From Limnobacter sp. 130 (GTDB lineage Bacteria > Pseudomonadota > Gammaproteobacteria > Burkholderiales > Burkholderiaceae_B): a stretch of DNA of 64,000 nt. Shown here piece after piece: positions 1 through 64,000 of the stretch. The position numbers were made by a program, and so were the translations under genes. The stretch is taken from NCBI RefSeq assembly GCF_902506325.1, contig NZ_LR732330.1:310001-374000 (forward strand), read 5' to 3'. Under the pieces are notes generated by a model. The model did not search any database, was not told the DNA's origin, and saw only the letters and a program-made list of their open reading frames with translations. Each line of letters opens with the position of its first letter. The stretch's first letter is position 1.

Positions 1-170
1 CACTGTGCGCGGCGCAACAAATCGGGCATGTCAACTACAAGGCTTTCACCGCTGCGTTGGGCTGATTCATAAGCCCAGGTTTCCGATCCTTCGGTCAAAG
101 CACCGGCAATGGTGCCACCTGTGGCCACCAATGCCACGCGGGGTAAGGTGTCAGGTGTTTGCGGGCGCAT
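1..170 (-). CDS. Asparaginase family protein, N-terminal part (runs off the window)
   Basis: The reading frame starts at the ATG complementary to 168-170 and stays open to the window edge, giving about 56 residues. Near the N-terminus it reads VALVATGGTIAG, the signature of L-asparaginases and related amidohydrolases; the first Thr of TGGTIAG is the nucleophile in that family. The predicted product would hydrolyse asparagine to aspartate and ammonia. The start overlaps the end of rmuC by 20 bases, so the two may be cotranscribed. The rest of the protein lies outside the window, so type I (cytoplasmic) or type II cannot be decided, although no signal peptide precedes the motif. The family call is firm and the exact substrate is inferred. 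Confidence 0.8.
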   Translation of the reverse strand, partial: MRPQTPDTLPRVALVATGGTIAGALTEGSETWAYESAQRSGESLVVDMPDLLRRAQ

Positions 171-1569
171 CGTCATCATCCAGCGGGTCCACCTTGCTGT
201 CGTTGAACCCCAAAACACTCAGGGCATCTTTCTCGGGCAACTCATCAACGCCTTTCAATTTGCGTTGCATGGCGCGTGAACGAACTTCTGCGCCCTCAAT
301 ATTTTTAGCGGCTTTTTCCAGGGTATCGCGCGTTTTGGCAAGAATATCGCCAAATTTACTGAACTCAGTTTTGACGGCGCTAAGCACTGTCCACACCTCG
401 CTCGAACGCTTTTCGAGTGCAAGGGTTTTAAAACCCAGCTGAAATGCATTCAACAGTGTGGTCAAGGTAATGGGGCCGGCCACCGTAACCCGGTGCAAAC
501 GCTGCAGGTCATCGACCAGGCCTGGGCGCTTCACCACTTCAGCATACAAACCCTCGGTGGGCAAAAACAGAATGCCGAAATCGGTGGTGTAAGGCGGGGC
601 CAGGTATTTTTCTGCAATTGTTTTGGCTTCGGCGCGTATGGCCATGTCCAATGCTTTGGATGCGGTGGCCACGCCATCGGCATCTGCCCGGTCAAAACAT
701 TCAAGCAGGCGTTCGTATTGCTCTTTGGGGAACTTGGAGTCGATGGGCAACCACACGGGTTGGTCATCTTCCTTGCCCGGCAGGCGCACTGCGAATTCAA
801 CAATGTTGTTGCTGCCCGGTACAGGTTTAATATTGCGACCGAACTGCGACGGTGTCAGCATTTGCTCAAGCAATGCCTGCAACTGCACTTCGCCCCAGGT
901 GCCACGGGTTTTCACATTGGTTAAAACGCGCTTTAAATCGCCCACCCCAGTGGCCAGGGTTTGCATTTCACCCAAACCTTTGTAAACCTGTTCAAGCCGC
1001 TCGCTGACCTGCTTGAACGATTCACCCAAGCGGGTTTCCAATGTGGCGTGCAGTTTTTCATCCACCGTTTTACGCATCAATTCCAGCTTGCTGGCATTGT
1101 CGTCTTGAATGTCTTTGAGCTTTTGTTCAACCGACAAACGAATTTGCGTAAGCTGATCTTGAATCAGGGTGTTGGTGCGGTGCAGGGTTTCAGAAAACTG
1201 GTTCAGTTTCTCAGATTGAATTTGATTGCCCTGCGTGAATTGACCCACAATAATTTGCTGCAAACCATGTGCGGCCTGCTGACTCTCGGTGCGCGCTTGG
1301 GCAAAAGTTTGCTGAAGCAATTCAGCCTGTTTTCCCTGTCGTGTTTCCATGTCTTGATTAACAAGACGCAGTTGCTTGCCCAACTCTTCCGAGACGAAAC
1401 GCTGCTGGGCCTGCGCATCCATGAGCTCATCAAGATTGCTCAACACCTGTTGTTGAAATTGGGCAAGCTCGGCCGAATTGTCGGCTGACATTTTTCGGTA
1501 CACCAGGAAAAGACCGATCAGGACCACAAGCAACAGTCCCAGAACTGCCCATATCAGTGAAGCCTCCAT
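151..1569 (-). CDS. rmuC: DNA recombination protein RmuC
   Basis: This 472-residue protein has one N-terminal membrane segment (about residues 5-25), a long Gln/Glu-rich coiled-coil stretch (about 35-200) and then the RmuC domain. The domain contains the family hallmark NVKTRGTWGEVQL near residues 210-225 and the PIDSKFP motif further on. RmuC proteins are predicted nuclease-fold proteins that limit inversion at short inverted repeats in E. coli; the biochemical activity is not well defined. The length matches the family. The ATG start lies two bases from the end of the upstream truncated haemoglobin gene, so the pair is probably one transcript, continuing into the asparaginase gene. There are no missing parts. 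Confidence 0.93.
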   Translation of the reverse strand: MEASLIWAVLGLLLVVLIGLFLVYRKMSADNSAELAQFQQQVLSNLDELMDAQAQQRFVSEELGKQLRLVNQDMETRQGKQAELLQQTFAQARTESQQAAHGLQQIIVGQFTQGNQIQSEKLNQFSETLHRTNTLIQDQLTQIRLSVEQKLKDIQDDNASKLELMRKTVDEKLHATLETRLGESFKQVSERLEQVYKGLGEMQTLATGVGDLKRVLTNVKTRGTWGEVQLQALLEQMLTPSQFGRNIKPVPGSNNIVEFAVRLPGKEDDQPVWLPIDSKFPKEQYERLLECFDRADADGVATASKALDMAIRAEAKTIAEKYLAPPYTTDFGILFLPTEGLYAEVVKRPGLVDDLQRLHRVTVAGPITLTTLLNAFQLGFKTLALEKRSSEVWTVLSAVKTEFSKFGDILAKTRDTLEKAAKNIEGAEVRSRAMQRKLKGVDELPEKDALSVLGFNDSKVDPLDDDDAPANT

Positions 1570-1571
1570 GC

Positions 1572-2075
1572 TTACTCGCCCTTGATTGAAATGGTGTTCA
1601 AACCCTTGGCGCTGCCCTCGGGATCGGGTTTGTTACGCATCCAGTCGGCTGTGCGGAAAAATGACAACATCAGCCCTTCAATGACTTTCTCGGGCAGTTG
1701 CATGGCACGCAAGGCATTGACCATGCACAACAGCCATTGGTCACGGTCCTCACTGGAAATGGGAAAGGGCATGTGGCGCATGCGCAAACGTGGATGACCA
1801 AACTGGGGCGAATACAAGTCGGGACCACCCAACCAGCCCGACAGGAACAGGTAAAACTTTTCGCGTGAATGATTCAGGTGAACCGGGTGCAGCTTGCGAA
1901 TGCGCTCGAAATCGGGGTTTTGATCCATTTCGTCGTAAAACAGATCAACCAGCTTGCGCACGCCCACCTGTTGGTCTTCTGGCGTGTCGCCGAAGTAAAG
2001 AATGGGCGATTTGGGTTGCGCGTCGTCGCTTGTGTTGGTGCTGGTGCTGCTTGAATCGTTGTTGCTCATGGACAT
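1572..2075 (-). CDS. Group II truncated haemoglobin
   Basis: A 167-residue globin with a Ser/Thr/Asn-rich leader of about 25 residues followed by a group II truncated globin fold. Visible marks are the FYDEMDQNP helix, the GWLGGP turn and GHPRLRMRHMPF, whose last His is the proximal haem ligand in this family, followed by a conserved Trp in DQWLLCM. Such globins bind oxygen or NO in the cytoplasm and are linked to oxidative or nitrosative stress; the specific role here is inferred. ATG at 2073-2075 has AGG five bases upstream; a second ATG two codons later is also possible. It lies immediately upstream of rmuC with a two-base gap. A separate NO-responsive hmp gene lies 28 kb away. Confidence 0.88.
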   Translation of the reverse strand: MSMSNNDSSSTSTNTSDDAQPKSPILYFGDTPEDQQVGVRKLVDLFYDEMDQNPDFERIRKLHPVHLNHSREKFYLFLSGWLGGPDLYSPQFGHPRLRMRHMPFPISSEDRDQWLLCMVNALRAMQLPEKVIEGLMLSFFRTADWMRNKPDPEGSAKGLNTISIKGE

Positions 2076-2142
2076 GCCGGCCTGAATTTGGGTCTGGGTA
2101 ATGCGGATAATCTACCCACATTGTACCGGCATGTAACATGCT

Positions 2143-4644
2143 TTACGCGGTGGCTTGCCTCAAGGTTTGCATCACCGGTGCGCGGCACACCTTGTTCACT
2201 GACCATGCACCAAACAACACCGACACCGCAGCACCTGCCACCACCCCCGCAACAATGTGCATGGGCGACAGGAAATATTCAAACTCGAACACAAAATGCG
2301 CCACACCCCAGCCCAAACCCTGGGCGGCTATTGCAGCCACCAAGCCAGCCAAAGCACCCAGCACAGAAAGCTCGAGCCATGCGGCGCGTTGAAGTTGCGC
2401 AGTAGAAGCACCCATGGCGCGGTAAATCGCGGCTTCGCGGGTGCGCACCCGTGCACCTGTCATGACGCAGGCCACCACCACCAAGCCACCTGCTGCCACA
2501 GTGAACAGAAATACAAATTGAACAGCCTGCCCCACCTGCCCCAGAATTTTGCGAAGCTGGGTGATCACCAGTTCAGTGTCCAGTACCGTCAAGTTGGGGT
2601 AACTGCGCACCAACTCACGCGACACAGGAATGGCTTTGTCTTGTTGCAAACTGACCGAAGTAATCCAGGTTTGCGGGAAACTTTCCAGCACTTCGGTCGG
2701 AAACACCATGAAGAAGTTCACTTCCATGGAATCCCAACGCAGTTCGCGAATGCTGGTAATTTCAACCGTGAGCGGTGTGCCTGCAATGTCGAAAGTCAGC
2801 TTGTCGCCCATGGCGAGCCCCAGGCGCACGGCCACGCCATCTTCAACTGAAACCTCTGCTTTGACTTGTGTTTCGTCAAACCATGCGCCTTCTGCAAGGG
2901 TGTTGTGCGTGGGCAATGTATCGGCAAAACTCAGGTTCAGTTCACGTTCCACGGTATTGCGGGCACGTTCATCAGCGAAAGTTTCCGCAGTAATGATTTC
3001 TCCATTGATGGCGCTTAAACGGCCACGCACCATGGGATACAGGCGCACGGGATTCTGGCTTGCCGTATTCAGGGTTTGTTGCACGCCCTCAACTTGATCC
3101 GGTTGAATATTGAACACAAAACGATTGGGTGCGTCTTCGGGCACGGCTTCTTGCCAGCGGTCAATGAGATCACCCTGCACCACAGCCAGCATCAACAATG
3201 CGGCAAGGCCCAACGCAAGGCTGACACCCTGCAACACCAGTGTGCTGGCACGTTTGGACATGCTTTGAAACACCGCAATGTTGGAACCTTTGGACGACCT
3301 GCCCCGCCCGAAATAAGCCAAGGCCTTGAGCAGGCCCCAAAACAACAAGGCAAACACAAGGGAGGTGCCAACAAAGCCGGCGAACAGCAACAGGGCCAAC
3401 ACCACATTGTTCACAATCAGCAAACACACAGCAATTGCCGTGAGCACGCCAAACAGCACAGACAACACCAATTGCCCACCACTGCTTTTAAGCGTTTGAT
3501 GACGAATTACTGCCACTGCCGGTGCACGCAAGGCATACCAGGTTGGCACCGCAGCAAAACCGAACAACAGCAGTGCTGACAGCAAAATACCCATGGGCAG
3601 GTAATACAAACCGGCCAGTGGCAAATCAACCCCCACCAGTTCGGCCAGCAAGGCCAGCAAGCCCCAGTGGGCCGCCCACCCCAAGGCCACACCCAGCACC
3701 CCTGCACCCAGCGTTAACAGGCCCATGCCGATGACCCACATGCGCAACAGGCGTTTGGGCGTGTAACCCAGGCTTTTCAGCACGGCCAATTCGCTGGCCT
3801 GCTCTTTGGCAAACAAATGCGCAACAAGCGCAATGCCCACGCAGGCCACCATGGTGCCGATCAGTGCGGCCATGGCCAGAAAATCATTGGCGCGTTCTAA
3901 AGTATTGCTGATCTCCGGACGCCCGTTTTCAAGGGTTTCAATTTCCTCGACAGGGGTTAACTGGGGAGTAAGTTCAGTGATCAGTTGGTCAACCAGGGGT
4001 TGAGCGCCTGTGAAATAAATTCGCCAGGTGGCGCGCGAGCCAAGGCCCAGCAACTTCGATTCGCCCAGGTCGGCGGTATTCATCATCACGCGAGGGGCAA
4101 AATTAACAAAACCACCGCCACGGTCAGGCTCTACCAGAATGACGCGCGTTACCGGGCGTGTAATTTCGCCCACCTGAATTTCATCACCCAATTGAACATC
4201 CAGCGAACCCAATACGCCTTGGTCTACCCAAAGCTCGCCTTGTGGCGGACCACTGGCCACTTTTTCATCCTGCCCCTGTGCGTTGCGCACTGTCATTTGT
4301 CCACGCAGCGGATAAGTGTTGTTCACTGCTTTCAGAGACACAAGCAGATCAACCCGCTCGGAAGGGACCACGCTGGGAAACACCACGCTTTGCGCCTGCT
4401 TCAAACTGGCGTATTCCGGCTTGTCCAGCACGGAAAGCCAAGGTGCGGCATCCACATTGCGTTTGGATTCAATGACCAGGTCTCCGCCCAACATTTGGCT
4501 GGCGTCGCGCACCAAAGCCGCCTCGATGCGGGCTGAAAACACCCCCACGGAGGATATCGCGGCCACAGCCAAGACCAAGGCCACGAACAAAATGCGGAAC
4601 GATGCACGGCGTGATTGCCGCGCCCAATATTGAAAAGACTGCAT
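2143..4644 (-). CDS. ABC transporter permease, FtsX/YbbP type
   Basis: A protein of 833 residues with the FtsX-like permease layout: an N-terminal membrane helix, a large periplasmic domain, a first membrane bundle with the ELAVLKSLGYTPKRL loop, a second periplasmic domain, and a C-terminal bundle with the paired loop REAAIYRAMGAS. The two FtsX repeats and the length match YbbP-like permeases that work with a LolD-like ATPase, often in lipoprotein or lysophospholipid handling. No ATPase gene is next to it in the window, so the partner must be encoded elsewhere (upstream is a divergent gene). I prefer the ATG at 4642-4644 (MQSFQYWARQSRR) over a GTG nine codons earlier because it fits the cytoplasmic N-terminus; neither has a strong ribosome binding site. 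Confidence 0.85.
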   Translation of the reverse strand: MQSFQYWARQSRRASFRILFVALVLAVAAISSVGVFSARIEAALVRDASQMLGGDLVIESKRNVDAAPWLSVLDKPEYASLKQAQSVVFPSVVPSERVDLLVSLKAVNNTYPLRGQMTVRNAQGQDEKVASGPPQGELWVDQGVLGSLDVQLGDEIQVGEITRPVTRVILVEPDRGGGFVNFAPRVMMNTADLGESKLLGLGSRATWRIYFTGAQPLVDQLITELTPQLTPVEEIETLENGRPEISNTLERANDFLAMAALIGTMVACVGIALVAHLFAKEQASELAVLKSLGYTPKRLLRMWVIGMGLLTLGAGVLGVALGWAAHWGLLALLAELVGVDLPLAGLYYLPMGILLSALLLFGFAAVPTWYALRAPAVAVIRHQTLKSSGGQLVLSVLFGVLTAIAVCLLIVNNVVLALLLFAGFVGTSLVFALLFWGLLKALAYFGRGRSSKGSNIAVFQSMSKRASTLVLQGVSLALGLAALLMLAVVQGDLIDRWQEAVPEDAPNRFVFNIQPDQVEGVQQTLNTASQNPVRLYPMVRGRLSAINGEIITAETFADERARNTVERELNLSFADTLPTHNTLAEGAWFDETQVKAEVSVEDGVAVRLGLAMGDKLTFDIAGTPLTVEITSIRELRWDSMEVNFFMVFPTEVLESFPQTWITSVSLQQDKAIPVSRELVRSYPNLTVLDTELVITQLRKILGQVGQAVQFVFLFTVAAGGLVVVACVMTGARVRTREAAIYRAMGASTAQLQRAAWLELSVLGALAGLVAAIAAQGLGWGVAHFVFEFEYFLSPMHIVAGVVAGAAVSVLFGAWSVNKVCRAPVMQTLRQATA

Positions 4645-4798
4645 GGGGAAAGCGCTTGCTGGGTAAAACACCAGTTTAGGACAAAGCGCGGGGATACAGG
4701 TTCCCCTGAATATTGCGGCGCAGTAATTTCTTCATGAATAAAACACGCAAAAAATTGACCGATCGTGCTATTTTGAGTGCTGACTCCAACAATAAAAA

Positions 4799-4812
4799 TT
4801 ACTTTTAAGTAA
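4799..4812. promoter_or_regulatory. Inverted repeat upstream of fadH
   Basis: The arms TTACTT and AAGTAA flank two bases, and another AAGTA copy follows five bases later. The repeat lies about 50 bases before the fadH start in the 218-base fadH/permease divergent region. It could be an operator for a fatty-acid-type repressor, but I cannot match it to a known consensus. The rest of this intergenic region holds a TTGACC hexamer at 4755-4760 without a convincing -10 partner. Confidence 0.25.
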
Positions 4813-4850
4813 CATAAGTAAATACATTACAAAAAACTACCGATTTTTAA

Positions 4851-6899
<2,049 letters not shown>

Positions 6900-6913
6900 A
6901 GGCAGAACAAAAA

Positions 6914-7408
6914 ATGACTGAAAAATCGATGCTGCAAAAAGTGTATGCGCAAGTGGACAAACTGCCCACACCTTTAAAAACCCGCGCATTTACCCTGCTG
7001 TTTGGGCGCGCCGTGAAGTACTTCAAAACCAGTGGTTTGAAGTTTGAGTGGATTGAGCCCAACCATTCGATTGTGGTGATTAAAAACCGCCCCTATGTAC
7101 AAAACCACATTGGTACGGTGCATGCTGTGGCCATGATCATGATTGCTGAATCAGCCACAGGTGCTTTGGTCGGCTTGAACGTACCTGCCAATGCGATACC
7201 CGTGATCAAGCGCATGGAGGTGGATTACCGCAAACGGGCAGCGGGCGATATGCGCGCCGAAGCCATGCTGACGCAGGAACAAATCACCATGATGCAAACC
7301 GAGGAACGCGGTGAAGTGGATGTGGCGGTCACCATTACCGATGGCGAAAGCAAAGAACCGATCTTTGTTCGCGCCATTTGGGCCTGGACCCCCAAGCGCA
7401 AAGGCTAA
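6914..7408 (+). CDS. DUF4442 hotdog-fold protein, probable thioesterase
   Basis: A 164-residue single-domain protein of the DUF4442/PaaI-like hotdog group. Recognisable parts are the helical N-terminus with LKFEWIEP, the NRPYVQNHIGTVHA segment (the position of the hotdog central helix and its conserved N and H residues), and a C-terminal strand ending IWAWTPKRKG. Members are thought to hydrolyse acyl-CoA thioesters; the substrate is unknown. It begins 14 bases after fadH, and a second, different hotdog thioesterase lies at the end of the same cluster, so a role in clearing or recycling acyl-CoA intermediates is a reasonable inference. No catalytic residue can be assigned with certainty. Confidence 0.8.
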   Translation: MTEKSMLQKVYAQVDKLPTPLKTRAFTLLFGRAVKYFKTSGLKFEWIEPNHSIVVIKNRPYVQNHIGTVHAVAMIMIAESATGALVGLNVPANAIPVIKRMEVDYRKRAAGDMRAEAMLTQEQITMMQTEERGEVDVAVTITDGESKEPIFVRAIWAWTPKRKG

Positions 7409-7438
7409 AATACAAAAAAACAGCGAGGAGACACCGGC

Positions 7439-8611
7439 ATGGCCCCATTTGAATTTAGAACCGTCAACCGTATTGTGTGCGAATCGGGCAGCTCTGTACG
7501 AATGGCAGACATGCTGGCCCCATTGTTGACGCAGCACGGACTAAAAACAGCACGGGTCTTCATGCTGGTGGATCCTTTTATTTCCGGTACTGCTGCGTTC
7601 AAAACCATTTGCGACAATTTGGCGTCAGCAGGGCACGCCGTGCACAGTTGCAACGATGTGGAACCCGACCCGCCCGAGGCCTTGGTGCACCGTGTAACCC
7701 AACTGGCAAAAGATTTCAATGCAGATGTGGTAGTGGCCATTGGTGGTGGCTCTACGCTGGATGTGGCCAAGCTGATCGCTGTGTTGGCGCGCGGCAAGCA
7801 AGAGCTGACAAGCATGTACGGCGTGGGCAATGTACACAGCGACCGGTTGCCACTGGTGCTGGTGCCCACCACCGCCGGAACCGGCAGTGAAGTAACGCCA
7901 ATTTCAATTGTAACCACGGGTGTGGATACAAAAATGGGCGTAGTTTCACCTGTGCTGTACGGCGACCTGGCCATTCTGGATGCGGACTGGACACTTAGCC
8001 TGCCACAACATGTCACCGCAGCCACCGGCATTGACGCCATGGTGCATGCCATTGAGGCCTACACCAGCAAACGTCTGAAAAATCCCTATGCGGACTTTCT
8101 GGCCTGTGAGGCGCTGCGCCTGCTGGCTGCGAACCTTCACACCGTGTGCAAAGACCCTGGCAACCGCGAGGCGCGCCAGGCGATGATGCTGGGTTCTTGC
8201 ATGGCGGGCCAGGCTTTTGCAAACGCCCCCGTGGGCGCAGTGCATGCCTTGGCTTATCCAGTGGGCGGCATATTTCACGTGCCGCATGGCTTGAGCAATT
8301 CACTGGTGCTGCCCCATGTGTTGCGCTTTAACTTGCCCGCAGCCGAGCAGCAATATGCTGAATTGGCGCAGGTGTTGAAGCTGGGCCACCATGGTGACAA
8401 CCAGGCACAACTGGCGCAGGCCTTCATTGACTACACGGCAACCCTGTCGCCCTCCACTGGTTTGCCGGTGGGCTTGCGCGAAGTGGGCATTGCCGAAAAA
8501 GATTTGCCGGTGATGGCCAGCGCCGCCATGCTGCAAACCCGCTTGCTGAGTAACAACCCGCGCGATGTGAACGAGGCCGAGGCCTTGGCCATATACCAGG
8601 CAGCCTACTAA
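7439..8611 (+). CDS. Iron-containing alcohol dehydrogenase
   Basis: A 390-residue protein of the Fe-dependent (group III) alcohol dehydrogenase family, which interconverts alcohols and aldehydes with NAD(P). The family features are visible in order: GGGSTLDVAK (nucleotide binding), VPTTAGTGSEVTP, and the metal site DAMVHAIEAY followed by HALAYPVGGIFHVPHG, which supplies the conserved His ligands. The length is standard. GAGGAGA lies about eight bases before the ATG. The cluster context (fadH and two thioesterases) points to long-chain alcohol or aldehyde, or 1,3-propanediol-like, chemistry in fatty-acid metabolism, but the substrate cannot be read from sequence. Confidence 0.9.
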   Translation: MAPFEFRTVNRIVCESGSSVRMADMLAPLLTQHGLKTARVFMLVDPFISGTAAFKTICDNLASAGHAVHSCNDVEPDPPEALVHRVTQLAKDFNADVVVAIGGGSTLDVAKLIAVLARGKQELTSMYGVGNVHSDRLPLVLVPTTAGTGSEVTPISIVTTGVDTKMGVVSPVLYGDLAILDADWTLSLPQHVTAATGIDAMVHAIEAYTSKRLKNPYADFLACEALRLLAANLHTVCKDPGNREARQAMMLGSCMAGQAFANAPVGAVHALAYPVGGIFHVPHGLSNSLVLPHVLRFNLPAAEQQYAELAQVLKLGHHGDNQAQLAQAFIDYTATLSPSTGLPVGLREVGIAEKDLPVMASAAMLQTRLLSNNPRDVNEAEALAIYQAAY

Positions 8612-8629
8612 ACAATACCAACAACGACC

Positions 8630-9046
8630 ATGACCACACTGGCTCAATACCCCTTACAGCAACTGGTTCAAACCCGTTGGCACGACAACGACATTTACGG
8701 CCATGTGAACAACGTGGTGTATTACAGCTACTTTGACAGCGTGGTGAACCGCTACCTGATTGAAGAAGGTGGCCTGGACATTCACAACGGCGAAGTGGTG
8801 GGTTTTGTGGTGGAAAGCCAGTGCAAATACCTAAAGCCACTGGCCTACCCTGAGCCCGTTATGGCAGGCCTGCGTGTGGGCAAGTTGGGCAACAGTTCAG
8901 TGCGTTATGAATTGGGGCTTTTCAATGCCGAAGGTGAATTGTGCGCCCAGGGCTACTTCATTCATGTGTTTGTGAACAAAGCCAACAATACACCCACGCC
9001 GATTCCGGAAGGCATACGTCGCAAAATGGCATTGCTGGTGATCTAA
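8630..9046 (+). CDS. Acyl-CoA thioesterase, 4-hydroxybenzoyl-CoA thioesterase (YbgC-like) family
   Basis: A 138-residue hotdog enzyme. Near the N-terminus TRWHDNDIYGHVNN carries the catalytic Asp of the 4HBT family (Asp21 here) and the following GHVNN turn; VVYYSYFD continues the hotdog helix. Such enzymes hydrolyse short- to medium-chain acyl-CoA or aryl-CoA esters in the cytoplasm. It is the last gene of the fadH cluster, 18 bases after the alcohol dehydrogenase, and is followed by a strong hairpin. Family assignment is secure; the acyl substrate is unknown. Confidence 0.88.
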   Translation: MTTLAQYPLQQLVQTRWHDNDIYGHVNNVVYYSYFDSVVNRYLIEEGGLDIHNGEVVGFVVESQCKYLKPLAYPEPVMAGLRVGKLGNSSVRYELGLFNAEGELCAQGYFIHVFVNKANNTPTPIPEGIRRKMALLVI

Positions 9047-9058
9047 AAAATCAGTGTT

Positions 9059-9082
9059 CGAGCATTGCTCAGTCAATGCTCG
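9059..9082. terminator. Hairpin between convergent genes
   Basis: A nine-base-pair perfect stem (CGAGCATTG / CAATGCTCG) with a six-base loop sits between the end of the thioesterase gene and the end of mnmH, overlapping the mnmH stop codon. On the minus strand a run of six T follows about nine bases after the stem; on the plus strand there is no T-run. It probably ends or protects the two converging transcripts. Confidence 0.45.
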
Positions 9083-10101
9083 TATTGCGCTCGAATGTTT
9101 TTCGCCACTTGCAACAAACCGGCTGGCGACAAGTCGCTCAAGTCAATCAGGGGTGACTCATCAATATTGGGATATTCGCGCAATATTGAGCGGCGGTATG
9201 CCGGGTCGTAATGGTTGCGCATCAAACGCTCAAACAGCTCCGGCATTTGTCGGTCAGCCGCCAGTTTTTCCCACTCTTCGAATTCTTTTCCACCCACCAG
9301 GCTACGGATAAAACGCAGGCGTTCCAGCATGCCTTCCGGGTCTTCTTCAAAGTGTTTGTAATCCTGGCGCCACAGTTCAACCCGCTGTTGCATGTCCGCA
9401 TGCACACGAACGGTTTTACCCTTGCGCATGGAATCAAGCATGGAAGCAGGAATTTGCACGTTGCCGATTTTTTTGCTTTCCGCTTCTACCCACACAGGTC
9501 TGGAAGGATCCAGCTTGGCAAGTTCCTCAAGCAACAAGGTATCAAAATACTTTTGCGAGGGCTGCGGCGTATCGGGAATGGCACCAATAATCGAACCACG
9601 GTGCCTTGCAATCGCCTCCAGATCCACCACTTGGCAACCCGCTTCGTGCAAGGCGTACAACAGGCGGGTTTTTCCACAACCGGTTGGCCCACTCAGTACG
9701 TGGTAGTCAAACTTCGTGGGCGCTGTTTCAAGCTGCTCATTCACCCAGCGTCGATAGGCTTTCCAGCCGCCAGTGAGCTTTTGTACGTCGTAACCAATGG
9801 TTTCAAGCGCATCAATCCACAGTTTGCTCCGCTTGCCTCCACGGAAGCAGTACACCAGCACCTTGCCGTCTTTGGGGTATTTGGGCAGGTCTTCGGTCAA
9901 GTGCCGTGCAATATTGGCCAAGGAATAACGCACGCCAATGCTGTATGCGCCCATTTTGTCGCTGCGGTGAAGGGTGCCGACCTCTGCATACTCGTCGTTG
10001 TTCACCACGGGCATGTTGACTGCACCAGGTATGTGATCTTCCTCGTACTCGCGCGGCGAGCGGGCATCAATAATCAGCGTGTAACTGGAAAAATCATGCA
10101 T
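9073..10101 (-). CDS. mnmH: tRNA 2-selenouridine synthase (MnmH/SelU)
   Basis: A 342-residue protein with an N-terminal rhodanese domain and a P-loop domain. The rhodanese active-site loop is YCFRGGKRS with Cys85, the family catalytic Cys; the Walker A motif is GPTGCGKT at about residues 138-145. MnmH replaces sulphur by selenium at the wobble 2-thiouridine of tRNAs for Lys, Glu and Gln using selenophosphate, through a geranylated intermediate. No selD (selenophosphate synthetase) gene lies in the window. The gene appears to be transcribed alone from a promoter at 10138-10166. Length and both domains are normal. Confidence 0.95.
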   Translation of the reverse strand: MHDFSSYTLIIDARSPREYEEDHIPGAVNMPVVNNDEYAEVGTLHRSDKMGAYSIGVRYSLANIARHLTEDLPKYPKDGKVLVYCFRGGKRSKLWIDALETIGYDVQKLTGGWKAYRRWVNEQLETAPTKFDYHVLSGPTGCGKTRLLYALHEAGCQVVDLEAIARHRGSIIGAIPDTPQPSQKYFDTLLLEELAKLDPSRPVWVEAESKKIGNVQIPASMLDSMRKGKTVRVHADMQQRVELWRQDYKHFEEDPEGMLERLRFIRSLVGGKEFEEWEKLAADRQMPELFERLMRNHYDPAYRRSILREYPNIDESPLIDLSDLSPAGLLQVAKNIRAQYEH

Positions 10102-10137
10102 GGCCAGACAACTTCAAATCAAAATGTTCAGCCCGGC

Positions 10138-10166
10138 AGAATAGCGTAAAACAAGGGATTGACCAA
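10138..10166 (-). promoter_or_regulatory. Predicted sigma-70 promoter of mnmH
   Basis: On the minus strand TTGGTC and TATTCT are separated by exactly 17 bases, with the -10 box about 37 bases before the mnmH ATG. Four or more positions of each box match the consensus. Read by eye only. Confidence 0.4.
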
Positions 10167-10189
10167 ACCGGACAAGCCCTGCCCGGCAA

Positions 10190-10924
10190 TTATGTGGGTA
10201 GATTGCGGCCTGGCAGGGTTTTCAGGCCACCAACAATGGTTTTCAGTTCTTTCCAGTCAGTGGCCTTTCGTTTTTGCAACATGGGCCACAACTTCATGAG
10301 CAGTTGCGCAGTGGCCAACACATCGGCTGCGGCTTGGTGGCGTTGTTCGCATTCAATGCCATAACGCTGCATCCAGACATCCAGCGGTAGTTGATGGTTT
10401 TCCTTGTGCAGCACCGCGGCCAAGTGTTCAAGATCAAGCCAGTGCCGGTGGGTTGCCCGGCCCAGCACTTTGCGCATGGCTTTGTTAATCAGGATTTCAT
10501 CAAACCAGCTATGAAATGCAATGATCGGCGAGTTGCCGACATAGCAAAGAAATTCAGACAAAGCCACCTCGGCCTTCACACCGCGCTGCTGCGCACCAAT
10601 GCCAATGCCGTGAATCAAAATATTGTTTTTGTCGATGGCCTCAAATTCAATCATGTCGACAATTTCAGGGGGCTGTTTTATCACCACCTCAAAAGTATCG
10701 GTCAAAGAAATTCTTGGGCGGCGTTGCGAGTCAAAAGCAATCGCTGTGGCTGCAATTGAGATCAAACGATCTTTTTTCGGGTTCAAACCCGATGACTCTA
10801 CGTCAACCACCACCCATCGATCGGGATTGGGGCTGGAGAAATCCAGCGTTTGAACCAGGCGGGTTTTTATGTAGCTGGCCCAGCCTTGAGCGGGCAACAA
10901 TTGGCCCTGCAATGTGGTGCTCAA
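10190..10924 (-). CDS. 3'-5' exonuclease, DEDDh (DnaQ-like) family
   Basis: A 244-residue exonuclease-fold protein. The acidic residues of the DEDDh motif are visible: VVVDVESSG (Asp41, Glu43), FHSWFDEIL and the late HQAAADVLATA with the general-base His and last Asp. About 35 residues precede the domain. The start is a TTG whose last two bases fall in the TGA stop of the preceding DUF294 gene, with GGAG eight bases upstream, implying translational coupling. Pairing of a DUF294/CBS protein with a DnaQ-like exonuclease recurs in proteobacteria as far as I recall; the joint function is not known. It is not the polymerase III epsilon subunit proper. Confidence 0.87.
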   Translation of the reverse strand: MSTTLQGQLLPAQGWASYIKTRLVQTLDFSSPNPDRWVVVDVESSGLNPKKDRLISIAATAIAFDSQRRPRISLTDTFEVVIKQPPEIVDMIEFEAIDKNNILIHGIGIGAQQRGVKAEVALSEFLCYVGNSPIIAFHSWFDEILINKAMRKVLGRATHRHWLDLEHLAAVLHKENHQLPLDVWMQRYGIECEQRHQAAADVLATAQLLMKLWPMLQKRKATDWKELKTIVGGLKTLPGRNLPT

Positions 10925-12882
10925 CGCATGTGCTCCATTTCAATTCGCTGCTGCAAACGGCGCCCCACCCGGAAACACTCTTTCAGTATGCGGCGGTCAA
11001 TGTTATCCAGCACATCGTAATTCACCACGTTGGGTTGATCCGGCAAATTGGGAACGGCCACGCCTTCATCAAGTTGTATGCGAAGGCGCATCATTTGCAA
11101 AAACTCAAAGGCACTAACCCAGGCGTCCCGGCGTTGTTCTTCCACACTTAAACGCTTGGCCACTGCCTCGAACCTGCGGCGCGTATTGACTTCATCAATA
11201 CCAAACACCAGCGAGAAGAAGCGTGCAGCATCTACAAACACCGCCGTACCCTGCTTTTTCAAGTCCAGTGTTCGAATGTCTTCGATCTCGGTTGTGTCAA
11301 TACTGCCGTGCCAATTCAATGGTGGGCGAAAACGCATGATGTTTTCAGCCAGAAGACGCAAGAATATGGTGGAGTCTTTGGCACGGGTCACGATGTAATC
11401 ACGAAGCGGTTGTGCCAACTCCTTGTTACCCGCCAAAGCACGAAGATCAAAAAAGATGTTCACGCGCAGCAGGTTCTCGGGGGTAGCCACGTCGATCCAT
11501 CGTGCAAATTTGTTTAACCACTCACCCGCTGTCATGCAGCAATCAGGGTTGCTGGCCATGATGTTGCCCTTGCACAATGGGTAACCGCACTGGTCAAGTG
11601 TTTGGTTTACTTCTTTGCCAAAAGCCAGCCAGCGTGGCCTGTCCACTTCGGGCTGATCGCTGACGAACAACAAGCCGTTGTCCTGGTCTGTGGCAATGGT
11701 TTGTTCCGAACGGCCTTCAGAGCCGAAACTGAGCCAACAGTAGCTGTTGGCATCAATGCCCATGCGGTTACCCACCACTTCAAGAATGCGCTCGGTGAGC
11801 ACATCGTTCAGGTGGCTGATCAATTCGGTCAGCTGTTTCGCAGCAATGCCCTGGCCCAGCAGGTTTTTGGCAAAACTGCGTATGTCGTTGGCGCAGGTGC
11901 GCAGCATTTCAGCGTCTTGGGCAGACCGAATGTTGCTGCTGATTTGCTTCAGCGACAAGCGCTGCATGGCAAAAATATCGCGCTCAGACACAATTCCACT
12001 TAATTTGCCATTGCGGGTTACTGGCACATGGCGTATGCCGAATCTGGACATTAACAAGGCGGCGTCTTGCGCAGAATTGCTCTCATCCAAGGTGTGCACA
12101 GGCGTATTCATGACCTCGGAAATTTGCGAGTTAAGCGGTTTTTGCGCCATGGCGACACGGGAGAGCACGTCTTGCCGGGTCAAAATTCCTTCAACCACCA
12201 TGGTCTCGCTCACAACGATCATGGAGCCGATTCGATGCTCATGCATCACTTCCAGCACCTGCTTCAGCGGGGTATTGGGCGAACATGAAAACGGCTCATG
12301 GCGGCACACATCCCTTAAGGGTTTCTCAAGGGTTTGCTCTGCCAGCGTTTGCGAAGAATAAGCGACCTGAATTGCCTTTCTTGAAAGGTCCAGAAACTGC
12401 ATGGTGCGCCGGGTCAGGTAATCGGAAAACACCGGGCTTTTGCGTGCCAGCGCCTGGACACCGTCGAAAGTGAACATCAGGCAAAAGGTGTCTTCGCGGG
12501 CACTGTAGGTGGCAGTTACAGCACGTTTGGCCAAAAAGGCGTTCACGGGAAACATTTCCCCGGCTTCATATTGAAACCCGGTAGAGGACAGGTCGGCCAA
12601 ACCCTTTCGGCCTACGGCTGAGCCTTTTTCAACATAGTAAAGAAACTGGGGAGGGCCGTCGTCGGGCCGCACAATTACTTCATTGGGCGCAAAGTAGGTT
12701 TCAGCACAACCATCAAGCAGGCAGTCCAGGTCGCGCGGCGGAATTTCACTAAACGGCGCGTATTTGACTAGTCTTTGCTTGATGTAGTCCAGCATTTGCC
12801 CAGAGGGGCTGGTACTGGATTGGGCTGATTCAGGAGCATTTACCCCCGAATCAGCCACAGAAGCGGCATTCGGTCGATTCAC
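10921..12882 (-). CDS. Cyclic-nucleotide-binding / CBS / DUF294 nucleotidyltransferase-like protein
   Basis: A 653-residue signalling-type protein with four parts: a cyclic-nucleotide-binding beta-barrel (about residues 40-160), a pair of CBS domains (about 205-325, including GILTRQDVLSRVAMA and GIVSERDIFAMQRLS), a DUF294 nucleotidyltransferase-like domain (about 345-490, with FGSEGRSEQ and the acidic DQDNG), and a DUF294 C-terminal helical domain. The domains suggest that it senses an adenine nucleotide or cyclic nucleotide and may nucleotidylate a target, as GlnD-like proteins do; the target is unknown. The GTG start has GGAGAG five to six bases upstream. It shares a four-base TTGA overlap with the downstream exonuclease gene. 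Confidence 0.88.
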   Translation of the reverse strand: MNRPNAASVADSGVNAPESAQSSTSPSGQMLDYIKQRLVKYAPFSEIPPRDLDCLLDGCAETYFAPNEVIVRPDDGPPQFLYYVEKGSAVGRKGLADLSSTGFQYEAGEMFPVNAFLAKRAVTATYSAREDTFCLMFTFDGVQALARKSPVFSDYLTRRTMQFLDLSRKAIQVAYSSQTLAEQTLEKPLRDVCRHEPFSCSPNTPLKQVLEVMHEHRIGSMIVVSETMVVEGILTRQDVLSRVAMAQKPLNSQISEVMNTPVHTLDESNSAQDAALLMSRFGIRHVPVTRNGKLSGIVSERDIFAMQRLSLKQISSNIRSAQDAEMLRTCANDIRSFAKNLLGQGIAAKQLTELISHLNDVLTERILEVVGNRMGIDANSYCWLSFGSEGRSEQTIATDQDNGLLFVSDQPEVDRPRWLAFGKEVNQTLDQCGYPLCKGNIMASNPDCCMTAGEWLNKFARWIDVATPENLLRVNIFFDLRALAGNKELAQPLRDYIVTRAKDSTIFLRLLAENIMRFRPPLNWHGSIDTTEIEDIRTLDLKKQGTAVFVDAARFFSLVFGIDEVNTRRRFEAVAKRLSVEEQRRDAWVSAFEFLQMMRLRIQLDEGVAVPNLPDQPNVVNYDVLDNIDRRILKECFRVGRRLQQRIEMEHMR

Positions 12883-12913
12883 AGTCTCTCCATTTGCTGG
12901 GCTAAATGGTTTT

Positions 12914-12919
12914 TATAAT
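12914..12919 (+). promoter_or_regulatory. Perfect -10 hexamer ahead of the YkgJ-like gene
   Basis: TATAAT occurs on the plus strand in the 180-base region between the divergent DUF294 and YkgJ-like genes. No good -35 box is found 16-18 bases upstream, so this is only a candidate. Nothing else stands out in this intergenic region. Confidence 0.22.
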
Positions 12920-13062
12920 GGTTTTCCCTATTGTAGCCTCAGCACCTTACAAAAAGCTTGTTTCTTCCAAACGACGCGCCCTGAAAATAGTGCTTGCTTT
13001 GCGCCAGAGGCAGGAATATATTCGCGCAACTCCCCCGATGGCTGTCTTTTTCCGAGGTTAAA

Positions 13063-13506
13063 TTGCAGTCAAATCCCACCACTATTATTGTCGACGGCGC
13101 AGGCGTTGAAGCCCTGTGCCAAAGCTGCGGCGTATGCTGCTCAACCTTCAGAATCAGCTTTTACTGGGGAGAGACCACGGCGGCCGAAGGCGGTGTGGTG
13201 CCAGTGGAAATGACCGAGCAAATGAACCTGTACCGCAGCTGCATGAAGGGAAGCTCACAGAGCAAGCCACGTTGCATTGCACTGGCGGGCAATATTGGTG
13301 AGTCAGTCAACTGCACCATTTACGAGAATCGCCCTTCCCCTTGTCGGGAATACGATGTGTTCAATGCACAAGGCGAGTTAAATCCCCGATGCAACCAGGC
13401 ACGCGCCCAGCACGGTCTTGCACCGCTGGATGTACGTTACGTGCCGGTGGTTGGTGTGCCGGATCACATCACCCTGCCAACGCCTGAAATCAATACAGGT
13501 CTTTAA
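13063..13506 (+). CDS. YkgJ family cysteine-cluster protein
   Basis: About 147 residues from the start chosen. The family Cys pattern is visible: CQSCGVCC near the N-terminus, then single Cys residues in PRCIALAG, NCTIYENRPSPCREYDVF and PRCNQ, spaced as in YkgJ-type proteins that are presumed to bind zinc or an iron-sulphur cluster. Function is unknown. The longest frame begins at a TTG at 12994, but the next in-frame TTG at 13063 has GAGG five bases upstream and starts right before the conserved part, so I prefer it. The stop codon abuts the end of the convergent pxpA gene with no gap. Confidence 0.8.
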   Translation: MQSNPTTIIVDGAGVEALCQSCGVCCSTFRISFYWGETTAAEGGVVPVEMTEQMNLYRSCMKGSSQSKPRCIALAGNIGESVNCTIYENRPSPCREYDVFNAQGELNPRCNQARAQHGLAPLDVRYVPVVGVPDHITLPTPEINTGL

Positions 13507-14241
13507 TCAGTCAGCACCATTGAACATGTCTTGATCGTGCTCTGTTAACGCAGCGCGAACCGCCTGTGCATTTTCCACTGCCTGGGGGCTGTCGCCGTGC
13601 ACACACAAAGTTTGAGCCACGACAACACGGCTCGAACCATCCAGACATGGCAATGGACCACCTCGTATCATCAAGGCAGCCTGGGCCTTGACCTGAACCG
13701 GGTCATGTAGCAAAGCACCCGGGTGACTTCTCAGTGCCAGCGTACCGTTGCCCAAGTAAGCCCGATCGGGAAAAGCCTCCTCGATCACCTGAATGCCCGC
13801 AGAGCGCGCCCAAGCAACCAGGGGGCTTTCTGCCAGGGCCAGCATTTTAAGGTGCGGAAATGCATGGGCCAGCTTGATCAGTATTTCTGCCTCGGCGGGT
13901 TGAACCGCGGCATCGTTATACAGCTGCCCATGGGACTTGAAATGCGAGCTGGTACAGCCCATTTTTGCGGCGATGTTTTCAAACAACTCCATTTGTTGCT
14001 TCAGCTCGTTCAGTAGCACGGCGGGTGAAATTTCAGGCTTCTGGCGCCCAAAACCTGCGCGATCCGGGTAACTGGGGTGCGCGCCCACCTCCACATCATG
14101 CTCAAGCGCCAAGGCACACGCCTGGCGAATACTTTGCTCGTCACCCGCATGGCCGCCACAGGCAATATTGGCCCAATCAATAACATTGAACATGGTTTCA
14201 TCGTGGGCACCACCTTCACCCAAATCTGCATTAATCCACAT
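13507..14241 (-). CDS. pxpA: 5-oxoprolinase subunit A (LamB/YcsF family)
   Basis: About 244 residues from the start chosen, the family's usual length. It begins MWINADLGEGGAHDE, the diagnostic N-terminus of PxpA, followed by NIACGGHAGDE and the GAHPSYPDRAGFGR motif. With PxpB and PxpC it forms the ATP-dependent bacterial 5-oxoprolinase that opens pyroglutamate to glutamate. A longer frame reaches 14334, but the ATG at 14239-14241 has GAGG nine bases upstream and matches the family start. It overlaps the end of pxpC by 11 bases; the order on the minus strand is pxpB-pxpC-pxpA. Confidence 0.92.
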   Translation of the reverse strand: MWINADLGEGGAHDETMFNVIDWANIACGGHAGDEQSIRQACALALEHDVEVGAHPSYPDRAGFGRQKPEISPAVLLNELKQQMELFENIAAKMGCTSSHFKSHGQLYNDAAVQPAEAEILIKLAHAFPHLKMLALAESPLVAWARSAGIQVIEEAFPDRAYLGNGTLALRSHPGALLHDPVQVKAQAALMIRGGPLPCLDGSSRVVVAQTLCVHGDSPQAVENAQAVRAALTEHDQDMFNGAD

Positions 14242-15205
14242 TTGTGTTTGCCTCGTTACATTCAATTTCGTGCCTGTAACGCCTGCACTCCTGTTCATGC
14301 CTGGACTGCAGGCGCAACGCTTGCTCTTCATCAACCAATACCCAATTTACGCTTTCCCCCGATCCCAGTTGCGACAATTTCCAAAGATCGCAAGACAGCA
14401 CGCTGCCAAGGCGGGGGTAACCACCGGTGACTTGCGCTTCGCACAACAGCACCACCGCCTGCCCGCTGGGCGTCAACTGCACGACACCAGGGTGAACCGC
14501 ATGTGAGCGCAAGGACACCGCGTGCTTCAGGGACAAAGGCGATTCAGCCCCCTCCAAACGATACCCCATTCGACTGCTTAGCATGCCCAGAGTGAAAAAC
14601 TGGTGGACAAGCAGGTCTTGAGAATTTTCACTGAGCTCAAAAAATTCCGGGCCTGGCAGTAAATGAAGCCCCAGTCGGGTTGAATGTTCAGCGCGGGCCA
14701 ATGGCATGGCCAAACGAATTCCGGGCCGTATGCTGGTGGTGAACTGTCGGGCAAAATGCAGTTCATCCCCAACCTGCAAGGCCCTGCCCTGAAAGCCCCC
14801 AAAACCTGCTGCAAGGCAGGTGCTGCGAGAGCCCATGAGTTCCGGCACATCGACGCCGCCCTGCACGCACAAAAGGTTCCAAAAGCCCAAGTGCGGCGGC
14901 CTTGTTCGCAACAAGTCGCCTTCCTGCAGATCCACCATTTGACCGCACAGCAAGGACTTTCCATTTAAACAGGCTTGTGCACCACGGTTTGCAAACAGCA
15001 CCCGGCATGGTTTGGCACACACAAAATCGAATTGCCCCATCAGCTCCAGGCAAGCAGCATTGTCTGGATTGCCCAGCGCAAGGTTGCCCAGGCGGAAGGA
15101 AAACCCATCGAGCACGCCCCCAATAGGCACACCCTCATGTTGGTAGCCCCAACGACCCGAATCGCTGACAATGCCCTGCCCCTGCGCCCTGACGATTTTA
15201 AGCAT
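14231..15205 (-). CDS. pxpC: 5-oxoprolinase subunit C (biotin-dependent carboxyltransferase-like)
   Basis: About 324 residues from the start chosen. The N-terminus MLKIVRAQGQGIVSDSGR and the following YQHEGVPIGGVLDGFSF are typical of the allophanate-hydrolase-subunit-2/PxpC family; the middle NPDNAACLELMG is also conserved. The long frame upstream to 15451 is Cys- and Trp-rich and overlaps pxpB deeply, so it was rejected; the ATG at 15203-15205 overlaps the pxpB stop by eight bases, consistent with translational coupling. Together with PxpA and PxpB it converts 5-oxoproline to glutamate using ATP. The older name is urea amidolyase-related protein. Confidence 0.92.
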   Translation of the reverse strand: MLKIVRAQGQGIVSDSGRWGYQHEGVPIGGVLDGFSFRLGNLALGNPDNAACLELMGQFDFVCAKPCRVLFANRGAQACLNGKSLLCGQMVDLQEGDLLRTRPPHLGFWNLLCVQGGVDVPELMGSRSTCLAAGFGGFQGRALQVGDELHFARQFTTSIRPGIRLAMPLARAEHSTRLGLHLLPGPEFFELSENSQDLLVHQFFTLGMLSSRMGYRLEGAESPLSLKHAVSLRSHAVHPGVVQLTPSGQAVVLLCEAQVTGGYPRLGSVLSCDLWKLSQLGSGESVNWVLVDEEQALRLQSRHEQECRRYRHEIECNEANTNVD

Positions 15206-15899
15206 GATCAGCCCGAATGAATTGCACGGTGTCACCGGCCTTGAAAAGTGACTGCCCTTCCTGCCCTGTGATCTCAGGATCAAAAAGCACCTGCTCCACA
15301 TGCCCCAACAAATGCCACCCACCGGGACTTTCCCAAGGATACACAGCGCAATAATGTGCGCCAATTGCCAATGTGCCTGCTGGCACGCGCGGGCGCGGCG
15401 TGTCCCGGCGCGCAAACTGAAGCTGCTTGGGCAAACCTGTGAGGTAAGCAAAGCCGGGTAAAAAACCCAAAAACTGAACAGTGTATGTGGCGCTGCTGTG
15501 CAGCTCGATAAGGGCTTCAGGACTTAGTTCTGTTTTGGTGGCCAACCATTGAAGGTCTTGCCCGGCGACACCGCCATAGTTCACGAGAATTCGATGCTGG
15601 CTTCCCGACTTGACCAAGTTCTTCGTACTTTTCGTCAGTTCAGAAACGAGCCGATCAAGTTGCTCCAGTATGGATTTGCCTTGCGAATTGGAAAGAATTG
15701 AATTGGTAAACAACACGGTGATTGATTGATCGGCCTGAACACATTGAAATGCGGACCAAGCCAGAGAGTGCATTGATTCAATCAATTCCTGACGAAATGC
15801 GGTGAGTCGGGCAACAGAGACCTGATTCTCGCCAGGAGTTGACCCTGTGCCCCAGTCAATCTGAATTGCGCGATCGGAAAGAAGATAAACCCTGGGCAT
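15198..15899 (-). CDS. pxpB: 5-oxoprolinase subunit B (allophanate hydrolase subunit 1-like)
   Basis: A 233-residue protein starting MPRVYLLSDRAIQIDWG, with the PxpB/KipI core later: LGFLPGFAYLTGLP, then RRDTPRPRVPAGTLAIGA and a final YPWESPGGWHLLG. The last three are hallmarks of the carboxyltransferase domain subfamily 1. It forms the PxpBC heteromer of 5-oxoprolinase. It is the first gene of the pxpBCA cluster; the 88 bases upstream contain a bidirectional terminator hairpin, so its promoter must lie in the remaining 40 bases or transcription reads through from hsp20. Confidence 0.92.
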   Translation of the reverse strand: MPRVYLLSDRAIQIDWGTGSTPGENQVSVARLTAFRQELIESMHSLAWSAFQCVQADQSITVLFTNSILSNSQGKSILEQLDRLVSELTKSTKNLVKSGSQHRILVNYGGVAGQDLQWLATKTELSPEALIELHSSATYTVQFLGFLPGFAYLTGLPKQLQFARRDTPRPRVPAGTLAIGAHYCAVYPWESPGGWHLLGHVEQVLFDPEITGQEGQSLFKAGDTVQFIRADHA

Positions 15900-15942
15900 G
15901 CGTGCTCGACAAAATTGAACATAATGCCTTTAGTTTAAACAC

Positions 15943-15969
15943 AAAAAAAGCAGCCAACGGCTGCTTTTT
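15943..15969. terminator. Bidirectional intrinsic terminator between hsp20 and pxpB
   Basis: The hairpin AGCAGCC-AAC-GGCTGCT is flanked by a run of A on the left and a run of T on the right, so both strands give a GC stem followed by U residues. It lies about 20 bases after the hsp20 stop codon on the minus strand and is the natural end of the hsp20 transcript. Confidence 0.8.
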
Positions 15970-15987
15970 CGGGATGAACTACACAGC

Positions 15988-16452
15988 TTACGCTGCGGCC
16001 TGTTTGCCTTCGCTGGAATCAATGGTTCGAAGGTCGGTGTCACCAATCGGAATTCTGCGCACTTTCATTTGTTCTGGGATCACCTTGCGCAACTCGACGA
16101 CCAACAAACCATTTTTCAAATTTGCGCCATCCACTTGCACGTAGTCTGCCAGGTTGAATTTGCGCTCGAAACTGCGGAATGCAATGCCTTTGTGCAGGTA
16201 CTGTTTGCCCTCTTCGTCAGCTTTGCGGCCACGCACTGTCAGCACGCCGCGCTCCACTTCCAGTTCAAGCTCTTTTTCCTCGAAACCAGCCACTGCCACG
16301 CTGATTTGATAGCGGTTTTCTTCCAGTGCTTCAATGTTGTAGGGAGGATAGCCGGTTGAGGTATCGGCACGCATTGCAGCATCCAGAATAGTGGCCATGC
16401 GGTCAAAACCGATGGTGCTGCGGTACAAAGGGGTAAGGTCGATTGTTGCCAT
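15988..16452 (-). CDS. Small heat-shock protein, Hsp20/alpha-crystallin family (IbpA-like)
   Basis: A 154-residue chaperone that holds unfolding proteins in large oligomers. The N-terminus LTPLYRSTIGFDRM and TGYPPYNIE resemble IbpA; the alpha-crystallin domain follows (about residues 35-125) with VAVAGFEEKELELEV and the family's GIAFRSFERKFNLAD; the C-terminal tail has the RRIPI segment (the I-X-I/V anchor). The ATG has AGGAGA about seven bases upstream. A heat-shock-type promoter and a leader hairpin lie upstream, and a clean terminator lies downstream, so it is a single-gene unit. Confidence 0.93.
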   Translation of the reverse strand: MATIDLTPLYRSTIGFDRMATILDAAMRADTSTGYPPYNIEALEENRYQISVAVAGFEEKELELEVERGVLTVRGRKADEEGKQYLHKGIAFRSFERKFNLADYVQVDGANLKNGLLVVELRKVIPEQMKVRRIPIGDTDLRTIDSSEGKQAAA

Positions 16453-16497
16453 GATTCATTCTCCTGAGAAGCAAAAAATCAGTTATTCAAAATGTGC

Positions 16498-16521
16498 GGA
16501 AACTCTCACAGAGACATTTCC
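16498..16521 (-). other. Leader hairpin of hsp20, possible thermosensor part
   Basis: In the predicted 5' leader the RNA can fold GGAAA-UGU-CUCU-GUG-AGAG-UUUCC, a nine-pair stem with a three-base bulge close to the expected 5' end. Small heat-shock genes often carry RNA thermometers, but here I cannot show that the ribosome binding site is paired, so thermosensing is only a possibility. Confidence 0.35.
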
Positions 16522-16531
16522 CACACCACTG

Positions 16532-16559
16532 ATTTATGAGCCACCCAGACAATTTCAAG
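16532..16559 (-). promoter_or_regulatory. Predicted sigma-32 (RpoH) promoter of hsp20
   Basis: On the minus strand CTTGAAA (16553-16559) is followed after 12 bases by CTCATAAAT (16532-16540). The first box is a perfect match to the heat-shock -35 element and the second is close to CCCCATNT, with permitted spacing. The start of transcription would be about 70 bases before the hsp20 ATG. Confidence 0.7.
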
Positions 16560-16577
16560 GTCTTTTATTAAAAAATT

Positions 16578-17015
16578 TCAGCTCGAAAAAAGATCACCAT
16601 TGACGTAAAACCATTGCCCGTTTTCCTGCACAAAACGGCTGCGCTCATGCAAGCGACTGGCTGGCCCGCTGTGGGGCTTGTAACGGGCAACAAACTCCAC
16701 TTCCGCATGTTTGCCTTGTGGCCAGTGCCCCTTTACATTCAGGCCCAGCCATTGGCCTTGCGCAAGCTCCTGTTGTAAATCAAGCTGGTTTGGTCGGGTA
16801 CTGGCATGCCAGGTCGACAACACGTAGTCGCTTAAACCCATGGCATAGGCGCTGTACCGTGAACGCATCAGGGCCTCTGCAGTAGGGGGCAATGCCACGT
16901 TGATGTGAAAAGGTTCACAGCAGCTTGCATAGGAACCCTTGCCGCAGGGGCACAGCAGTGATTTATTTTTTTGGACCATGTAGGGCAAAGCCGGTGAACT
17001 GTGCAGATTTTTCAT
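16578..17015 (-). CDS. YchJ family protein (UPF0225)
   Basis: About 145 residues from the start chosen. The N-terminal Cys-rich segment LLCPCGKGSYASCC resembles a SEC-C-like zinc motif, followed by the conserved ALMRSRYSAYAMGLSDYVLSTW and, near the end, RFVQENGQWFYVNGD. These are the marks of the YchJ family, whose role is unknown. Possible starts are TTG at 17045, ATG at 17015 and ATG at 16979; none has a clear ribosome binding site and I chose the middle one by length. It is followed by the hsp20 promoter and is divergent from the amidase gene. Confidence 0.78.
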   Translation of the reverse strand: MKNLHSSPALPYMVQKNKSLLCPCGKGSYASCCEPFHINVALPPTAEALMRSRYSAYAMGLSDYVLSTWHASTRPNQLDLQQELAQGQWLGLNVKGHWPQGKHAEVEFVARYKPHSGPASRLHERSRFVQENGQWFYVNGDLFSS

Positions 17016-17070
17016 TTTAGACTGAAGCCAGAGACAGCCAACCAAAAACCAACAACAATGACCACTAACA

Positions 17071-18498
17071 ATGACAACTAAGCCTTCACAAGTGCATGCG
17101 TTTAACCATGCCGACGCTTTGGGCCATCACGATGCAGTGGCCCTGGCCGCGCAACTTCAACGCGGAGAAACCAGTGCAACTGCACTGGTGCAAGCCGCTT
17201 ACCACCGGCTGGAGCAAGTCAACCCGGCGCTACACGCCACGGTGTGCCTTCAGGAAGAAGCTGCGCTGGCTCAGGCAAAATATTACGATGAGCTTGGAAA
17301 CTTCAGGGCATTTCAGGGCATACCCGCTTTTTTGAAAGACAACCTGGATTTGCAAGGCTTGCCCACCCAGCACGGTTCAGCGGCCATGCCGGCGACTACC
17401 AAGAAACACACCAGCGCAGTGGCACAGCAAATCATCGACACGGGTGTGGTGCTGTTGGGTAAAACCAAGTTGCCCGAATTCGGGCTGACCGCCACCACCG
17501 AATACAGCAAAGCCGAGCCCGCGCACAACCCCTGGAATACAGGGCACAGCACAGGCGGATCATCGGGCGGTTCAGCCGCCTTGGTGGCTGCAGGTGTGGT
17601 TCCAATTGCGCATGCAAACGATGGCGGTGGCTCTATCCGCATTCCTGCAGCCTGTTGCGGGCTCGTGGGCTTGAAACCCAGCCGTGGACGCCTTGCCATG
17701 AATGAAATGGCGAAAAACCTGCCCATCAATATTGTTAGCGACGGGATTGTGTCGCGCAGCGTAAGGGACACTGCGGCGTTTTTCGCCTTGGCCGAAGAAC
17801 ACTACAAAAACCCCACCCTGCCACCATTGGGACACATTACGGCCCCAGGGCGCAAACGCCTGAAAATTGGCATGTTTACCCAGAAAATTTCAGGAAAGGA
17901 AACCGACACTGCCTGTGTAGTAGCTGTTCACAAAGCGGCCGCCTTGTGCGAAGAACTGGGCCATGAAGTGCAGGAAATTCAAATTCCGATCAATGCTCAG
18001 TTTGCAGATGATTTTTTACTTTACTGGGGCATGCTTGCCGCATCGATTTCACACCTGGGCAAGCTGGCAGTTGACCGGCACATGGACACCAGCAAGCTGG
18101 AACCACTCACCCACGGACTGGCCAGGCATTTCACCCGGAATTTACTGACCTTTCCTTTCGCGCTACGCAGGCTTTACCAATTTGAAGCGCAATACGCCAC
18201 CGCATTTGCAGACCTTGATGTACTACTTAGCCCCACACTTGGCCAGCCTGCGCCGCCCTTGGGTTATTTGGCGCTGGACTTGCCTTTTGATGAGGCCAGG
18301 GAAAGGTTGATTAACTTTGCGTCCTTCACAGCGGCACAAAACGTGGCAGGTGCACCGGCCATCAGTTTGCCCATGCACCACACCGTTGAAGGAATTCCGG
18401 TGGGAGTCCATTTTGCAGCGGCCATGGGTCATGAATTCCGATTAATTGAGCTTGCGCTGGAAATTGAGCAAGCCCAACCTTTCAAGATGCTGGCATGA
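17071..18498 (+). CDS. Amidase, amidase-signature family
   Basis: A 475-residue hydrolase of the Ser-cisSer-Lys amidase family. FLKDNLD gives Lys89, the GSSGGSA stretch holds the cis-Ser near residue 164, and GGGSIRIPA holds the nucleophile Ser188; all three are in place, so it should be active. The family hydrolyses carboxylic amides, including cyclic-dimer and aryl amides; I cannot name the substrate. A seven-codon reading frame beginning ATG at 17057 runs into the amidase start in another frame and could affect translation. The end overlaps the convergent alpha/beta hydrolase gene by 17 bases. Confidence 0.9.
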   Translation: MTTKPSQVHAFNHADALGHHDAVALAAQLQRGETSATALVQAAYHRLEQVNPALHATVCLQEEAALAQAKYYDELGNFRAFQGIPAFLKDNLDLQGLPTQHGSAAMPATTKKHTSAVAQQIIDTGVVLLGKTKLPEFGLTATTEYSKAEPAHNPWNTGHSTGGSSGGSAALVAAGVVPIAHANDGGGSIRIPAACCGLVGLKPSRGRLAMNEMAKNLPINIVSDGIVSRSVRDTAAFFALAEEHYKNPTLPPLGHITAPGRKRLKIGMFTQKISGKETDTACVVAVHKAAALCEELGHEVQEIQIPINAQFADDFLLYWGMLAASISHLGKLAVDRHMDTSKLEPLTHGLARHFTRNLLTFPFALRRLYQFEAQYATAFADLDVLLSPTLGQPAPPLGYLALDLPFDEARERLINFASFTAAQNVAGAPAISLPMHHTVEGIPVGVHFAAAMGHEFRLIELALEIEQAQPFKMLA

Positions 18499-19360
18499 AT
18501 TCCAGATGGGCTTTGTAAACCAGCGAGGCCCTGTCTACCATGGGGCAATGCCCCGTATTTTCTAGCAACAGATCAACAATTTCAGGCTTGATCTGTTTCA
18601 ACACAGCCAGCCCGCCGGGGTGCACCAGTTGATCCGAATCGCCCCAAACCACCATCAGGGGCACGGTGGTTTTTTCTACCATCTCATTCAAACTTACATT
18701 GGCATCGGGATTCACAAATTCCATGAACACCCGGTCAAGCAGCGATTTGTTTTTGATCGACATACGCCCGAAGTATTTGCGCATAAAGCCAGGCATGGGT
18801 GGTGCCTTGCCATTGAAACAAAGGCCAACCACCTTTTCATATTCTTCAAAATTGCTGGGAGCAAGAATGATTTTTCCCTCATCTGCGAATGCGCGCCCAA
18901 TGGCAGTGTGTTCAGCACCCTTCACGCCTGCCGGGTTGAGCAAACAGGCGCTCAACACTCTGTTTTCAAAGTTGGCTGCCAGTGTGCCCGCCAAATAGCC
19001 GCCCATGGAATTGCCCATCACATGGAAATTCTTGACCCCCACGGCATCAAGCCAACGCACAACCCGGTCAGCCTGCTCTGCAATATTGAATCGTGCATTG
19101 CTGGGCCGGTCTGATTCACCAAAACCGATCAGGTCGGGAATCCATACGGTGTAATGGCGCATCAATCGCGGGGCAAGTGCCAGCCAGTTTTCCTTGTTGG
19201 CGCCAAAGCCGTGTACCAGCACCATGTCGGGCCCTTGCCCGCCCTTGAAGAATACGGTGCGCCCGTCTACGGTGTTGATGCTGCTCTTGACCAAGCCCAT
19301 TTGCTTGCATTTGGAGTCGATCAATCGGCGGCAAAGCCAGTTCATAAACGCATTACTCAT
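18482..19360 (-). CDS. Alpha/beta hydrolase
   Basis: About 292 residues from the start chosen. It has the classical order of the fold: oxyanion region VLVHGFGANKENW, nucleophile elbow GNSMGG (Ser118), acid in VVWGDSDQLVHP, and His in NTGHCPMVDR. The type is close to lipases/esterases and C-C bond hydrolases of the MhpC kind; the substrate is unknown. A longer frame starts 19 codons earlier, but the ATG at 19358-19360 has AGGTGAG seven bases upstream. The start faces flhD across a 194-base divergent region. Confidence 0.88.
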   Translation of the reverse strand: MSNAFMNWLCRRLIDSKCKQMGLVKSSINTVDGRTVFFKGGQGPDMVLVHGFGANKENWLALAPRLMRHYTVWIPDLIGFGESDRPSNARFNIAEQADRVVRWLDAVGVKNFHVMGNSMGGYLAGTLAANFENRVLSACLLNPAGVKGAEHTAIGRAFADEGKIILAPSNFEEYEKVVGLCFNGKAPPMPGFMRKYFGRMSIKNKSLLDRVFMEFVNPDANVSLNEMVEKTTVPLMVVWGDSDQLVHPGGLAVLKQIKPEIVDLLLENTGHCPMVDRASLVYKAHLEFMPAS

Positions 19361-19459
19361 TGTTGTCTCACCTGTCGTGTTGTCTGGTTTTTTCTTACAG
19401 CATCCAAAGCCGCTCACTGATCTCGCTTACAGCAAATGGATGGCTTAGTTTTTTTCGTG

Positions 19460-19472
19460 ATTGTTCAACAAT
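19460..19472. promoter_or_regulatory. 13-base palindrome upstream of flhD
   Basis: ATTGTT-C-AACAAT is a perfect palindrome about 85 bases before the flhD start, in the divergent region with the hydrolase gene. It may be an operator site for flhDC control. It resembles one arm of the NorR-type sites elsewhere in this window but lacks the seven-base spacer. No clear sigma-70 promoter was seen beside it. Confidence 0.28.
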
Positions 19473-19554
19473 ACATTCACTGGGATCGATGTCTGTGGGA
19501 AGCGTCGAAACCTTCTGAAAAAGATTGCTCGATTTGAATAGGAGGATGTTCAAA

Positions 19555-19872
19555 ATGAAAGCAAATGAACTACTGGAACAAATTCGCGAAGCCAATTTAT
19601 CTTACCTGCTTCTGGCCAAACAACTCATCAACGAAGACAAAGCCGAGGCCATCATTCGCCTGGGTATCGATGAAAACACAGCAGACTTGCTGGACCAACT
19701 GACCACCGCACAAGTCTTGCGCATTGCAGCAAACAATGTGCCCATGTGCAGCATTCGGTTCGAAGACCCTGCCGTGTGGAAACTCCTCTCCGACCACGGA
19801 AAAGAACGCGCCATTTCGGGCATGCACGCCGCCATCCTGATGGCTGGCCGCAGCGCCCAAATTGCAGCTTAA
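19555..19872 (+). CDS. flhD: Flagellar transcriptional activator FlhD
   Basis: A 105-residue protein that matches FlhD throughout: MKANELLEQIREANLSYLLL at the start, then QLINEDKAEAIIRLG, ALRI-like VLRIAANN and the C-terminal ISGMHAAILMAGR. FlhD and FlhC form the FlhD4C2 complex that activates class 2 flagellar promoters with sigma-70. ATG at 19555 has AGGAGG eight to nine bases upstream; an ATG nine bases earlier touches the AGGAGG and is unlikely. flhC follows after 54 bases. No flagellar structural or mot/che gene is next to the pair in this window. Confidence 0.93.
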   Translation: MKANELLEQIREANLSYLLLAKQLINEDKAEAIIRLGIDENTADLLDQLTTAQVLRIAANNVPMCSIRFEDPAVWKLLSDHGKERAISGMHAAILMAGRSAQIAA

Positions 19873-19926
19873 ACGCACTTAAAAAAACCGTGGTTCATGC
19901 ACCCAAGGGTGCTTTGGAGAACAGAC

Positions 19927-20493
19927 ATGTCAAAGATTAAATCCTTGATGGCTGAGGCTGTCCAAATCAAACTTGCTTCTGACCTGATCAAGCTGGATGC
20001 CCGCTTGCAAGTTCTGGAAAGCGAAACCCAATTGTCGCGTGAACGCCTGATTCGCCTTTACAAGGAAATCAAGCAGAAATCACCACCCAAGGGCATGCTG
20101 CCCTTTTCAACCGACTGGTTCATGACCTGGCAGCCGAATATTCACTGCTCGCTGTTCATTAATTTTTACTCGACATGCATCAAACACACCGACCTTGAAG
20201 ACGGGGAATGCCTGGTAAAGGCTTACAAACTTTATCGCGAGCAAATCAACGCCTTGGGCCTACCGGAAGTGTTGTCGCTGACCCGTGCATGGCGCCTTGT
20301 GAAGTTTTTTGATGCCGGCATGCTGACCACCACTGCCTGCAAAACCTGTCAGGGCAACTTTGTGGTGCACACCTATGACCTGGTGAACAACTACGAGTGC
20401 GGTTTGTGCAACATGCCTTCCCGTGCCGGGAAAACCAAGCAAGACGCAGCCACCCGCTTCTTCAATGAAGAAAGCATGCTGGAAACCGCTTAA
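19927..20493 (+). CDS. flhC: Flagellar transcriptional activator FlhC
   Basis: A 188-residue protein; the N-terminal helix region LMAEAVQIKLASDLIKLDAR, the GMLPFSTDWFMTW segment and the zinc-binding Cys quartet CKTC...CGLC near residues 140-165 are all typical of FlhC. FlhC provides the DNA-binding specificity of the FlhD4C2 master regulator of motility. The ATG at 19927 has GGAG eight bases upstream; the longer frame has no support. The gene ends 25 bases before the converging DUF1854 gene of the cyanophycin locus, with no obvious terminator between them. Confidence 0.93.
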   Translation: MSKIKSLMAEAVQIKLASDLIKLDARLQVLESETQLSRERLIRLYKEIKQKSPPKGMLPFSTDWFMTWQPNIHCSLFINFYSTCIKHTDLEDGECLVKAYKLYREQINALGLPEVLSLTRAWRLVKFFDAGMLTTTACKTCQGNFVVHTYDLVNNYECGLCNMPSRAGKTKQDAATRFFNEESMLETA

Positions 20494-20518
20494 GCAATTG
20501 GATGGCTGTGCCGTTGTA

Positions 20519-20986
20519 TCAAGCCATAAACCGGGCAAGGATTTGCCGGCTTCTGGCGTCCAGCGCAAACATGTCTTCGACAATGAACTGCATGCCGTTT
20601 GCATGGGTCAGCACCAGGCGACTACCACCCAGTCGTCGAATGCTTTCATCCGTGGGTAACTCAAACTTGCAGGGCCCTTTGTCGGTTTCCAAGGTCCAGA
20701 TGCTTGGCGTGGAGTACGTGGACACCGAAGTAATTCGCAGCACCGAGGGCCTGAACTCCCGCACAGCAAGGTACTCTTTCGCCACTGCTTGTGAGTCGGC
20801 GTCCAGTTGATCAAGCCGGTCCAGCCAGGCCAGTTCCTTGCTGTACTCATCCACAATTGAAATACTTTCGTCAGGCGCGGAAAAAGGAAATGCCAGCACC
20901 GGCATGACTTGGTCTGCCACCAGTGCATTGCCTTTGTACAAGGCCAACTTGCCTTGAGTTGATTCACGCAATCGCCATTCATTCAT
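20519..20986 (-). CDS. DUF1854 protein associated with cyanophycin metabolism
   Basis: A 155-residue protein without membrane segments or signal peptide, recognised as the DUF1854 family by its arrangement: a PVLAFPFSAPDESISIVD strand region, the acidic ELAWLDRLDQLD helix, VAKEYLAVREFRP, and the ending DMFALDARSRQILARFM. It starts inside the last codons of the ABC transporter gene (eight-base overlap), so the two are translationally coupled. The family regularly accompanies this ABC transporter beside cphA genes in betaproteobacteria; its activity is unknown. A partner or accessory role for the transporter is an inference from the linkage only. Confidence 0.85.
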   Translation of the reverse strand: MNEWRLRESTQGKLALYKGNALVADQVMPVLAFPFSAPDESISIVDEYSKELAWLDRLDQLDADSQAVAKEYLAVREFRPSVLRITSVSTYSTPSIWTLETDKGPCKFELPTDESIRRLGGSRLVLTHANGMQFIVEDMFALDARSRQILARFMA

Positions 20987-23201
20987 ATTGGGCTTGCTCC
21001 TGCTTCAGTTTTTCCTGGGTCTGGTGCAAATGCCAAAAATGCGACTTCGCTGCCAGCAATTCATCGTGCGGCCCCTCTTCTACCACCTTGCCACGGTCCA
21101 TTACCACAATGCGGTCGGCTTTGCGCAACGTTGAAAGTCTGTGTGCAATCGCAATGGTTGTCCTGCCCTGCACCAGGTTGTCCAAGGCTTTCTGGATCTC
21201 CTTTTCTGTTTGAGAATCAACCGAGCTGGTGGCTTCGTCCAGAATGAGGATTTTCGGATCAATTAGCAGTGCGCGTGCAATCGAAATGCGCTGGCGCTCA
21301 CCGCCCGACAAACTTTGACCACGCTCACCGACCAAAGAATCGTACCCATGCTGCAGTCGCAAAATAAATTCGTGCGCGTGTGCCAATCGAGCCGCTGCGA
21401 TAATTTCTTCACGGGTGGCATCGGGGCGTCCATACGCAATGTTTTCTGCAATGGTGCCGAAAAACAAATACGGCTCTTGCAATACCAAACCAATGTTGCG
21501 GCGATAACTTCCCATCTCGATCTGGCGAATATCAATACCGTCGGCCAATACAGCGCCATCGCTCACATCGTAAAAACGACACAGCAAATTCACCAAAGTG
21601 GATTTACCCGAACCACTGTGACCCACCAAGCCAACCATCTCACCCTGCTTGACCTTCAGGCTGACACCGTCGAGCACTTGCCTGCTGCCATAGCGGAAGG
21701 ACACATTGCGCAATTCCAGCTCACCTTTGAGCTGATCGATTTTCACCGGGTTTTCAGCTTCCGGCACAGAGGACTTGTAATCGAGAATGTCAAAAATTCG
21801 CTTGGAGCCAGCTGCCGCTTTTTGGGTCACTGACACAATTCGGCTCATGGAATCGAGCCGCGTATAAAAACGACCTATGTAAGCCAGAAACGCCGTGAGC
21901 ACACCCACGGTGATGTCGTTGTTCATGATCATCCAAATGCCCGAGGCCCAAATCACCAAAATACCCAACTCGGTCAACAAGCTAACCGTGGGTGCAAACA
22001 GTGACCAGGTTTTGTTGATTCGGTCGTTCACCTCCAGGTTACGGGTATTGGCTTTCAGGAAGCGATCCGACTCCCTGCGTTCCTGAGCGAAAGCCTTCAC
22101 AACGCGAATACCGGGAATGGTATCGGTAAGAATGTTGGTGACTTCTCCCCACACTCGATCCACTTTCTCAAACCCAGTGCGCAATTTTTCACGCACCAGG
22201 TGGATCATCCAGGCAATCACCGGCAAAGGCAGCAAAGTCAGCAAAGCCAGCTCAAAATCAATGTTCATCAAGATGACGGCGGTCATCACAATCATGATGA
22301 CATCGGTGATGAAATCGAGGGCATGCAGCGAAAGGAACAAATTGATTCGATCGGTTTCAGCACTGACACGCGCAATTAAATCGCCGGTGCGTTTTGCGCT
22401 GAAATAATCAAGCGACAAACTCATCAAGTGGTTAAATGTGGTGGTTCTTAAATCGGAACCGATTCGCTCAGAAACCAAAGCCAACAAATAGGTTCTGGCC
22501 CAGCTCAGCACCGCAGCCACCACGGAGGAAATTAACAAAGCACTCAAATAAAATGTGGCCAGCTCGGTATTCATGGGTTGGCCATTCTGGAATGGAATCA
22601 GTACCTCGTCCATGAGCGGCATGGAAAGATAGGGCGCCACAAGTGTTGCCGCAGTGGAAAGCAAAGTCAAAACCAGCCCGGCAAACAGACGCCAGCGATA
22701 GGGGTGCGCAAACTGCCACAAACGCAACAAGGCACGAGAGGACACTGGCTCGTCAAAACCGGCCTCGTCCAACTCATCTTCGGCGAGCAAACGTGGCACT
22801 GGATGCTGAATTTGGGCAGTGTGCGCCATGCCCTGCTCAAATTCGCGCACAGCGGTTTCAAGCAGCTCAACGAATTCTTCAAGTGCGCGATGCAAACTGA
22901 AGCTTGCGTAGAAATAAAATACCTGCCCGGAGTCAACCTGAATCAAGACCGTTGAAAGACCGGAATGATCAGACATCGAAATTTTTTCAATGCTCGCGAA
23001 AGGTGCTTTGAAAACAGGCGCCTGCGAGTCCCTGTCTACCACAATTAATTCATGGGCGTTAAAGGCTACTAGGCTGCGAGAAAACTCACGCCGAGTATTC
23101 ATGTCAGCGACAAACACCGCTTGGGTTGGCGTGTTTGCGGCCCATACCTCTGAAAGTCGTTGTACTTCGTTTTCAGACGGTGAAAATCCAACGATTTTCA
23201 A
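20979..23201 (-). CDS. ABC exporter (permease-ATPase half transporter) of the cyanophycin locus
   Basis: A 740-residue half transporter with an unusual extra N-terminal domain. Residues 1-130 are soluble and look like a PH-type beta-sandwich with a final helix (RSLVAFNAHELIVVD, FKAPFASIEKISM, then HRALEEFVELLET). The type I exporter membrane domain follows (about 165-460), then the ATPase with Walker A GHSGSGKST, signature LSGGERQRIS and Walker B ILILDEATSSVD. The start is TTG with GAGGGG eight bases upstream. It is divergent from cphA across 69 bases and coupled to DUF1854. In related bacteria it is annotated as a cyanophycin-metabolism-associated ABC transporter; the transported compound is unknown. 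Confidence 0.9.
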   Translation of the reverse strand: MKIVGFSPSENEVQRLSEVWAANTPTQAVFVADMNTRREFSRSLVAFNAHELIVVDRDSQAPVFKAPFASIEKISMSDHSGLSTVLIQVDSGQVFYFYASFSLHRALEEFVELLETAVREFEQGMAHTAQIQHPVPRLLAEDELDEAGFDEPVSSRALLRLWQFAHPYRWRLFAGLVLTLLSTAATLVAPYLSMPLMDEVLIPFQNGQPMNTELATFYLSALLISSVVAAVLSWARTYLLALVSERIGSDLRTTTFNHLMSLSLDYFSAKRTGDLIARVSAETDRINLFLSLHALDFITDVIMIVMTAVILMNIDFELALLTLLPLPVIAWMIHLVREKLRTGFEKVDRVWGEVTNILTDTIPGIRVVKAFAQERRESDRFLKANTRNLEVNDRINKTWSLFAPTVSLLTELGILVIWASGIWMIMNNDITVGVLTAFLAYIGRFYTRLDSMSRIVSVTQKAAAGSKRIFDILDYKSSVPEAENPVKIDQLKGELELRNVSFRYGSRQVLDGVSLKVKQGEMVGLVGHSGSGKSTLVNLLCRFYDVSDGAVLADGIDIRQIEMGSYRRNIGLVLQEPYLFFGTIAENIAYGRPDATREEIIAAARLAHAHEFILRLQHGYDSLVGERGQSLSGGERQRISIARALLIDPKILILDEATSSVDSQTEKEIQKALDNLVQGRTTIAIAHRLSTLRKADRIVVMDRGKVVEEGPHDELLAAKSHFWHLHQTQEKLKQEQAQYE

Positions 23202-23270
23202 TGAGATTACCCCCTCAGTTCGCGAATTCGCTGATGTTACACCACTATTTCCAGCGACACGGAGTTAACA

Positions 23271-25463
23271 TTGATCGAAAATCCAATCCTAGAAAACAAA
23301 CCTGCCGGCACTCAGCTTATGACGCAAAAACGCCTTGAAATACTCCGAACCATGTGGCTTGATGGCCCAAATATCTGGACCTATCGAAGTTGTATCGAGG
23401 CGTTGGTGGACATACAGGAACTGGAACAGTTTCCATCCAACTTGCTGCCAGGCTTTTACGAGCGATTAACGGCTTTGCTACCCGGTTTGGTTGACCACCG
23501 CTGCGGAATTGGTGAACCAGGCGGTTTTCTGCTGCGCGTGCGCGAGGGCACCTATGCTGCGCACATGCTCGAACACATCGTCATTGAACTACACACCCAG
23601 GCCGGGCTTGAGGTCGGTTTCGGCAAAGCCCGAATGACCAGCAAAGACGGTGTTTACAAAATGGTGTTTCGCACCCCCGATCCTGTTGTCGGCATGGCTT
23701 GCCTGGAGGCCGGTGTGCGGCTGTTACACGCTGCCATTGAGGGCACCGAGTACGACTTACAAGCCGAGCTGAAAGTGATCAAACGTCACTGTGACATGCA
23801 TGGCCTGGGACCAAGTACCCAACATATTCTAGACGCCGCCTATGAACGGCGCATTCCTATCGTTCGCCTGAACGATGGCAACCTGGTTCAATTGGGCCAT
23901 GGAAACAAACAACAGCGAATCTGGACAGCTGAAACGTCGAAAACATCGGCAATTGCTGAGGGCATTGCCGCTGACAAGGACTTGTGCAAGGAATTGCTGG
24001 CTCAATGTGGCGTGCCGGTTCCCGAGGGTGCGTTTGCAAAGACAGCCGAACGCGCGTGGGAAATTGCGCAGGAAATCGGCTTGCCTGTGGTGGTTAAACC
24101 AGTGGATGGTAACCAGGGCCGCGGGGTTTCACTTGAGCTGGACAAACAGGAAGACATACAAAAAGCCTGGGCACTGGCTTATGAAGAAAGCTACAGCGGC
24201 GTAATTGTAGAGAAATTCATACGGGGTGTGGAGCACCGTGTGCTGGTGGTCAACTACCAAATCGCCGCAGTTTCGCGTGGAGAGCTGGTCAGCGTGAAAG
24301 GCGATGGCCAATCTACACTGCAAAATTTGATCGATCTGCAAATTAATGCCGATCCACGGCGCGGTGAAACAGAAATCACGCCACTTAAAACAATCCGCAT
24401 TGCCTCAAACCCTGTGGTGACGCTGGAAGTTCAGCGACAAGGCTATCAAGCCGATTCGATCATTCCCCTCGACAAACAGGTCATCATCGAGCGAAACAGC
24501 AACGCCTCTGAAGATGTGACCGATTTGATTCACCCTGAAATTGCGCGACTGTGTTGCATGGCTGCGCGTGTTGTTGGGCTGGACGTGGCGGGTATCGACC
24601 TGGTGTGTGAGCACATTGACCAGTCCCCCAAAGGGCAATCGCTGGCTGTGGTCGAAGTCAATGCTGGCCCTGGGCTGCTAATGCACATCAAACCCGCCAG
24701 GGGGCAGGCACGCAACGTGGGCAAACCCATTATTGAGTCGCTGTTCCCCGGTGATGCGAATGGTCGAATTCCCACCATTTCTTACTCGGGCGGCAAGGAA
24801 ATCGATGGTTTCGGCCCCGAACTCACCGAAATTCTTGAAGACCAGGGCCACAAAGTAGGCTTGGCCTGCGACCAGGGTTTGGTCATGAACGGTCGCACCA
24901 TTAACAAAGCACCTTCAGCCAACTGGCAATCGGGTCGAAATTGCCTGATCAACAAGAACCTTGACACACTGGTCATGCAGGTCAAAGCCAGCACAATTTT
25001 ATCGGAAGGCCTGCCTTTTGACCGATCAAGCCTGGCGGTCATTACCAGCATGGGTTCAATGGATGGGCTGAACGAATGGGACATTCTCACCAAAGAGCAG
25101 CACTTCAATGTGATGCGCACGTTGGTGGACCTGGTGCTGGCTAGTGGTCACGCCGTGGTGAATGCAGACGAAGTCAGCCTGTTACCCTTGAAAGACCTGT
25201 GCGATGGAAAGGTAATCTGGATCAGCAACAGCGCTGACAACCCAATTGTTACCGAACATGTCAAAAATGGCGGTATGGCAGTGATTTATCAAAGCGAGAA
25301 CATCCATTTCATGGGTCCCCGGGCGGAAGCCGAACAAAGAAGTCCCATACCCCTGAGACAGCCCCCTGTGAATTTAACCAAGGCACTGGCTCTGGCTGCT
25401 GCGGGCTGGGCGATGGATGTGCCCCACCACCTGCTGCGCGCCGATCTTCGGCAGCGCTATTGA
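23271..25463 (+). CDS. Cyanophycin synthetase paralogue without the Mur-ligase P-loop (CphA2-like)
   Basis: A 730-residue protein homologous to cyanophycin synthetase. The N-terminal domain (LDGPNIWTYRSCIEALVDI) and the ATP-grasp domain (about residues 215-490, with VVVKPVDGNQGRGV and EVNAGPGLLMH) are intact. In the Mur-ligase-like part the P-loop GTNGKTT is replaced by YSGGKEIDG at about residues 505-513, and the C-terminal Mur domain is shortened (730 residues against 872 in the neighbour). In cyanobacterial CphA2 a similar loss goes with polymerising beta-Asp-Arg dipeptides. The TTG start has GGAG six to seven bases upstream; an ATG at 23319 is the alternative. cphA follows after 34 bases. 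Confidence 0.87.
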   Translation: MIENPILENKPAGTQLMTQKRLEILRTMWLDGPNIWTYRSCIEALVDIQELEQFPSNLLPGFYERLTALLPGLVDHRCGIGEPGGFLLRVREGTYAAHMLEHIVIELHTQAGLEVGFGKARMTSKDGVYKMVFRTPDPVVGMACLEAGVRLLHAAIEGTEYDLQAELKVIKRHCDMHGLGPSTQHILDAAYERRIPIVRLNDGNLVQLGHGNKQQRIWTAETSKTSAIAEGIAADKDLCKELLAQCGVPVPEGAFAKTAERAWEIAQEIGLPVVVKPVDGNQGRGVSLELDKQEDIQKAWALAYEESYSGVIVEKFIRGVEHRVLVVNYQIAAVSRGELVSVKGDGQSTLQNLIDLQINADPRRGETEITPLKTIRIASNPVVTLEVQRQGYQADSIIPLDKQVIIERNSNASEDVTDLIHPEIARLCCMAARVVGLDVAGIDLVCEHIDQSPKGQSLAVVEVNAGPGLLMHIKPARGQARNVGKPIIESLFPGDANGRIPTISYSGGKEIDGFGPELTEILEDQGHKVGLACDQGLVMNGRTINKAPSANWQSGRNCLINKNLDTLVMQVKASTILSEGLPFDRSSLAVITSMGSMDGLNEWDILTKEQHFNVMRTLVDLVLASGHAVVNADEVSLLPLKDLCDGKVIWISNSADNPIVTEHVKNGGMAVIYQSENIHFMGPRAEAEQRSPIPLRQPPVNLTKALALAAAGWAMDVPHHLLRADLRQRY

Positions 25464-25497
25464 CCCCATGCCGATGCACACAACAGGTTGAAAAATT

Positions 25498-28116
25498 ATG
25501 AAAATTGAACGCATTCGCGCCTTGCGCGGCCCCAATTTGTGGAGCAAAAACACCAGCATGGAAGCCTTGGTGTTTTGTGAAGAAAATGAACGCTTGTACG
25601 ATCGGTTCGCCAACATTGAAATGCGGGTACGCAGCGCTCTGCCCGGCATTGGTTCACTGCGGGCCACCGGGTTCGAACAAAGCAATATTGCACTGGCTCA
25701 CATTTTAAGCCGTGCCGCCCTGCGCTTTCAGGTTGAGGCCGGCTCGCAGGTCACCTTCGCCCATGTGGCCGACAACATCACCACAGGGTACTTTCGGGTG
25801 GTGGTACAGTACGAAGAAGAAGAATTGGCGCGTGCTGCCTTTGAAGAAGCTCACCAACTTATCCTGGCTGCACTGGCCGGGCAAGACTTCGACGCGAAAT
25901 CAGCCATTGAACGGTTGAAAGAGGCTTTTGAGGACTGCAAACTTGGACCAAGTACCGGCTCAATTGTCAATGCAGCCTTGCGCCGGGGCATTCCCATTCG
26001 CCGCCTGACACAGGGCAGCCTTGTGCAATTGGGCTGGGGCTCAAAAGCACGCCGAATCCAGGCTGCGGAAACAGACACCACCTGCGCCATTTCTGAAGAA
26101 ATTGCGCAAGACAAGGACCTGACCAAAACAATTTTGTCTGCCGCGGGTATTCCAACCCCCAAGGGCAAGCTGGTCAAAACTTTCGAGGAAGCGCTAGAGG
26201 CGTTTCGCGAACTGACCCAAACCACCAAAAAAGGGGTGGTGATCAAGCCCAGCGACGGCAACCAAGGCAAAGGCGTAACCGTCAATATTGTCGATGAAGA
26301 ACATTTGCGCGTTGCATTTGATGCCGCCAAAAAACACGGCAGTGGTGTACCCATTGTGGAGGAATTCATTCCTGGCCATGACTATCGCTTTCTCGTGGTG
26401 GGAGACAAACTGGTGGCCGCAGCACGTCGCGAGCCTCCATCTGTAGTGGGCGACGGCGTCAATTCAATTGCGCAACTCATTGAAATCGAAAACTGCAACC
26501 CACTGCGCGGCGAGGGCCACGGCAGTGCGCTGAGCAAACTTCGGCTCGATGAAATCGCAATAGCCCGGATCAAGAAACAGGGTTTCACTGCTGAAGCAGT
26601 ACCCGGGCAAGGTGTTCGAGTCGTACTGCGCAACAATGCAAACCTGAGTACCGGCGGCAGCGCAACCGATGTCACCGACAACGTGCACCCCGCCATGGCA
26701 GAAATGGTCATTCAAGCCGCACAACAAATCGGCATTGAAGTGTGCGGCGTTGATGTCGTGTGCGAACGCGTAGATGAATCACTTGAAGCCCAAGGTGGTG
26801 GCATTGTGGAATTGAATGCAGCGCCTGGCTTGCGCATGCACCTGGAACCCTCGATTGGCAAGGGCCGCGATGTCGGCGCAGCAGTCATCGATCTGATGTT
26901 CAAGAAAGACGAAAACGGTCGAATTCCAGTGGTGGCGGTGACCGGCACCAATGGAAAAACCACCACCGTTCGCCTGATTGAACAAATTTTGCGCTATCAC
27001 AACCTGCGTGTCGGCTTTACGGGCACCGAGGGTGTTGTCGTGAATGGTCACCTAATTGACACAGGCGATTGCAGTGGCCCGAAAAGTGCCCACAAAGTTT
27101 TGGTTCACCCCGAAGCAGACGCTGCGGTGCTTGAATGCGCACGTGGTGGCATGTTGCGTGAAGGCCTGGGCTTTGACATGTGCGACGTAGGCATAGTGAC
27201 CAACATTGGCGAAGGTGATCACCTTGGCCTGAACTTTATTGACAGCGTGGAAGACCTAGCCTTGCTGAAAAGCGTGCTGGTGCAAAACGTAGCCCCGGAA
27301 GGGCTTGCCGTGCTGAATGCCGATGACCGACATGCCGCCAACATGGCCAAGCTGACACCGGGCCGCGTGCTGTTTTTCACCAGCAACCCCGACAATCCGA
27401 TTGTTGCTGCACACAAAGCCAAAGGCCGCCCCGTGATTATTCACGATGGTCGGGTCATCAATATCAGCTATGACGACACCGAGAAAACCATCGACCTGAT
27501 GGATGTGCCATTGACCAACAATGGTTTATTCACCTTCCAGGTGCAAAACGTGATGTGCGCTGTTGCTGCAGCATTGGCCCTGAATGTGCCTTTAAACACC
27601 ATCCGTGCAGCACTGGGCAGTTTTCAGTCAACGCCCGACACCGTCCCTGGTCGCTTTAACTTTTTCAAGCACAAAGGTGGCTCAGTGATTGCCGATTACG
27701 GCCACAATCCCGATGCGGTCTCTACTTTGGTGAACACACTGAAAAACATACCTGCGATCAAACGCACGGTGGTGATTAGTGCTGCAGGCGATCGCCGCGA
27801 CCAGGACATTATCGAACAGGGTCGATTGGTGGGCGGCTTTTTCGATCACATTATTTTGTATGAGGACGCCTGCCAGCGTGGTCGCCCAGACGGTGAAACT
27901 CTCGCCCTGCTGCAGCAAGGCATTGCCCAATCCAGCAGCGATAAAAAACAATCGGTGGTGGAGGTGCGCGGTGAATTCAAAGCCATCCAGATGGCACTGG
28001 ATGAAACCGCACCGGATCACCTGGTGCTGGTGTTGATCGACCAGGTGAATGAAGCACTGCAGTACCTGCAAGGCAACACAAGCGGCGAAGCCGAAGCCAC
28101 GCGCGCTGCAGTTTAA
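25498..28116 (+). CDS. cphA: Cyanophycin synthetase
   Basis: A full-length 872-residue CphA, the enzyme that builds the storage polymer multi-L-arginyl-poly-L-aspartate from Asp, Arg and ATP. The order is the N-terminal domain (LRGPNLWSKNTSMEALV), the ATP-grasp domain that adds Asp (about residues 220-475; VVIKPSDGNQGKGV, ELNAAPGLRMH), and the Mur-ligase-like domain that adds Arg, with the P-loop GTNGKTTT at 483-490 and the C-terminal ADYGHNPDA and AAGDRRDQD motifs. The start is ATG with AGG eleven bases upstream. Its last four bases overlap the end of convergent norR. No cyanophycinase gene lies in the window. Confidence 0.95.
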   Translation: MKIERIRALRGPNLWSKNTSMEALVFCEENERLYDRFANIEMRVRSALPGIGSLRATGFEQSNIALAHILSRAALRFQVEAGSQVTFAHVADNITTGYFRVVVQYEEEELARAAFEEAHQLILAALAGQDFDAKSAIERLKEAFEDCKLGPSTGSIVNAALRRGIPIRRLTQGSLVQLGWGSKARRIQAAETDTTCAISEEIAQDKDLTKTILSAAGIPTPKGKLVKTFEEALEAFRELTQTTKKGVVIKPSDGNQGKGVTVNIVDEEHLRVAFDAAKKHGSGVPIVEEFIPGHDYRFLVVGDKLVAAARREPPSVVGDGVNSIAQLIEIENCNPLRGEGHGSALSKLRLDEIAIARIKKQGFTAEAVPGQGVRVVLRNNANLSTGGSATDVTDNVHPAMAEMVIQAAQQIGIEVCGVDVVCERVDESLEAQGGGIVELNAAPGLRMHLEPSIGKGRDVGAAVIDLMFKKDENGRIPVVAVTGTNGKTTTVRLIEQILRYHNLRVGFTGTEGVVVNGHLIDTGDCSGPKSAHKVLVHPEADAAVLECARGGMLREGLGFDMCDVGIVTNIGEGDHLGLNFIDSVEDLALLKSVLVQNVAPEGLAVLNADDRHAANMAKLTPGRVLFFTSNPDNPIVAAHKAKGRPVIIHDGRVINISYDDTEKTIDLMDVPLTNNGLFTFQVQNVMCAVAAALALNVPLNTIRAALGSFQSTPDTVPGRFNFFKHKGGSVIADYGHNPDAVSTLVNTLKNIPAIKRTVVISAAGDRRDQDIIEQGRLVGGFFDHIILYEDACQRGRPDGETLALLQQGIAQSSSDKKQSVVEVRGEFKAIQMALDETAPDHLVLVLIDQVNEALQYLQGNTSGEAEATRAAV

Positions 28117-29666
28117 ATACCAAGCCGCTTTAACATGCGGTGAAAATTACCGGAATCGAGCCCCAGTTGTCTGGCGGCTGCGGCTCGATTGTCATCGGTT
28201 TGCTTCAGCACCTGCTGAATCAAGTTTCTTGAAAACTCATCCACGGCATCGCGATAATCCATGCCACCCATCGGGGTACTCATTGCAATGTCTGGGTGAC
28301 GATGAAGCCGAACATGTTCCTGCCCTGCTTCGGTCAAAAGGTCCAGGTGCTCAAGCTCCACGGTCACCATGGGGCCCGCTTCATCCCGGCGTGCCTTCAA
28401 CGCTGCGCGCCCCAATGTGTGCTCAAGCTCTCGCACATTACCCGGCCAGTTGTAACGCTTTAAGGCCGCTTCGCAACCACGACCCAAACGAAGATTTCGC
28501 AACCCCAACCGACTGCGGTTTTGTTCCAGAAAATAACCGGCCAGCAACACCACGTCGTCGCCCCGCTCACGCAAAGGGGGAATGTGCAAAGGGTAAGCAC
28601 ACAAACGGTGATACAGATCAGCCCTGAAGCGCCCTGCTTTCACCTCGGCAGACAAATCGCGATTGCTGGCCGCAACAATGCGAACATCAACCCGATGCTC
28701 CCTGTCGCTGCCCACACGCTGCACTTGCCCGCTTTGGAGCACCCGAAGCAGCTTGGCCTGCGCAGAGGCACTTAACTCGCCCACCTCATCCAGAAACAAG
28801 GTGCCCTCGTTGGCCAATTCAAACTTGCCCTGGCGATCGCGCTCAGCCCCGGAAAACGCACCCTTAACATGACCAAACAACTCGCTTTCAATCAACTGGT
28901 CAGGCAAAGCTGCGCAATTAATCACCACCAAGGGTAAATTGGCGCGACTCGACATGGCATGCAGAGCCTGCGCAACCAATTCTTTGCCTACACCGGTTTC
29001 GCCATGAATCAGTACTGCCAACTGACTACTGGCAACGGTCAAAATTTCATGCTTTAGATCGCGAATGGGTTTGCTGTCGCCAATCATTTCCCGGCGAGAC
29101 AATTGAACGCCCTCCAGTGCCTGCAAAGCATTGCCATTGCCCTGACTCAGCTTCAAGTTGGTCAAGGTTCGCTCGTTCAATTCAGCCAAATGCACCACAG
29201 CCTCGCCCAAGCGGGCGAACATGGCCATGGCCCGCTCAACTTTGACGTCGAACACCCCTGCCTTCAAAGAATCAAGGGTAATCGCACCCCACAACTTGCC
29301 ATTGACATGCAGGGCACAACCCATGCAATCGTGCACAGTCAAATCCCCCGCATGCACCCCTTCCAGCAGACCATCGTAGGGATCAGGCAGCGTGGACTTG
29401 TTTGGAAAATGAGTGACCCCCCGGTAAGTGACAATCGCATTTAAGCGGGGATGCTCATTCAATTCAAAGCGGCGCCCCAGGCTATCCGGCGTCAAACCCC
29501 GAACGACCAGTGGCTTTAAGGCCGAGCCTTCCTTTTTTAGCAAGGCACACGCGTTGCCCGGCAATGCCGCTGCCAATGAATTCACATAACGTGCATACCG
29601 GGTCTGCGGATCCAGGTCAGCGCCCAAGTCCTCGATCACCGCCATCACAAAACTGGACATTTCCAT
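28113..29666 (-). CDS. norR: Nitric-oxide-responsive sigma-54 activator NorR
   Basis: A 517-residue regulator: an N-terminal GAF domain (about residues 15-180) that in NorR holds an NO-sensing mononuclear iron, an AAA+ domain (Walker A GETGVGKE, Walker B TLFLDEVGEL) and a C-terminal Fis-type helix-turn-helix ending NFHRMLKRLGI. The sigma-54 contact loop reads GAFSGA instead of the usual GAFTGA, a conservative change. EHPRLNAIV, FPNKSTLPDPYDGL and the Fis end match NorR well. It is divergent from hmp, and three NorR-type sites lie directly before its start, so it probably also controls itself. The start is uncertain: the first ATG has no ribosome binding site and sits two bases from a site; ATGs at codons 3 and 8 are alternatives. 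Confidence 0.92.
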   Translation of the reverse strand: MEMSSFVMAVIEDLGADLDPQTRYARYVNSLAAALPGNACALLKKEGSALKPLVVRGLTPDSLGRRFELNEHPRLNAIVTYRGVTHFPNKSTLPDPYDGLLEGVHAGDLTVHDCMGCALHVNGKLWGAITLDSLKAGVFDVKVERAMAMFARLGEAVVHLAELNERTLTNLKLSQGNGNALQALEGVQLSRREMIGDSKPIRDLKHEILTVASSQLAVLIHGETGVGKELVAQALHAMSSRANLPLVVINCAALPDQLIESELFGHVKGAFSGAERDRQGKFELANEGTLFLDEVGELSASAQAKLLRVLQSGQVQRVGSDREHRVDVRIVAASNRDLSAEVKAGRFRADLYHRLCAYPLHIPPLRERGDDVVLLAGYFLEQNRSRLGLRNLRLGRGCEAALKRYNWPGNVRELEHTLGRAALKARRDEAGPMVTVELEHLDLLTEAGQEHVRLHRHPDIAMSTPMGGMDYRDAVDEFSRNLIQQVLKQTDDNRAAAARQLGLDSGNFHRMLKRLGI

Positions 29667-29668
29667 AT

Positions 29669-29685
29669 ATTGTCACTTTAACAAT
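29669..29685. promoter_or_regulatory. NorR-type binding site 1
   Basis: ATTGT-N7-ACAAT, containing the GT-N7-AC core described for NorR enhancers. It lies two bases upstream of the norR ATG. One of three identical-arm sites in the norR-hmp intergenic region. Confidence 0.75.
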
Positions 29686-29686
29686 T

Positions 29687-29703
29687 ATTGTGTTATTAAC
29701 AAT
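29687..29703. promoter_or_regulatory. NorR-type binding site 2
   Basis: ATTGT-N7-ACAAT with the same arms as sites 1 and 3. The centre is 18 bases from the centre of site 1. Confidence 0.75.
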
Positions 29704-29711
29704 AATAGTAC

Positions 29712-29728
29712 ATTGTTTTTAGCACAAT
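29712..29728. promoter_or_regulatory. NorR-type binding site 3
   Basis: ATTGT-N7-ACAAT, centre 25 bases from that of site 2 and about 75 bases upstream of the sigma-54 promoter, a suitable distance for an enhancer. The region between is very AT-rich, which would favour bending. Confidence 0.75.
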
Positions 29729-29802
29729 CTTTTGAAATATTTAACAAATCCATAATTATCAATTAATTATATTAATCAATAGCTTAAAAAAATTTTAACG
29801 TC

Positions 29803-29818
29803 TGGCATGGATCTTGAT
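29803..29818 (+). promoter_or_regulatory. Sigma-54 promoter of hmp
   Basis: TGGCATGGATCTTGAT fits the -24/-12 pattern TGGCAC-N5-TTGCW with the invariant GG and near-invariant TTG in place (GC of the -12 element is GA here). It faces hmp, whose ATG is 60 bases downstream, and is preceded by three NorR-type sites. Confidence 0.8.
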
Positions 29819-29877
29819 AGTACTTGTCACCGAGAAGCATGTGTCAATTTACAATCACGCGAAAAAGGAACATCAAC

Positions 29878-31020
29878 ATGTCAGTGAGCACCGAACAAAA
29901 ACAATGGATCAAGGCAACCATTCCCGCACTTGAACAGGGCGGCGAGGCCTTGACCACGCACTTTTACAAACTGATGTTCAGCAAATACCCGGTTACAGCC
30001 ACTTTTTTCAATCCGGCTCACCAGCAAAAAGGCACCCAACCGCGTGCACTGGCCAATGCGGTACTGGCTTATGCAAAGCACATTGATAACCCAGCCGTGC
30101 TGATGGGTGCGGTTACCCTGATCGTGAACAAACACGTGGCACTGGGCGTTAAGGCCGAGCACTATCCTATCGTGGGCGAATGCCTGCTGCAGGCCATGAA
30201 AGAAGTACTGGGTGCAGCAGCCACCCCCGAAATTATCGACGCCTGGGCAGCCGCATACGGCCAACTGGCCGATATTTTAATTAATGCAGAAGCCAACCTG
30301 TATGCCAAACAAGCCATGTCCGCTGGAGGGTGGGAGGGGCAACGCGCTTTCAGAATTGCCGCGAAAGAGCAAGAAAGCGAACTGGTCACATCTTTTTACC
30401 TGAAACCGGTGGACGGCAAAGAGATCATGACCTTCAAGCCAGGGCAATACATTACCCTGCACTTGAATATCAATGACACAAGCATCATGCGCAACTATTC
30501 CCTGTCTGACTCACCCAATGGGGAGCACTACCGAATCTCGGTAAAACGCGAAGAAGGTGGCATGGTGTCCAACCACCTTCACAATGAATTTGCTGTGGGC
30601 GACACCGTGCAACTCAGCCCGCCCTGTGGCGAGTTTGTACTCGATGACAGCAAAGACCCACTGGTGTTGATTACCGCAGGCGTGGGGCTGACACCCGCCA
30701 TTGCCATGCTCAAAGCTGTTGCCGGCCAGCGCGAGATTCGATTCATTCATGCCTGCAAGAACGTAGCGCAGCACTCATTCAAGAATCTGACTGAGCAATT
30801 GAAGGCTCAACACAGCAATATCACCACCGAGTATGTTTATGAAAATCAGCATGGCTTGATCAAAGCCCAAACCATTGAAAACAACCTGCCCAACAATGCA
30901 CAAGTTTACTTTTTGGGACCAGTTGGTTTCATGGGTGCAGTGAAAAGCATGCTCGGAAAACTGGGCGTGCCTGCCGACCGTCAGCATTTTGAGTTTTTCG
31001 GCCCTGCGCAAGCCATTTGA
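29878..31020 (+). CDS. hmp: Flavohaemoprotein, nitric oxide dioxygenase
   Basis: A 380-residue protein with a globin domain (residues 1-140), then a FAD domain and an NAD domain. The proximal haem His is His86 in NKHVALG, the distal Tyr30 lies in HFYKLMF, the FAD site is RNYSLSD, and the NAD domain has TAGVGLTPAIAML. Hmp turns NO and oxygen into nitrate in the cytoplasm. The ATG at 29878 has AAGGAA about seven bases upstream; a longer frame to 29824 would start within the promoter. Control by NorR and sigma-54 is predicted from the upstream sites. A stand-alone receiver gene converges on its end. Confidence 0.95.
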   Translation: MSVSTEQKQWIKATIPALEQGGEALTTHFYKLMFSKYPVTATFFNPAHQQKGTQPRALANAVLAYAKHIDNPAVLMGAVTLIVNKHVALGVKAEHYPIVGECLLQAMKEVLGAAATPEIIDAWAAAYGQLADILINAEANLYAKQAMSAGGWEGQRAFRIAAKEQESELVTSFYLKPVDGKEIMTFKPGQYITLHLNINDTSIMRNYSLSDSPNGEHYRISVKREEGGMVSNHLHNEFAVGDTVQLSPPCGEFVLDDSKDPLVLITAGVGLTPAIAMLKAVAGQREIRFIHACKNVAQHSFKNLTEQLKAQHSNITTEYVYENQHGLIKAQTIENNLPNNAQVYFLGPVGFMGAVKSMLGKLGVPADRQHFEFFGPAQAI

Positions 31021-31033
31021 TTGATTTGAGGAA

Positions 31034-31459
31034 CTAAGCCGACAAGCCTTTGGCTTTGCCAGAGGCTTGAGCCTGCACAAACTCCAGCAACTCATCAATT
31101 TGAAACGATTTGTCGAAAAAAGCCTTGGCACCAAGGCTTAAGCACCGGTGCCGTATGACCAAATTGGAGTAGTTGGAAAACACCACAATATTAACCGGGT
31201 GCGGATTCATCTCCAGACTTTGCTGGAGGTTCTTCAACACACCCAGCCCGGTACCTGATTCCAATTCCAAATCAACGATTGCCAAATCAGCGCATTCATT
31301 CCGTATTGTCGCAAGTGCCGCTTCCTCGGACTCCACACTTGCAATAACCTGCACACTGGGAATTTCACACAGCATCGCCTGCAACATGGTCTGCAACTCG
31401 ATCGAGTCTTCAACCACCAGCACACGCAAGGGGAGCTGATCCATACAGTTTTGTTTCAT
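31034..31459 (-). CDS. Single-domain response regulator (receiver only)
   Basis: A 141-residue CheY-like receiver with no output domain. The acidic pair VVEDS, the phospho-acceptor Asp63 in IVDLELESG, the VFSNYSN Ser/Thr position and the Lys in FFDKSFQ are all present, so it should be phosphorylated. A short Gln/Ala/Lys tail follows the domain. The ATG at 31457-31459 has AGGTG seven bases upstream; a GTG three codons earlier is possible. It lies between hmp and the BON gene; the kinase at 32657-34048 is the nearest candidate partner, but that pairing is inferred from distance only. Confidence 0.85.
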   Translation of the reverse strand: MKQNCMDQLPLRVLVVEDSIELQTMLQAMLCEIPSVQVIASVESEEAALATIRNECADLAIVDLELESGTGLGVLKNLQQSLEMNPHPVNIVVFSNYSNLVIRHRCLSLGAKAFFDKSFQIDELLEFVQAQASGKAKGLSA

Positions 31460-31471
31460 GGCAGACACCTG

Positions 31472-31503
31472 AAACGCCCCGCCAGCGAGAAGGCCGGCGA
31501 GGC
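31472..31503 (-). terminator. Hairpin after the BON gene
   Basis: On the minus strand GCCTCGCC pairs with GGCGGGGC (one G-U) across a 12-base loop and is followed by GTTTC. The stem is strong but the U-tract is short, so termination may be partial before the receiver gene. Confidence 0.35.
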
Positions 31504-31517
31504 ATCATGACAGCCCG

Positions 31518-31850
31518 TTAAGACTTGGGCTTCAACTCAATCAAATTGGAGACAGCTTTCACGCCCTCCACCTGCTTGGCCAACGCTTCGGCACGATCAA
31601 TCTCGGCCTCGGTTTTGGCTTCGCCTGACAACACCACCACGCCTTGCTTGGTTTCCACATGAACACGCAAAGCGCTTACTGTTTTGTCCTCAGCGTGTTT
31701 TGCTTTCACCTTGGTGGTAATGGTGGCATCGTCCACATACTGCCCTACGGCTTTCAGGGGCTCTTTACCCTGCTCTGCTGCATAGACTGGGCTCAACGCA
31801 GACAAAGCAATACCAGAAGCAATCAAAGTTTGTGTGATCAATGTTTTCAT
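31518..31850 (-). CDS. BON-domain periplasmic protein (OsmY-like)
   Basis: A 110-residue protein with a Sec signal peptide (cleavage expected after SPVYA near residue 24) and one BON domain (about 40-108): DDATITTKVKAKH, then VHVETKQGVVVLSGEA, then VKAVSNLIELK. BON proteins bind phospholipid surfaces and are often induced by osmotic or envelope stress; the exact job is unknown. AAGGAG lies eight bases before the ATG. It is divergent from the NarL-type regulator gene across 185 bases. Confidence 0.9.
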   Translation of the reverse strand: MKTLITQTLIASGIALSALSPVYAAEQGKEPLKAVGQYVDDATITTKVKAKHAEDKTVSALRVHVETKQGVVVLSGEAKTEAEIDRAEALAKQVEGVKAVSNLIELKPKS

Positions 31851-32035
31851 AGTTGTACTCCTTCAAAGTGTTTGAACTGACTACTTTCAAGAAATCAAGA
31901 TCAAAGGTATGTATTGATCAGGCTTCATGCGTTCAATACTACTGAGGGGCAAAACTGAGATCTGTCCGACAAGGACGATTCAATTGTAGGAATAGTCTGG
32001 CCTCAATGATTTACAACCCCAAAAGGAATACACAG

Positions 32036-32671
32036 ATGATTCGATTGGCCATTGTTGATGATCATGCCATTGTGCGCGCTGGCTTTCGCGAAATGCTGAA
32101 TGAAGAATTGGGAATGTCCATTCAGTTCGAAGCCGCATGCGCCGAAGAAGCAAAAACATTGCTTGGACAACACCCCTGCGACGTACTCATGCTCGACTTG
32201 TCACTGCCTGATCAAAACGGCATCGACCTGCTTCGAACCGTGAAACAACGCCACGATGAAACACAGGTATTAATTATTAGCAGCTTTTCGGAAGACCGGT
32301 ACGCCCTGCCCATGATTCGCAGTGGCGCAAGCGGCTATTTGTGCAAGGACTGCGATCGCAACGACCTGATCAATGCAATACACACCGTTGCACAGGGTCG
32401 CCGCTACATTTCTGCCAACACGGCCGAACTGCTTGCCCGTGAAGTGATGGGAGAAGCAGAAAAAACCGCTCATGAACAATTGTCGGAGCGCGAAATGCAG
32501 GTGTTCATTCGACTGGCGAAAGGCGAAAGCGTGTCACAGATCGCCGAGGCACTTCATCTTAGTGTGAAAACAGTCAGCACCTATCGGTCCAGGTTGCTTG
32601 AGAAACTGAGTGTTGGCAGCAATGCCGAACTTGCGACTTATGCCCACCAGCATGGATTAATCTTTGCCTGA
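32036..32671 (+). CDS. NarL/FixJ-type response regulator
   Basis: A 211-residue regulator with a receiver domain (acidic VDDH, Asp54 in LMLDLSLPD, Lys in YLCKDC) and a LuxR-type helix-turn-helix (LSEREMQVFIRLAKGESVSQIAE followed by LSVKTVSTYRSRLLEKL). ATG at 32036 has AAGGAA seven bases upstream, better than the start ten codons earlier. It converges with the histidine kinase gene, overlapping its end by 15 bases; the HisKA_3 class of that kinase is the usual partner of NarL-type regulators, so they are probably a pair. Targets are not visible. Confidence 0.9.
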   Translation: MIRLAIVDDHAIVRAGFREMLNEELGMSIQFEAACAEEAKTLLGQHPCDVLMLDLSLPDQNGIDLLRTVKQRHDETQVLIISSFSEDRYALPMIRSGASGYLCKDCDRNDLINAIHTVAQGRRYISANTAELLAREVMGEAEKTAHEQLSEREMQVFIRLAKGESVSQIAEALHLSVKTVSTYRSRLLEKLSVGSNAELATYAHQHGLIFA

Positions 32672-34048
32672 ACACATGCCTTTGATCATGGGTAGATGTA
32701 CTTTGATCCGGGTTCCTTGACCCGGGCTCGAGCTTAACAGCAACTTTCCATTGAACATTTGGGCACGGTGTTTCATTCCGGCAATGCCGTGACCATGCAA
32801 TTCAATGTCTTGGGTATCAAATCCAACACCGTTGTCTCGAATACTCAGGCACACCTCACCCGCCTCCTCACTCAAACTCAGCCACACCCGGCTGGCCTTC
32901 GCGTATTTTCGAATGTTGTTCAGCGACTCTTGTGCCACGCGAAACAATGCCAAAGACTGTTCAGCATTCAGATTCAATTCACGATCCGGGAAACTCATTT
33001 CAATCGGCAAATCAATTTCAAATTGCTGCCCAAGTGAGCGCAGTGCCTCGACCAACCCCAAACCTTTCAGCAAGGGGGGTTGTAAATCGTCCACCAAGCG
33101 GCGCGTCAGCGTAATGGTGCTGCCTATATTCTCGATCAAGCGCAATAAGCGCTCTTGCACATCGTCTGCCAATTGCCCGCCTAGCGAACGGCGTAGCCAG
33201 CCAGCGTCCATTTTTGCTGCAGTCAGTGCAGACCCCATTTCATCGTGCAACTCACGGGCAATGTGCTGGCGCTCCTCCTCTTGCGCAGTGGTCAGGTTGC
33301 TGGCCAGGTTAGTCAACTCCAGTGTGCGCGCCGACACCTTCGCTTCAAGGCGATTGTTTTCGGTTTTCAACAGCTCCTGAATGCGGGCCCGCAGGGCCAC
33401 CTGCCTTTGCTGCACCACAAACAAACCAACAATCAACAACAGGGACGCAATACCCAAGGCATAGCCCACATACTGAATTTTGTCGGCTCTTGCCAAATAC
33501 ATGTTCTCAAGGTCCTGATGAGCCTTTTCCCGCCGCGCTTTCAGTATCGCGAGTCGAACACGAATTTGGTCCATCAGTTGTTTGCCAAGTTCCCCGTGCT
33601 CCTCCGACAAAGCCACTGGTGCCTTGCCTTGGCTCAACATTTCGCCCAGATACTGAAACTTCGCCTCAACCAGGCGCTTCAAAGCCTGCAAGTCTGCATG
33701 ATCATCTGAACCTGGTGGAATATCAAAATTCATGGAAGCCATCAACGGCTCCAGTCGGGCTGCGGTGCTGCGGTAGGGCTCAAGATAAACGTCGTTGCGC
33801 ATCAGCAGGAACGACAAGGCACTGGCCTCGGCATCCACCAGCAAAACCCACAACTGATCAAGGCGATCAATTCTTTTTTGATTGATTTCGGCCATGGCCA
33901 TCACCTCGGCATTCATTCTGGAATGGGTGTAGGTGATGCCCAACAAGGCCAGCACCATGGCGCAACCAAAGATGAAAAGCCAATAGGGACGACCATGCCG
34001 AATCTGGCTTCGCACGGATCGAATTGACGAGTGAACAGAATTATTCAA
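32657..34048 (-). CDS. CHASE3-type sensor histidine kinase, HisKA_3 (NarX-like class)
   Basis: A 463-residue membrane kinase: a membrane helix near residues 23-42, a periplasmic CHASE3-like sensor (DAEASALSFLLMRNDVYLEPY and following helices), a second membrane helix near 195-215, a coiled coil, the phospho-His in IARELHDEMGSAL (around residue 268), and the ATPase with NIRKYAKAS, DNGVGFD and GHGIAGMKHRA. The longest start is a TTG with AGG five bases upstream; no other good start precedes the first membrane helix. It is tail-to-tail with the NarL-type regulator with a 15-base overlap. The signal sensed is unknown. Confidence 0.88.
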   Translation of the reverse strand: MNNSVHSSIRSVRSQIRHGRPYWLFIFGCAMVLALLGITYTHSRMNAEVMAMAEINQKRIDRLDQLWVLLVDAEASALSFLLMRNDVYLEPYRSTAARLEPLMASMNFDIPPGSDDHADLQALKRLVEAKFQYLGEMLSQGKAPVALSEEHGELGKQLMDQIRVRLAILKARREKAHQDLENMYLARADKIQYVGYALGIASLLLIVGLFVVQQRQVALRARIQELLKTENNRLEAKVSARTLELTNLASNLTTAQEEERQHIARELHDEMGSALTAAKMDAGWLRRSLGGQLADDVQERLLRLIENIGSTITLTRRLVDDLQPPLLKGLGLVEALRSLGQQFEIDLPIEMSFPDRELNLNAEQSLALFRVAQESLNNIRKYAKASRVWLSLSEEAGEVCLSIRDNGVGFDTQDIELHGHGIAGMKHRAQMFNGKLLLSSSPGQGTRIKVHLPMIKGMCSGKD

Positions 34049-34071
34049 ACAGACCTTTAAAGACGCACAAA

Positions 34072-34090
34072 GGCCACTTCTCAGGTGGCC
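34072..34090 (-). terminator. Hairpin after the DUF1328 gene
   Basis: GGCCAC pairs with GTGGCC across a seven-base loop, followed on the minus strand by TTTGTG. It lies between the DUF1328 stop and the kinase start and may partly separate the two transcripts. Confidence 0.4.
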
Positions 34091-34122
34091 CGGCTTTGAT
34101 TCAACCCAAGCGTTTCAAATAA

Positions 34123-34290
34123 CTACGGCCTGGATTTAATCAAGTTCACGACAAAAGTAATTGCCGCAAGCACAATGAAAATGAAAAACAATACTTTTGC
34201 AATTTCCACCGCACCGGCCGCAATACCACCAAATCCAAACAAAGCAGCGATTAATGCAATTACAAAAAACACAACTGCGTAGTGCAACAT
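34123..34290 (-). CDS. DUF1328 small membrane protein (YtjA-like)
   Basis: A 55-residue protein found by direct reading of the minus strand. It begins [19 protein letters not shown], continues with the conserved Gly/Ala-rich [17 protein letters not shown] and ends with a second hydrophobic helix and LIKSRP. This two-helix layout is the DUF1328/YtjA pattern of small inner-membrane proteins of unknown function, often stress-inducible. AAGGAG lies seven bases before the ATG. Upstream, a 192-base divergent region holds an 11-base palindrome (TTTACAGTAAA, 34324-34334) and no certain promoter. Confidence 0.85.
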
Positions 34291-34482
34291 GATCAACTCC
34301 TTGGGGGTTTAGTTGGTTGACGCTTTACAGTAAACGCCTTAAGTGGAAAAGTAGGTCAGCTTTTGCCGAAGAAGTTGTGAGCAATGTCCTACAAGCTGGC
34401 AAAACACGCCTCTATTTTCTGGTTTGCCGCCTGAAGAATAGGTTAAATTAAATACAGATCATCCCGTAACAAAAGGATCATC

Positions 34483-35415
34483 GTGATTCTTGTCATCGCA
34501 AACCCAAAAGCTGGCTATCTCAAAACACGCAATTCCAGCGGCAGCCTTGCGGAAATTCACCGCATTCTGGGCAATGCCGGACATGTGGCATTGACTCAAA
34601 ATGCACAAGAACTAGAACAGGCCCTACTTGCCTACCAAAGCAGTCCACCCACTGTAATTGTGCCTTTTGGTGGGGATGGCACCGTGTCTGCGGTTTTGGG
34701 TGCAGCGGCCAAAGTGTGGGGGGAACAGGCGATTCCGCCAATTTTTCCCTTGCATGCAGGCACCATGAACATGATCGCCTGGGACGTGTATCCAAAAACA
34801 GCGCCGCTAAAAGCACTGCGCTGGTTGGTTGAACACCAGGCAAACGCCCTTTTACACAGCACACCGCGCTACCCCGTTAAAACCTCGGGCGAACAATACG
34901 GATTTGTATTTGGTTTCGGCGTCACGGTGAACTTCATGCACGCCTATTACAGCCTGGGCAGTGGCCCTGTTGCTGCCGCCAAACTCTTGGCCAAAATTGC
35001 CTGGGGAATTATTCGCCGAAGCGAATTTGTAGACAGGCTTTTTTCAACAGTTAAAGGGCAGCAAATCCGCAACAGCGCAGCACCACAGCAATTTGCCTGG
35101 CAGGCCTGCCTTGCGCTGAGCATTAAGTGTTTACCACTTCGATTTCGTGTATCCACCAGCGGCGGGCCACAGGCCCAACAAGACATGTGCCTGATCGCAG
35201 GCGTACCCAACAAACTTGCGCTTGTGTTGAACCTGTTGAGAATCTGGTTCGGGAGCATGCCAGCCAGCATCGGCGTCGAGCGCAGCACCATTTCCAGCAT
35301 TGAATTTCAGTTTGACGCGCCAACAGCATGGCAACTCGACGGCGATGTGCACCCGCCTGTGAATTCAATTCAGATCAGCAGTGCCCCTGCTGTTCAATTT
35401 GTGGCCATGGAATAA
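34483..35415 (+). CDS. Diacylglycerol kinase-like lipid kinase family protein
   Basis: A 310-residue protein with the DAGK catalytic domain: VIANPKAGY at the N-terminus, the ATP-binding FGGDGTVSAVLG near residues 64-75, and the PLHAGTMNMIAWD segment. Members phosphorylate diacylglycerol, sphingoid bases or related lipids; the substrate here is unknown. The C-terminal half is a beta-sandwich with the final QLDGD motif. The GTG start has AAGGA seven bases upstream. It stands alone and is followed by a strong terminator before the tRNA-Ser gene. Confidence 0.86.
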   Translation: MILVIANPKAGYLKTRNSSGSLAEIHRILGNAGHVALTQNAQELEQALLAYQSSPPTVIVPFGGDGTVSAVLGAAAKVWGEQAIPPIFPLHAGTMNMIAWDVYPKTAPLKALRWLVEHQANALLHSTPRYPVKTSGEQYGFVFGFGVTVNFMHAYYSLGSGPVAAAKLLAKIAWGIIRRSEFVDRLFSTVKGQQIRNSAAPQQFAWQACLALSIKCLPLRFRVSTSGGPQAQQDMCLIAGVPNKLALVLNLLRIWFGSMPASIGVERSTISSIEFQFDAPTAWQLDGDVHPPVNSIQISSAPAVQFVAME

Positions 35416-35418
35416 AAA

Positions 35419-35446
35419 AAGGGATCCCAAGCGGGATCCCTTTTTC
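35419..35446. terminator. Bidirectional intrinsic terminator
   Basis: The perfect stem GGGATCCC-AAGC-GGGATCCC has a run of A on the left and five T on the right. It lies directly after the lipid-kinase gene (plus strand) and directly after the tRNA-Ser gene (minus strand), so it can end both transcripts. Confidence 0.85.
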
Positions 35447-35450
35447 ATTC

Positions 35451-35541
35451 TGGCGGAGACGAGAGGATTTGAACCTCCGATACCCTTTTGGGGTATGCTC
35501 CCTTAGCAGGGGAGTGCCTTCGACCACTCGGCCACGTCTCC
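35451..35541 (-). tRNA. tRNA-Ser (anticodon GCU)
   Basis: On the minus strand the sequence folds as a class II tRNA: acceptor GGAGACG pairing with the 3' GTCTCC, D-arm GCCGAGTGG, anticodon arm with CTGCTAA (anticodon GCU, reads AGC and AGU), a long variable arm built of TACCC/GGGTA, T-arm GGTTCAAATCC, discriminator G and an encoded CCA. Length including CCA is 91 bases. A promoter lies only a few bases upstream. Confidence 0.96.
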
Positions 35542-35551
35542 AGAAGGCCGA

Positions 35552-35580
35552 ATTATACACGGTTTCGGCCAAAATGTTGA
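35552..35580 (-). promoter_or_regulatory. Sigma-70 promoter of tRNA-Ser
   Basis: On the minus strand TCAACA and a perfect TATAAT are separated by 17 bases. Transcription would begin about four bases before the mature tRNA 5' end, leaving almost no leader. An inverted repeat GGCCGAA/TTCGGCC spans the -10 region. Nothing else is visible between this promoter and the end of lysC. Confidence 0.6.
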
Positions 35581-35641
35581 ATGCAGGCGCAAATCGCTTT
35601 CACACAACTTGCGCCACATTCATGTCATGCAAAGTCCCGGT

Positions 35642-36898
35642 TCAAGCCGCTTCTTTTTCAAGGCCAAAAGCCTTGTGAAGTGCACGAACCGCCAACTCCA
35701 TGTACTTGTCATCGATCAACACCGACACCTTGATTTCCGAAGTAGAAATCATCTGGATGTTAATGCCCTCTTCTGACAAGGTTTTGAACATCAAGCTGGC
35801 CACGCCAACATGCGAGCGCATGCCAATGCCCACAATCGACACCTTGCACACATTCGTGTCGCCGGCCACTTCACGTGCACCCACGCTGCCTTGAATCTTG
35901 TTTTTCAACAAGTCCATGGTTTTGTTGAATTCATTGCGGTGTACGGTGAAGGTGAAATCGGTGGTGCCATCCGAACCCTGGTTCTGAATGATCATGTCCA
36001 CATCAATATTGGCCTCAGCAACCTGACCCAGAATTTGGTAAGCCACACCGGGCTTGTCGGGCACGCCACGAATGGTCACTTTTGCTTCATCACGGTTGAA
36101 AGCGATACCGGAAACAACGGCCTGTTCCATATGTTCATCATCCTCAAAAGTAATCAGCGTGCCGGAAACCTTTTCTTCGTCCAGCGACATCATTGGATCG
36201 GTCAGGCTGGAAAGCACTCGGGTAGGCACACGGTACTTGCCGGCAAATTCCACTGAACGAATTTGCAGAACCTTGGAGCCCAAAGAGGCCATTTCCAGCA
36301 TTTCTTCAAAAGACACCACACGCATGCGGCGCGCCTCAGGCACCACACGGGGGTCGGTGGTGTACACACCATCGACATCGGTGTAAATCAGGCACTCTGC
36401 CGCACCCATGGCTGCAGCAATGGCCACAGCCGACGTGTCTGAGCCACCACGGCCCAACGTGGTTTGGTTACCGGCATCATCAATACCCTGAAAGCCCGTG
36501 ATGATCACAACCTTCCCGGCATTCAATGCAGCTTTCACGCGTGTGTCGTCAATCGACTCAATGCGTGCCTTGGTGTGGCTGCTGTCGGTTTTGATGGGCA
36601 CTTGCCAACCAGAGAAACTGATTGCATCCAGACCCTCTGCTTTCAAAGCCATGGCCAACAAAGCCACAGACGCCTGCTCACCAGTGCAACACAGCATGTC
36701 GAGTTCACGGGGATCAGGCTCAGCCTGAATTTCCTTGGCCAGGCCAATCAAGCGGTTGGTTTCGCCAGACATAGCCGACGGCACAACCACCATTTGAAAA
36801 CCTGCGCGGTGCCATTTGGCGACACGCTTGGCTACATTCTTGATACGTTCTGTGGACCCCATGGAGGTGCCACCGTATTTATGTACTATCAGTGACAT
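35642..36898 (-). CDS. lysC: Aspartate kinase
   Basis: A 418-residue enzyme for the first step of the aspartate pathway (Lys, Thr, Met, diaminopimelate). The N-terminus VHKYGGTSMGS holds the kinase Lys and nucleotide site, GRGGSDTSAVA is the Asp site, and two ACT domains at the C-terminus (about 265-410) provide feedback control. The ATG at 36896-36898 has AGGG upstream; six codons of the longest frame were dropped. An intrinsic terminator hairpin lies only 24 bases before the ATG. asd, encoding the next enzyme of the pathway, lies in the same window at 47769-48893. Confidence 0.95.
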   Translation of the reverse strand: MSLIVHKYGGTSMGSTERIKNVAKRVAKWHRAGFQMVVVPSAMSGETNRLIGLAKEIQAEPDPRELDMLCCTGEQASVALLAMALKAEGLDAISFSGWQVPIKTDSSHTKARIESIDDTRVKAALNAGKVVIITGFQGIDDAGNQTTLGRGGSDTSAVAIAAAMGAAECLIYTDVDGVYTTDPRVVPEARRMRVVSFEEMLEMASLGSKVLQIRSVEFAGKYRVPTRVLSSLTDPMMSLDEEKVSGTLITFEDDEHMEQAVVSGIAFNRDEAKVTIRGVPDKPGVAYQILGQVAEANIDVDMIIQNQGSDGTTDFTFTVHRNEFNKTMDLLKNKIQGSVGAREVAGDTNVCKVSIVGIGMRSHVGVASLMFKTLSEEGINIQMISTSEIKVSVLIDDKYMELAVRALHKAFGLEKEAA

Positions 36899-36921
36899 AG
36901 TCAGATCGCCCTGCACAAATA

Positions 36922-36947
36922 AAAAGCGCGAACCATTTCGCGCTTTT
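36922..36947 (-). terminator. Intrinsic terminator between purF and lysC
   Basis: On the minus strand AAAAGCGCGAA-ATGG-TTCGCGCTTTTT forms a near-perfect hairpin ending in five T. It lies after the purF stop and 24 bases before the lysC ATG, leaving no room for a separate full lysC promoter behind it. Confidence 0.8.
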
Positions 36948-36989
36948 AAATCAATCAGTTGAACATTTTACCTGAAATTCCCGCTGCAC

Positions 36990-38504
36990 TTATTGATTCG
37001 CGGAATAACCCAGATTCATTTGCAAGCCAGCCGACTCCAGCACCTCCGGGTGCTTGCGCATGTACTCAAGCCGATCCAGATACTCTGTGGTGACGTCGCC
37101 GGTGATGTACGAGCCATCAAAACAACTTGCGTCAAAGGTTTGAATTTTGGGATTCAAATCACGCACAGCGCGTTTCATGTCGGCGATGTCTTGATAAAAC
37201 AAGGCATCGGCACCAATCTCCGCACAAATTTCCTCATCGGTCCGGCCCGACGCAATCAGTTCATCACGCGTGGGCATGTCGATACCGTAAACGTTGGGGA
37301 AACGCACAGGGGGCGCAGCCGACGCAAAAATCACCTTCTTGGCACCCGCTTCACGGGCCATTTGTACAATCTCGCGGCTTGTGGTGCCGCGCACAATCGA
37401 ATCATCAACCAAAAGCACGGTTTTGCCTTTGAACTCAACGGAAATTGCATTCAACTTTTGGCGCACGCTTTTCTTGCGAACCGCCTGGCCGGGCATGATA
37501 AAGGTACGACCGATATAACGGTTCTTGATAAACCCTTCCCGGTAAGGCACGCCCAATTGATTCGCCAACTCCAAAGCTGCGGGGCGGCTTGAATCAGGAA
37601 TGGGCATGACTACATCAATTTCACCGGCAGGCATGCCTTTGCGAATTTGATCGGCCAGGTATTCACCCATTTTCACGCGGGCTTCGTACACGCTAATGCC
37701 GTCCATCACTGAATCGGGGCGCGCCAAATACACATACTCAAAAATACAGGGGTTCAGTGACGATTTCTCGGCACACTGCTGCGCATGAAGCTTGCCGTCG
37801 AGATCTACGAATACGGCCTCGCCCGGATCAATGTCGCGCACAAACTCAAAACCCATACCGACCAGCGCCACAGATTCCGATGCAAACATGTACTCGGTGC
37901 CCTGCTCTGTTTCAGCCTTGCCCAAAGCCAGCGGGCGAATACCAAACGGGTCACGGAAGGCCAGCAAACCGTAGCCTGCAATTTGAGCCACACAGGCATA
38001 GGCACCACGCGCACGGGCATGAACGCCAGCAACAGCACGGAAAATAGTGACTGGATCAAGCGAGTAGCCCGATGCATTCGATTGAAGCTCGTGGGCCAGT
38101 ACATTCAACAGCACTTCGGAATCGGAATTTGTATTGATGTGGCGACGATCGTTCTTGAACAGCTCGGCTTTCAAACGCTCGCTGTTGGTCAAGTTGCCGT
38201 TGTGGGCCAACACCAAACCATAAGGCGCATTCACGTAGAAAGGCTGTGCTTCATCGGAGCTGGCTGCAGAACCCGCAGTGGGGTAACGCACATGACCAAT
38301 GCCCATATTGCCAGGCAATGACCGCATATTGCGGGTGCGGAATACATCGCGCACCAAGCCGTTACCTTTGGACATCGAGAACGAATTGCTGTGCGCCGTG
38401 GCAATACCTGCGGCATCTTGACCGCGGTGTTGCAACAACAGCAAGCTGTCGTAAAGAATTTGATTAACAGGAGAAAAACCGGCAATACCGACAATCCCGC
38501 ACAT
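36990..38504 (-). CDS. purF: Amidophosphoribosyltransferase (PurF)
   Basis: A 504-residue enzyme for the first committed step of purine synthesis: PRPP plus glutamine to phosphoribosylamine. The N-terminus MCGIVGIAG supplies the catalytic Cys once Met is removed; the glutaminase domain follows, with [15 protein letters not shown], then the PRPP motif [14 protein letters not shown]. The length is standard. cvpA precedes it by nine bases, the order found in many proteobacteria. It is the last gene of the long minus-strand run that starts at leuC or earlier, and an intrinsic terminator follows. Confidence 0.96.
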
Positions 38505-38513
38505 TGAAAGCTC

Positions 38514-39005
38514 CTAGTAGCGCACCCATTTGCCCACACTTTCAGGCAAATGCGGCTTGATTTCTCTCATCGCATCTACCGCCAAGGGGGACAACATGGC
38601 GTTTCGCCAAAATGGCTGTTCCGGAAGCGAGGTAAACCCAGCCCCAGTAACCAGCACCAACACAATAAATAAACCACGCGCGAAGCCGAACGTAGCACCC
38701 AGGCCACGGTCCGCAAAACCCAAACCTGCTGCAGCAACAATTTTGCCCAACAATGAAATCAGAATGGCACCCACCAACATGGTTGCAAAAAACGCAGCAG
38801 CGCAGCCAATAAGGGCTTTCATGGGAGGGCTCAGCGATTCCGCCCAGTCCATGTACACCGCCAAATCCGCGCCATAGCGGTTTGCAACCCAGAAAGCCAA
38901 CACCCAGTTGGCCAGGGAAAGCACTTCTTTGACCATGCCCCTGAACACACCCAAAATGACCGACAGCACCACCACGGCAATGACGATGTAATCAAATATC
39001 GTCAC
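38514..39005 (-). CDS. cvpA: CvpA family membrane protein
   Basis: A 163-residue inner-membrane protein with four hydrophobic helices and the family's starting DYIVIAVVVLSVILGVFRG and following VLSLANWVLAFWVA. CvpA was named for colicin V production and is linked to purF in proteobacteria; the function is unclear. It begins with GTG that overlaps the TGA of the upstream SPOR gene by four bases (GTGA), indicating translational coupling. Confidence 0.9.
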   Translation of the reverse strand: MTIFDYIVIAVVVLSVILGVFRGMVKEVLSLANWVLAFWVANRYGADLAVYMDWAESLSPPMKALIGCAAAFFATMLVGAILISLLGKIVAAAGLGFADRGLGATFGFARGLFIVLVLVTGAGFTSLPEQPFWRNAMLSPLAVDAMREIKPHLPESVGKWVRY

Positions 39006-39697
39006 TGCACCACTCTCCCGGAGGAGTAACCAGCAGCAGCCAGCTTGGCCTTGGTTTCATCCGCCTTGGTTTGACCCGCGATTGGGCCAACCCTGACCCG
39101 GTACACGGTGCCGTCGGCAGTGCTGGTGGACTCCACCTTGGCAGGAAAACCCTTGCCACTCAATTCTTTGCTCAATGCATCCGCACGAAGCTTGTCGCTG
39201 ACCGCTGTCACCTGCACCCAAAACACCTCGGCTTTTGCAAAAGCCGCGATGGGGTCCTCAACCTTAGGTTCCACCTTAGGTTCCACTTTGGCCTCTGGCT
39301 TAGGTTCCACCTTAGGCTCTACCTTAGGTTCCACCTTCGGTGTTGGCTTTGGCGCTGCCTTGGGCTCGGACATGACGGGGGGTGGCTCTACAGCGGGTGC
39401 AACGGGCGCAATGGCCACGGCTTGCTCCTGAGTAGACTGAGGTGCTTCTATTTTGGGTGACTCGGGTACCTGGGCAGCTTGCGCAGGAATTTCAGCTGAG
39501 GGACGATCAGGTACCACCAGCTCAACGTCGCTGCTGGTTTGGGAAGGTTCATTTTCCACCAATGCGGGAACGATGATAATGGCCGCCAGAAAAAGTGCTA
39601 TGGAGCCTACCAATCGCCTTCTGGATCTGCGTTTTAACTCATCAACTGGATCGTTGTTGACTTTGTTCCTGGCAGTAGAACGCGAATTTGAACTCAC
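39002..39697 (-). CDS. SPOR-domain protein (DedD-like)
   Basis: A protein of 231 residues with a cytoplasmic basic N-terminus (KRRSRRR), one membrane helix (LVGSIALFLAAIIIVPALV), a long Pro/Glu/Lys/Val linker with repeated PKVE units, and a C-terminal SPOR domain (about 155-231) with FWVQVTAVSDKLRAD and YRVRVGPIAGQTKADE. SPOR domains bind denuded peptidoglycan at the division septum. The position between folC and cvpA is that of dedD. I chose the GTG at 39697, where AGGAG is five bases upstream; a GTG two codons earlier overlaps the AGGAG. Confidence 0.9.
   Translation of the reverse strand: MSSNSRSTARNKVNNDPVDELKRRSRRRLVGSIALFLAAIIIVPALVENEPSQTSSDVELVVPDRPSAEIPAQAAQVPESPKIEAPQSTQEQAVAIAPVAPAVEPPPVMSEPKAAPKPTPKVEPKVEPKVEPKPEAKVEPKVEPKVEDPIAAFAKAEVFWVQVTAVSDKLRADALSKELSGKGFPAKVESTSTADGTVYRVRVGPIAGQTKADETKAKLAAAGYSSGRVVQ
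39259..39340 (-). repeat. Imperfect repeat coding for PKVE units
   Basis: A 12-base unit close to GGTTCCACCTTA recurs several times with small changes inside the SPOR-protein linker. It encodes the Pro-Lys-Val-Glu repeats and could vary in copy number between strains. Confidence 0.7.
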
Positions 39698-39715
39698 CTG
39701 CACTCCTGAAAAAAA

Positions 39716-41113
39716 TTAACCGGGACGTTTTCGAAGCGCTTCTTTGGCTTGCATGGCTTGCGCCACAACCAGGAAGGATCCAAAAACCAGAATTCTATCA
39801 TTGGGCGGCACTGCAGAAGTGACCACCGCATACGCTTGACTCACACTCTCGTAGCTCTGCACACTTTTTTCAGGTGGCTGCTTCGCAATACCGCCTTTGG
39901 CCAATGCCTGGGAATTGGCCACCCAGTCAAAAGCCGCTGAATCCACACCAGCCAGTTCAAGCTGCTGCTTCAACTGCGCAGTGCTGCGACCACGATCGCC
40001 TTGCAGCGGCACCAAATGCCAATGGTCGACCCTGTCTTTCAACGCTTTGACCACCTCCACTGCATCTTTATCGGCCAGCATCCCGAAAATACAATGGGTG
40101 TAGGGGAAAAAACCCATGTTGTCGAGGCTTTCACGCAAATGCGCAGCTGCATGCGGATTGTGTCCAACGTCTAAAACAACAGTGGGTTGACCCGGCAACA
40201 CTTGAAAACGCCCCGGCCATTCCACCAAAAGAAACCCCTGACGAATGGATTGCGCAGGAACCGGCAAGCGATCGCGAACCGACTCAAGCGCAGCCAGCGC
40301 AGCCGAGGCATTCAACAATTGATTGGTGCCACGCAATGCTGGATAAGCCAAAGCGGCACGGCGCATGCTGCGACCACCATAGGCCCACTGCTGCTTGTCG
40401 CCACCGTAGTTGTAATCGCGGGCAAACAACCACAAATCAGCACCGATTGCGTTGGCGTGGTCAATCACGCTTTGGGGCGGTTTGGGGTCGCCCACAATCG
40501 CGGGTTTGCCGGCACGGAAAATTCCCGCCTTCTCGCGACCAATGCTTTCGCGGTCTGGCCCCAGAAAGGCTTGGTGATCAATGTCAACGCTGGTACATAT
40601 CGCGCAATCCGCATCAAAAATATTGACCGCATCAAGTCGCCCGCCCAAGCCCACTTCCAGAATTACAGCATCCAGCTCAAGGCGAGAAAACACCAGGGCG
40701 ACCGCGAGCGTGGTGAATTCAAAGTAAGTCAGGGAAATGCCGGTTGCCGTGCGAGCCAGCTCCACCTGCTCAAAGGCTGAAATCAACTCGGGCTCAGCCA
40801 CCTCTTGCCCATCGATTCGTGCCCGCTCGGTAAAGCGAATCAAGTGGGGCGAAGTGTACATGCCCACCTTGTAACCCGCCTGAATCAGAATACTTTCCAA
40901 CATGGCACAAGTGGACCCTTTGCCATTGGTCCCCGCCACAGTGAACACGACCCCGTTCAACACAAAACCCATGTGCTGCTGAACCACCTTCAGGCGGTCC
41001 AGACCCATGTCGATCGGCTTGCTGTGTATCAATTCCAGATAGGCGAGCCACTCGGTAAGCGTGGCGTTGGCTGCTGGTTTTGCGGGTTTCTGTTCGGGTA
41101 CTGCTTGAGTCAT
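39716..41113 (-). CDS. folC: Bifunctional folylpolyglutamate / dihydrofolate synthase
   Basis: A 465-residue Mur-ligase-family enzyme that adds glutamate to dihydropteroate and folates. GTNGKGSTCAM is the P-loop near residue 62; TSPHLIRFTERARI, EVGLGGRLDAVN and LDVGHNPHA follow as expected. It is 12 bases upstream of the SPOR gene and six bases downstream of accD, in the conserved accD-folC-dedD-cvpA-purF order. ATG start, length normal. Confidence 0.95.
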   Translation of the reverse strand: MTQAVPEQKPAKPAANATLTEWLAYLELIHSKPIDMGLDRLKVVQQHMGFVLNGVVFTVAGTNGKGSTCAMLESILIQAGYKVGMYTSPHLIRFTERARIDGQEVAEPELISAFEQVELARTATGISLTYFEFTTLAVALVFSRLELDAVILEVGLGGRLDAVNIFDADCAICTSVDIDHQAFLGPDRESIGREKAGIFRAGKPAIVGDPKPPQSVIDHANAIGADLWLFARDYNYGGDKQQWAYGGRSMRRAALAYPALRGTNQLLNASAALAALESVRDRLPVPAQSIRQGFLLVEWPGRFQVLPGQPTVVLDVGHNPHAAAHLRESLDNMGFFPYTHCIFGMLADKDAVEVVKALKDRVDHWHLVPLQGDRGRSTAQLKQQLELAGVDSAAFDWVANSQALAKGGIAKQPPEKSVQSYESVSQAYAVVTSAVPPNDRILVFGSFLVVAQAMQAKEALRKRPG

Positions 41114-41119
41114 AAGTGT

Positions 41120-41998
41120 TCAGGCGGCCTGATCAATCTGTTTTTTCAACAACAGCGCCAAAAGGCTGGCCAAGGTTTTTTTCATTTCACGGCGATCCAC
41201 GATGCAGTCTACTGCACCCTTTTCCATCAGGAATTCAGCGCGCTGAAAACCTTCCGGTAGTGTTTGGCGCACAGTTTGTTCAATCACGCGGGGCCCGGCA
41301 AAACCGATCAACGCTTTGGGTTCTGCAACCACCACATCGCCGAGAAAGGCGAAGCTTGCCGACACGCCACCCATGGTTGGGTCGGTCAACACGGAAATGT
41401 AAGGGAGTTTGGCTTGGCTAAGTTTGGCCAACATGGCTGAGGTTTTCGCCATTTGCATGAGCGAACCCAAACCTTCTTGCATGCGGGCACCACCAGAAGC
41501 AGCAATGCTGATGAACGGCACATTGGCATCTAGCGCAGCCTGTACGCCACGGCAGAAGCGCTCACCGACCACCGAACCCATCGAGCCACCCATGAAATCA
41601 AATTCAAAGCAGGCAATCACCACTTCCATGCCGTTCATGGTGCCTTTCTGCACCACCAGGGCATCGGTTTCACTGGTAGATTCCTTGGCTTCATTCAAAC
41701 GCGCTGTGTAGCTTTTGCTGTCCTTGAATTTCAAGGTGTCCATGGGCAGCACTTCCTGACCAATTTCCACACGCTCATCGTTGTCGAACAACAAATTCAA
41801 ACGCTCACGCGAACCAATGCGCATGTGGTAGGTGCACGAGGGACACACCATGGCGTTGCTCACCAAGTCGTTTTGGTACAGCACCGCATCACAGCTTTTG
41901 CACTTCGCCCAAATGCCCTCCGGCACGCTTTTTTTGGCAGCGTCGCCGGGAGTTTTCGACGAAATACGTGGTGGAATAATTTTGTCAAACCAACTCAT
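41120..41998 (-). CDS. accD: Acetyl-CoA carboxylase carboxyltransferase subunit beta
   Basis: A 292-residue subunit that with AccA transfers the carboxyl group from biotin to acetyl-CoA, giving malonyl-CoA for fatty-acid synthesis. The N-terminal zinc ribbon is [12 protein letters not shown]...CPSC (four Cys near residues 33-55), and the crotonase-type core has [14 protein letters not shown] and [12 protein letters not shown] start; it lies 24 bases after trpA and six before folC. Confidence 0.96.
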
Positions 41999-42022
41999 AC
42001 ACTTTCCCTTGCTGAGGTATTT

Positions 42023-42835
42023 TTATTTTGAGCCGAACTTTGAATCAAGCGCGGCACGAATCGGGGCAATAAACTTGCCCGCCAAAGCGGCTGCCTCTTG
42101 TGGGCTGCCTGCTTCCAGAGTTTGTATCAAGGCTGAACCAATCACCACTGCATCGGCAGACTCGGCCACGCGGCATGCTGATTCAGCATCGCGAATGCCA
42201 AAGCCAACGCCCACAGGCACGTTGGTGAATTTGCGGATGATAGGCAATTTGGAGCTGACTTCAGCCGCATTCAGATTCTGCGCACCCGTCACACCCTTCA
42301 GTGAGACGTAATACACATAACCACTTGCCACTTTGGCCACTTTTTCAATGCGTTCATCCGACGAAGTGGGTGCCAGCAAAAAAATCGGATCCAGTTCAGC
42401 TGCCCGAAGAAACTTGGAGAACTCGATCGATTCTTCTGGTGGATAATCCACCACAAGCACACCGTCTACCCCAGCCTTTTTGGCTTCAGCCACATACTTT
42501 TCAACACCCATGCGTTCGATGGGGTTCGCATAACCCATCAACACAATGGGTGTGTGTTGGTTGGTTTGGCGAAACTCGGCCACGTAATCAAGAATTTTGC
42601 GTGAAGTAACGCCTTTTTCCAGCGCGCGCTCGCTGGAACGCTGAATCACAGGGCCATCGGCCATGGGGTCAGAAAAAGGAACACCCAACTCAATAACGTC
42701 AGAACCTGCGTTGGCCAAGGCATGCAACATGGCCACGGTTTGACCAGGATCAGGATCACCACCGGTGACAAAGGGAATTAAACCCTTGCGCCCTTCTTCT
42801 TTTAACTTCGCGAAAACTGCTTTGATTCTTGACAT
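42023..42835 (-). CDS. trpA: Tryptophan synthase alpha subunit
   Basis: A 270-residue TIM-barrel enzyme that cleaves indole-3-glycerol phosphate to indole, which is channelled to Trp[13 protein letters not shown] and [18 protein letters not shown] (with the catalytic Glu and Asp positions), and the phosphate loop [12 protein letters not shown] are all present. It follows trpB by 15 bases. Normal length. Confidence 0.96.
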
Positions 42836-42850
42836 GGTGTGTTGTAAAAA

Positions 42851-44104
42851 TTATTTCTTGTTGCAGGCCATTTCTGCGCCTGTTTTGCAATCGGGGTGGC
42901 AGTAAAACTCGGCACCACTCAGGCGCGCCACAGTGTGCATGTCCTTGTCGCCGCGGCCTGACAAATTCACCAGAATCACCTGGTCTTTCGGCAGGGTTTT
43001 GGCCAGTTTGGCAGCATGGGCAAGTGCGTGGCTGCTTTCCAGCGCGGGAATAATACCTTCAATGCGACAGCACTGGTGGAAAGCCTCCAAGGCTTCCGCA
43101 TCGGTAATTCCCACGTATTCTGCTCGGCCAGAATCTTTCAACCATGCATGTTCGGGACCCACGCCGGGATAATCCAGGCCGGCAGACACAGAGTGGGTTT
43201 CAGTGATTTGACCGTCGTCACTTTGCAGCAAATAGGTGCGGTTACCGTGCAACACACCAGGTGTGCCAGCACTCAGTGATGCGGCATGCTTGCCGGTTTC
43301 AATGCCCTCGCCCGCAGCTTCAACACCCACCAGTTTCACACCCTCTACATTCAAATAGGGGTGAAAAATACCCATGGCGTTTGACCCGCCACCCACACAA
43401 GCCAGTACGTAATCAGGCTGCTTGCCCACCATGGCTGGCATTTGCTGAATACATTCCCGGCCAATCACGCTTTGAAAATCGCGAACCAACATGGGATAAG
43501 GGTGCGGACCGGCCACTGTGCCAATGATGTAAAACGTGTCTTCCACGTTGGTAACCCAGTCGCGCATGGCTTCATTCAATGCGTCTTTCAGGGTTTTGGA
43601 GCCTGAAGTCACCGGAATGACTTCGGCTCCCAGCAATTTCATGCGAAACACGTTCTGTGCCTGTCGGGCTACATCTTCCTGCCCCATGTACACCACACAC
43701 TTCATGCCATAACGCGCTGCCACGGTGGCAGTGGCCACACCGTGCTGACCCGCGCCAGTCTCGGCGATTACGCGGGGCTTGCCCATGCGCTTGGCCAACA
43801 TGGCCTGCCCAATGCAGTTGTTTACCTTGTGCGCACCCGTGTGGTTCAGGTCTTCGCGCTTAAAATAAATTTGCGCACCGCCAACCAGATCAGACCAACG
43901 CTTGGCGTGGTAAATGGGGCTGGGGCGACCTACAAAATACTTCAACTCACTTTCAAATTCTGCCAAAAACTCTGGATCGTTTTGATAATGTGCGTAAACG
44001 CTTTTGAGTTCTTCAAGGGCGTGAACCAGGGTTTCAGATACGAAGGTGCCGCCGTAGGGGCCGAAATGGCCTGTAGCGTCTGGAAATTCATAGGGTTTGT
44101 TCAT
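42851..44104 (-). CDS. trpB: Tryptophan synthase beta subunit
   Basis: A 417-residue PLP enzyme that joins indole and serine. [12 protein letters not shown] opens the protein, the PLP Lys is Lys93 in TGAHKVNN, and the phosphate-binding GGGSNAMG is further on. It is about 20 residues longer than the E. coli enzyme because of a C-terminal tail with Cys residues ([18 protein letters not shown]), which could hold a metal or be unstructured. It lies 23 bases after trpF. Confidence 0.96.
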
Positions 44105-44127
44105 GATGCTGCTCTATCTGGGTTCAC

Positions 44128-44763
44128 TTACAACAGCCCTGCATCGGCCTTCTGGACCGCTTTGCAGAACATTTCAATTTTCTCGATACTCTTTACGCCA
44201 CGCGTTGACTCAATCCCGCTGGACACATCGACACCGTAAGGCCTCAAGCCTTGAATGGCTTGTTCAACGTTGCTTGCATCCAACCCCCCGGATAATACCA
44301 AAGCCTGCTTCAGTTCATCCGCTTTGGGCAGCAAAGACCAGTCAAAAGTATGCCCTGTTCCACCATACGCCTCGCTCCACGAATCGACAAGGAGCGCCTG
44401 CGCAGAATGAAACCGGCTGCTCTCCAGCCTCAAATCCACTCCCGCTTTCATTCGAATCGCTTTAAGATAGGGTCGCTGAAAGCTGCCGCAAAATTCCGGG
44501 CTTTCATCACCGTGAAACTGCAACAGCACGTTGGGAATTTCAGCAATCACAGAATTCACGAAATCAGCCTGCGGATTCACAAACAAGGCAACTGGCGTTT
44601 GCCAGGCACCCAAACAACGGGCAAGCTGGCCTGCCTGCTGCACCTCGACATGGCGTGGAGAGGGCGGATAAAACACAAACCCCACCGCATCAGCCCCAGC
44701 CCGAGTGGCCGCACGCACTGTGTCTTCGGTTTGAAAGCCGCACAATTTGATTCGGGTTCTCAT
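44128..44763 (-). CDS. trpF: Phosphoribosylanthranilate isomerase
   Basis: A 211-residue TIM barrel that isomerises phosphoribosylanthranilate in tryptophan synthesis. IKLCGFQTEDTVRAA carries the catalytic Cys, ADAVGFVFYPPSPRHV follows, and the phosphate end is GLDASNVEQAI and VDVSSGIESTRGVKS with the catalytic Asp. The ATG overlaps the end of truA by four bases. Together with trpB and trpA it is a separate trp cluster from the trpEGDC genes, which are not in the window. Confidence 0.95.
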   Translation of the reverse strand: MRTRIKLCGFQTEDTVRAATRAGADAVGFVFYPPSPRHVEVQQAGQLARCLGAWQTPVALFVNPQADFVNSVIAEIPNVLLQFHGDESPEFCGSFQRPYLKAIRMKAGVDLRLESSRFHSAQALLVDSWSEAYGGTGHTFDWSLLPKADELKQALVLSGGLDASNVEQAIQGLRPYGVDVSSGIESTRGVKSIEKIEMFCKAVQKADAGLL

Positions 44764-45524
44764 GCAAACAATTCCTGTATTCCGTATTGCGCAGGGTATT
44801 CAATATTCCACAAGCTTAAACCTTGCGCGGGGTAAGTTTTAGCAGCAAGGCTTCTATTTTTGGATTCAAGAACCTCTTGCAGCCAACCCTCAGCTTGCCG
44901 GTGCAAACCCACTTCCATCAGGCTGCCCATCAAATTTCTAACCATGTGGTGCAAAAATGCATTGCCGTGAATTTCAAAATAACTGTGATCACTGGCTTCA
45001 ATCAGATTTAGGGCGTGCAAAGTGCGCACCGGGCTGGCTGCCTGGCATTGGGAAGCCCTGAAAGCGCTGAAATCATGGGTACCCAACAAACAGGCACTGG
45101 CATTTCGCATGGCTTGCAAATCAAGGGGGTAATGCACCCAGGTCATGAAGCGCTTGAACGGATCGCGAACAGGAGCGCTGTAAAAATAATAGCGATAGGT
45201 GCGGGACACTGCACTGAAACGTGCATGAAAACTGGAATCAATCTGCTTGGCGCCTTGAACCGAAATGGATGGCGGCAAGCTGTTATTGACGCCTTTTACC
45301 CAAGCGGTCAGTGGTCGGTCGGCCACGGTATCAAAATGCACCACCTGCTGACGGGCATGCACACCCGTGTCGGTTCGGCCTGCACAGGTTAATGCAACTG
45401 GTTCTTGGGCAATGGCCTGTATGGCTTTGGTCAAGTAGTCTTGAACGGTACGGCCATGCGGTTGGGTTTGCCAACCTTCAAACTCATGACCGTCATAGCT
45501 CAGGCCCAAGGCCACTCTGTTCAT
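44760..45524 (-). CDS. truA: tRNA pseudouridine(38-40) synthase TruA
   Basis: A 254-residue enzyme that makes pseudouridine at positions 38-40 of tRNA anticodon arms. The catalytic Asp52 is in CAGRTDTGVHA; LSYDGHEFEGWQ and HMVRNLMGSLMEVG match the family. Its ATG directly follows the fimV stop codon (TAA-ATG) and it overlaps trpF by four bases, so translation is probably coupled along fimV-truA-trpF. Confidence 0.95.
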   Translation of the reverse strand: MNRVALGLSYDGHEFEGWQTQPHGRTVQDYLTKAIQAIAQEPVALTCAGRTDTGVHARQQVVHFDTVADRPLTAWVKGVNNSLPPSISVQGAKQIDSSFHARFSAVSRTYRYYFYSAPVRDPFKRFMTWVHYPLDLQAMRNASACLLGTHDFSAFRASQCQAASPVRTLHALNLIEASDHSYFEIHGNAFLHHMVRNLMGSLMEVGLHRQAEGWLQEVLESKNRSLAAKTYPAQGLSLWNIEYPAQYGIQELFA

Positions 45525-47705
45525 TTAGTTCAACGTGGCCAAAAGCGCCTTGGCCTTGCGAACCTGATCAGCATCGCCCTTTTTCACGATTTCGTTCAAC
45601 AACTCTTTGGCACCGTCTGCGTCACCAATTTCAACATAAGCGCCCGCCAAGTCCAACTTGGTGGCCACTTCCTGCCAGGTGGCATCGTCCACTTTGGGGT
45701 CTGGAACATCCACATCCAGATCAACCAGCGATTTATCAGCTGCCTCTTCAGGCACATCGTCAAGCGCAGCTGCGGTTGCGGAATCCGTGTTATCAGGGTC
45801 TCCCGGATCGTCCACCAAATCGTCAAAGGCTGCATCAATTTCACGCACACCCTCTTCCTGCGGCGTGGGTTGCTTGCGCAATTCGTCGAGTTCTTCCTGC
45901 GCAGCCAAAGTGCCCTTCTCGATTTCATCCAAATCGTCCAGAATCGAACCCGATTTGGCTTGAACCACATCTTCTTCCGGGAAATCCAGCGTGACTTCGC
46001 TGTCCAGCGATTCTTTGTGTTGCTGCGCCTCATCTGACGCTTCGTTCAACTCAGGAATATCTGCAGCAGCAGACTCAGCTGTCACCTCGCTGGAAGCAGC
46101 ACGCAGTTGTGTTGTTTCCTCTGTGTCAGCTTGCTTGAGTCGGTCATTGAGCACTTCATCCAGATCAAAGTCAGAATTCTCAGCCTGATTCAAACTGTTT
46201 TCACGTTCAGCCGCAATTCCTGCGCTGGCGGCCGCAATCGCTTCGTCAAACTCATTCACTTCGCTGAAAGAGGATTCATCCTCAGTATCCAGCTCCTCTT
46301 CCTGATTCTCGGCTTTGTTCTTGCGGGCACGGGCAATCAGCAGCAAAACAAGCAGTACCGCCAAACCACCTGCACCTGCCAAAATCCAGGGCAGCCAGTC
46401 AAAAGGCGTGTCTTCTACCGGGGGCTGCGCTACAGGCGCCTGCACGCCTTCCGTGGGCTCCGGGACCTGATCAGCAACAGGTGTGTCGTCAGTTGCCTCG
46501 GTGCCACCATCTCCCAGTGTTTCCGAAGGCACATCGACAGCAGCGGGTTCAGCGGCATCAAGCTGCCCGGCCTCATTCGCTGTTTCAGCTGGCACGGTGG
46601 GTTCAGCGCCCAAATCTTTCTGCATGTCGAGCAAACGTTGCAAGTCGCTTACGTTTTTCTCGAGCAGGGCAATTCGCTCGTTGGCCTCAGCAAGCGCTTT
46701 GTTTTTCGCCAACAACTCCTCAGCGTTGGTATCGGCGCTGCCTGCACCTTGAGCTGCACCGGGAGCAATCTGCAAACGATCCGCAGGAGCGGCTGCGCTG
46801 GCCTTGGGTGCCTGGTCTTGTGGAGTAATACTGCCTTGGCTACTTGTTGAGGCGGCTGCCGCCACCTGATTGTCAACAGTTAACAAGCCAATTTGACGGG
46901 CGTAGGCCGAGTAAACATTTCGGTCATCGTTTTGGGCCAAAACCAGCAATGCCTCGTTGGCATTGCGGGATCGCAGGGCTGCACGGTTGGGCACCTGAAT
47001 TTGTGCGCCTTCACGAATCAGGTGCACACTGTCATTGATAAATGAATCTTTGTTGGCCTCGTAAATTGCTGCCATGGCCTGATTCAGCGACACTCCGTCG
47101 CCCACAAGCTGCAAAGCAAGCCCGGACAAGGTGTCACCGCGCTGAACATTCAAGGTGCCTTCCGGCGCTGCCGGCGGCGTCACGGCCGGGGCCGGGGCTG
47201 GTGCAGAAACAGCGGGGGACTTGGGTGGCGCCGCCACTGGCGGAGGCGTCATGGGTGGGCGAATTTCAGGAAGACTCGTTGCGGGTTCAGCAGCCTGAGC
47301 CACGCCAACAGGCACGGTCAAAGTGTATTCACGGGCAACGCGACCGCCCGCCCAGGTCAATTCAACCAAGGTGTCGATAAACCCTGCCGGCAAGGGCTGG
47401 GCAGACGTAATCTTCACCGTGGCCGTACCGGGCTTTGGACCATCCTTCACGGCAAACTGAAGGTTCTTCAGGTTTGGATCCATCGTCAGGCGAGCCGCCT
47501 TGAATGCGTCGGCAGAAGCAAGCTTGGCCTGCAAGGAAGCGCGTTCCTCTGGCAACACCAAATCAACCTGGATTTCCGCCAAGAAAGGCTCACCAGCACC
47601 CGACAAAACCTCGAGCTTACCGAGCTGTGCCGCTTGCGCGAAGGAACTTGCCAACAAACCTGATGCAAAAACAAAGGGCAGAATCTTCTTTTTGGTATGC
47701 CTCAC
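45525..47705 (-). CDS. fimV: FimV/HubP family polar landmark protein
   Basis: A 726-residue inner-membrane protein: signal peptide (cleavage after FAQA), the FimV N-terminal domain (LGKLEVLSGAGEPFLAEI), a Pro/Ala linker, a LysM domain (VQRGDTLSGLALQLVGDG) for peptidoglycan, a coiled coil, one membrane helix (WLPWILAGAGGLAVLLVLLL), a long acidic cytoplasmic region and the C-terminal TPR-like FimV motif (DLAGAYVEIGDADGAKELL). Such proteins organise the cell pole and type IV pili or flagella. The GTG at 47705 has GGAG seven bases upstream; the longer frame would add 17 residues ahead of the signal peptide. Confidence 0.92.
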   Translation of the reverse strand: MRHTKKKILPFVFASGLLASSFAQAAQLGKLEVLSGAGEPFLAEIQVDLVLPEERASLQAKLASADAFKAARLTMDPNLKNLQFAVKDGPKPGTATVKITSAQPLPAGFIDTLVELTWAGGRVAREYTLTVPVGVAQAAEPATSLPEIRPPMTPPPVAAPPKSPAVSAPAPAPAVTPPAAPEGTLNVQRGDTLSGLALQLVGDGVSLNQAMAAIYEANKDSFINDSVHLIREGAQIQVPNRAALRSRNANEALLVLAQNDDRNVYSAYARQIGLLTVDNQVAAAASTSSQGSITPQDQAPKASAAAPADRLQIAPGAAQGAGSADTNAEELLAKNKALAEANERIALLEKNVSDLQRLLDMQKDLGAEPTVPAETANEAGQLDAAEPAAVDVPSETLGDGGTEATDDTPVADQVPEPTEGVQAPVAQPPVEDTPFDWLPWILAGAGGLAVLLVLLLIARARKNKAENQEEELDTEDESSFSEVNEFDEAIAAASAGIAAERENSLNQAENSDFDLDEVLNDRLKQADTEETTQLRAASSEVTAESAAADIPELNEASDEAQQHKESLDSEVTLDFPEEDVVQAKSGSILDDLDEIEKGTLAAQEELDELRKQPTPQEEGVREIDAAFDDLVDDPGDPDNTDSATAAALDDVPEEAADKSLVDLDVDVPDPKVDDATWQEVATKLDLAGAYVEIGDADGAKELLNEIVKKGDADQVRKAKALLATLN

Positions 47706-47768
47706 CCGTTTACTCCATGAATGTTCAAGCCACCTTCGGCAGCTTATTGTGATCAATATTGGTGCTGC

Positions 47769-48893
47769 TTAGCGTTCGATCAAAATGCGCAACATACGAC
47801 GCAATGGCTCGGCCGCACCCCACAACAACTGATCGCCCACCGTGAATGCGCTCAAATAACTACCACCCATGGCCATTTTTCTCAAACGCCCCACAGGCAC
47901 GTGCATGCGACCTGTTACCGCGGCTGGAGTCAAATCGCGCATGGAAGCATCGCGTTCATTGGGAATTACTTTAACCCAATCATTGGCCTTGGCAAGCATG
48001 TCATTGATCTCATTCAACGGAATGTCTTGCTTCAACTTGATCGTCAACGCCTGCGAGTGGCAACGCATGGCGCCCACACGCACGCACAGACCGTCTACAG
48101 GCACGCAACCGGGCGCGCCCATGGCAGGTTTGCCCAAAATTTTATTGGTCTCGGCGCCACCCTTCCATTCTTCTTTGGACTGGCCGTTGCCCAGGTCTTT
48201 GTCGATCCATGGAATCAGGCTTCCACCCAGTGGCACGCCAAAATTATCGCTGGGGTAGGCATCGGAATTGATGTGCTGAGCAACCTTGCGATCAATTTCC
48301 AGAATGGCAGACGCGGGGTCAGCCAAGAGGTCTTGGACCGAACCATGAATGCTGCCCATTTGCGAAATCAGTTCGCGCATGTTTTGTGCGCCAGCACCCG
48401 AAGCCGCCTGGTAAGTCATGGAAGTGACCCACTCGATCTTGTCATTCTGGAACAGGCCGCCCAAAGCCATCAGCATCAGTGACACGGTGCAGTTACCACC
48501 CACGTAATTCTTGACGCCTTTGGTCAGGCCGTCTTTAATCACGTTCATGTTCACGGGGTCAAGAATGATAATGGAGTCGTCTTTCATGCGCAGGCTGGAG
48601 GCCGCATCAATCCAGTAACCATTCCAACCCGCTTCGCGCAGCTTGGGGAACACCTCGTTGGTGTAATCACCACCCTGGCAAGTCAACACCACGTCCATTT
48701 GTTTCAGGGCGTCGATACTGTTTGCATCTTGCAAGGGGCCCGCATTGCCGGCGAAAGCCGGTGCCTTGCCACCCGCATTGGAAGTCGAGAAGAAAATCGG
48801 CTCGAAATGCGCGAAATCATTCTCTTCCTGCATGCGTTGCATGAGCACGGAACCCACCATGCCACGCCATCCGACCAAACCAACTTTCAACAT
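47769..48893 (-). CDS. asd: Aspartate-semialdehyde dehydrogenase
   Basis: A 374-residue enzyme that reduces aspartyl phosphate to aspartate semialdehyde. [15 protein letters not shown] is the NADP site, Cys135 in [10 protein letters not shown] is the catalytic Cys, and the late [11 protein letters not shown] contains the conserved His. The ATG at 48891-48893 has GGAG six to seven bases upstream; the longest frame starts 38 codons earlier within leuB and was rejected. It lies between leuB and fimV, an arrangement known from pseudomonads and Burkholderiales. Confidence 0.96.
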
Positions 48894-48936
48894 AAAAAAC
48901 TCCAGTACTTTTAAATTCTTGAATTGCGATTTCGCT

Positions 48937-50031
48937 TTAGCGCTGTTTGGCCAGCGCAGCCACAATCGCATCGCCCATGCCCACAGTGCCGGTACGCACC
49001 TTCCCATCGCGCCAGATATCGCCGGTACGCGGCCCCGTGGCCAGCACGGTTTTCACCGCATTCTCAATACGGATTGCATAGTCCTCAAGACCAAAGGTGT
49101 AACGCAGCATCATGGCCGCTGAAAGCACCGTGGCCATGGGGTTGGCCAAATCCTTGCCCGCAATGTCGGGTGCTGAGCCATGAATTGGCTCGTAAAGACC
49201 AAAGTTCGATTCGTTCAGCGAGGCCGAGGGCAACATGCCAATAGAACCGGTCAACATGGACGCTTCATCTGACAAAATATCACCGAACAGATTACCGGTC
49301 ACGATCACGTCAAACTGCTTGGGGTTTTTCAGCAACTGCATGGCGGCATTGTCCACATACATGTGGCTCAGTTCGACATCGTTGTATTCCTTGCCCACTT
49401 CGGTCACGATATCGCGCCAGAACTGGGTTGTTTCCAGCACATTGGCCTTGTCGACAGAACACAGCTTGCCACCGCGCTTTTGCGCAGCCTGGAAGGCCAC
49501 ATGTGCAATTCTGCGAATCTCGGTTTCGGCGTAACGCATGGTGTCGAATGCCTCACGTTCGCCCTTGAATGGACCATCTTCGGCAATTCTGTTGCCACGC
49601 GGGGTGCCAAAGTAAATGTCGCCAGTCAATTCACGAACAATCAGAATATCCAGACCAGCCACCACTTCCGGGCGCAAGGTCGACGCATCGGCCAGCTCGT
49701 CGTACACCATGGCCGGGCGGAAATTGGCAAACAGGTTCAAAGCCTTGCGAATCCCCAGGATGGCCTGCTCGGGGCGCAGGTGGCGCGGCAGTGTATCCAG
49801 CGAAAAATCGCCAACGGCACCAAACAACACAGCGTCGGACGCCTTGGCCAAAGCCACAGTTTCCTCTGGTAGCGGCACACCTTTCTCGCGATAAGCCACA
49901 CCTCCGATCAAGGCATGCTCGAACTCGATGTTCAAACCGTCAGTTTTCAGTGCTTCAAGCACCTTAACGGCCTGCGCTGTAATCTCTTGGCCAATGCCGT
50001 CACCGGGCATTACGGCGATTTTCAATGTCAT
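48937..50031 (-). CDS. leuB: 3-isopropylmalate dehydrogenase
   Basis: A 364-residue NAD-dependent decarboxylating dehydrogenase of leucine synthesis. It starts [16 protein letters not shown], has the substrate-binding arginines in [14 protein letters not shown], the catalytic Tyr and Lys regions, and the NAD-binding [18 protein letters not shown]. The longest frame adds 15 residues and reaches into leuD; the ATG at 50029-50031 matches the family start. It follows leuD by 23 bases and precedes asd by 43. Confidence 0.96.
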
Positions 50032-50054
50032 TCTGATTCTCTGCTTGTTTTTAT

Positions 50055-50696
50055 TTAGATAGTGTTTGCAAGCCAAGGCTGGTTTGCCAGGCGGTTTTTC
50101 TCGAACGCAACAATGTCGTCACGGTGCTGCAAAGTCAGGCCAATGTCATCGAAACCATTCACCAGGCAATGCTTGCGGAATGCATCCACGTTAAAACCAT
50201 AGCTTTTGCCAGCAATACTCACGGTTTGGTGCTCAAGGCTGACTGTGATTTCAATGCCAGGCTTTGAGTCAATTGCCGTCAAAATCTCTTTCACCTCTTG
50301 TTCTTTTAAAACAATGGGTAAGAAACCATTCTTAAAGCAATTGTTGAAGAAAATATCGGCAAAACTACTGGAAATAACAGCCTTGAAACCATATTGCTGA
50401 AGTGCCCAAGGCGCATGTTCGCGCGAGGAACCACAACCAAAGTTGGGGCCAGCCACCAACACGGTGCCACCTTGAAACTCGGGTTTATTCAACTCGAAAT
50501 CAGGATTCAGGGGGCGTGTGGTGCAATCCATGCCAGGCTCACCTTCGTCGAGATAACGCCAGCCATCAAACAAATGCTCCCCAAAACCTGTTCGCTTGAT
50601 GCTTTTCAAAAACTGTTTGGGGATGATGGCGTCGGTGTCCACATTGGCGCGGTTCAACGCAACGGCGATACCAGTGTGGGTTACAAATTTGTCCAT
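50055..50696 (-). CDS. leuD: 3-isopropylmalate dehydratase small subunit
   Basis: A 213-residue subunit of isopropylmalate isomerase, partner of Leu[25 protein letters not shown], then [18 protein letters not shown] and [15 protein letters not shown] are the family's conserved blocks. The entericidin gene lies between it and leuC with a 91-base gap that holds a stem (GCGCTGG / CCAGCGC at 50738-50764), which may set the ratio of the two subunits. Confidence 0.96.
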
Positions 50697-50787
50697 AATT
50701 AATCCGTGAATATTCCGGATTTACCGGAGTTCAAGCCGCGCTGGAAAAACAACATTGCCAGCGCCACTTCAGAATGCAAGTTAAAAA

Positions 50788-50925
50788 TTACTTCTTGTTT
50801 TCATCGGCAGTGCGCTCAATGGCTTCACCACCGGCTTTGATGTCTTTGCCCATGCCTTCAATGGTGTTACAGGCAGACAATGACAAAGCTGACAAAGCGA
50901 GCAAAAGTGCGGAAACGATTTTCAT
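50788..50925 (-). CDS. Entericidin A/B family lipoprotein
   Basis: A 45-residue lipoprotein found by direct reading. A short signal peptide ends at the lipobox LSLSAC, so Cys19 is the lipid-modified residue. The mature part NTIEGMGKDIKAGGEAIERT is the conserved entericidin core. In enteric bacteria entericidins are a small antidote/toxin lipoprotein pair linked to programmed lysis; in betaproteobacteria single copies are common and the role is unclear. AAAGGAG lies eight bases before the ATG. It sits between leuC (17 bases upstream) and leuD, a linkage I recall from other Burkholderiales. Confidence 0.9.
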   Translation of the reverse strand: MKIVSALLLALSALSLSACNTIEGMGKDIKAGGEAIERTADENKK

Positions 50926-50943
50926 ATCAAACACTCCTTTGTT

Positions 50944-52344
50944 TTAAAAAGTTCTGGAATCAGTGAAATGGCCTGCAATCGCCGCCGCGGCCGCCATGGC
51001 CGGGCTAACAAGGTGTGTACGGCCGCCCGCACCTTGACGTCCTTCAAAGTTCCGGTTGCTGGTAGATGCACAACGTTCACCACTGCCCAGGCGGTCGGCG
51101 TTCATGGCCAAACACATGGAACAACCAGGCTCACGCCATTCAAATCCGGCATCCAGGAAAATTTTGTCCAGACCTTCTTTCTCAGCCTGCGCCTTCACCA
51201 GGCCAGAGCCTGGCACCACCATGGCCAACTTGACTGACTCGGCTTTTTTCTTGCCCTTCACCACCGCTGCGGCGTCGCGCAAATCCTCGATGCGTGAATT
51301 CGTGCAAGAACCGATAAACACGGTGTCTACATTAATTTCTTCGATTTTCTGCAAGGGTTTCAGGCCCATATATTGCAAAGCACGCTCGTAGCCTTGGCGT
51401 TTTACGGGGTCTGACACCGCTGCGGGATCGGGGACCACACCGTGCACGTCCGTGACCATCTCTGGTGAAGTGCCCCAGCTGACTTGCGGCTGAATGTCTT
51501 CTGCGCGCAGTTCAACCACCTGGTCAAAATGTGCGCCATCATCCGTATGCAAGGTTTTCCAGTAAGCGACTGCTGGGTCCCACATTTCGCCTTTCGGGCT
51601 GAACGGACGCCCTTTCACGTATTCAATGGTTTTGTCATCCACAGCCACCATGCCGGAACGCGCCCCACCCTCGATGGCCATATTGCACATGGTCATGCGA
51701 CCTTCGACGGACAAGCCACGAATTGCCGAACCGGCGAATTCAATCGCGTAGCCGGTACCACCAGCCGTACCAATTTTTCCAATGATGGCCAAGATGACAT
51801 CTTTGGCAGACACGCCTTTGCCCAAGGTGCCCTCAACACGCACCAGCATGTTTTTGGCCTTCTTCATCAGCAAACACTGAGTGGCCATGACATGCTCAAC
51901 TTCTGAGGTACCAATGCCAAACGCCAGTGCACCGATGGCCCCGTGGGTACTGGTGTGCGAATCGCCACAAACCACGGTCATGCCAGGCAAGGTTGCGCCC
52001 TGCTCAGGTCCAATCACATGCACAATGCCTTGGCGCAGGTCTTTGATGTCAAAGTAGGTCAGGCCATGGGCTTTTGCATTTTTATCCAGGGTTTCAACCT
52101 GCAAACGCGAAGTGGGGTCGGCAATGCCCTTGGAGCGATCGGTAGTTGGTACGTTGTGATCCACCACCGCCAGGTTGGCACTGTTGCGCCACAAGTCGCG
52201 GCCAGCCAACTCCAGGCCTTCGAATGCCTGGGGACTGGTGACTTCATGCAGCAAATGGCGGTCAATGTAAATCAGTGAGGTACCGTCTTCTTCGGTACGC
52301 ACCACGTGACTTTCCCAGAGTTTGTCGTAAAGAGTTTTTGCCAT
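50944..52344 (-). CDS. leuC: 3-isopropylmalate dehydratase large subunit
   Basis: A 466-residue aconitase-family enzyme. The 4Fe-4S ligands are in [14 protein letters not shown] and [36 protein letters not shown] is also conserved. It converts 2-isopropylmalate to 3-isopropylmalate together with LeuD. The ATG at 52344 is preferred over a TTG two codons earlier. Upstream are an extended -10 promoter and a leader hairpin, so it is the likely first gene of the leuC-entericidin-leuD-leuB-asd run. Confidence 0.96.
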
Positions 52345-52371
52345 TTTCAAGGACCTGCTTCGGGCTGAATC

Positions 52372-52393
52372 ATTCAGATTCGTCGATCTGAAT
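52372..52393 (-). other. Perfect hairpin in the leuC leader
   Basis: ATTCAGAT and ATCTGAAT form an eight-base-pair stem with a six-base loop about 30 bases before the leuC ATG. No U-tract follows, and no leader peptide rich in Leu codons was found, so classical attenuation is unlikely. It could be an operator or an RNA stability element. Confidence 0.35.
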
Positions 52394-52425
52394 TGACCAG
52401 CAAATTGCGTAAAAAATAACCCCTT

Positions 52426-52434
52426 ATTATGCCA
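52426..52434 (-). promoter_or_regulatory. Extended -10 promoter of leuC
   Basis: On the minus strand TGG-CATAAT matches the extended -10 pattern TGn-TATAAT in all but one base. No good -35 box is seen at 17 bases. The transcript would have a leader of about 75 bases that contains the hairpin at 52372-52393. Confidence 0.4.
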
Positions 52435-52490
52435 CAGCCAGCCTTGGGCTTACAGCGCAGCCGACAAGGCGGCACCTCAAATCAAGGCCT

Positions 52491-53324
52491 TTAACGCTTC
52501 TTGGCTTGCTCATACAAGGGTTGAACTCGGGCTGAGTAAACTTCGAGATCCTGAATTCGATTCTCAGGCGAAGGATGCGTAGACAACAACTCGGGAGGTG
52601 AACCACCACCAGCCCGGCTCATCTTTTGCCAAACACTGATCGCAGCACGGGGGTTATAACCCGCACGCGCCGCTAACTCCACGCCAATTCGATCCGACTC
52701 CACCTCATGAGAACGGCCATACGGCAGAGAAATAGCCACATTCGCTGCCATACCCGCCAAGTCTGATGCGCCGCGGGACAAACCCAAACCCGCAGAGATC
52801 AAATCAAGCCCCACCGATGTGGCCAACTGCTGCGAAATTCGCTCGCGACTGTGTTCCCGCAAAGCATGGGCAATTTCATGCCCCATGATGGCCGCGATTT
52901 CATCATCAGTCAGGGCGAGTTTTTCGATCAGGGCCGAATAAAACGCAATCTTTCCACCAGCCATACACCACGCATTGAGCTGGTCTGATTCGATCACATT
53001 GACTTCCCATTTCCACTGCGGCGCATCGGTTCGAAAGGCCGCTGTCTGGGGAATCAATCGATTGGCGATTGCCCGAATTCTGGCCACCTGCTTGGCGTCC
53101 TTATTCAATTTGCCTTCTTTCTGGGCTTTGGCGATCACATCGGCGTAGCCTTTGGCAGCAGCCGCATCGACTTCTGCCGAAGAAACCAGCACAAACTGGG
53201 AGCGATCAACCCCGACCGCCCCACCTGAGGTGGTTTGAGTAGTTAAACACGCAGTCAACACACCAGTTGAAAACGCAAGGCTTAGTGCCAGGGCTGTGCG
53301 TCGCTTGAGTCCAGAAAATACCAT
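52491..53324 (-). CDS. M48 family zinc metallopeptidase lipoprotein
   Basis: A 277-residue envelope protease. The signal peptide ends in the lipobox LTAC (Cys26), so it is probably lipid-anchored. The zinc motif is GHEIAHALREHS (His149, Glu150, His153) and the third ligand lies in SHEVESDRIG. The C-terminus carries the conserved HPSPENRI. It resembles the LoiP/YcaL group that degrades misassembled outer-membrane proteins such as BamA; the target here is inferred. It is followed on the minus strand by the leuC region and has its own transcription direction with the MFS gene upstream. Confidence 0.92.
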   Translation of the reverse strand: MVFSGLKRRTALALSLAFSTGVLTACLTTQTTSGGAVGVDRSQFVLVSSAEVDAAAAKGYADVIAKAQKEGKLNKDAKQVARIRAIANRLIPQTAAFRTDAPQWKWEVNVIESDQLNAWCMAGGKIAFYSALIEKLALTDDEIAAIMGHEIAHALREHSRERISQQLATSVGLDLISAGLGLSRGASDLAGMAANVAISLPYGRSHEVESDRIGVELAARAGYNPRAAISVWQKMSRAGGGSPPELLSTHPSPENRIQDLEVYSARVQPLYEQAKKR

Positions 53325-53414
53325 TATTTTTCACCTGTAATTTTCAGTAAAACCGTTTCTTAAAAACGGCACACAATGCTGCAAAGTTGACATCAACTAC
53401 CGACATGAGACAGT

Positions 53415-54596
53415 TTATCGCGACAAAAGTGCCGAAGGTGCCAGCTTGCTGGCAATCGTAAAACGCCACCCCAAAAGCAAAGCGATCAATCCGCTTAACG
53501 ACGCCATCGCAAAAGCGCTGGAGGGCCCGCCCAGTTCCCAGGCAAAACGGCCCAGAAACGTACCCGCTGATCCACCAAGCCCATAGGCAATGGTGGCATA
53601 CATTGCCTGGCCACGAACCACCAGTTTTACCGGCAAATTCTCGCGCAACCAGGAAATGGTGGCGGTGTGGTGCGCCGCAAATGTTAAAGCGTGCAAACCT
53701 TGGGCGGACAACATGATCCAACCGTATTCGGGAAATGCCGCGGTGAGTGCAAAACGGAATGCACAAGCTGCAAAACTGACGCAAAGCCAGGTGTTGAGAG
53801 AGAAACGTTTAAAAAATCGTGTTTGAAGGGCAAAAAACACCACCTCACACATCACGCCAAAAGCCCACAAGCCGCCAATGCTCATTTCTGAATAATTGAA
53901 TTCAAGCAAATAAAGCGAAAAGAAGGCGTAAAAAACCCCGTGGGCAAAAATCATGAAGAACGCAGCCAGCCAGAACAGCGGCATTGGACCGGGCAATAAA
54001 AGGCGTTTGAATCCGCTGCCTGTGAAGGCAATTGAGCTTTCAGTTGCGGGCACGCGGGCGGAATCCGGCGCAAACTTCAGCGCAGCAACAAACCCGAGCA
54101 ACAACATGGCACAGGCCCACACCGGATAAGAAGCAAAACCGAAACGATCGGCCACTGCGCCAAAAACCAATACAGCTGCCACAAAGCCCAAGGAACCATA
54201 CAAACGCACCTGGCCGTACCGGCCCGTACAGCCGGCACAACGCTCCATGGCGTAGGAGTCGGACATGGGAACCAACCCCGAAATGCTCAAATTCAACAGA
54301 AGGATCAGCACGATCAGATACGAGGGCGTTTGCTGATACCAAAATGCCAGGGCTGCAAAGCAAAAGCCCGCAAAAGTACCCAGCCGAATCCAGCGAACCC
54401 TGTTACCGGTGTGATCCGCGATCCAGCCCCACGCAAAGGGCCCTACGATTCGCATCAGTTGCATCATGCCCAAGGACAGGGCAATCACATCCAGGCTGTG
54501 GCCAATGGACTTTAAGTACGGCCCCAGGAACGGCGAATACAGGCCAACAAATGCGAAATACGCTGCGTAAAAAAGCGCTAACCAGCCCAGTTGCAA
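53415..54596 (-). CDS. MFS transporter, 3-phenylpropionate transporter (HcaT)-like
   Basis: A 393-residue membrane protein with about 12 hydrophobic segments and the start WLALFYAAYFAFVGLYSPFLGPYLKSIG, which resembles the HcaT/MFS_1-like group; the loop WIADHTGNRVRWIRLG is the typical loop 2-3 motif. The substrate is unknown. The only usable start in the open frame is TTG at 54596 with AGG close by. The gene begins 27 bases after the aroC stop on the same strand, so it may be cotranscribed with aroC. Confidence 0.82.
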   Translation of the reverse strand: MQLGWLALFYAAYFAFVGLYSPFLGPYLKSIGHSLDVIALSLGMMQLMRIVGPFAWGWIADHTGNRVRWIRLGTFAGFCFAALAFWYQQTPSYLIVLILLLNLSISGLVPMSDSYAMERCAGCTGRYGQVRLYGSLGFVAAVLVFGAVADRFGFASYPVWACAMLLLGFVAALKFAPDSARVPATESSIAFTGSGFKRLLLPGPMPLFWLAAFFMIFAHGVFYAFFSLYLLEFNYSEMSIGGLWAFGVMCEVVFFALQTRFFKRFSLNTWLCVSFAACAFRFALTAAFPEYGWIMLSAQGLHALTFAAHHTATISWLRENLPVKLVVRGQAMYATIAYGLGGSAGTFLGRFAWELGGPSSAFAMASLSGLIALLLGWRFTIASKLAPSALLSR

Positions 54597-54623
54597 ATGC
54601 CTGCCCGTTTCGAGATTGACGAT

Positions 54624-55730
54624 TTAATAGTTTGAAATACCTGGTGGAATCTGTGGCGTATCCACCTGCACATCCGCACACTGCGCACGGTGCATCAGCA
54701 AATGATCCATGATGACCAATGCCAGCATGGCTTCAGCAATCGGAGTTGCGCGAATTCCAACGCAGGGGTCATGACGACCGTAAGTTTCGACTTCGATCGG
54801 ATTGCCTGATTTGTCTATCGACTTTCTCGGCAGTCGAATGCTCGATGTTGGCTTGATTGCCATTCGAACTTCAATATCTTGCCCGGTGGAAATGCCGCCC
54901 AGAACACCGCCCGCATGGTTGGAGCCAAAACCCTCGGGGGTCATTTCATCGCCATGCACCGAGCCTTTTTGTGAAATACAGGCAAAACCAGCACCAATCT
55001 CAACGCCCTTCACGGCATTGATACTCATCATGGCATGGGCAATGTCGGCATCCAGCTTGTCATACAAAGGAGAACCCAAACCCACGGGTACGCCGGTGGC
55101 TTGTACACGCAGCCCTGCACCACACGAATCGCCCGACTTTCTCAAGGCATCCATGTAAGCCTCAAGCTCGGCAATTTTTCCATTGTTTGGCGCAAAGAAC
55201 GGGTTGGTGTGCACATCGTCCCAAGTGGAAAATGGAATGTCCACCTCACCAATTTGAGTCATGCAACCGCGAATCTCGATACCCAGCTTACTGGCCAACC
55301 ATTTTTTTGCGATGGCACCCGCAGCCACCATGGGCGCGGTCATGCGGGCAGAGGAGCGACCGCCTCCGCGAAAATCGCGAATGCCGTATTTGTGCCAGTA
55401 GGTGTAATCAGCATGGCCTGGGCGAAAGGTGTCCATGATGTTGCCGTAGTCTTTGCTGCGTTGGTCCTGATTGCGAATCAGCAAGCCAATTGGTGCGCCC
55501 GTGGTAAGGCCTTCAAACACACCGGACAAAATTTCGACTTGGTCAGCTTCCTGGCGTTGCGTCACATGGCGGGAAGTCCCCGGCTTGCGCCGATCCAGGT
55601 CGGCCTGCAGATCTGCTTCGGTCAGTGGCAAACCGGGTGGGCAGCCGTCAACCACGCAACCAATGGCAGGCCCATGGCTTTCTCCAAAATTACTGACCAC
55701 AAAAAGGCGACCCAAGCTGCTTCCAGACAT
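54624..55730 (-). CDS. aroC: Chorismate synthase
   Basis: A 368-residue FMN-dependent enzyme that makes chorismate, the last step of the shikimate pathway. The three family signatures are visible: [16 protein letters not shown], the [11 protein letters not shown] segment and the C-terminal [17 protein letters not shown]. The length is normal and ATG is the start. It probably has its own promoter in the 94-base gap to the renalase-like gene. Confidence 0.96.
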
Positions 55731-55824
55731 GCGCGTTTACTCGAATAGGCAAAACGTTATTTTATCGGATTATCCCGCACCTGAACGGCGCGGGCGTTGA
55801 GCTTGCTCAATTGCAACCAAGTTG

Positions 55825-56853
55825 CTACTGAATCAAAGTGCTGTCAAATGCATTCGACAGCTGATGACCAAGGGTGTGACCACTCAAAAACGCGTCTTCA
55901 ACACGCGCACCATTGAGCCAGTCACCGCAAGCACCCAACATGGATTCCTCGCTGAAATAACAGGGCATGCCCACCGGATTGCTGGGTAATGAATACAGCC
56001 AACGGTGTGCAGTCAAGGTCAAGGGTCCTTCAATCAATTGACCTGTCACATTGCAAAACACATCCAGCAGCATTTTGCCCACCTCATCGGCTGCATAATC
56101 TTGATGCAATCGGGACCAGTCTGCGGTGGCCTGCAACATCCAGCGATCACCCACCGCCCTGCCCGGTTTGGATGAATCGCGACAAATCCAGCCCAAAGGA
56201 CTGTCAACCACAAAAGCCCCATCGAAATCGACTTTGACCGCTTCGCGAGGAGTCAGCATAACCGACCACGTTACATTGGACTGAACACCGGAAGCCAGGC
56301 TTGCCAAAGGCTTGTGAATTTCATCAAACAGGGGAACAACCTGTTCTGCAGGCACCGCGCACACCACAGCATCAAAACCGGATTCAACCCGCACTGTGCC
56401 ATCACCAAGGTGAATAGTCAGTTGATAGGCACCATCCATGCGGGCCATTCCAGCCACTCTGCATTGCAGGCGAATATCCAACCCGTGAGCCATAAAACGC
56501 CCCAGGCTAGCCATGCCCGGCGTGCCAACCCATCGTGTTGTGGTGCTGTTGTGTGGAGAAGAAAACCCATAACCGAGATTGACGACCGTACCGGCCCAAG
56601 GCGCAACCGCTTGCGCTTTTTGAGCCTGCTCAACCAACTGAACAAAGGCTGGGGTCGATGCCTGAAAATACTGGGTTCCGTGATCAAAACCCAAGGGGGG
56701 TTCGACATCACGGTTCAACCAGCGCGTGGGCATGCGCCCGCCCGGACCACGACTTTTTTCAAATAAAGTAACTTCGTGGCCCTGCTGAACCAATTCTCTT
56801 GCGCATGCCAAACCCGACACACCCGAACCGATAATCGCAACTCTCTTCTTCAA
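55825..56853 (-). CDS. Renalase-like FAD-dependent oxidoreductase
   Basis: A 342-residue flavoprotein with the dinucleotide-binding start VAIIGSGVSGLACARELVQQ and FEKSRGPGGRMPTRW, which is the FAD-binding pattern of the renalase/amine-oxidase-like family. FDHGTQYFQA follows as expected. Bacterial renalase relatives oxidise isomeric dihydro forms of NAD(P); other family members are uncharacterised. The C-terminus ends with the FAD-contacting CGDWLNGARVEDAFLSG. It follows the CBS gene after 32 bases. Confidence 0.88.
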   Translation of the reverse strand: MKKRVAIIGSGVSGLACARELVQQGHEVTLFEKSRGPGGRMPTRWLNRDVEPPLGFDHGTQYFQASTPAFVQLVEQAQKAQAVAPWAGTVVNLGYGFSSPHNSTTTRWVGTPGMASLGRFMAHGLDIRLQCRVAGMARMDGAYQLTIHLGDGTVRVESGFDAVVCAVPAEQVVPLFDEIHKPLASLASGVQSNVTWSVMLTPREAVKVDFDGAFVVDSPLGWICRDSSKPGRAVGDRWMLQATADWSRLHQDYAADEVGKMLLDVFCNVTGQLIEGPLTLTAHRWLYSLPSNPVGMPCYFSEESMLGACGDWLNGARVEDAFLSGHTLGHQLSNAFDSTLIQ

Positions 56854-56885
56854 TTTAACACCACCTGTACTGCTTGGATTTCAAC

Positions 56886-57359
56886 TCAGTTACTGCTTTC
56901 TTCCATTGGCCAATCGCGAATATAGCCTTTCAGCATTTTGTTCTCGAACCCTTGCTCTTCGAGCACGGCCTTGGCCACATCGTGAAAAGAAATTACGCCA
57001 CACAGGGTGTTTCCATCCATCACCGGCAAATAACGCTGGTGGTTCTCAAGCATCAATTTTCGAAGACTGTCCACTTCCATATCCAGCGTGGCCACTGTGG
57101 GTTCTGTGTTCATCACTTCACGAACCACGATTTCTGCCACTGGCGGTGTGGGGCCTGTGCGGTGCTCTTTTTGCCGCTTGGCCAACACGCGAATTACTTC
57201 ACGGAAGGTTACGATGCCAGCCAGCACGCCTTTGTCCATGACCACCAAAGAGCCCACGTCATGATCAGCCATGGTGACAACACAATCCGATAAATTGGTT
57301 TCGGGAGTGACCGTAAAAAGCGTGTTGCCCTTCACGCGCAGGACTTCTTTAACTTGCAT
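56886..57359 (-). CDS. CBS-domain protein
   Basis: A 157-residue protein consisting of two CBS domains (roughly residues 10-75 and 85-145; GSLVVMDKGVLAGIVTFREVIRV and YLPVMDGNTLCGVISFHDVAKAVL). CBS pairs bind adenosyl nucleotides; the target is unknown. AGGAGG lies six bases before the ATG at 57357-57359; the GTG one codon earlier is less well spaced. A candidate promoter is at 57398-57425, and a 10-base palindrome AGAATATTCT (57372-57381) lies between them. Confidence 0.9.
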   Translation of the reverse strand: MQVKEVLRVKGNTLFTVTPETNLSDCVVTMADHDVGSLVVMDKGVLAGIVTFREVIRVLAKRQKEHRTGPTPPVAEIVVREVMNTEPTVATLDMEVDSLRKLMLENHQRYLPVMDGNTLCGVISFHDVAKAVLEEQGFENKMLKGYIRDWPMEESSN

Positions 57360-57397
57360 CACAAACCTCCTAGAATATTCTTATGGTCGTTTTATTC

Positions 57398-57425
57398 ATC
57401 CTACCCGAAATGCCACAGCTTTCAA
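57398..57425 (-). promoter_or_regulatory. Predicted sigma-70 promoter of the CBS gene
   Basis: TTGAAA and TAGGAT are separated by 16 bases on the minus strand, about 40 bases before the CBS gene. Read by eye; moderate match. Confidence 0.35.
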
Positions 57426-57510
57426 GTCCAAATTTCTGGGCAAATACAGGCCTGAAGCGGCAAGGGATGTAAACTACAACGATTAAAAATAAATAAATGG
57501 AGACATGGGC

Positions 57511-57825
57511 ATGCCAAAAACCGGAAACAGATTTCAAACTTTTGCTGATTTTTACCCGTTTTACCTGGCCGAGCACAACAACCTGATCTGCCGCAGACTG
57601 CATTTTGTGGGCTCAACACTGGCACTGGTGTGTTTGTTCAAATTGATCACCACCGGCCAACCAATGTGGCTGCTGTATGGTTTGTTGACCGGATATGCAT
57701 TTGCATGGGTGGGGCACTTCTTTTTCGAGAAGAACCGCCCCGCCACATTCAAATATCCGTTGTATAGCTTGATGGGTGACTGGGTCATGTACAAAGACAT
57801 TCTGACCCGCAAAATTCCGTTTTAA
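57511..57825 (+). CDS. DUF962 (Mpo1-like) membrane protein
   Basis: A 104-residue protein with two or three hydrophobic segments and the family blocks [25 protein letters not shown], then [26 protein letters not shown]. The yeast homologue Mpo1 is a 2-hydroxy fatty-acid dioxygenase that needs iron bound by His residues, and the His pairs here (HNN, RRLHF, GHFF) are placed similarly; bacterial function is unproven. ATG at 57511 has GGAG eight bases upstream; the ATG two codons earlier is too close. Its last four bases overlap the end of convergent der. Confidence 0.86.
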
Positions 57826-59147
57826 TCCTTCTTGTCAAACGGGTTCACGTTGCTTCGGAATTCAACCCGAAGCGGCGTGCCATCGAGTTTGAAACGCTCA
57901 CGAATGCGGGTTTCCAGGTAACGTTTGTAATTGTCTGGAATGGCATCCAGCGCTGTGCCATGCACAATAACAATGGGTGGATTTTGGCCGCCCTGGTGCG
58001 CATAACGCAATTTCGGCCGGAAAATACCCTTGCGCGGAGGTTGCTGGTGCTCAACACACTCTTGAATCAGGCGTGTCAACTTCGGTGTAGACAGTTTTGC
58101 GAAAGCGGCTGCGTGCGCCTCGTCCACTGACTTCATCATGGCGGCGATGCCGAAAGGCTTGGTCGCCGATACATAGTGAAACTTGGCATAGTTCAAAAAG
58201 GTCAACTTGCGGCCCACTTCTGCCTTGATACGTTCTTTGCGATAGTCGTCCAGACTGTCCCACTTATTGACAGCCAGCACCAGCGAACGCCCTGCTTCTA
58301 CAATAAAGCCTGCAATTGACGCATCCTGATCAGAAATATCCTGCTGCGCATCCAGCATCAGAATGACCACATTCGCGTCTTCGATCGCCTGCAGGGTTTT
58401 GATCACAGAAAACTTTTCAACCGATTCGAACACTTTGCCACGTTTGCGCAAACCAGCAGTGTCAATCAGGGTGTAGGGCTTGTCGTTGCGTTCGAAATCA
58501 ATGTAAATGCTGTCTCGGGTGGTGCCGGGCAAATCGAAGGCAATCACGCGCTCTTCACCCAGCAAAGTGTTTACCATCGTCGACTTGCCCACATTGGGAC
58601 GACCGGCAATTGCAACTTTGATTCGTCGCCCGCCCTCATCATCTTCTGGCAACACCGGCAATTTTTCGCAGGCAATGTCCATCAATTGACGAACGCCATC
58701 CCCGTGACTGGCAGAAATGGTTTCCGGCTCGCCCAAACCCAGCTCGAAGAAATCGGCGGCAGCCATCGAGTGCGTGTAGCCCTCGGTTTTATTGACCACC
58801 AAAATCACTTCTCGCTTGGCTTTGCGCAGCTCTGCAGCAATCACGTGGTCATGAGGGGTTACACCCTGGCGACCATCCACAAGAAACAACACCAGATCAG
58901 ACTCAACAATGGCCTGCCTGCTTTGCTTGGCCATTTCAGCGTAAATGCCCTCTTTGGCGACAGGCTCAAGACCACCGGTGTCGACTACAAGGTATTCACG
59001 CGGACCAATACGCCCCAGGCCATAGTGGCGATCACGGGTTAAACCCGGCTGGTTGGCCACAAGGGCGTCTCTTGTTCGAGTCAAGCGATTGAACAATGTG
59101 GACTTACCCACGTTTGGGCGCCCAACCAGGGCAATGACAGGTTTCAT
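57822..59147 (-). CDS. der: Ribosome-assembly GTPase Der (EngA)
   Basis: A 441-residue protein with two tandem GTPase domains and a KH-like C-terminal domain. Both P-loops read GRPNVGKST (near residues 8 and 186), with DTGGLE and [10 protein letters not shown] as G3 motifs and NKTEG/NKWD as G4. Der acts in late assembly of the 50S ribosomal subunit. It follows bamB by eight bases. In many proteobacteria hfq and hflX come next; here a DUF962 gene on the other strand takes that place. Confidence 0.96.
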
Positions 59148-59155
59148 GTTTTACT

Positions 59156-60334
59156 TTACTGGACAGATATCAGGGCCACACTGCCGCCACGCGATTGCGC
59201 AATCAGCGCATCGGTTTCAGCAGGCACCGGCTGGCTGGTCAAGGCGGTTGAACCCACTCTTGTTCGCGCAATGGTTTTGCCGGTGTCTCGATCAATGAAA
59301 TGAACATAACCTTCGTAGTCACCCACGGCCACGGCACGGCCAATGACGGTCGGCGTGGTAGGCTGGCGGCGCTGGAAATTTTCAATTTTCCAAACCTGCT
59401 TGCCGCCACTGCGGGAGAATGCGAATAAATCGCCCAGTTCATTGGGGGCGATCAGGTAACGGTCGTCTACGGAGGCACCGCTGGGTGCGGAAAAATCGCT
59501 TGTCCAGATAGGGCGTGCACTCACGGAATCCAGGCAACCTACCTTGCCTTGAAACGCAGCCGCACACACTTCGCGGAAGTTGTAGATTGGCGTGCCGGTC
59601 ACATCAGTAATGCGTTCAATTTCAGTGGTGCCGCTGGGCGTGGCCAAAGTACCTTCCCAAACCACGGTGCCCGTGCTCAGGTCAAGTGCAACCAAACGAC
59701 CACCCGGGAAACCGGCATACACGCGTGCATTGTTCACATCCACAGGCGTATTGACGCGCAGGGTCAGCGGTGGCAATTGGCGTGTGTACTTCCAGCGTTG
59801 TGCACCGTTCGACGCAGAATAAGCAATCACAGAGAAATCAATGCCGCGAACCAGGATAGTGCCGGCAGCACCCACGGGCACACTGCTTACATCGGCACCC
59901 ACACCGACTTGCCATTTTTGTTTGCCGTTGGCATCAAACGCAACCAGGTTATTGTTCGCGTCGATCACAGCAATGGTGTCAAGCGTCGCGGCAACACCCG
60001 CTTTCAGCTTCGTGCCTACTTTCACTTTCCATTTTGTTTTGCCCGTGGCCTTGTCAATTGCCACCAACTGACCTTCTTCCGACGCGGCATACACGGTGGA
60101 GTCGAGCAACACCGGTGTAAAACTGCCCTGCTCAGAATCACCAACATCCACAGACCAGGCATTTGCAACTTTCAGTTGTGAAGTAAAGGGCTGCAATTCA
60201 GCAGGCTTTACGGCGCTGTTACCAAATGGGTTCAGGCTGCTCATGGTCGAACTGATTGCAGCACAACCGCCCAGCAAGGCCAGAACCGTTACAAGGGATG
60301 AGACTTTGATGGCTTGCTTCATTGGCGTACTCAT
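59156..60334 (-). CDS. bamB: Outer-membrane assembly lipoprotein BamB
   Basis: A 392-residue lipoprotein with a signal peptide ending LALLGGCAA (Cys24) and an eight-bladed beta-propeller of PQQ-like repeats (for example AIDKATGKTKWKVKVG and ALDLSTGTVVWEGTL). BamB belongs to the BAM complex that inserts outer-membrane proteins. The ATG overlaps the yfgM stop (TAATG), with GGAG eight bases upstream, so translation is coupled. It fits the usual hisS-yfgM-bamB-der order. Confidence 0.95.
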   Translation of the reverse strand: MSTPMKQAIKVSSLVTVLALLGGCAAISSTMSSLNPFGNSAVKPAELQPFTSQLKVANAWSVDVGDSEQGSFTPVLLDSTVYAASEEGQLVAIDKATGKTKWKVKVGTKLKAGVAATLDTIAVIDANNNLVAFDANGKQKWQVGVGADVSSVPVGAAGTILVRGIDFSVIAYSASNGAQRWKYTRQLPPLTLRVNTPVDVNNARVYAGFPGGRLVALDLSTGTVVWEGTLATPSGTTEIERITDVTGTPIYNFREVCAAAFQGKVGCLDSVSARPIWTSDFSAPSGASVDDRYLIAPNELGDLFAFSRSGGKQVWKIENFQRRQPTTPTVIGRAVAVGDYEGYVHFIDRDTGKTIARTRVGSTALTSQPVPAETDALIAQSRGGSVALISVQ

Positions 60335-60975
60335 TATTTGGTCTCCAGTTTGGGCAAGGCGCTAATTTTGCGCTCGATTACTTGCTTCCATGGGCTGTCT
60401 GCCTGAATGGTAGCAAGCGCCAACTCATACTCCTTGCGAGCTGTTGCCACATCTTTCTGGGCCAGGGCCAGATCGCCCAAGCGATCATGAAACAGGCCTT
60501 CAAAACCAGGATAATTGTCACTTAAAGCGGCTTTGGCACCGTCGAAATCAGATTGTTCGATCAAAATGCCAGCCAGCATCAGTCGGGCAGTGGCCGCATA
60601 TTCATCCAGCTTGGCTTCTTCAGAAGCCCACTTCAGTGATTCTTTGGCCTCATCGAGCTTGCCTTCGTCAAAAAAAGCCTTGGCTGCAATCAGGGCACCG
60701 CGTTGTGCGTAAGGTGAACCCGCATGATCCTCGATCAAGGTTTTCTGAGTTTGCCCCACCAGGTCGATATTGCCCTCTCGCGAGGCCGCCTCCAAACGTT
60801 CGTAGACCACAACCGCTTCTGTGGACTGGCGCGTTTGCCACCATTTCCAACCGTTGTTCAAGGCAAAGGCACCGAACACAAGAATCAACACGGTCAGAAT
60901 AAAACTGCCGTATTTGGACCAGAATGCCTTCAAACTGGCCAGTTGTTCTTGTTCTTCAAGGCTGTATCGACTCAA
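60334..60975 (-). CDS. yfgM: YfgM family ancillary SecYEG translocon protein
   Basis: A 213-residue protein with a cytoplasmic start ([18 protein letters not shown]), one membrane helix ([17 protein letters not shown]) and a periplasmic TPR-like domain. E. coli YfgM binds SecYEG and PpiD and helps periplasmic chaperoning. The start is a TTG that shares TTGA with the hisS stop codon, with GGAGAGGAG immediately upstream, so translation is coupled on both sides. Confidence 0.9.
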
Positions 60976-62297
60976 GACTCCTCTCCTTCTCCGTAAAGCA
61001 GACCGAAAATGGCTTCGGCCAATCCCTCTTGTTTGAATTCTTCCTGTTTGCTTTCACCACGCAGCAATTTGACTGCCGCAGTGCCTGCATTCAATTCGTT
61101 CTCACCCAGAATAACCGCCACAGCTGCGCCGCTGATATCGGCACGCTTCATCTGGCTTTTAAATCCACCACCGCCTGCGTGCAATACCACCGCAAAACCT
61201 GCATCCCGAAGCTCTTCAGCCAGAGTAAATGCGCGGCGGGAGGTGCCCTCACCCTGGTGAACAACGTACACATCCAGATCTGCAGTGTCATCGGGCTGAT
61301 TCACTTCGAGGTACAACTCGAGCAAACGTTCCAGGCCAATTGCAAATCCAATGGCAGGCGTGGGTTTTCCACCCAGAACTTCGATCAAACCATCGTATCG
61401 ACCACCGCCACAGATAGTACCCTGTGTTCCCAATGCGTCGGTGATCCACTCGAACACGGTGAGGTTGTAGTAATCCAGACCACGAACCAAACGCGGATTC
61501 TCGATGTACTGCACACCTGCGTCGTCGAGCAGACGTTTCACACCCTGATAGTGAACCAGCGATTCTGCGCCCAGAAACTCGGACAGGCGCGGCGCTCCGT
61601 TAACCATGTCTTGCATGGCTGGATTTTTGGTGTCCAGAATGCGCAATGGATTGCTGTGCAGGCGCCGTTTGGCATCTTCATCGAGCAATTCAGTGTGTGC
61701 TTCAAAATAAGTAATCAAAGCCTGGCGATGAGCCAAACGTTCTGGCGCTTCGCCCAGGCAGTTAATTTCAAGCCGCACGTCTTCAAGGCCCATTTCACGC
61801 CACAGGCGTGAAAGCATGACGATCAGTTCTGCATCAATATCGGGGCCAGCGAAGCCCAAGGCTTCGACATCAAGCTGGTGAAATTGACGATAACGACCGC
61901 GCTGGGGGCGCTCATGGCGGAACACTGGCCCCATGGAGTACACACGCTGGGGCGCTGCATAGGTCAAATTGTGCTGGATGGTGGCGCGTGCAATACCGGC
62001 CGTGAATTCTGGCCTCAGCGTGAGTTCATCGCCATTCAAGCGATCCACAAAGCTGAACATCTCTTTTTCAACAATGTCGGTGACTTCACCAATGCCACGG
62101 CGAAACAGCGACGTAGGTTCAAGTACAGGCGTTTTAATCAAACGGTAGCCATAGGAAGTCAACCATTCGCGCAGCATGACCTCAAGGTTTTCCCAGTGAA
62201 TGCCCTCTACAGGCAATACATCGTTCATGCCCTTAACGGATTGAAGACGGGGTTGCTTCTTGGCTTTGGATTGTTCCGGCGACTCAGGATGACTCAT
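60972..62297 (-). CDS. hisS: Histidyl-tRNA synthetase
   Basis: A 441-residue class II synthetase. [10 protein letters not shown] opens the conserved part, [25 protein letters not shown] is the motif 1 region, [24 protein letters not shown] is motif 2, and [15 protein letters not shown] and [14 protein letters not shown] are the histidine-specific blocks. The longest frame begins at a TTG at 62309; the ATG at 62295-62297 is preferred, though no strong ribosome binding site is seen for either. It sits 50 bases after ispG. Confidence 0.95.
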
Positions 62298-62347
62298 TGA
62301 CGCATTCAACTTAATTTCTCAACCCGGTATTGTCGCCTATTCTTGGG

Positions 62348-63595
62348 CTACTTGTTGCCGCCAGCGTACCTTTGCTCAACATAACGCTGCACAATTGCCT
62401 GAAATTCCTGGGCAATATTCTCACCCTTCAGTGTCACCGTGCGCTTTCCGTCCAAAAACACAGGTGCTGATGGTGCTTCGCCGGTACCAGGCAAGGAAAT
62501 ACCAATGTCGGCATGCTTGCTTTCACCGGGGCCATTCACCACGCAACCCATCACAGCAACTTTCATTTCTTCAACACCCACGTATTGATTTTTCCAAATG
62601 GGCATTTGGTCACGAAGATAGGTTTGAATTTGATCGGCCAACTCTTGAAATACAGTACTGGTGGTGCGGCCGCAGCCCGGGCAGGCAATAACTTGTGGCG
62701 TAAAGGCACGCAAGCCAAGGGACTGCAAAATTTCCTGACCAACCAGGACTTCCTTGCAGCGGTCGCCATTGGGCTCAGGGGTTAGCGACACTCGAATGGT
62801 GTCGCCAATTCCCTCTTGCAACAACACAGACAAAGCCGAGGTCGACGCCACAATTCCTTTGGTGCCCATACCCGCCTCGGTCAAGCCAAGGTGCAAGGGA
62901 AACTCGCTTCGACCAGCCAATTCACGGTACACAGCAATCAGGTCTTGCACCTGACTTACCTTGCACGACAATATAATTTTATTGGCTGGCAAACCAAGCT
63001 CAACGGCTTTGTGGGCACTACTCACAGCCGACTCAATCAGGGCCTGGTACATCAGCTGTTGCGCTGGCAGTGGATCGGGTTTTTTACCGTTTTCATCCAT
63101 CATCCGGGCCAACAGGTTTTGGTCCAGGCTGCCCCAGTTCACGCCAATGCGCACTGGCTTGTCGTGCTCGGCCGCAATCGCAATCATGGCGGCAAAGTTG
63201 TCGTCTCGCGAACGGGATGAGCCCACGTTGCCAGGGTTAATTCGGTACTTCGACAAGGCCTTTGCGCAATCTGGATACTTTTGCAACAACAAATGGCCGT
63301 TGTAATGAAAATCACCCACCAAAGGTACAGGGATCCGCATCTTGTCCAACTGCTCACGAATGTAAGGCACGGCTTGTGCAGAGGCATCGTTGTTCACTGT
63401 AATTCGAACCATCTCGCTGCCGGCAAGATAAAGGGCCTTGATCTGCAAGGCAGTGTTCAAAGCATCTGCCGTGTCAGTGTTGGTCATCGACTGCACCAAC
63501 ACGGGCGCGCCGCCGCCAATGGACACGACGTGTTCTTTCCAGCGGACATCCACTTGATGGGTTTTTTGTCGCTTCAAGGGGGTATTTGGAATCAC
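62348..63595 (-). CDS. ispG: 4-hydroxy-3-methylbut-2-enyl diphosphate synthase (flavodoxin)
   Basis: A 415-residue 4Fe-4S enzyme of the MEP isoprenoid pathway. The start region [30 protein letters not shown], then the Cys ligands in [11 protein letters not shown] and [11 protein letters not shown] with the catalytic Glu are conserved. The GTG start is the best candidate; its ribosome binding site is weak. Order rodZ-ispG-hisS is conserved in proteobacteria. Confidence 0.95.
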
Positions 63596-63636
63596 GATGA
63601 ACTTCTGGCGAGATAAAAACAGGTTGCTGACAAAAT

Positions 63637-63652
63637 GGGGGGCACTACCCCC
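63637..63652 (-). terminator. Hairpin between rodZ and ispG
   Basis: GGGGG-TAGTG-CCCCC on the minus strand is followed by CATTTT. It lies in the 65-base gap before ispG and may partly end or attenuate the rodZ transcript; the U-tract is weak. Confidence 0.35.
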
Positions 63653-63660
63653 AAATGATT

Positions 63661-64000
63661 TTACTGAACAGTAATCCGTGCAACTTCACCGCGAATGGAC
63701 GAAGTTAGATCAACTGGTTTTCCGTTGCTTGACACATTCACTGCCGTGGCATTGCCAACAATCAGCTTGAATGGAGCCAAACCCTTCACTTCCAGGTTGC
63801 TGCCACCATCGTTAAGCTGGGAAATCAACACCTTGTCGTTTGCATCGCGCACGGTAACCCAGGATTGTTCCTGGAAATTAAAGCGCAACACACCTTCCGA
63901 ACCGCTGGCCACCGGTGGCACCACAGCGGCAGGCGCGGCAGCTTCAGCCGCTGGCGCAGAGACTGCGGGTGCAGGAGCTGCGGGCGCAGCTACCGCAGGC
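63661..64000 (-). CDS. rodZ: RodZ-like cytoskeletal protein, C-terminal part (runs off the window)
   Basis: The frame is open to the window edge. The visible 112 residues are an Ala/Pro-rich linker of about 26 residues followed by a DUF4115-type beta domain ([51 protein letters not shown]). This is the periplasmic end of RodZ, the MreB-linked cell-shape protein; the cytoplasmic helix-turn-helix and membrane helix lie outside the window. Position next to ispG supports the call. Confidence 0.88.

Follow-up and report, generated by a model that had tools for sequence, protein, structure and literature searches.

Known cyanophycin systems and the locus in Limnobacter

Cyanophycin has been described as serving solely as storage material (PMC10206079), and the canonical storage locus joins the synthetase CphA1 to a cyanophycinase and sometimes to IaaA. 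According to the structural work in PMC9262961, the G site of the solved CphA1 enzymes adds Asp, the M site adds Arg, and an N-domain site with the motif Cx19HxxEH cuts cyanophycin into primers; the same source finds this site in many CphA1s, though not all. Sharon and Schmeing (PMC10206079) report a recognisable cyanophycinase in 2.8% (~3%) of 903 β-proteobacterial cphA1 genomes, a result they call unanticipated. The occurrence of β-proteobacterial cphA without cyanophycinase is therefore a published puzzle, and the putative split synthetase and exporter described here bear on it.

We analyzed a 64,000-nucleotide stretch of the Limnobacter sp. 130 genome, referred to here as the window. Like the canonical locus, it encodes a CphA of N-G-M architecture with intact M motifs that matches solved synthases over nearly its whole length. 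Unlike the canonical locus, it carries the N-domain motif on a second protein, CphA′, and has an ABC exporter and a DUF1854 protein added, and the window genome gave no match to TIGR02069 (cyanophycinase), IaaA or IadA at E ≤ 1e-10. Comparison of the loci by sequence showed a conserved unit, complementary loss of predicted active-site motifs in the two synthetases, and absence of cyanophycinase from the loci that carry the unit. Our preferred reading, to which we give a probability of about 0.4, is that the locus is a conserved four-gene unit consisting of a two-subunit cyanophycin synthetase and its own exporter of the product. From this pattern we infer that CphA and CphA′ work together and that the ABC protein exports, with the CphA product as its cargo; we hold that last step, the export of the CphA product, at about the same 0.4.

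Layout of the locus

Four ORFs were confirmed, with the ABC and DUF1854 genes on the minus strand diverging from cphA′ and cphA on the plus strand. The DUF1854 gene (20519..20986, minus strand) encodes a soluble 155 aa protein (PF08909, 137.9 bits) that is the putative partner of the transporter. The ABC gene (20979..23201, minus strand) starts at a TTG and encodes an exporter-type half-transporter of 740 aa with an N-terminal soluble domain of ~155 aa, annotated at 22698..23201 on the minus strand up to the first TM-proximal segment. Facing these, cphA′ (23271..25463, plus strand) encodes 730 aa that comprise the N and G domains together with an M (Mur-ligase) domain that is truncated and degenerate, and its metallopeptidase-like Cx19HxxEH motif lies in the N domain at 23502..23576 (plus strand; residues 78–102 of the TTG-start ORF). 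The cphA gene (25498..28116, plus strand) encodes 872 aa with G and M domains, intact M motifs, a lost N-domain motif and Q in place of H267; it falls past the end (25463) of the interval considered in an earlier sequence-only reading of this DNA.

That reading had described an eight-base overlap between the ABC and DUF1854 genes and their divergence from two cphA genes, and the ORF coordinates bear out both, the overlap lying at 20979–20986. Its gap of 69 bases is correct as measured between the two TTG starts of the ABC gene and cphA′. An in-frame ATG at 23319, six residues ahead of the position aligned with residue 2 of solved CphA1, is likely the start of cphA′, and the gap would then become 117 bases, spanning the whole shared upstream region between the divergent genes (23202..23318, no strand assigned). 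With starts chosen by us, the ABC and DUF1854 genes overlap in 27/49 relatives (median −4 bases), and overlap or near-overlap of the predicted genes is general among them. A promoter scan reported no sigma-70-like site in 23202..23318, and promoter and terminator scans gave no more matches than in shuffled sequence.

ABC, CphA and CphA′ all lie beside DUF1854 in 69 of 80 named DUF1854 loci; of the 11 remaining, ten are truncated where a contig ends and one is the unsplit Magnetococcales locus discussed below. Dechloromonas, Herbaspirillum and Thiobacillus are among the genera in which the unit was seen. Neighbour families were counted in 48 of these 80 loci, after 17 from Achromobacter and any no longer than 15 kb had been excluded. 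ABC was present in 42 loci and CphA and CphA′, counted as one family, in 38, while 30 had an ORF lying antisense to DUF1854. DUF1854 itself was called in 20, an undercount because the greedy gene caller picks the antisense ORF, which we took to be an artefact. With that ORF set aside, and with minor families counted without annotation, no fifth family recurred in more than 7/48 loci, and the presence of extra pathway genes in the locus was rejected. The window genome has one DUF1854 match. Plasmid carriage was also rejected, as DUF1854 had no match in 72,556 plasmid records.

Two complementary synthetases

Against the cyanophycin synthetase model TIGR02068 (cut-off 850), CphA scored 930.7 bits and CphA′ 631 bits, the latter having lost the M-domain P-loop and DH motif. 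The sequence-only reading had called this paralogue P-loop-less, and it was right, as the position reads GGKEIDG instead of GTNGKTT. Across the aligned pair loci, the N-domain C, H, E and H residues are found in 51/51 CphA′ versus 0/49 CphA; the CphAs of L040 and L047, which are cut or broken in two frames, are excluded from the 49, and L097 duplicates the window. The window follows suit, with AHSR at the four motif columns of CphA and the motif present in CphA′; of the two, CphA′ and not the polymerising CphA carries this mark of primer-independent CphA1 enzymes. The M-site residues K499, D585 and H586 occur in 49/49 CphA and in 15, 13 and 11 of 51 CphA′, where the alignment is loose. A pattern count over the 80 named loci found the N motif in 72/73 CphA′ and its absence from 70/71 CphA. 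These patterns make it well supported that the predicted synthetases are complementary and form a split synthetase, CphA′ keeping the N-domain protease motif and CphA keeping the ligase.

Mean pairwise identity among 46 loci is 63% in the N domain, 67% in the G domain and 44% in the M core of CphA′, whose M lid is mostly gone, and 59%, 71%, 68% and 68% in the N domain, G domain, M core and M lid of CphA. The N and G domains of CphA′ are thus held under constraint, which argues that CphA′ is no dying gene. Lacking Cx19HxxEH, window-type CphA resembles the primer-dependent TmCphA1, which is helped in vitro by added SuCphA1 N domain (PMC9262961), and CphA′ could supply the motif in trans in the same manner. 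However, the TmCphA1 and SuCphA1 N domain combination is a laboratory mixture, and here the two parts are conserved adjoining genes. Cyanobacterial CphA2 is described as lacking the N-domain motif (PMC9262961), so CphA′, which carries it, differs from CphA2.

The G domain of CphA′ keeps K220, K261, R309, D431 and E450 in 51/51 sequences and H267 in 49/51, but the Asp-binding R458 is L in 48/51 and the NLSTGG substrate loop has a five-residue deletion in 51/51 (residue roles as given in PMC9427784; E215 was removed from the active-site table because its alignment column is visibly unreliable). With the Asp contact replaced, the loop shortened and the checked ATP residues kept, it is possible that CphA′ makes a different peptide, and that the exporter serves this product, free or linked to lipid or cell wall, rather than cyanophycin. 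We consider this improbable, since the locus has no other recurrent enzyme family and the same exporter adjoins a Magnetococcales CphA with normal R458 and loop, which suggests that the exporter predates the altered pocket or does without it.

An unsplit form and the position of the window copy

In this Magnetococcales MAG (L104, identical with L107), only one CphA gene lies divergent to the same ABC-DUF1854 pair, and both proteins of the pair score above the NF052233 and NF052234 cut-offs. The CphA has the N motif, Q267, a normal Asp pocket (R458 and loop) and intact M motifs, its end being cut by the contig; it is the sole CphA with the N motif among the 71 from the 80 named loci. The locus suggests that the link between the putative exporter and cyanophycin synthesis arose before duplication of the synthetase, or without it.

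H267 is present in each of the five distinct cyanophycin synthase sequences with solved structures, and Q267 is found in the unsplit Magnetococcales CphA and in both CphAs of L073, which lie beside a cyanophycinase. Its presence in the unsplit enzyme argues that Q267 is no marker of a dead enzyme, and we rejected the idea that Q267 denotes a dead G site in CphA and a strictly obligate heteromer because the Magnetococcales and L073 CphAs share this residue.

In a tree of 21 CphA, 21 CphA′ and 8 other sequences, CphA formed one clade and CphA′ another with 100/100 support, the root and the position of the Magnetococcales CphA being unsettled. CphA′ of the window and of a congener share a long branch (0.81). 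The window copy is an outlying member, having Q267 in CphA′ and no zinc-ribbon cysteines in its ABC protein; its lineage is therefore fast-evolving and may be losing parts. Achromobacter is represented in the family of the window genome: G138, from this same family, has a DUF1854 sequence identical to that of L164, Achromobacter sp. Root83.

The transporter and the DUF1854 protein

The ABC protein matched NF052233 (CphA_assoc_ABC) at 1163.1 bits and the DUF1854 protein matched NF052234 (CphA_assoc_prot) at 171.1 bits, above the curated cut-offs of 880 and 150, respectively. NCBIfam names both families “cyanophycin metabolism-associated”, so the association of the pair with cyanophycin was already known to curators; the names state this association and no function. 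The sequence-only reading had singled out the locus as an incompletely described system, which holds as far as function is concerned and not for the association itself. We found no open-licence PMC literature on DUF1854, on DUF1854 with cyanophycin, or using the NCBIfam phrase, and neither the split synthetase nor an exporter in exchange for cyanophycinase is described in the open-licence papers and listings consulted.

As a fused half-transporter with ABC_membrane and ABC_tran domains and ATPase motifs, the window ABC protein resembles MsbA, PglK and peptide exporters. It scored 471.2 bits against the MsbA lipid A exporter model (TIGR02203), below the cut-off of 602, and was also below the cut-offs for PglK and type I secretion exporters. 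Unlike these proteins, members of this family have a soluble N-terminal domain and a DUF1854 partner. A CxxC-CxxC zinc-ribbon pattern closes that domain in 41/50 orthologues, and the domain gave weak zinc-ribbon profile matches. Among 50 ABC sequences, one of which is incomplete, Walker A is kept in 48, the signature in 49, Walker B in 45 and the H-loop in 49. PDB sequence searches with profiles of DUF1854 and the ABC N-domain gave nothing convincing (best E 0.11 and 0.0077); at E 0.0077 the match was to an ankyrin protein of designed sequence. Matches to VPS36 and GRAM were weak and suggest at most a PH-like N-domain in the ABC protein.

Acidic residues are conserved in hydrophobic segments of the ABC protein that hydropathy marks as membrane helices (D296 98%, D300 100%, E411 92%; n = 50), and the aligned eukaryotic ABCB sequences have no acid at D296 or D300. 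Such residues would suit an arginine-rich cargo. They could also bind the guanidinium groups of something smaller. The ABC protein might export or import β-Asp-Arg dipeptides or arginine, short chains being what the CphA′ site would set free. We regard small-molecule transport as quite improbable: the transporter is tied to CphA and CphA′ and not to dipeptidases, and the neighbour count, with its unannotated minor families, shows no recurrent fifth gene family beside the pair.

Co-occurrence of the pair with cphA

The sequence-only reading had placed the pair with the cyanophycin genes and proposed a survey of genomes for their co-occurrence, in which frequent pairs without cphA would speak against the link. 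We carried out this survey, and none were seen: among 399 genomes of the order, the transporter is present in 133, and all 133 have a cphA-family match (0/133 without). At least 147 of the 399 genomes have a TIGR02068 match at E ≤ 1e-170 among the matches listed, and these include all 133 transporter genomes. In a sample of 150 genomes of the order, DUF1854 was found in 50 and the transporter above cut-off in the same 50, all with TIGR02068 matches; one further transporter in this sample is cut by a contig end. Among 200 genomes of the phylum, DUF1854 was found in 7, all within the 9 that have cphA, six of the 7 belonging to the order already sampled. The pair thus accompanies cphA without exception in the order and phylum samples, and the arrangement is not due to chance.

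By the listed coordinates, a CphA match lies within 20 kb of the transporter in 118/133 genomes. Such linkage could in itself have kept the pair in place, and its position near cphA might reflect descent only, with no shared function. We find this hardly credible given the co-occurrence in 133/133 genomes and the retention of both where they are unlinked: CphA is on the same contig but far away in 3/133 (350 kb, 777 kb and 2.3 Mb, in two genera) and on a different contig in 9/133. In the remaining 3/133, no full-length CphA is among the matches listed; the CphA of G011 is in two frames, that of G030 runs off the contig and that of G366 scores lower. Joint absence also argues against descent alone, as G015, G029 and G037 lack both the pair and cphA, and their genera (g18, g32 and g40) otherwise carry both.

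In the other direction, the cphA-family matches listed include 14 genomes without the transporter. Nine belong to genus g44 and two to genus g62, and the others are G122, where the transporter is lost at a contig end, and G136 and G479, whose assemblies are 79 and 82% complete. Of the control genomes, that of Deinobacterium chartae carries both cphA and cyanophycinase and gave no DUF1854 match. Two others lack cphA: Caulobacter matched cyanophycinase and Sulfolobus matched DUF1854.

Cyanophycinase and other degradation genes

Cyanophycinase-like ORFs were sought in all fetched loci using four cyanophycinases as queries. None was found in 125 distinct relative loci carrying the pair (49 order-level and 80 named DUF1854 loci, 4 shared; 3 to 20 kb long, 104/129 at least 15 kb). 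A cyanophycinase was found for 7/7 true cphA loci that lack the pair. Six have it beside cphA (L069, L071, L072, L073, L105 and L106) and one, L070 (G086), has it on a different contig of the genome (L075); L069, L071, L073 and L075 are the query genes themselves, leaving L072, L105 and L106 as independent matches. L074 (G136) has neither pair nor cyanophycinase, and was not counted as true cphA because its match (575.7 bits) is under the cut-off and the CphA motifs are absent.

At the genome level, TIGR02069 matches at E ≤ 1e-10 were found in 5/50 pair genomes (G021, G056, G068, G102 and G112) versus 4/4 cphA genomes without the pair in the 150-genome sample; the G112 match is under the cut-off, and G056 carries a canonical locus in addition to that of the pair. 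The Fisher p of 0.0004 overstates independence, since the four no-pair genomes represent only two genera. IaaA (PF01112) was found in 13/50 pair genomes versus 4/4, and IadA in 0/54 (50 pair and 4 no-pair genomes), with a positive E. coli control. Cyanophycinase, IaaA and IadA are all missing from 35/50 pair genomes. The pair unit thus appears to stand mostly where cyanophycinase is missing, and in these samples the cphA loci without cyanophycinase are the loci with a second, complementary CphA and a predicted exporter. Neither this absence nor the N-domain protease motif kept in CphA′ had been noticed in the sequence-only reading, which missed both.

It is possible that this is ordinary storage: the reserve made by CphA and CphA′ would stay inside the cell, the N domain of CphA′ would stand in for the missing cyanophycinase, and the pair would act as a membrane anchor, sensor or overflow valve and not as the main route. 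The endo-cyanophycinase-type motif in 51/51 CphA′ is consistent with this, as are the cleavage of cyanophycin by such a site in SuCphA1 (PMC9262961) and the IaaA genes of 13/50 pair genomes. The SuCphA1 site is reported to be slow, however, with mainly 4-mer products (PMC9262961), 37/50 pair genomes lack IaaA and 50/50 lack IadA, and the ABC ATPase motifs are kept in relatives as for an active pump. On this evidence, we think storage unlikely, though a serious alternative.

A proposed split synthetase with an exporter

In the split synthetase and exporter reading, CphA would polymerise Asp and Arg at its G and M sites, and the N-domain endo-protease site of CphA′ would make primers and short chains. 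CphA′ would add a second ATP-grasp site with a changed amino-acid pocket, perhaps adding or capping with another amine. An ABC homodimer and the soluble DUF1854 protein would then move the cyanophycin-like oligomer or polymer over the inner membrane. Given that the usual gene for cyanophycin degradation is mostly absent where the unit occurs, the product may be exported and not stored. Export is favoured by the exporter-type pump and the ATPase motifs it keeps, by the strict co-retention of pair and cphA, by the scarcity of degradation genes and by the conserved acids. In Ralstonia eutropha, two CphA homologues are reported and cyanophycin was not observed in the wild type (PMC11362209, citing Adames 2013), which fits export provided the strain carries the ABC-DUF1854 pair.

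Against export, the sequences themselves indicate neither a transport direction nor a cargo, and ABC proteins of exporter fold can also import. The outlying, possibly reduced state of the window copy counts against it as well. Bordetella, which carries the unit (L128 and L186), is listed in a review as containing cyanophycin (PMC8560796), and this report speaks against export, as do the TIGR02069 and IaaA matches in 5/50 and 13/50 pair genomes. That a large part of the Burkholderiales produces an arginine-rich isopeptide of cyanophycin type and secretes it, through a hetero-oligomeric CphA/CphA′ synthetase and an ABC-DUF1854 exporter dedicated to it, so that cyanophycin is no reserve there, is a possibility we consider doubtful. 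If true, secretion would explain why Burkholderiales cphA genes lack cyanophycinase, a common bacterial polymer would have an unrecognised fate beyond the cytoplasm, and cyanophycin production would gain a natural secretion route.

Two synthetase genes are reported for Herminiimonas and Nitrosomonas genomes, Herminiimonas without cyanophycinase (PMC5670224, PMC4786657), and these observations fit the export and storage readings alike. Neighbouring cphA1 and cphA2 without cyanophycinase are also described in Sideroxydans, where a role in pH buffering was proposed (PMC5178258).

In the window, CphA' (23271–25463, forward strand), the P-loop-less paralogue that keeps the N motif (Cx19HxxEH), has Q at the G-domain position of H267 (H in the solved cyanophycin synthases), whereas 49 of 51 CphA' proteins have H267. 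In the tree, it lies on a long branch together with the CphA' of a congener. Q at this position is also found in both full CphAs of L073, which carry NQGKG and lack the N motif; L073, where a cyanophycinase is present too, is a second cyanophycin locus in genome G056, in addition to the locus of the ABC-DUF1854 pair. Weaker cyanophycinase matches (136–163 bits) in four sampled genomes (G021, G068, G102 and G125) fall in open frames of 407–424 residues, and from this length they are possibly of the secreted type.

The pair accompanies a single unsplit CphA at a locus (L104, identical with L107) of a Magnetococcales MAG with 8% assembly contamination. The unit of the pair, cphA' and cphA, elsewhere known from beta-proteobacteria, was also found on a contig titled Rhizobium sp. 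MAG (L165), possibly through a binning error. The broad DUF1854 Pfam model matched the control genome of the archaeon Sulfolobus acidocaldarius, which has no match to the cyanophycin synthetase model TIGR02068, and therefore DUF1854 exists outside cyanophycin loci.

The window unit is flanked on one side by flhD and flhC (19525–20493, forward strand), convergent with the DUF1854 gene with 25 bases between the ends; the neighbour-family count covered 48 loci, and no flhD/flhC-type family recurred in over 7 of them. On the other side, cphA shares its last 4 bases with a norR-like regulator gene, identified by model match. The ORF divergent from this regulator gene (together 28113–31020) looks flavohaemoprotein-like by eye, and the two are probably an ordinary nitric-oxide response pair.
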